The notes under the pieces are model-generated. The model did not search any database. It saw nothing but the letters and a program-made list of their open reading frames with translations, and was not told where the DNA came from. Both the position numbers and the translations under genes were made by a program. Below, piece after piece: positions 1-22,254 of a stretch of DNA of 22,254 nt. This DNA is from a virus. Position 1 is the stretch's first letter. Each line of letters begins with the position of its first letter. The stretch is taken from IMG/VR virus record IMGVR_UViG_3300030333_003234, positions 1-22,254 of that record. One strand, written 5' to 3'.

Positions 1-2369
1 CTAGTGGAAACCACCAAAGCACGGTAAACAATCTTACTGGCAACACTCCAATTTATCCTAACCCATTCTCCAAAACTAACTGGATGGGCAATCTTAAGAT
101 TTCCCCATCAAGCGATGATTGGTTTGCAATGGAAAAGGTTAGTAAGAAAGTTAAGCACACAGAAACATACAATAAAACTGTAGTCATACCAAGGTACAGA
201 TATTACGGACACGCTTGGTACGGAACCAACTGGTGGAGAAATCGTTATTATGGATGGAACAGAGGTTGGTGGAGATGGGGTCATTGGTGCGGGTGGAGAC
301 ATCGCTACTGGCACAACTGGAACGGTCGATACGACTATTGGCGTGCCCGCTATGGCGGATGGGGCTATGGTTCTGGATACTGGAATAAGTGGAGTGCCTG
401 CACAAAGACCTATGGTTCAAATACTGCCGCTTGGACTGGAAGTGCAACCTGCAAGAGATGGAAATCTTGGGGTATAAGAACAGGTTGTCTTGCAACAAAA
501 ACTGTAAAGGCAAAACGAACTGTTTGGAAGAACATCGTAGAAGATGTCAAGATGAGAGTTCGTCCAAAGGAACTAACTCTTACCGCTACATTTATGAAAC
601 CAAACACTCGATTCTGGGTATTTGTTGATGGAAAGAGACAGACAGAAAATACACAAGCCAATACTGGTTATGTGGTTGCTGGCTCAAGTACTATGCGTAC
701 TGATGCAGGTGGTAACGCATCTGTCAAGATTCAAATTCCAAAGGACAACCCATACAGTGAAGGTGAACTTCTTATCCGTCTCACAGACAACAAAGATAAT
801 GTCGCATCTTTGTCAACCACAACAGCAGAAGAATTCTTTGTTGTTGGTGGTGTAAAGAATGACGATGCATCTGGAGTCAAGAGTACCAGACCAGTTCGTG
901 CTAAACGAGATAGTGTTCAGCAGGAAAGAATTGTTCAAGATGCAAGCACAATGGGAGAGGGTCAACTTCTCACGGGTGTTGCTGACTACTTCGACCCAAT
1001 GGCACAAATCTTTGAGATTGACCAAGAAAAATATGGTGACGGAGTTTACGCTTCAAGTGTAGACCTGTTCTTCAGAGATGTGGACGGTGATGCAGTAGGA
1101 GCCGATACTATCGGCGAACCATTACCATTCGCGGTTGAAATCAGACCACTTCTGAATGGTATGCCACACCCAACCACAGTCTTGCCGTTTAGTTTCACAT
1201 CAATCGGTGGAACTGCTGGTATAACTGGTTCGAAAAATGGCCCAGACACAAGCAAATTTACTCGCTTCGAGTTTAGTTCGCCTGTTTATCTTGCCTCTGG
1301 AAGATACGCATTAGTTTGCAAGACTAATAGTAAAGCATATACTCTATGGGGAACACAGATGGGTTCGAAAGGTCTTTCTGCCGATGGTAGTTCTACCGAT
1401 AGTGATGTCGAAAGACAACCATACGTTGGAAATCTATTCCAACCACAGAACAATGGTTCTCGAATTGAACAAACTGACAAGCAGATTATGATGCGACTCA
1501 ACAGAATGACGTTCCCAACTGGGGGTCCTGACAATGCGTACCGCCTAGAACTTGAAGGAAGTACGCAGGGTGTTCAGAACCAAGTTGGCACTGATGTAGA
1601 ATCGCCAGACTTCCACGAAGTCGTTCTTCTTGCTTCTGATGCAAAAACACCAGACTGTCAGGTAGATTACTTCTTGAACTACACTGGTCCAGAACCAAAG
1701 GCATATCAGTTACAGCCTTGTGAGGAACTCATTATACCACGAAGGCAAACTCTTGTGTTGGAAGAACAGACTGGTACTGAACCATCCATTGCACACGTTC
1801 TAATGTCAACTACAAATGAAAACATTACTCCAGTGGTAGATATGGATAGGTTGAGTCTTGTTCTTAGTAGATACGAACAGGGCAATGATACTTCACAGGA
1901 ACTAATGGCAAGTCCACCAGTGGACGAAGACAATCCAGTTGCAAGATATATTGGAAACATAATCAACTGTGGTCAGGAAGCAAACGTAATACGAGTTAGT
2001 TTTGAAGCAACAAGAAAAACAGGAACAGGATTTAAAGTATATGCCAAATGTGGTGTTGCCGCAGATGAAACAATTACTGAAAATCCGTATGTTGAACTAA
2101 CACCAGAAATTACAAACCAAACTATGCCTGCTACCACAGACGAACCCTATAAGCAGAAATTCTACTATAGGAAACCAAATGGATTTACTGATTTCCAAAT
2201 TAAGATTGTATTGACTGGTGACCCACTAAGTTCAGATTATAGTACAATCTCCTCTATGAGAGCATTTGCAATGTATGATGCAACCATCGACACTACAGTT
2301 GGTGGAGTAGGTGATGTCTACGCCGCAGGTGAAGGTGCAGACGCTAGCCAAGGAGGAGATGCAGGATAA
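1..2369 (+). CDS. Large virion structural protein, tail/baseplate-associated (5' partial)
   Basis: The reading frame is open from the left edge (first full codon at 3) to a TAA at 2367-2369, so the true start lies upstream; the ATG at 84 is internal. The visible part is about 788 residues. A segment starting NPFSKTNW and containing ISPSSDDWF, then RPKELTLTATFMKPNTR followed by a 'VFVDG' stretch, then a domain with DPMAQIF, FFRDVDG, VEIRPLLNG and VLPFSF, match from memory a family of large virion proteins of T4-like cyanophages (DUF4815-type architecture). These are thought to belong to the tail or baseplate; the exact place is inference. The rest (about nt 1500-2300) looks beta-rich with no motif I know. 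Between the first two conserved blocks lies an extreme Trp/Tyr/Arg-rich stretch (nt 216-392). It could instead be a host-contact adhesin subunit. Family confidence moderate, function low. Confidence 0.7.
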   Translation, partial: SGNHQSTVNNLTGNTPIYPNPFSKTNWMGNLKISPSSDDWFAMEKVSKKVKHTETYNKTVVIPRYRYYGHAWYGTNWWRNRYYGWNRGWWRWGHWCGWRHRYWHNWNGRYDYWRARYGGWGYGSGYWNKWSACTKTYGSNTAAWTGSATCKRWKSWGIRTGCLATKTVKAKRTVWKNIVEDVKMRVRPKELTLTATFMKPNTRFWVFVDGKRQTENTQANTGYVVAGSSTMRTDAGGNASVKIQIPKDNPYSEGELLIRLTDNKDNVASLSTTTAEEFFVVGGVKNDDASGVKSTRPVRAKRDSVQQERIVQDASTMGEGQLLTGVADYFDPMAQIFEIDQEKYGDGVYASSVDLFFRDVDGDAVGADTIGEPLPFAVEIRPLLNGMPHPTTVLPFSFTSIGGTAGITGSKNGPDTSKFTRFEFSSPVYLASGRYALVCKTNSKAYTLWGTQMGSKGLSADGSSTDSDVERQPYVGNLFQPQNNGSRIEQTDKQIMMRLNRMTFPTGGPDNAYRLELEGSTQGVQNQVGTDVESPDFHEVVLLASDAKTPDCQVDYFLNYTGPEPKAYQLQPCEELIIPRRQTLVLEEQTGTEPSIAHVLMSTTNENITPVVDMDRLSLVLSRYEQGNDTSQELMASPPVDEDNPVARYIGNIINCGQEANVIRVSFEATRKTGTGFKVYAKCGVAADETITENPYVELTPEITNQTMPATTDEPYKQKFYYRKPNGFTDFQIKIVLTGDPLSSDYSTISSMRAFAMYDATIDTTVGGVGDVYAAGEGADASQGGDAG
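216..392 (+). other. Trp/Tyr/Arg-rich low-complexity segment inside the first virion protein
   Basis: Fifty-nine codons of the first gene's frame encode 15 Trp, 9 Tyr and 9 Arg, with Gly, Asn and His filling most of the rest, for example GWNRGWWRWGHWCGW. The DNA is rich in TGG and GGATGG. The same stretch is also free of stops in the +1 frame from 250 to 477, where it would read as a Gly/Asp/Thr-rich peptide, and in minus-strand frames. The main frame is open on both sides and joins conserved blocks, so I read the segment as real protein, but a pair of compensating frameshifts cannot be excluded from one sequence. Confidence 0.75.
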
Positions 2370-2560
2370 TGTATGAACGAGTAACAGGCGAGGAACATCT
2401 TTATAGAGATTTGAACAGCAATGCTATTGTAAATACAGATATTGCCAGATATAACGAGATAAAACGGCGTGCTAGAGAAAAAAATGAAATAAATAATCTG
2501 AAGAAAGATGTTTCGGAAATCAAAAATCTTTTGAAAGAATTGATAGACAAGAAGGACTAA
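2369..2560 (+). CDS. Small coiled-coil protein, unassigned phage protein
   Basis: A 63-residue, highly charged protein. Residues 1-25 (MYERVTGEEHLYRD..., then NAIVNTDIARY) are followed by a Lys/Glu/Arg-rich segment whose heptad-like hydrophobic residues (EINNLKKDVSEIKNLLKELI, about 40-59) predict a helix or short coiled coil. Its ATG overlaps the preceding TAA by one base (TAATG), and AAGGAGGAG at 2350-2358 is a strong ribosome site at normal distance, which fixes the start. Similar short 'YRD...G.IVNTD..Y' proteins occur, as I recall, beside structural genes of marine T4-like phages. Its placement between a virion protein and a fibre suggests an assembly or chaperone role, but that is inference. 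Confidence 0.75.
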   Translation: MYERVTGEEHLYRDLNSNAIVNTDIARYNEIKRRAREKNEINNLKKDVSEIKNLLKELIDKKD

Positions 2561-2563
2561 TAA

Positions 2564-5371
2564 ATGGCAAGTAGTCTCCATTATGTAACACCTCTACAAC
2601 TTTCAGACACCTTCAACGAATGGTTTCTGAGAAGCAATAGTCTTATTGATGTTGTCAATAAGATTAATGTATACAATGTGGATACTGGCTGGGGTCTAGC
2701 CAAGTATCGAAGTGTAGATGGAACAACTCTTATCCGTCTCAACATTGGACAAAAAGGAACCGAGTATGCAGGTGCAGGAGTTTCCTCCGACTATGCGTTC
2801 GGTTTGAAGTTCATTGAGCCTATTTCCAGTGACGTTACAGGGGCTGCTAACCCAGACGTTTCTTCGAATAGAAGAATCCTTACTCTTGATTTCCAGAACC
2901 TACCAGGCCACAGTGGTGGTATTTCTGGTGCAAAGGTTATGGGTGGAGATTACTTTGCATTCGCAGATTCCACAAGTGCAACTTGGGGTGTAAAGAAAGT
3001 TCTCGCAAGAGATATGCTCCCTTATGGAATTAGCGGTGACCATAGATTCTACGGAAACATTTACTTCGACGGAACAAACACAGTAATCAATTCGTCGGAA
3101 CTTCACATCGATGACCATAGAATTTTCCTCGCAACAAGTAATACTGGTGACGAAGGAATTGGTTATCTAAATGATGTCAACCTAGATGGTGCTGGTATTG
3201 TTATTAAAGGTGCATCAGGCGACAAAGAATTTACATACGAATATACAGAAACTGCTGGTAGTACATTCCACGCATTCAAATCTAATATTGATTTGATGTT
3301 TGGTGCAACCGTTAGAGCCTTGTCGGAAGATAAAACTCTTGATTTCTTTGCATTGGTTGACGATGACTTTGATATTAGTCTTTCACAATTAAATTCAGAA
3401 AACAAACTGTGGAAAATTAGAAAGAGCAAGATTGGCGATACCCAAGGAAGATTAATATTCTTCCACGAAAATCTAATTGCGGGTTCATCACAGGATGCAC
3501 TTACCCTCAATAAAGAAGGCGGAGTCGTAATTGGAAACCTAGAGGGAACACAACTCATTGCTGGTGTTACTCACGAATCTTCATTCTCTTATCTCCCTGC
3601 TTCACAGTCCATTCCCACTACAGGTCAAACGGGCGACAAGACTCTTCATTACAAGTGGGCAAACAGAAAAACAGTTTACCAAGCAAACCACGGATTCTCT
3701 TCTGGACAACTTCTAAGACAGTATCCACTAGGAACCGACCCCGCTGGTGCAACTTACGCACACGCAAACTGGTTATCGAAAGAAAACGCTGAAGTAATTG
3801 CTATCGTTGAAGACCACGCACCTGGCGGAAGTCACGACCAGTTCATTGCTGTTTATGGTGGTATTGTTGACCTTGCTAACTGGGACCCAAGCATAGGTGC
3901 GGCGGGCTGGACATTCAGTGATGGAACCACAATGTCCAAAGGTCAGGTATATTTCCTTGGCCCTCCCGGCACTTCTGGAGGATTTACTTCTGCCGCTCCC
4001 GATGTCACTGGACTGATTAAGAAACCAGTCCTCCTTGCACTCGACGAAAGAGAAGCACTCTTTGTCAACTATCTTGGACACGAAGTTTCCACAGGTGGCG
4101 TAGCGTCAGGTGTTAGTGGTTCAGTATCATATACAAACAGTGCAGGTTATCTAAACCTCGCGGCATCTGTTCCCAACCAAGAATACAAAAACAAACTTAT
4201 TAACGGTGACTTCTACTTCTGGCAAAGAGCAGAATTTGGTGATGGTGGTAGTTTCGGTTCTATATCACAGGGTGCAGTTAATTATAATGGTTCGACTGGA
4301 GCAAGATTCAGTGCAGAGGGTGGTACATTTATGTACACATCAGATGGATGGGCCATTGACACAAGACCAAATGGTACAGCACTAGAAGTTCAAAAACTCG
4401 GTCACACTGCTGGACAGTCTCTCTTTGGTGACTCTTACTACACACCAATGGCAAGAGGAAAGGGTTCTTACGCAAGAGTAATCAACAATGTCGTAGGTAC
4501 TCCTGCAAATAAGAAGTCTTACTTTACCCAGAGAATTGAAGATGTTACTTCTCTTTCTCCAGTCGATGGAGTTGGACACGCAACAGTAAGTTACTATGCA
4601 AGAGGTGTCACTAATGCACCTGCGGCATTGAACGCTTTCCCAATGAGAGTTTCTCTTTGGCAAGTATATGATGGAAACAGCGGAGACGGAACTCCTGGCT
4701 CCAGTGGAAACTACGGAGGCGGAGCAACAATGTGCTTGGGTGTTACCATCACAGAAGGATTCCAAAGTGGTGTTACCAGTGCAACTGGTGGTCAAGTTTC
4801 ACTACCCACATCGGGAGATTGGTCAGACAAACAAACACATACCTTCCAAGTGCTGACCCCGCTTGCAATGACATCGGATGCCCCATCTGCTGCCGCTATT
4901 GATGCAGACAACAACTGGTTGGAACTCAGATTTGAAATTCCAACAGAATGGGGAGTCAGTGGTGGTGTTGATATTGCAAGAGTTCAACTCGAAAGAGGAG
5001 ATGAATCAACAGACTTTGATGGAAGACCACTTCAAATAGAAGAAACATTATGCAATAGATATTTCCAAAGACATACGGTTGGAATTAGGTCTTATGGTGC
5101 CGTTGGCGACACGGGAGGAGCATTGATTCCTTGGAAGACAACACCGTACCCCTACTGTGGTAATACGCCGTTTGATGTTGACCTGTCTACCAAATGCATC
5201 AATGCAAAGGATTTGGTAACTCCAGTAAATACAAGAGCCGCTGGTATAACCACTGCGGATATTTTTGGAGCAACCGCAGGAATGGGATTCGATGTTCGTA
5301 GAGTAAACAACGGTAGTGTCGGAATGATAATCGCAAGAACAGAATACGACTTTGACTTTGGAATTTATTGA
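2564..5371 (+). CDS. Tail fibre-like protein, 935 residues
   Basis: Residues 1-45 (LQLSDTFNEWFLRSN..., IDVVNKINVYNV) resemble the N-terminal part of fibre proteins in T4-like cyanophages. Around 180-250 a block with DDHRIFLAT, GAGIVIKGASGDKEFTY and SNIDL matches the recurrent fibre motif I recall as 'GGGI.IKGT.DKTF.Y'. A module at about 380-506 (ENAEVIAIVED, FIAVYGGIVDL, LFVNYLGHE) and a C-terminal domain from 545 (LINGDFYFWQR ... VQLERG ... ETLCNRYFQR, about 827-836) also occur in the next gene. The C-terminal domain resembles carbohydrate-binding-like ends of phage fibres, so host recognition is likely. There is no signal peptide or membrane segment. The start ATG follows the previous stop by three bases, with AGAAGGA just upstream. 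Whether it is the main receptor-binding fibre or an accessory one cannot be told. Confidence 0.85.
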   Translation: MASSLHYVTPLQLSDTFNEWFLRSNSLIDVVNKINVYNVDTGWGLAKYRSVDGTTLIRLNIGQKGTEYAGAGVSSDYAFGLKFIEPISSDVTGAANPDVSSNRRILTLDFQNLPGHSGGISGAKVMGGDYFAFADSTSATWGVKKVLARDMLPYGISGDHRFYGNIYFDGTNTVINSSELHIDDHRIFLATSNTGDEGIGYLNDVNLDGAGIVIKGASGDKEFTYEYTETAGSTFHAFKSNIDLMFGATVRALSEDKTLDFFALVDDDFDISLSQLNSENKLWKIRKSKIGDTQGRLIFFHENLIAGSSQDALTLNKEGGVVIGNLEGTQLIAGVTHESSFSYLPASQSIPTTGQTGDKTLHYKWANRKTVYQANHGFSSGQLLRQYPLGTDPAGATYAHANWLSKENAEVIAIVEDHAPGGSHDQFIAVYGGIVDLANWDPSIGAAGWTFSDGTTMSKGQVYFLGPPGTSGGFTSAAPDVTGLIKKPVLLALDEREALFVNYLGHEVSTGGVASGVSGSVSYTNSAGYLNLAASVPNQEYKNKLINGDFYFWQRAEFGDGGSFGSISQGAVNYNGSTGARFSAEGGTFMYTSDGWAIDTRPNGTALEVQKLGHTAGQSLFGDSYYTPMARGKGSYARVINNVVGTPANKKSYFTQRIEDVTSLSPVDGVGHATVSYYARGVTNAPAALNAFPMRVSLWQVYDGNSGDGTPGSSGNYGGGATMCLGVTITEGFQSGVTSATGGQVSLPTSGDWSDKQTHTFQVLTPLAMTSDAPSAAAIDADNNWLELRFEIPTEWGVSGGVDIARVQLERGDESTDFDGRPLQIEETLCNRYFQRHTVGIRSYGAVGDTGGALIPWKTTPYPYCGNTPFDVDLSTKCINAKDLVTPVNTRAAGITTADIFGATAGMGFDVRRVNNGSVGMIIARTEYDFDFGIY

Positions 5372-5390
5372 TAGGAATTAGGAGCAATAG

Positions 5391-7766
5391 ATGGCATATA
5401 GTGCATTCTCAGGACTAAACGCAGGTAACGCTGGAATCAAGAAAACGATTCGGCAACCTAATAGCCTATCAGTAGGTGATGCTGTTCGTTTGGATGGCTC
5501 TACCTATGTAAAGGCGGCAGCGAACTCTGCGGAAAATGCAGAAGTCATTGGTATCGTAGAAGAAGCAAACAGTAACCAGTTTGTTATTGTTTTCGCTGGT
5601 GAAGTTCAACTCGGTGAGATTACAACCGAAGCAGGAACACCGTACTACTTGTTACCTTCATACGCTGAAGGTGCATCCAATATTGACTCTTCGCCTCCCC
5701 TCACAACAGGTACAGTTAAGAAATGTGTCTATATTGGAATGGGTGGAAACCGAGCAATTGTTGTTAACTATCTTGGACTTCTTAATGGTTTCGAAGGTGG
5801 TGACCAAGTATCACTAACTGGTGTAAGTCCAGTTGGTCAGATTATTCCTTTTGCTGGTGATGTTGTAAATGGAATTCCAGAAGGTTGGTTGCTATGTGAT
5901 GGTGGACAATTTGATAGTGCAACATACCCAGAACTTGCACTTATGCTTGGAGACATTTATGGTCAAAGAGCAGGAACTCTGTTTAGACTTCCAGACTTGA
6001 GAGGTAGATGTCCAATTGGTGTGAACACCGACAATGCAGTTCAAGACCCAGAAACAGAAGCGGGACTTGCACAGCGAGTCATAGGTGATATGGCAGGTAG
6101 AGATGAAATCAGTCTTGGTATTTCTGAAATCCCAGGCCACAATCACCCTTCATCTTACATCGCATTCGTTGATGAGAATGGTGGAAACTATCCAAGAGTC
6201 GAAGCGGATACACTAAAACAATATGGACCTTCCGATACAAGACCTGATGGTGTTCCTCTGGACGATGGTGAAACATACGCACAAATAGATGACTCAGGTC
6301 CAATTGTTGGTAACGATTGGACGTTCTGGACATTTAGTTCAGGTGAAGACCACGATTACAGAAAAGTAGAATATCCTTCAACCACAAGCCTTGCGGGTGG
6401 TGGACAACCGTTTGACAATATGCAACCTTTCCTTGTTACGAACTGGTTGATTCGTGCAGACAACAAAGTTTCTGCCGCAATTCTTACAGTCAACGCTCAG
6501 GATATGGCAGATGTAGATTCTTCTAAAGCATTCGACGCCCAAGCAGGCGGAGTGCTAATGTACAATGCCGTCGATGACATCCAGAACCCAAGAAATGCAA
6601 AGGGAGGAAATGATAAGTTTGTCATTACACCTCTGCAAGACCAAGATAGAAATATCTTAATCAATGGAAACTTTGACATATGGCAAAGAGGAACTTCCTT
6701 CAGTGCTGGCGCACAACAATATAATTATTCCGCAGACAGATGGTGTCACACACAAGCCGCTGGTTTCGGAGTTAGTGCTTCAATCGGAGAACCACATTAT
6801 ATGTTTGGTTTGACTGTTGGGACTGACCACCCATTTGCTCTCGGTTTCTCTAACTCTCCTGGCAAACATTGTCTTGCATACCGAAACACAGAAGTAAAAA
6901 CTGGAGCATATGCAACAAATGATTACTGCCAGTTTAATCAGATTATTGAAGGTTCACAGTACGCAAGAATCTGGGCTGCTGGACATATGACTTTGAGTTT
7001 CTGGGTGAAGTCAAGAAAAGCAGGCATTCACACAGTAAGTTTCAGAAATAGAGCGTATGGTAGAAGTTATGTTGCAGAGTATAACGTCACTAATCCCGCA
7101 ACTTGGGAATGGAAATCAATCACTGTTCCAATCGATACACAGAATCCAACCCAATGGGATTTTGATTCCAACACTGGGTTGAGAGTTGCTTTTAGTATTA
7201 CAAAATGTGGTTCAAACTATACGACTACCACTCCTGGCTCTTGGATTAGTGAAAATAGAACTTGTACAGCAAACCAAGTAGACACCCTTGATGGTGTCCC
7301 TTCGGAAACTGAACCTACATTTGCAGTCACTCAGGTTCAACTTGAGCCTGGACAAATAGCAACTCCACTGCAACACAAGACACTCGGAAGAGAGTTGGAG
7401 TTGTGTGAAAGATATTATGAAAAGAGTTTCGATTTAGGAATCGTGCCAGGAACTGCGGCTTATTCCACATCGATTCACGAAGACGATTGGGTAATTTCCA
7501 ATACCGCTCACATCGGATTACGCTTCAAGCAAAGAAAAAGAATTTCGCCTAGCGTGACAATGTACAATGGTAGATACGGAACTGTAAATCAATTCTATCT
7601 TCTTCATAGAGAGTCAGGAAGCAGTGAAAACCATACTGTTTCATCTATTGCATCCAGTGAAACTGGAATTCGTAGTGTTACCAGAACATCTAACTCTACT
7701 ATTATTGCAGGATATAGAAACAAAATGGCATTCCACTACACAGCGGATGCAGAATTCAGAGACTAA
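5391..7766 (+). CDS. Tail fibre protein with phage tail-collar domain, 791 residues
   Basis: Residues about 15-131 repeat a module of the preceding fibre (ENAEVIGIVEE at 48-58, VVNYLG at 124-129). From 149 comes a clear phage tail collar domain (Pfam Collar type): GQIIPFAG, PEGWLLCDGG, YPELALMLG, then LPDLRGRCPIG at 200-210. GHNHP at 249-253 has the HxH spacing that binds metal in the T4 short tail fibre gp12 and long-fibre tip gp37 trimers; metal binding here is inferred. The C-terminal domain begins LINGNFDIWQRG (423-434) and ends with TQVQLEPG (647-654) and ELCERYYEKSF, the same type as in the neighbour. The start has TTAGGAG upstream. It probably forms a trimeric fibre or short-fibre analogue that contacts the host surface. 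The collar assignment is firm; the exact fibre type is not. Confidence 0.88.
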   Translation: MAYSAFSGLNAGNAGIKKTIRQPNSLSVGDAVRLDGSTYVKAAANSAENAEVIGIVEEANSNQFVIVFAGEVQLGEITTEAGTPYYLLPSYAEGASNIDSSPPLTTGTVKKCVYIGMGGNRAIVVNYLGLLNGFEGGDQVSLTGVSPVGQIIPFAGDVVNGIPEGWLLCDGGQFDSATYPELALMLGDIYGQRAGTLFRLPDLRGRCPIGVNTDNAVQDPETEAGLAQRVIGDMAGRDEISLGISEIPGHNHPSSYIAFVDENGGNYPRVEADTLKQYGPSDTRPDGVPLDDGETYAQIDDSGPIVGNDWTFWTFSSGEDHDYRKVEYPSTTSLAGGGQPFDNMQPFLVTNWLIRADNKVSAAILTVNAQDMADVDSSKAFDAQAGGVLMYNAVDDIQNPRNAKGGNDKFVITPLQDQDRNILINGNFDIWQRGTSFSAGAQQYNYSADRWCHTQAAGFGVSASIGEPHYMFGLTVGTDHPFALGFSNSPGKHCLAYRNTEVKTGAYATNDYCQFNQIIEGSQYARIWAAGHMTLSFWVKSRKAGIHTVSFRNRAYGRSYVAEYNVTNPATWEWKSITVPIDTQNPTQWDFDSNTGLRVAFSITKCGSNYTTTTPGSWISENRTCTANQVDTLDGVPSETEPTFAVTQVQLEPGQIATPLQHKTLGRELELCERYYEKSFDLGIVPGTAAYSTSIHEDDWVISNTAHIGLRFKQRKRISPSVTMYNGRYGTVNQFYLLHRESGSSENHTVSSIASSETGIRSVTRTSNSTIIAGYRNKMAFHYTADAEFRD

Positions 7767-7769
7767 ATA
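7762..7769 (+). promoter_or_regulatory. Possible late promoter octamer ACTAAATA
   Basis: ACTAAATA differs from the T4 late promoter TATAAATA at its first two bases. It overlaps the stop of the collar fibre gene and ends 20 bases before the tailspike ATG, the same spacing as TATACATA before gp13. T4 late promoters need only this -10 element, read by the gp55-type sigma factor. Assignment rests on position and on the recurrence of related octamers in the window. Confidence 0.3.
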
Positions 7770-7789
7770 GGGTAGAACAGGAATAAAAT

Positions 7790-10096
7790 ATGCCAAGTTA
7801 CAGTGCAATCAATGTCCCAACCGATACCGCAGGTTTTGTTGAACTAATCAACGCAACAAACGGTCAATATTATTACATCTCCCCAGAAGGTAATGATACA
7901 TCAGGCGATGGTTCAAACGGAAATCCGTGGAAGTCTCTTAATCAAGCCTGGAACAGTATCGAAAATAAAAGAATTGCAAAGGACTCCCACGTTTACTTTG
8001 TGATTAAAAGTATTGATGGAGCAACTGGTTGGGACCAGAAACTAGTTTCTGATTCTACCGTTACAATTCGTCACCCTGATGCAGACAAAATTACAATTAT
8101 GGGGGACACCAGTTCCAATTTAACCCTGTACGGAATTAATTACTATGACTCTACTGAAAGAGCAATGGGTGATGCTGTAACAGGCGGATACCTAATGGAA
8201 CTAACAGTTGCAGATGCATCCACTGTAGAAGTCGGAGATTTCATTTCGATTAAAGATGAAAATTATTCTACTTCTTCCTTCTGGGGGAGTGGTGTTTCAG
8301 GACCAACTTTCTTTGAATCAGACTTTGCTCATTACAACAGCGGACAGACATCTGGTTGGGACGTTTCTGGAATTACTTATTCTGCACCACCGTTAAGTGT
8401 TCGAAAATTTTTAGCAACTGGTTGCCACGAAGTGGTGGGTGTAGACTACAATGCAGGTGCAGATGTAAACAGTCAAAATATTCTTGTACATATTCGACAC
8501 CACAATCCAACTAAGAACTTACACACAGTTCACGGAGGAGCGGGAAGCAGTCTCACTGGAGCAACTAGTGGCTACATTAGTCCACAGGGACTACTCTTTA
8601 ATGGTGGGGTCAGTTTATGGCCTTCTGGAATAAACAATCCAGACACATCGGCCGGCACAGCAGGGTACATCGCAGGTACAGATTACTCTGGTATAACTGC
8701 ACACAGATTGATTGGAAGAAAACCAACTGCTGGAAACCTTCCACTTTCTAGCGGACATACCTCTGGTGCAACTGGAAACTTTGGCGGTTGGACTGCGGGC
8801 TGGGCAACCGTAGGATACGATGGGGGATTTGTACAAGTTGGTGCTTTACACGGAAGTACCTTTGGAGGAGTGAGCGGCGGTAACGCTAGATTCTGGGACA
8901 AGTCTCCAACCAATTCGGGACACAGTGGAGCATTTAATGGAATCACTGTGAAAGTTCTTCATAGTAGAATCAACTTCCAAGATAGTTCTGGATTAAATAT
9001 CGTAGGAACTAAACTGGCAAAAATTCAAGACCTAGTTATTTGTGGTCCTGGTTTCAAAGAATCCTCTACCACGAACCTACAAACGGATACTACAATGATT
9101 GGAGTAAAATCCAATGACGGTGGAGGTCTTTTAGAAACAAGTAATGTTGCGGTGCTTGGATTTGAAACAGGATTCAAAGCAGAAGACAACGGCTTTATTG
9201 ATGCTTCTGGTTCCATAGCAGGTAACTGTGGAAAAGGATTTGCTTCAGAAAACAACGGATACATTCGAGCAAAAAGCACATTTGTTTCTGGATGTTCGAT
9301 GGGATATTACGCATCGAAAGAATCGCACATTGAAGCATCTCACTCAGTAGCGGCGGGTAACTTCAACTGTGGTTTCCAAGCAGTGGATGACAGTAGTATC
9401 AATGCTCCATTCAGTGTTTCTTGTTTGAATGGTGGAGAAGGTTACTGTGCAGAAAGAAGTTCACACCTACAACTTCACCTTGCAGGAAGAGAAACCACTC
9501 TTCACGGCAGCACCAATGATACGTTCAGATATGGAAACTCAGATAAGACTGGGGTATTTGCTTTCCGAAACTCAGGTTCTGGAATCAAAGCAGACAGTTC
9601 TTCGAGTGTGTATGCACCACACGCAAGGACAAGTTACAATGTCAGAAGTGGCTATGAAATCGACAAGCAGTCCAGTCTCAATGCACCATATTCCAACTCT
9701 TGGTTTAATGGACAAGTTCACGGAGCAGACATCGCTGGTATTTCCTCTGGTTTCCAAATTTCCACCGACAGTACAGCAGTTGTAAATAAAGCAAACTCAT
9801 ACTGGAATGGCAAGAATGGATTCGAAGCATCCGTAGGTTCTTTGATTAAGAACGAAGGTGGAACAGCAGATAGAAACCAGCACAATGCTTTCCACGCAGA
9901 GTACTTGTCTACAATAAAAGCAAATTCAACGACAAGAGGTATAACAAACTCTGGTTTCTCTGGTGGTGCGCCTGGTCAAGGTGTTGCCGCACACGTTGGT
10001 GTTGGATTTAATAGTGCAAGTGATTCAACAATCTTTATTGGTACTAACTCAAGCGGAACCAGCCAAGAAAACAGCGGAGTAGTCAGGACATATTAA
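7790..10096 (+). CDS. Tailspike-like protein with predicted right-handed beta-helix, 768 residues
   Basis: After a short N-terminal region (1-26), residues 27-60 (YYISPEGNDTSGDGSNGNPW) match the 'YVSP.GNDS.DGS...P' entry motif of parallel beta-helix (pectate-lyase-like) proteins. Residues about 395-740 contain repeated rungs beginning G-F/Y-x-A (starts at 461, 483, 505, 528 and 551, then similar ones around GIKADSSS, GYEIDKQSS, GFQISTDS and GFEASVGS). Such proteins are often tailspikes that bind or cut host polysaccharide; no catalytic residues can be assigned, so depolymerase activity is unproven. Glycine, serine and asparagine are abundant. It is the third of three large surface proteins in a row and its stop overlaps the next start. 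It may instead be a non-enzymatic fibre. Confidence 0.82.
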   Translation: MPSYSAINVPTDTAGFVELINATNGQYYYISPEGNDTSGDGSNGNPWKSLNQAWNSIENKRIAKDSHVYFVIKSIDGATGWDQKLVSDSTVTIRHPDADKITIMGDTSSNLTLYGINYYDSTERAMGDAVTGGYLMELTVADASTVEVGDFISIKDENYSTSSFWGSGVSGPTFFESDFAHYNSGQTSGWDVSGITYSAPPLSVRKFLATGCHEVVGVDYNAGADVNSQNILVHIRHHNPTKNLHTVHGGAGSSLTGATSGYISPQGLLFNGGVSLWPSGINNPDTSAGTAGYIAGTDYSGITAHRLIGRKPTAGNLPLSSGHTSGATGNFGGWTAGWATVGYDGGFVQVGALHGSTFGGVSGGNARFWDKSPTNSGHSGAFNGITVKVLHSRINFQDSSGLNIVGTKLAKIQDLVICGPGFKESSTTNLQTDTTMIGVKSNDGGGLLETSNVAVLGFETGFKAEDNGFIDASGSIAGNCGKGFASENNGYIRAKSTFVSGCSMGYYASKESHIEASHSVAAGNFNCGFQAVDDSSINAPFSVSCLNGGEGYCAERSSHLQLHLAGRETTLHGSTNDTFRYGNSDKTGVFAFRNSGSGIKADSSSSVYAPHARTSYNVRSGYEIDKQSSLNAPYSNSWFNGQVHGADIAGISSGFQISTDSTAVVNKANSYWNGKNGFEASVGSLIKNEGGTADRNQHNAFHAEYLSTIKANSTTRGITNSGFSGGAPGQGVAAHVGVGFNSASDSTIFIGTNSSGTSQENSGVVRTY
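9170..9505 (+). repeat. Beta-helix rung repeats in the tailspike, 22-23 residues each
   Basis: Five consecutive protein repeats start at codons 461, 483, 505, 528 and 551 with GFKAEDNGFIDAS, GFASENNGYIRAK, GYYASKESHIEAS, GFQAVDDSSINAP and GYCAERSSHLQLH. Each has a G-aromatic-x-A start, an acidic/amide turn and an I/L-x-A/L strand. The DNA itself is not closely repeated, so these are structural rungs rather than recent duplications. Confidence 0.8.
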
Positions 10097-10533
10097 TGAA
10101 TACTTTTTATCATTCTCCCGATGATGTGATTGAAATTAACGGGGAGAGGTTTGACTTAGATTTGTTTTTGCAGGTTGAACCAGAATACTCCCTTCCAGAA
10201 GGTTTTCATTCTAGGTTGTACGACCAGAATCGGCATATTCTTTACTCTAGTAAAAAACAAATTGCTGGCGATATCCCTTGGGTTGATGGGGAAAGATATC
10301 TCGGCAGAGCAGGTGATTTAAATTTAGTCAAACAAGTACAAAAAGAAGAAGAGGATTATATTAATTCTCTTGCAATTCCTAAAAATAAACCATCGAGAGA
10401 AAGTGAATATCCATCAATTCACGATTTAGTCATTGCAATGTGGGAGCATTTTGTCGAGAACAAACCAGCAGAAGAAACTATAAATATAGTACAGGATAAG
10501 CGACTCAAAGTGAAGGAGAAATATCCAAAATGA
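10096..10533 (+). CDS. Unassigned phage protein, 145 residues
   Basis: An acidic soluble protein with no membrane segment. The first part (FDLDLFLQVEPEYSLPEGF) precedes IPWVDGERYLGRAGDL (about 80-95). The C-terminus has YPSIHDLVIAMWEHF followed by RLKVKEKYPK at the very end. A 'YPS...L..A.W.........R..VK..YPK' ending is, as I recall, found in small proteins beside phage fibre genes, some proposed to be tail-fibre assembly or attachment proteins. That would fit the position right after the tailspike, but the match is weak. The ATG overlaps the tailspike TAA by one base (TAATG), suggesting translational coupling. Codon use and base composition look like the neighbours. Confidence 0.7.
   Translation: MNTFYHSPDDVIEINGERFDLDLFLQVEPEYSLPEGFHSRLYDQNRHILYSSKKQIAGDIPWVDGERYLGRAGDLNLVKQVQKEEEDYINSLAIPKNKPSRESEYPSIHDLVIAMWEHFVENKPAEETINIVQDKRLKVKEKYPK
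10479..10486 (+). promoter_or_regulatory. Exact T4-type late promoter octamer TATAAATA
   Basis: TATAAATA is identical to the T4 late promoter consensus. It lies inside the 3' end of the 145-residue gene, 43 bases before the ATG of the gene at 10530. A transcript starting a few bases downstream would carry that gene and run on toward gp13. A chance match inside coding sequence is possible. Confidence 0.4.
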
Positions 10534-10910
10534 AAATTACTTATGAACAACTGTATAGGTCGTACCCAGTATTCAATCAGTTGATGAACGAGGCTTTACC
10601 AATCAACACCACTAGAAAATTTAAGATGTTTATAGAATCCGTCAATCCACACTTGGAGCAGATTGAATCGGTTCAAAATGAACTCCTTAAGAAGTACAGC
10701 GATGAAACAGAAAAAGATGTCTTTGAAATCGTTCCAGAAAACAGACCAAAATTTGTGAAGGAACTACAGAAATATCTTCAGTTTGAAATAGAGGTTGCCT
10801 GGGATAAAATTGGTATTGATGAACTAGGGGAAAAGGTAAATATCTCTATTAAAGATTTAGAAACCATATCATATCTTCTTAAAAATTACCAGAATGTGGC
10901 TGTTATGTGA
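10530..10910 (+). CDS. Unassigned helical protein, 126 residues
   Basis: The start ATG overlaps the preceding TGA (ATGA), typical of translational coupling, with AAGGAGAAA just upstream. The protein looks mostly helical and charged: ITYEQLYRSYPVFNQLMNEALP, then a long Glu/Lys-rich helical region (about 30-60), a middle with ENRPKFVKELQKYLQFEIEV and a final ISIKDLETISYLL. The layout 'Y..L......L..L....LP......' followed by a charged helix and a late LxxL segment recalls the DUF1617-type proteins of other tailed phages, from memory only. No catalytic motif, signal peptide or membrane segment is visible. It is the last gene before the conserved neck genes; function unknown. Confidence 0.7.
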   Translation: MKITYEQLYRSYPVFNQLMNEALPINTTRKFKMFIESVNPHLEQIESVQNELLKKYSDETEKDVFEIVPENRPKFVKELQKYLQFEIEVAWDKIGIDELGEKVNISIKDLETISYLLKNYQNVAVM

Positions 10911-10927
10911 TGACTCCTCTTTTATAT

Positions 10928-10935
10928 TATACATA
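10928..10935 (+). promoter_or_regulatory. Probable late promoter octamer TATACATA before gp13
   Basis: This sits in the 45-base gap between the unassigned gene and gp13, one base different from the T4 late consensus TATAAATA and ending 20 bases before the gp13 ATG. It is followed by AGGAG (10937-10941) and AGGGAG (10945-10950), the ribosome site for gp13. The same octamer also occurs in the gaps before gp18 and gp22. Confidence 0.45.
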
Positions 10936-10955
10936 TAGGAGAAAAGGGAGAAAAA

Positions 10956-11708
10956 ATGGCATTACCCACCACAAGACAACAACTCAAAGACCACGCACTC
11001 CGTAGACTCGGGGCGCCTGTGATTGATATCAATGTAGATGATTCTCAATTAGAAGACCGCATTGATGATGCCTTGCAATTTTTTGCTGATTATCACTATG
11101 ATGGTGCAGAAAAGTTATATCTACCACACGAAATTACAGAAGATGACATCACAAATGGTTATCTAGACATAACTGCGATTGATGATTCAACACTGAGTAT
11201 CACAAATGTGATGCAGTTTTCCACTCTTAGTTCAAATATGTTTGACCTACAATATCAGATTGCACTTAATGACTGGTATGGGTGGCATTCAAACGCAGGG
11301 ACAATGACAAACTATGCATTGATTCGCCAGAATATGTCACTCGTTCAACAGATGCTTGACCCCGCTAAGTCGTATCGGTTCAACCGAAGCACAATGAGGC
11401 TTTACATTGATATGGACTGGTCAAAAGAAGTTGACGCAGGAGACTTTTTGGTTCTTGAAGTATATGCAACAATTGACCCAGAGCAGTTCAATAAAGTATA
11501 TCAAGATAGACTTCTCAAAGAATACGTCACCGCTCTTTTCAAAAGACAGTGGGGTGCAAACCTTTCCAAGTTCCAAGACATTGTTCTTCCAGGCGGAGTC
11601 TCATTCAACGGACAGCAAATTTTCGACCAAGCGAACGAACAGGTTCAGAAAATCGAAGAAGAGATGCAAGTAAAATTCGAAGAGCCACCTGGCTTCATAA
11701 TGGGGTAA
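10956..11708 (+). CDS. gp13: Neck protein gp13
   Basis: The 250-residue protein has the T4 gp13 family pattern: LPTTRQQLKDHALRRLGAPV at the N-terminus, an acidic segment with ALQFFADYHYDG (about 39-50), a middle with NDWYGWHSN and MRLYIDMDW, a conserved RLLKEYVTALFKRQWGANLSKF block, LPGGVSFNGQQIF, and a C-terminal EEPPGFIMG close to the family's usual ending. In T4, gp13 and gp14 form the neck that closes the filled head below the portal and lets the tail join. T4 gp13 is a little longer (about 309). It starts with ATG after AGGGAG and a probable late promoter, and is followed three bases later by gp14. Confidence 0.93.
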   Translation: MALPTTRQQLKDHALRRLGAPVIDINVDDSQLEDRIDDALQFFADYHYDGAEKLYLPHEITEDDITNGYLDITAIDDSTLSITNVMQFSTLSSNMFDLQYQIALNDWYGWHSNAGTMTNYALIRQNMSLVQQMLDPAKSYRFNRSTMRLYIDMDWSKEVDAGDFLVLEVYATIDPEQFNKVYQDRLLKEYVTALFKRQWGANLSKFQDIVLPGGVSFNGQQIFDQANEQVQKIEEEMQVKFEEPPGFIMG

Positions 11709-11711
11709 TAA

Positions 11712-12560
11712 ATGGCCAAGAATTCTTTTTTCAAGCACACTAGCAACGAACAGCAAGTTGTTGAAGACCTTACCATTGAAACTATTAAGATTCACGGTCA
11801 GGATATGGTCTACATTCCCAGAACACTTGTAAACAAAGACGAGTTGTTTGGCGAAGACTCTGTTTCTAAATTTGAGAGTGGAACTGAAATTGAAATGTAT
11901 ATTGAATCCGTAGATGGATTTGAAGGTGACGGAGATTTCATTTCTAAGTTTGGACTTGAAATTAAAGACAGTATGTCTTTGGTTGTTTCGAAGAAGCGTT
12001 TCCAACAAGAACTTGCGATGACTCGTCCAAAAGAAGGAGACTTAATTTACTTTCCTCTTTCAAATGGTCTGTTTGAAATTAAATTTGTCGAACACGAAAA
12101 TCCATTCTATCAACTCGGAAAACTCTACACATATAAACTATCCTGTGAACTCTTCCAGTACAGCCAAGAAGACATCGAAACTGGTTGGTCACAAGTCGAT
12201 ACAGTAGAAAGCGACAACCAAGCAGTACAGGTCAATCTAACACTAACTGCAAACACTGGTAACTTTGTTGTAGGTGAACCCGTAACAGCCAGTAACTACT
12301 CAGCAAATGTCGTTGCTTGGTCAGGAACCACCAAGGTTCTTGGTGTTCATAATATAGTCGGAACCATTACTGCTAGTGACATCATTACTGGTGCTGACTC
12401 TGGTGCAACTGGTTCGATGGGTGCGACTCAGGACAACACCACCAACATCATACCAAATACATCTACCGACCCGTTCGATGAATCAGACAGCATCCAGAGA
12501 GAAGCAGATGATGTGTTTGACTTCACAGACATTGACCCATTCAGTGAGGGCGGATACTAA
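11712..12560 (+). CDS. gp14: Neck protein gp14
   Basis: Residues 1-160 match the gp14 family: NSFFKHTSNEQQVVEDLTIE, a 'GQDMVYIPRTLVNKDELFGED' region, FGLEIKDSMSLVVSKKRF, RPKEGDLIYFPL, and NPFYQLGKLYTYKL. In T4, gp14 joins gp13 to complete the neck where the tail attaches. Residues about 172-240 form a Ser/Thr/Gly/Val-rich insert with two half repeats (FVVGEPVTASNYSANVVAW and ASDIITGADSGATGSM), a pattern that recurs in marine phage structural proteins. The C-terminus (DPFDESDS ... DIDPFSEGGY) is acidic, as in relatives. Total length 282 against about 256 in T4, explained by the insert. The gp13 stop is followed by a second in-frame TAA and then this ATG; its own stop overlaps the gp15 start by one base. 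Confidence 0.93.
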   Translation: MAKNSFFKHTSNEQQVVEDLTIETIKIHGQDMVYIPRTLVNKDELFGEDSVSKFESGTEIEMYIESVDGFEGDGDFISKFGLEIKDSMSLVVSKKRFQQELAMTRPKEGDLIYFPLSNGLFEIKFVEHENPFYQLGKLYTYKLSCELFQYSQEDIETGWSQVDTVESDNQAVQVNLTLTANTGNFVVGEPVTASNYSANVVAWSGTTKVLGVHNIVGTITASDIITGADSGATGSMGATQDNTTNIIPNTSTDPFDESDSIQREADDVFDFTDIDPFSEGGY

Positions 12561-13384
12561 TGTTTACACACTTTAAAAACGATTCTCTTCGTAATCTAGT
12601 AATTGCCTTTGGTTCTCTCTTTAATAACATTTATGTAAAGAGATACCTTTCAGACGGAAGCGTTAAAGATTCTTTGCGTGTTCCACTTGCATATGGAAAT
12701 AAAGAAAAGTATCTTCGTCGCCTAGACGAAGGCGGTTCAATTACAAACGAAGATGGTGTTGTTGTTCAGATGACCTTACCTCGTATGAGTTTTGAAATTG
12801 AAAATATTGAGTACGACACCACCCGAAAAAGAAATACGATGCAGAAACTTTCGAAAAGAAATGCATCCGACGATGCTAAAATGGACACCACCTATGCAGA
12901 GGTTCCATATTCTGTCAATTTTAATCTCTATATAATGACAAAACATATGGCAGATGGACTGCAAATCATCGAGCAGATTCTCCCATACTTCACTCCAGAA
13001 TTTACGGTGACGATTAATCCAACTTCTATGCATAGTAAAATGGACATTCCATTAATTTTGAATTCCGTAGACAGCGAAGAAGACTGGGAAGGTGACTACG
13101 ACACAAGAAGAAGTCTAACTTGGACTTTGACATTTACTGCAAAGTCATATGTCTACGGAAAGATTTCCACAAGCGAAAGAATCAAGAGAGTTATGGCGAC
13201 ACTCTTCGAAGGTGGTATACCCGCTGGTGCAACTCAAGCCGCAGTCAGTATGGTGGACATTGGAGTTACAGGACCATCTGGTGCTTCTTCTGATGTTTCA
13301 AATTATGCCCCATCAACTACCCTAAGAGTATGGGGAGGGGATACGGGCGACATAGATATTTACGGAGATGTAATTCGTGAGTGA
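12560..13384 (+). CDS. gp15: Tail completion / sheath stabiliser gp15
   Basis: A 274-residue protein, close to T4 gp15 (272). Family blocks visible are an N-terminal FTHFKNDSLRNLVIAFGSLFNNIYVKR, VPLAYGNKEKYLRR (about 42-55), LPRMSFEIENIEYD, the KRNTMQKL segment, VPYSVNFNLYIMTKHMADG and SEEDWEGDYDTRRSLTWTL. In T4, gp15 caps the finished tail on top of gp3, stabilises the contracting sheath and docks the tail to the neck. The last 50 residues are less conserved (Gly/Ser/Ala-rich). The ATG overlaps the gp14 TAA by one base. Its end overlaps the gp16 start by eight bases. Confidence 0.93.
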   Translation: MFTHFKNDSLRNLVIAFGSLFNNIYVKRYLSDGSVKDSLRVPLAYGNKEKYLRRLDEGGSITNEDGVVVQMTLPRMSFEIENIEYDTTRKRNTMQKLSKRNASDDAKMDTTYAEVPYSVNFNLYIMTKHMADGLQIIEQILPYFTPEFTVTINPTSMHSKMDIPLILNSVDSEEDWEGDYDTRRSLTWTLTFTAKSYVYGKISTSERIKRVMATLFEGGIPAGATQAAVSMVDIGVTGPSGASSDVSNYAPSTTLRVWGGDTGDIDIYGDVIRE

Positions 13385-13892
13385 TAAAAAAGATATTGAT
13401 GAAAAACTATCCGATGCTTTAGAGATAGAATCTGAAGACACAGAGATAGTACACGATGGTCAAAATGCAGGTGGTAGTCCAATTATGATTCCCACCACAG
13501 AAGAAGATAAACTTAAACGTGACTATAATCTCGTAAGAAAGAATCTCAAAGAAATCATAGACACTGGCAATACCGCAATCGACGGTATTCTTACTGTGGC
13601 TTCTGAGACTGAATCTCCGAGAGCATATGAAGTAGCCGCTCAGATGATTAAGAATGTTGCTGATGTTAACAAAGACCTTCTTGAAATGCACAATAAGATG
13701 AAGCAAATTCGAAAAGAAGACGGTGGACAGAAAGCAAATAACATTACAAACAATTCTTTGTTCGTTGGTTCGACTCAGGAACTTCAAAAACTTCTCAAGC
13801 AACAGAAGCAAGAAATGATTGAAGGTGAAATAGAAGAGCAGGAAAAACAAGAAGATATTATTGATGTGGAGTACGAATCGAAGGATGAGTGA
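13377..13892 (+). CDS. gp16: Terminase small subunit gp16 (GTG start)
   Basis: The 171-residue protein has the gp16 family pattern: an acidic N-terminus, a central helical oligomerisation region from about 47 (LKRDYNLVRKNLKEIIDTGN, ILTVASETESPRAYEVAAQM at 71-90, then a helix to about 112), and the C-terminal NNSLFVGSTQELQKLL (125-140), a near-invariant block in T4-like gp16. In T4 this subunit forms rings that recognise concatemeric DNA and regulate the gp17 nuclease and ATPase. There is no suitable ATG; GTG at 13377, inside the end of gp15 with GGAG upstream, gives a protein beginning MSDKKD. The tail end is Glu/Gln/Lys-rich and overlaps the next small gene by eight bases. Confidence 0.92.
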   Translation: MSDKKDIDEKLSDALEIESEDTEIVHDGQNAGGSPIMIPTTEEDKLKRDYNLVRKNLKEIIDTGNTAIDGILTVASETESPRAYEVAAQMIKNVADVNKDLLEMHNKMKQIRKEDGGQKANNITNNSLFVGSTQELQKLLKQQKQEMIEGEIEEQEKQEDIIDVEYESKDE

Positions 13893-14115
13893 TTTTGACC
13901 CAATCTGCTACCAGAGTACAAAGTATCATAACAGCCATAGTGAAGCAAGAGACAAGTTCTTGATTGAAAACTTTGGTGAAGAGTGGTTAGCAGATATGAA
14001 AGCACAGGGTCATTTTGGTGGTGATTGGTGTCCTGTGATGCTCGGAGAACCTAAAAATGGTCTGAGTTCTCCAGTCGTTGGTAAAGAAGTATGGATTGAA
14101 AATAATGGCAAGTAA
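13885..14115 (+). CDS. Unassigned small protein between terminase subunits, 76 residues
   Basis: The frame is open from a TTG at 13861, but the ATG at 13885 is the better start: it lies eight bases inside the end of gp16, after GAAGG, and gives MSDFDPICYQ. The protein contains many aromatic and His residues and two Cys (positions 8 and about 48, the latter in FGGDWCPVML). There is no zinc-finger spacing, membrane segment or signal peptide. Its 3' end overlaps gp17 by eleven bases, so it is tightly coupled to both terminase genes. T4 has no gene at this place. Co-transcription suggests a role in packaging or simply a tolerated late gene, but I do not recognise the family. Confidence 0.7.
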   Translation: MSDFDPICYQSTKYHNSHSEARDKFLIENFGEEWLADMKAQGHFGGDWCPVMLGEPKNGLSSPVVGKEVWIENNGK

Positions 14116-15751
14116 TAATGAACATTACCTTGGTAATCCAAATCTAAAAGCAAAGGGTGTAGATGTAGAGTTCACCAAAGAACAGGTGGCTGAATATCTA
14201 CGATGTGGTCAAGACCCTTTATATTTTATTAAGAAATATGTAAAGATTGTTCACCTCGACAGAGGACTCATTCCCTTTGAACTTTATGATTTTCAAGAAG
14301 ATATTGTAAACAAGATTCACGATAATCGTTTCGTGATTTGTAAACTGCCTCGTCAGTCTGGTAAATCCACGACAACCGTTGCTTATCTTTTGCACTATGT
14401 TCTATTCAACCCTGAAGTCAGTGTGGCAATTCTTGCCAACAAGCAAGCAACTGCACGGGAACTTCTTCACCGTCTGAAGTTAGCATACGAACATCTTCCA
14501 AAGTGGCTTCAGCAAGGTGTAGAACAATGGAACAAGGGAACCATCGAACTCGAAAACGGTTCGAGAATCCTTGCTTCAGCAACTTCCTCAAGTGCGATTC
14601 GTGGTAGTTCTTTCAACCTAATCTTCCTTGACGAATTTGCGTTCGTTCCTCCTGAAGTGGCTGATGAATTCTTCAGTTCGGTTTATCCCACCATCACTTC
14701 AGGTAAGACAACAAAAGTTGTGATGGTTTCGACACCGCACGGTATGAACCTATTCTATAAATTCTGGACGGACGCTTCAAATGGCAGAAGTTCTTATGTT
14801 CCAATTGAAGTTCACTGGTCACAAGTGCCAGGTAGAGATGAAAAATGGAAACAAGAAACGATTGCAAACACATCCGAGCAACAGTTCCGAACAGAATTTG
14901 AATGTGACTTTGTTGGTAGTGTCAACACTCTAATTGAGGCGAAAAAACTCAAGCAGTTGACATATGTTGACCCCGTGTTTAAAAATGATGAGGGGTTTGA
15001 TGTTCTTAAGGAACCAGAAAAAGACCACACTTATGTAATGTGTGTGGATGTTTCCCGTGGACAGGGACTCGACTACCACGCATTTACAGTCATAGACATC
15101 ACAGAAATGCCATATAGAGTGGTGGCAAAATTCAGAAACAATCAGATGTCACCGCTTGTATATCCAAACGCAATTTTCTCAGCGGCAAAACAATACAACA
15201 ATTCTCACGTTCTTGTAGAACTAAATGATATTGGTGGACAAGTGGCTGATATTCTACACACCGAATTTGAATATGATGGTCTTTTGGTAACTACAGTTCG
15301 AGGCAGGAAAGGTCAAACACTCGACGGTGGTTTTGGTTCTGGTCAAAGTCAGTATGGCATTCGAACAACAGAAGCAGTAAAGCGTGTAGGATGTTCTCTA
15401 CTCAAAAGTATGGTAGAAGAAAACAAACTTATTGTTGAGGACTTTGATATAATCAAAGAATTTGTCTCCTTCATTTCAAAGAAGAAAACATATCAGGCTG
15501 AAACTGGACACCACGATGATTTGGTGATGACTTTGGTTCTGTTTGGATGGCTGACAACTCAATCATACTTCAAAGAACTGACAAACCTAGATATTAGAAA
15601 AGACCTTTACGAAGAAAAAATGAAACAAATCGATGACGATATGACACCATTTGGTTTTATAGATGATGGTATAAACGAACCCCATACTTATGTGGATGAC
15701 GAGGGAACTCTTTGGATGGAAACCAAGGAAGATGATGGCTGGATTATGTAA
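14105..15751 (+). CDS. gp17: Terminase large subunit gp17 (packaging ATPase and nuclease)
   Basis: I start it at ATG 14105 (MASNNEHYLGNPNLK), which matches the family's N-terminus, rather than at the upstream TTG at 14078; this gives 548 residues. The N-terminal ATPase domain has Walker A LPRQSGKS (81-88) and Walker B LIFLDEFAF with Asp176-Glu177, followed by the coupling motif VMVSTPHGMN. The C-terminal nuclease has an RNase H fold pattern with candidate metal ligands Asp315 (MCVDVSRG), Glu372 (VLVELND) and Asp471/472 (GHHDDLVM), corresponding to T4 Asp401, Glu458 and Asp542. It cuts concatemeric DNA and pumps it through the gp20 portal with gp16. T4 gp17 is longer (610) mainly at the N-terminus. 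All key residues are present. Confidence 0.96.
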   Translation: MASNNEHYLGNPNLKAKGVDVEFTKEQVAEYLRCGQDPLYFIKKYVKIVHLDRGLIPFELYDFQEDIVNKIHDNRFVICKLPRQSGKSTTTVAYLLHYVLFNPEVSVAILANKQATARELLHRLKLAYEHLPKWLQQGVEQWNKGTIELENGSRILASATSSSAIRGSSFNLIFLDEFAFVPPEVADEFFSSVYPTITSGKTTKVVMVSTPHGMNLFYKFWTDASNGRSSYVPIEVHWSQVPGRDEKWKQETIANTSEQQFRTEFECDFVGSVNTLIEAKKLKQLTYVDPVFKNDEGFDVLKEPEKDHTYVMCVDVSRGQGLDYHAFTVIDITEMPYRVVAKFRNNQMSPLVYPNAIFSAAKQYNNSHVLVELNDIGGQVADILHTEFEYDGLLVTTVRGRKGQTLDGGFGSGQSQYGIRTTEAVKRVGCSLLKSMVEENKLIVEDFDIIKEFVSFISKKKTYQAETGHHDDLVMTLVLFGWLTTQSYFKELTNLDIRKDLYEEKMKQIDDDMTPFGFIDDGINEPHTYVDDEGTLWMETKEDDGWIM

Positions 15752-15762
15752 TGTGACAAAAT

Positions 15763-15770
15763 TATACATA
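15763..15770 (+). promoter_or_regulatory. Probable late promoter octamer TATACATA before gp18
   Basis: It lies just after the gp17 stop in the 86-base gap before the tail sheath gene, 67 bases upstream of the gp18 ATG. It is identical to the octamers before gp13 and gp22 and one base from the T4 late consensus. The rest of the gap is A/T-rich, with a small 5-bp hairpin (15793-15805) followed by five T and the ribosome site AAAGGAG at 15824-15830. Confidence 0.45.
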
Positions 15771-15837
15771 AGATGAAGAAAAACCACTTAAAAAGCAAAT
15801 TGCTTAGTATTTTTAATAAAAATAAAGGAGAGATTCA

Positions 15838-17982
15838 ATGCCATTTCAAATCAGCCCAGGCGTGAATGTTACCGAGAAAGACCTTACCAATATTGTTCCT
15901 GCCGTGGCAACAACTGTTGGTGGTATGGCGGGATATTTCCAATGGGGACCTTGCAAAGAGCGAGTTCTTATTGATAGCGAAAATAACCTAGTAGAGATTT
16001 TCGGTAAGCCTAACGACAAATATGCAGAATATTGGTGGACTGCCGCTAACTTCCTTGGTTATGCTAACGCACTCCAAGTAGTTAGAAAGGTAGACAGCGA
16101 TGCTCGTAACGCCGCTGTCGTTTCCCAATTAGGTAGAGGAGACGCCGCAGAGTTTAACCCAACTGCTGGAAAACTTAGTGCCACCTGTCTCATCGAAAAC
16201 AGCGATGATTATTACGATACAGTTGCAGGAGGAACACTTCCTGGCTTCAGTTCCACAGGTATTTCAGCAGACGCAATTGTCCACTGGGTAGCCAAGTGGC
16301 CAGGCGTTCTAGGAAACTCCCTTAGAGTTTCTGTATCTGACAAGCACGAAGTTGCCTTCACTGGTGTTTCCGCTGGTGCAGACTATATGGTAACAAACAC
16401 CGCAGGACCTGGTGGAGTAAGTGCCGCTAACGCAATTCAAGTTAGCCACAACCACCCAATTATCGGTGAAGTTGCAATTGGTGATGTCATCGGACTTGCA
16501 AATGCCGACTACACAGTAACTGGATTCAGTGGTTCAACCGCATCGAATGGTGTTAAGACAGGAATTACACTGGAAACCTTTGGTGCATATGACACAATTC
16601 TTCTTGATAAGAATGTTACTACCGCAGATGCAGGAAACGGTCTAACCGCAACTGTCAAGTGGAAGTACGCAGGTAACTTTGATAGAAGCCCTGACACTTC
16701 AACAGATGCTGCCAAATATGGAGCAGCCAACGACGAAGTTCATATCGCAGTTGTCGATGAAGACGGACTCTTCAGTGGTGCAAGAGGAACAGTCCTCGAA
16801 ACATTCACTGCTTCCAAAGCGAAGGATGCTAAGAAGTTCGACGGAACTGGTAACTACTATGTCACCGTTGTTAACGAAAACTCCAAGTACATCTGGTGGG
16901 GTGACCATCCAAATGCACTCAACATTTTTGGAGGAGCATCTGGAGAAGCCGAAGTTCAAGGTAGAGAATGGGGAGACTCCTTCTCCAATGTTGAACAAGG
17001 AATTACACAAAACTCCTACGCAGGTGGAACTTTCGAATCACTACGAAGAAACTTCTACGGTTCGTTTGCATTCGGTGAAGATGGAACTGGTATTACCAAC
17101 TCTTCACTATACACCGATGGTTACGAACTCTTTGCAGACGCAGAAACAGTTGATGTAAACCTAATCATTGGTGGACCAGCAGAAAGTACTCTTGCTGGAC
17201 AACTCATCGACCTTGCAGATGCTCGTAAGGATGTCGTAACATTCCTTTCACCTCTCAAGTCTGACTGTGTTAACAACAACACCACCACTGCAAAGCAGGC
17301 AGCAGTAGTTGACTACTACAACAACACACTCAACAAGTCATCCTCATACGGTGTCTTCGACAGTGGTTGGAAGTATCAGTACGACCGATACAACGATTTG
17401 TATCGTTGGATTCCGCTCAACGCTGATGTCGCTGGACTCTGTGCTAGAACAGAACAGACCAACGATGCTTGGTGGTCACCCGCAGGTTTCAACCGTGGAC
17501 AGATTCGTAACATTATCAAACTTGCGTACAACCCACGCAAGGCACATAGAGATAACCTTTACAAGAACAATGTCAACCCAGTCGTTGGGTTCCCAGGCGA
17601 GGGAACAGTCCTCTTCGGGGATAAGACTATGCAGAGAAAGCCAAGTGCATTCGACAGAATCAACGTGCGCCGACTCTTCATCGTTCTTGAGAAAGCAATC
17701 GCAACTGCCGCTAAGTACCAACTCTTCGAATTCAACGATGAGTTTACCCGTTCGAACTTCGTAAATATGGTAACTCCATTCCTACGAGATGTTCAGGGAC
17801 GAAGAGGTATCTACGATTTCCGTGTTGTGTGTGACGAGACAAATAACACTGGTGAAGTAATTGACCGTAACGAATTCGTTGCAGACATCTTCATCAAGCC
17901 TGCTCGTTCCATCAACTTCATTCAACTCAACTTCGTAGCAGTACGAACAGGTGTAGACTTCGAAGAAGTCGCAGGGGCGTAA
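15838..17982 (+). CDS. gp18: Tail sheath protein gp18
   Basis: The 714-residue protein starts FQISPGVNVTEKDLTNIVPAV and continues TTVGGMAGYFQWGPC, the hallmark of T4-like sheath subunits. The C-terminal third carries the conserved core: WKYQYDRYNDLYRWIPLNAD, then 'GLCARTEQTNDAWWSPAG', RGQIRN, LAYNPRKAHRDNLYKNNVNPV, GDKTMQRKPSAFDRINVRRLF and the final DIFIKPARSINFIQLNFVA. The middle part (about 100-340) is variable, Gly/Ala/Asp-rich and probably forms the surface-exposed domains. T4 gp18 has 659 residues, so the middle is enlarged here. Subunits polymerise around the gp19 tube on the baseplate and contract to drive DNA delivery. The strong AAAGGAG site 7 bases upstream fits a high-copy protein. 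gp19 follows after a hairpin. Confidence 0.97.
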   Translation: MPFQISPGVNVTEKDLTNIVPAVATTVGGMAGYFQWGPCKERVLIDSENNLVEIFGKPNDKYAEYWWTAANFLGYANALQVVRKVDSDARNAAVVSQLGRGDAAEFNPTAGKLSATCLIENSDDYYDTVAGGTLPGFSSTGISADAIVHWVAKWPGVLGNSLRVSVSDKHEVAFTGVSAGADYMVTNTAGPGGVSAANAIQVSHNHPIIGEVAIGDVIGLANADYTVTGFSGSTASNGVKTGITLETFGAYDTILLDKNVTTADAGNGLTATVKWKYAGNFDRSPDTSTDAAKYGAANDEVHIAVVDEDGLFSGARGTVLETFTASKAKDAKKFDGTGNYYVTVVNENSKYIWWGDHPNALNIFGGASGEAEVQGREWGDSFSNVEQGITQNSYAGGTFESLRRNFYGSFAFGEDGTGITNSSLYTDGYELFADAETVDVNLIIGGPAESTLAGQLIDLADARKDVVTFLSPLKSDCVNNNTTTAKQAAVVDYYNNTLNKSSSYGVFDSGWKYQYDRYNDLYRWIPLNADVAGLCARTEQTNDAWWSPAGFNRGQIRNIIKLAYNPRKAHRDNLYKNNVNPVVGFPGEGTVLFGDKTMQRKPSAFDRINVRRLFIVLEKAIATAAKYQLFEFNDEFTRSNFVNMVTPFLRDVQGRRGIYDFRVVCDETNNTGEVIDRNEFVADIFIKPARSINFIQLNFVAVRTGVDFEEVAGA

Positions 17983-18002
17983 TTAAAAAAATCTTGGTAT
18001 TT

Positions 18003-18028
18003 GGTGGGGTGGGTTCGCTCACCCCACC
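18003..18028 (+). terminator. Strong hairpin with TTCG loop between sheath and tube genes
   Basis: GGTGGGGTG (18003-18011) pairs perfectly with CACCCCACC (18020-18028); a G-T wobble and a G-C pair extend it to 11 bp closing a TTCG tetraloop (18014-18017). It lies 20 bases after the gp18 stop. No T-run follows on the + strand, so it is not a canonical intrinsic terminator. It may pause or partly terminate transcription, or protect or mark the 3' end of the gp18 message. A T-rich stretch lies on the minus strand but no gene is there to terminate. Confidence 0.6.
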
Positions 18029-18034
18029 TAAATA
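18027..18034 (+). promoter_or_regulatory. Possible late promoter octamer CCTAAATA before gp19
   Basis: CCTAAATA overlaps the 3' foot of the hairpin and ends 21 bases before the gp19 ATG, almost the same spacing as the octamers before the tailspike and gp13. It differs from TATAAATA at its first two bases. If used, gp19 would have its own late transcript independent of gp18. Ribosome site AAAGGAG follows at 18040-18046. Confidence 0.33.
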
Positions 18035-18055
18035 CTACTAAAGGAGATATCACAA

Positions 18056-18577
18056 ATGTTAAACGAATTTAAGTCACAAGCACTTCAGAATGGTGGAGCA
18101 AGAGGAAACCTATTTGAAGTAGAAGGTGCAATCGGTAACAACGCCGACGGCGGTCTTCTTAAGTTTATGTGTAAGTCAGCATCAATCCCTGCTTCAGAGA
18201 TTGGTGAAATCATCGTCCCTTGGCGTGGCCGTCAGTTTAAGATGCCAGGCGATAGGACATTCGGTGATTGGGAACTAACTATTCTCGAAGACGCAGAGCA
18301 TACACTTAAGGATAAGTTCGAAGCGTGGCACCAAACCTTCCAACATCACGCTGATAATGTTTCCGAAATTGGAAGCATCAATACACCTCTCTTCCAAGAC
18401 TGGAAGATTCACTGGTTGGATAGAGAAGGTAACCGTAAGAGAACTTATAACTTCGTCGGATGTTGGCCCAAGACCGTTGGTGCAATCGAAGTAGCCTTTG
18501 ATAATAACGACAACATTGCTGAATTCCCAGTAACAATGTCATACCAGTGGTGGACTTCGCCTGCAACAGATGGTTGA
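18056..18577 (+). CDS. gp19: Tail tube protein gp19
   Basis: A 173-residue protein, near T4 gp19 (163). Family signatures are the N-terminal LNEFKSQALQNGGARGNLFEVE, LKFMCKSASIPASEIGEIIVPWRGRQ (about 39-63), GDRTFGDWELTILEDAEHTLKDKFEAWH and the terminal FPVTMSYQWW. Hexameric rings of this protein stack into the tube inside the sheath, from baseplate to neck, through which DNA passes; the fold is related to Hcp of type VI secretion. It lies directly after the sheath gene, as in T4. A strong AAAGGAG ribosome site lies nine bases before the ATG. Confidence 0.96.
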   Translation: MLNEFKSQALQNGGARGNLFEVEGAIGNNADGGLLKFMCKSASIPASEIGEIIVPWRGRQFKMPGDRTFGDWELTILEDAEHTLKDKFEAWHQTFQHHADNVSEIGSINTPLFQDWKIHWLDREGNRKRTYNFVGCWPKTVGAIEVAFDNNDNIAEFPVTMSYQWWTSPATDG

Positions 18578-18607
18578 ATCTGACATACAATAGTAAAAGG
18601 ATATATT

Positions 18608-20143
18608 ATGCCAGTTGACTTTTTTGGATTTACTATTGGGAGAAAGAAAGACGCGGGTAAAGTTGGTTTAGAATCAACCATCCGTCGCCCTGTCTCATTT
18701 GTCCCACCTGATTTTGATGATGGTGCAACTACTATTGAGTCTGGCAATTTCTTCGGTCAGTATGTTGATTTTGATGGAAACATCAGAAACGATATTGACT
18801 TAATTAAACAATACCGAGCAATGTCACTGCATCCAGAAATCGATACAGCGATTGAAGATATTGTAAACGAAGCAATTGTTCAAGACGATATTAAGAAAAC
18901 CGTCGAGATGGATTTAGAACACGTTGACTTACCCGACAACGTAAAAGATAAAATGCAAAAGGAGTTTGAGCATATTCTTAAACTTCTTCATTTCAGTGTT
19001 CGAGGATATGAAATTTTCCGTAAATGGTATATTGACGGAAAATGCTATTTCCATATTGTTATTGATGACAAAAAGGAAAAATCAGGTATTCAAGAACTAA
19101 GACCTATCGATTCAACTTCTATTCGTAAGATTAGAAGAATAGACAAAGAAACTAATGACGAAGGAATCAAAGTCATTAAGGATGTCGAAGAGTTCTTTAT
19201 CTACACCGAACAAGACAGAGATGATAGATTGGGCGACCCAATGGCTGCTCAAGAGGGAATTAAAATTCACCCCGACTCAATCATCTATGTTACTTCGGGA
19301 ATGTTTGATATAGACAAGAAGAGAGTTTATGGGAATCTTCATAAGTGCATCAAGCCACTTAACCAACTTCGAATGATAGAAGATGCGGTGGTAATCTATC
19401 GGATTTCTAGAGCCCCCGAGCGCCGCATCTTCTACATCGATGTTGGTTCCCTTCCCAAGAACAAAGCAGAACAATATCTTCGTGATATTATGAATCGTTA
19501 TAGAAACAAACTAGTGTATGATGTAAACACTGGCGAAATTCGTGACGATAAAAAACATATGTCAATGCTTGAAGACTTCTGGTTACCTCGTCGTGAAGGC
19601 GGTCGTGGTACAGAAATCGATACCCTATCTGGTGGTGAAAACCTCGGAGAGATGGAGGATGTCGAATACTTCAAGAAGAAACTATATCGTGCATTGAATG
19701 TTCCAATTAGTAGACTCGAACCAGATAACGGTTTCAATATGGGTCGTTCTTCAGAAATCCAAAGAGACGAACTAAAGTTCTTTAAGTTTGTTGAAAAGAT
19801 GAGGCAAAAGTTTGCTGAATTATTCTTACAAGCACTAAGAGTACAACTCGTTCTTAAAGGAATTATGAGCGAAGATGATTGGCAGAAAATCAAAGACGAT
19901 GTAAAGTTTGACTTTGCAAGAGATTCATATTTTACCGAACTAAAAAACAATGAAATTCTAACAGAAAGAATGAATCTTCTTTCTTCTATGAATGAACATA
20001 TCGGTAAATACTACTCTATCGATTGGATTCGAAAGCATATTCTCCATCAGTCCGAAGAGGAAATCAAGCAAATGGATGCTGAGATTCAGAACGAAAGAGA
20101 ACAAGGACTTATTAGCACAGACGGAACAGAGGAGTACTATTGA
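18608..20143 (+). CDS. gp20: Portal vertex protein gp20
   Basis: The 511-residue protein (T4: 524) has all the characteristic blocks: an early DLIKQYRAMSLHPEIDTAIEDIVNEAIV, YEIFRKWYIDGKCYFHIVID, ELRPIDSTSIRKIRR, IYVTSGMFD, VVIYRISRAPERRIFYIDVG (ending about 280), KHMSMLEDFWLPRREGGRGTEI, LSGGENLGE and FNMGRSSEIQRDELKF. Twelve subunits form the ring at one capsid vertex that nucleates prohead assembly, docks the gp17 motor and later joins the gp13/gp14 neck. The start ATG follows AAAGGA (18596-18601) after a 30-base gap from gp19. The stop overlaps the next ATG (TGATG). Confidence 0.97.
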   Translation: MPVDFFGFTIGRKKDAGKVGLESTIRRPVSFVPPDFDDGATTIESGNFFGQYVDFDGNIRNDIDLIKQYRAMSLHPEIDTAIEDIVNEAIVQDDIKKTVEMDLEHVDLPDNVKDKMQKEFEHILKLLHFSVRGYEIFRKWYIDGKCYFHIVIDDKKEKSGIQELRPIDSTSIRKIRRIDKETNDEGIKVIKDVEEFFIYTEQDRDDRLGDPMAAQEGIKIHPDSIIYVTSGMFDIDKKRVYGNLHKCIKPLNQLRMIEDAVVIYRISRAPERRIFYIDVGSLPKNKAEQYLRDIMNRYRNKLVYDVNTGEIRDDKKHMSMLEDFWLPRREGGRGTEIDTLSGGENLGEMEDVEYFKKKLYRALNVPISRLEPDNGFNMGRSSEIQRDELKFFKFVEKMRQKFAELFLQALRVQLVLKGIMSEDDWQKIKDDVKFDFARDSYFTELKNNEILTERMNLLSSMNEHIGKYYSIDWIRKHILHQSEEEIKQMDAEIQNEREQGLISTDGTEEYY

Positions 20144-20862
20144 TGTCTAAGAACTTCAAAGATTTTATCAATGAAGCAGAAGAGAAGGCACCCGCTCCAG
20201 CGAAAGCACCAGAGCCAGAAAAGACTGCTGATTCTCCAGAGATTGCTTTAGACCCAAGACTAGAAAAAGAAGTCTACATTGACTCCTTTGAAGTTCAGGG
20301 CAAAAATGTTGTTATAAAGTCTTTGGGTTTAGGCCCAACGAAACCTGTTGTCGTTTATGTGGATGATAAGAGATGGGAAGTCTTCCCAGGTCCTCGAATT
20401 GCAAAAAGAGAGGCAAGAAGATATGTCAAGAAAATGGCAACTAAGTTAGAAAATCTTGATGTTGATTTTGAAAAACTTCTAGCAGAGTCAAATATCTACA
20501 ACAAACGAGAAGTATCGAAGTGGCTACAAAAGAACAAAAGAAAATTTGACAATAGCACAGAAGCGGCATTTGCAGTTGCTGACGAGTTTGGTATGGAAGA
20601 TGAACTTGAAGATGAAAAACATTGGATTTGGGATACTCTCAAGAAGATGTATAAAGAGTCATTCGATTTGGATTTATTCGTAGACAAACTCTTGGATGGA
20701 ACCAAGATTAAGATTGATGAAAAAGCGGCTAAAAATGTAAAACTAGTCTATGACCTACTGGACGAATCAAATAAAACGAAGTTCAGAGAGGCGTTTATTA
20801 TAAATAAAGAAAATCATAACAAGGTTATGAAATTCGTAGAAGAACAAACTAAAGGAATTTGA
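20143..20862 (+). CDS. Unassigned head-region protein with putative capsid-targeting peptide, 239 residues
   Basis: The start is ATG 20143, overlapping the portal stop as TGATG; a TTG one codon upstream is less likely. The first eleven residues, MSKNFKDFINEA, resemble the T4 internal-protein capsid-targeting peptide (MKTYQEFIAEA, from memory), and I-N-E|A fits the gp21 protease site (L/I)-x-E|(A/G/S). A second possible site is L-A-E|S near 113-116. An Ala/Pro/Glu linker (15-35) is followed by a predicted alpha/beta region (VYIDSFEVQGKNVVIKSLGL, then VVVYVDDKRWEVFPGPRIAKRE, about 44-90) and a helical C-terminal half. There is no membrane segment. The neighbours are all prohead genes, so it may be a core or internal protein packaged with DNA. 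I recognise no domain; the role is inferred from position and N-terminus. Confidence 0.72.
   Translation: MSKNFKDFINEAEEKAPAPAKAPEPEKTADSPEIALDPRLEKEVYIDSFEVQGKNVVIKSLGLGPTKPVVVYVDDKRWEVFPGPRIAKREARRYVKKMATKLENLDVDFEKLLAESNIYNKREVSKWLQKNKRKFDNSTEAAFAVADEFGMEDELEDEKHWIWDTLKKMYKESFDLDLFVDKLLDGTKIKIDEKAAKNVKLVYDLLDESNKTKFREAFIINKENHNKVMKFVEEQTKGI
20799..20806 (+). promoter_or_regulatory. Exact T4-type late promoter octamer TATAAATA
   Basis: TATAAATA lies in the last part of the 239-residue gene, 57 bases before the gp67/68-like ATG at 20864. It would allow separate late transcription of the small core protein and gp21. Being inside coding sequence, a chance occurrence is possible. Confidence 0.4.
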
Positions 20863-20863
20863 T

Positions 20864-21112
20864 ATGCCATATAGTGAAGATAAACCAATTACAACAAAGG
20901 ACGTAATCGACCAAATTGCGGCAAAAAATCTAGACGGTGCAAGAGATGGAATTCAAGATATTCTCTACAAGAAATCTGCTGAAGCAATGGCAGATAAGAA
21001 AGTAGATATTGCAAAGAGTATCGGAAACCCAGTTGACCCTCACGCAGATGTCATCGACGCACCTGTTACCGCCGACCCAGTTGATTACGAGCCTACAACT
21101 AGCGAGGAATGA
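20864..21112 (+). CDS. Prohead core protein, gp67/gp68-like, 82 residues
   Basis: A small acidic protein located between the portal region and gp21, exactly where T4 has genes 67 and 68. Residues 10-53 (TTKDVIDQIAAKNLDGARDG, then a block ending KKVDIAKSIGNPV) follow the pattern 'xxxLIDAIxxxDxxxAKxxFxxIMxxKxxExxxxKKxExAxxxF' that I recall from T4-like prohead core and scaffold proteins. The C-terminus is Asp/Pro/Thr-rich and probably disordered. Such proteins form the inner scaffold with gp22 and are cut by gp21. It starts one base after the preceding stop and ends one base before gp21. Whether it corresponds to 67 or 68 cannot be settled. Confidence 0.7.
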   Translation: MPYSEDKPITTKDVIDQIAAKNLDGARDGIQDILYKKSAEAMADKKVDIAKSIGNPVDPHADVIDAPVTADPVDYEPTTSEE

Positions 21113-21113
21113 A

Positions 21114-21767
21114 ATGAGACTAATAACAGAAACAACCGAAGATGTAAAATACATCGTTGAAGCAAATGAAGAAACTGGTAAGAAAAGCCACTTCATTGAA
21201 GGTATCTTTATGCAGTCTGAGCAGAAGAACCGAAACGGAAGAGTCTATCCCAAGAATACTCTTATGAAGGAAGTTTCTCGTTATACTAAAGAACTCGTTG
21301 AAAGCAAAAGAGCAATGGGTGAACTTGGTCACCCCGAAGGACCTACTCTCAATCTAGAGAGAGTTTCCCACATTATCACTGAACTTAAAGAAGACGGCAA
21401 TAACATTGTGGGTAAAGCAAAAATTTTAGATACTCCTTATGGGAATATTGTAAAGAACCTTATCGACGAGGGCGCACAACTTGGTGTTTCTTCTCGCGGT
21501 ATGGGTTCTCTCAAGAAGAACGATGATGGAGTCAATGAAGTCCAAGAGGACTTTATGTTGGCTGCTGTTGATATCGTTGCAGACCCTTCTGCACCAGATG
21601 CCTTTGTGAATGGCGTTATGGAAGGTAAGGAATGGGTATGGGAGAATGGCATTCTTCAACCTAGAGTTATTGAGCAATACAAGGAGTACGTCTTATCTGC
21701 AAAGGATAAGAACCAAATTGAAGAAGCCAAACTAATCGTATTCAAACATTTCTTGTCTAATTTTTGA
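21114..21767 (+). CDS. gp21: Prohead protease gp21
   Basis: The frame is open from further upstream, but the start is ATG 21114 (MRLITETTED), which matches the family and follows the previous TGA by one base after GAGGAATGAA. The 217-residue length is close to T4 gp21 (212). Motifs include FIEGIFMQSEQKNRNGRVYP, GELGHPEGPTLNLERVSH with candidate catalytic His73, and LGVSSRGMGSL with candidate Ser126 or Ser127; Asp153 or Asp157 in VDIVADPSAPDA may complete the site. The family (MEROPS U9/S80-like, herpesvirus-assemblin fold) cuts scaffold, core and capsid proteins at (L/I)-x-E|(A/G/S) sites during head maturation and then itself. It acts inside the prohead with gp22 as partner and main substrate. 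Confidence 0.96.
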   Translation: MRLITETTEDVKYIVEANEETGKKSHFIEGIFMQSEQKNRNGRVYPKNTLMKEVSRYTKELVESKRAMGELGHPEGPTLNLERVSHIITELKEDGNNIVGKAKILDTPYGNIVKNLIDEGAQLGVSSRGMGSLKKNDDGVNEVQEDFMLAAVDIVADPSAPDAFVNGVMEGKEWVWENGILQPRVIEQYKEYVLSAKDKNQIEEAKLIVFKHFLSNF

Positions 21768-21771
21768 AAAA

Positions 21772-21779
21772 TATACATA
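21772..21779 (+). promoter_or_regulatory. Probable late promoter octamer TATACATA before gp22
   Basis: It lies five bases after the gp21 stop in a 45-base gap and ends 33 bases before the gp22 ATG. It is identical to the octamers before gp13 and gp18. AAAGGAG at 21800-21806 is the ribosome site. A late promoter here would let scaffold, and probably the major capsid protein beyond the window, be made at higher level than gp21. Confidence 0.45.
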
Positions 21780-21812
21780 TAGTAGCATTTTAAACAGTCA
21801 AAGGAGATTCCA

Positions 21813-22254
21813 ATGTCCGACAAAGACATCCTAGAAACAGCAAGAGCCATACTTGAGAACGAAGAAGTTCTCGATGAGGTCGCAACCGATGAAGTAAAGC
21901 CCAAGAAGAAGGGTGCAACCAATGTTGACGCTGAAGGCGAAAAGCCAGAGGCATCACCATCCGTTAATACTGATAGCATTGAAGATAATGATATCTACCG
22001 AGATGCTGAAAGTGATAAGGGAGCAAAGGTAATTGAACCAGCCGCTGGTGACGGAGACGCCGCTAAGAACGCTGGAACAGTTGCAACTAAGCCATCTTCT
22101 GCTAAAGCAACTGCTGAAGCAATGGACGCTCTTTTCGGTGGCGAAGAACTATCAGAAGACTTCCGCAACAAGGCAACAACCATCTTTACCGCCGCACTTA
22201 GCGAGCGTGAAGAGGTTCTTCGTTCAGAGATTCAAGAGTCATTTGACGTTGCAC
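21813..22254 (+). CDS. gp22: Prohead core scaffold gp22 (3' partial)
   Basis: The frame is open from ATG 21813 to the right edge, 147 codons without a stop. It begins MSDKDILETARAILENEEVL and is acidic and Ala/Glu/Lys-rich, with a likely disordered stretch at about 25-95. From about 103 the block AMDALFGGEELSEDFRNKAT followed by TIFTAALSEREEVLRSEIQ matches the T4-like gp22 pattern 'ALF.GEELSEEF..KA..IFEAA'. gp22 is the main internal scaffold on which gp23 capsid protein assembles; gp21 later degrades it to peptides. The strong AAAGGAG six bases upstream fits an abundant protein. The remainder and probably the major capsid gene lie past the window's end. Confidence 0.92.
   Translation, partial: MSDKDILETARAILENEEVLDEVATDEVKPKKKGATNVDAEGEKPEASPSVNTDSIEDNDIYRDAESDKGAKVIEPAAGDGDAAKNAGTVATKPSSAKATAEAMDALFGGEELSEDFRNKATTIFTAALSEREEVLRSEIQESFDVA

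Follow-up and report, generated by a model that had tools for sequence, protein, structure and literature searches.

The window analysed here, a 22,254-nucleotide stretch at the start of a 38.7-kb viral record, carries head genes in the order terminase, sheath, tube, portal, X, gp67-like, gp21 and gp22 scaffold, with gp23 lying beyond the window, further along the record. Gene X (20143..20862, + strand) encodes a protein of 239 residues plus stop in the prohead-core locus, with the N-terminus MSKNFKDFINEA. Its ATG start codon overlaps the TGA of the portal gene gp20 (18608..20143, +; PF07230, E 5e-179) with a gap of -1, an arrangement found likewise in nine of nine close homologues. Downstream lie a separate gp67-like core gene of 82 residues (20864..21112, +; phrog_683, E 2e-6), whose family T4 gp67 also matches at E 1e-3, and the prohead protease gp21, a peptidase S77 (21114..21767, +; PF03420, E 6e-40; phrog_207, E 6e-82). 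This gp21 is presumed to be the enzyme that processes X, and the phage's own gp23 carries ALLAE/A close to where gp23 of T4 is cut (here and below the slash marks the known or inferred place of a cut).

Against seven homologues the dN/dS of X is 0.07-0.15, compared with 0.045-0.068 for the portal gene. X is therefore a real gene, conserved under purifying selection and not fast-evolving. Searches of Pfam and PHROGs with X returned no significant family, a PDB sequence search gave nothing below E 0.25, and Foldseek found no PDB match below E 0.2, its weak matches being small uncharacterised viral beta proteins. No structure-library match assigns X a function.

The prefix and the body of X

The idea of a capsid-targeting sequence is reportedly that of Mullaney and Black. 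Residues 1-12 of X, MSKNFKDFINE/A (20143..20178, +), form a prefix of this type with an inferred gp21 site after Glu11, and they match the MKTYQEFIAE/A with which T4 IPII and IPIII both start; IPI starts MKTFKEF. In the IPIII tag, residues 4 and 7 are the main determinants of targeting and residues 8 and 10 those of processing, with gp21 cleaving after L/I-x-E (PMC9026906). Phe5, Phe8, Ile9 and Glu11 of X fall at the matching targeting (aromatic, Phe) and processing (Ile, Glu) places. A regular expression patterned after this tag recovered three of 343 T4 open frames, which are ipII, ipIII and gp24, and one of the 100 open frames in the 38.7-kb record, which is X. The genes ipII, ipIII and gp24 encode known gp21 substrates. 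Given how rarely the expression matches in either, the prefix is more than a chance resemblance, and the likeness to a targeting peptide that an earlier note had read from the sequence is upheld. A looser expression returned seven T4 frames: the annotated head genes gp2, ipII, ipIII, gp22 and gp24, all with a Glu within the first 12 residues, together with alc and one unannotated antisense frame.

By the gp21 recognition rule, which is a short motif, X has L/I-x-E sites at FINE11/A and LLAE115/S. INE/A is present in six of the nine members of the prefix-bearing group (window counted), the exceptions being L024 with INE/E, L058 with FTE/A and L060 without a clear site. The I-N-E/A site proposed earlier fits the cleavage rule, although its Ala is not strictly conserved. 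The second candidate, which the earlier note missed, occupies residues 112-116 (LLAE/S; 20476..20490, +) beside a low-confidence linker. Its equivalent in most close homologues reads FLSE/A, FLAE/A or LLAE/A, often preceded by ES(V/I)D, whereas the window's own X has E/S; from the sequence, Glu115 looks like a second gp21 site within a linker.

Between the two sites, residues 13-29 (20179..20229, +) form an Ala/Pro/Glu-rich linker of low model confidence, followed by the best-conserved part of X, a module of ~68 residues (residues 30-97; 20230..20433, +) with the pattern LDP...KPVxVYxDxxRWExFPGP. This beta module is modelled as four strands and a helix, with a pLDDT of ~75-89 over residues 41-100. 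Residues 117-164 (20491..20634, +) are helical and resemble a small protein encoded in the jumbo-phage assembly LR745208 (tblastn of residues 97-164, 38.9% identity, E 3e-6), in which the counterpart segment is also preceded by LLKE/A. The C-terminal domain (residues 177-239; 20671..20859, +) recurs elsewhere: the last ~60 residues of X are found in a separate 87-residue ORF of L012 and at the ends of larger proteins, including the ESVELDEA polyproteins described below. AlphaFold models were moderate (pLDDT 64 and 70; the X model pLDDT 70, pTM 0.30), with low confidence at residues 1-37 and ~101-110, four strands at 43-81 and a helical C-terminal half.

The assembly LR745208 (L014) also contains two adjacent ORFs (4977-5258 and 5272-5970) that share a near-identical leader, TLRSKLIRLAH...LRP.LLPLL, on unrelated bodies; it looks like a leader peptide of this jumbo-phage assembly.

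The module family and its gp67-type N-termini

An alignment-based scan for the module matched 125 IMG/VR stretches, 80 of which were fetched. Removal of duplicates left 57 distinct module genes, the window included, all of one locus: 56 begin no more than 60 nt from the portal stop codon, and the remaining piece does not reach the portal. By tblastn, X and its relatives had no module homologue among 50,697 phage records, where only fragments of other domains were found. The capsid-targeting prefix is not kept across the family; it occurs in nine of the 57 members, and the other 48 have gp67-type or other N-termini, with an N-terminal region of at least 50 residues in 45 and a shorter one in three. 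The gp67-type label on these 45 is a length rule, for which 13 representatives were tested. Taken one by one, eight of the 13 hit phrog_1064, the family of T4 gp67 (best 3e-5; T4 gp67 itself 2e-30), and the 13 pooled match T4 gp67 in hhalign at 91.8% (E 7e-7). X itself gave no match to phrog_1064 and is thus without the gp67-homologous helical domain. By the refuting condition of the earlier note, homologues without the prefix, its claim fails outside the immediate clade, where another core-type domain stands in place of the prefix.

In the head operon X immediately follows the portal gene, like genes of the gp67 family (phrog_1064). T4 gp67 (Pip, a prohead core protein) stands behind the portal gene as X does and is homologous to the N-terminal domain of most X relatives, but it has an acidic tail and lacks the beta module and helical C-terminal half of X; the window has its separate gp67-like gene besides an X that lacks the gp67 domain. 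T4 gp68, another prohead core protein, is likewise encoded by a core gene inside the portal-protease interval, although the gene order differs. Identity of X with gp68 was rejected, X having no phrog_1049 match up to E 1 where gp68 matches at 2e-71. The earlier note had held that T4 has no such gene of 239 residues between portal and protease; this particular gene is indeed absent from T4, but the T4 core genes 67 and 68 lie there. Head proteins of phiKZ and SPN3US resemble X, as read here, in bearing N-terminal propeptides that a gp21-type protease removes by cleaving after Glu (PMC5694885), and differ in their motifs (A-x-E in SPN3US), their mostly longer propeptides and their unrelated proteins.

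In a tree of the portal proteins, the nine prefix-bearing members fall inside one group of ten (100/98). The tenth, L010, is gp67-type, nested within the group and adjoining L024, and the nearest outgroup (L064) is gp67-type, as are most members elsewhere in the tree. In the simplest reading the ancestor was gp67-type, the prefix arose in the window's clade, and L010 either reverted or acquired its form by recombination. Within the gp67-type domains, the best alignment of the prefix is to the conserved FK.LI segment (column-permutation p 0.013), and KTFKDLSND of L010 matches KNFKDFINE in frame at the DNA level (21-22/27 nt in three members, p up to 0.0015). Because L024, the closest sister of L010, does not match it significantly where expected (p 0.107), the idea that the tag descends directly from the gp67 helix, by trimming of a gp67-type domain, is suggestive only. 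As far as sequence can tell, the short tag and the whole gp67-type core domain appear to be interchangeable N-termini.

Shared prefixes and polyproteins in related phages

A scan of IMG/VR for exact FKDFINEA, the search that the earlier note had proposed, found seven ORFs outside the X family. In five of them the motif lies at residues 3-6, and these five are unrelated to X, one being a RimK-type ATP-grasp protein, so the prefix does occur on unrelated proteins as anticipated. Some of the five adjoin T4-like replication genes, their contigs carrying uvsX, gp41, gp43-45 and regA among others. In the relative G001 (IMGVR_UViG_3300025676_000004; 134.8 kb), similar prefixes are found on cytidylyltransferase-RimK, SAM-lyase-like and DUF6267 proteins and on a 485-residue unknown protein. 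The SAM-lyase-like protein (113103-113714, -; in L050; PF23780, E 2e-11) starts MSKQYKQFINES, a capsid-targeting-type prefix, and is possibly a head-carried, SAM-degrading anti-restriction enzyme. Proteins of G001 (107692-109722, -) and L041 (2816-4300, +) that are RimK-type ATP-grasp plus zinc-protease-like have FDFLNEA or FKDFINEA prefixes, and one of them also has a cytidylyltransferase domain; they are candidates for packaged protein-modifying enzymes.

Other relatives have longer proteins at the position of X. In L028 a 500-residue protein (2136-3635, +) runs from a gp67-type N-terminus through the module and a DUF192 domain (PF02643, E 7e-24) to a C-terminal domain of the X type. A G001 polyprotein with repeated ESVELDEA linkers (1500-3947, +) was the seed of a linker pattern scan that found at least 120 contigs, and 29 of the 79 ORFs read contain two or more ESVELDEA-type linkers. 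Of the 78 linker loci, 19 show portal or gp21; there 11 of the ORFs begin at the portal, and 15 are found upstream of gp21 at a distance of no more than 3 kb. Polyprotein-like ORFs with small domains and repeated ESVELDE/A linkers, often placed exactly between portal and protease and sharing the C-terminal domain of X, were also seen in L153 (8743-10578, -), L211 (3806-5647, -), L172, L205, L147 and L159. The L153 and L211 proteins, both in the portal-protease position, combine a short, gp67-like-looking N-terminus that was not confirmed by profile with several linkers and a C-terminal domain of the X type; the collection of 50,697 phage records contains no match to the L211 protein. The linkers fit the L-x-E rule of gp21, and the residue after the cut is A, G or S at 26 of 48 linkers (binomial p 2e-7 against an assumed 20%), a count from which linkers matching the search pattern were left out because the pattern forces Ala. 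In the literature searched, no mention of the string ESVELDEA was found. The motif ~YRxFFxxALKKxGVSSPxEL...KKKFFNYIxxNWKG (phrog_28651) lies inside or ends several core-locus proteins, in L012 (4659-5621; residues 277-320), L027 (5420-5773) and L148 (5192-5746).

A probable role of X in the prohead

The N-terminus of most relatives is a gp67 homologue and the tag is found in the window's clade, which argues that X is a core-locus protein docked through its tag. We therefore consider it probable that X is a prohead-core protein of an uncultured T4-like phage, one in which the prefix does the docking in place of a gp67 domain and which gp21 cuts after Glu11, possibly also after Glu115. X would be expressed as part of the head operon, along with the portal, the gp67-like protein, the protease and the scaffold, and FKDFINE would bind the assembling core where relatives use the gp67-type domain. 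Once the shell closes, gp21 would cut after Glu11 and free the body of X from the core, and a possible second cut after Glu115 would detach the helical C-terminal half from the beta module. These fragments might then remain in the capsid or leave it. Packaging and cleavage of X are likely, whereas ejection would be a further, more conjectural step.

The earlier note had proposed a new internal head protein. The prefix, the gp21-type site, the right locus, purifying selection and the recurrence of the prefix on unrelated proteins of T4-like phages all speak for one, but not for free-standing cargo of the T4 internal-protein kind, because X belongs to a syntenic core-locus family with mostly gp67-homologous N-termini. 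T4 IPII and IPIII share with X an N-terminal prefix of 10-12 residues that has matching targeting and processing positions and ends in I-x-E/A. X differs from them in lying in the core operon, in being conserved, syntenic and larger, in its second candidate site and in having relatives that bear a gp67-type domain in place of the prefix. That X is nonetheless an internal protein in the full T4 sense, packaged and trimmed at Glu11 and then ejected into the host to act as an effector or anti-defence protein, strikes us as unlikely. Its prefix is closest to those of IPII and IPIII, and the similar prefixes of G001 stand on possibly host-acting enzymes; against this, X is conserved and syntenic within the core locus, while the T4 genes ipI, ipII and ipIII map to other places and are known to vary between phages (PMC9026906), the body of X is in most relatives fused to a gp67-type domain, and no host-directed domain was recognised in X with Pfam, PHROGs or Foldseek.

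We also give little credence to X as an uncut assembly factor that joins the core through its FK.F part, either left over from the gp67 helix or imitating it, with incidental gp21 sites. FK.F is present in all nine members of the prefix group (as LK.F in L024) and the E/A site only in most, in keeping with such a factor, as are the FK.LI alignment and the in-frame match to L010. Yet the Glu is kept in most members, the whole of FKDFINEA is common to unrelated proteins, and the inner site keeps FLxE/A beside a low-confidence linker. A coincidental prefix on a protein that is not a head protein is very improbable: the motif is short, but the gene adjoins the portal in 56 of 57 loci, relatives have the gp67-type domain, and the prefix is specific.

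Beyond X as a tag-docked core protein, the related-locus polyproteins with ESVELDE/A linkers suggest a general modular-core scheme. We propose it tentatively, as somewhat less likely than not: the interval between portal and protease would, in many uncultured T4-like phages, encode a modular core polyprotein with a docking head (gp67 domain or tag), exchangeable cargo domains between gp21 linkers (ESVELDE/A, FExFLxE/A) and a common C-terminal domain. X would be its minimal form, with the gp67-type domain exchanged for, or trimmed to, a capsid-targeting sequence. If true, this would provide an evolutionary origin for the capsid-targeting sequence and an example of a phage polyprotein that matures within the prohead.

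The capsid-targeting sequence of the T4 internal proteins and the gp67 core domain, usually treated apart, here occur as alternative N-termini of one family at one locus. The origin of targeting tags and their core-binding partner thereby become testable. The finding also suggests that a simple sequence rule could predict the head-packed proteins of uncultured phages, and the X locus may hold packaged cargo domains.
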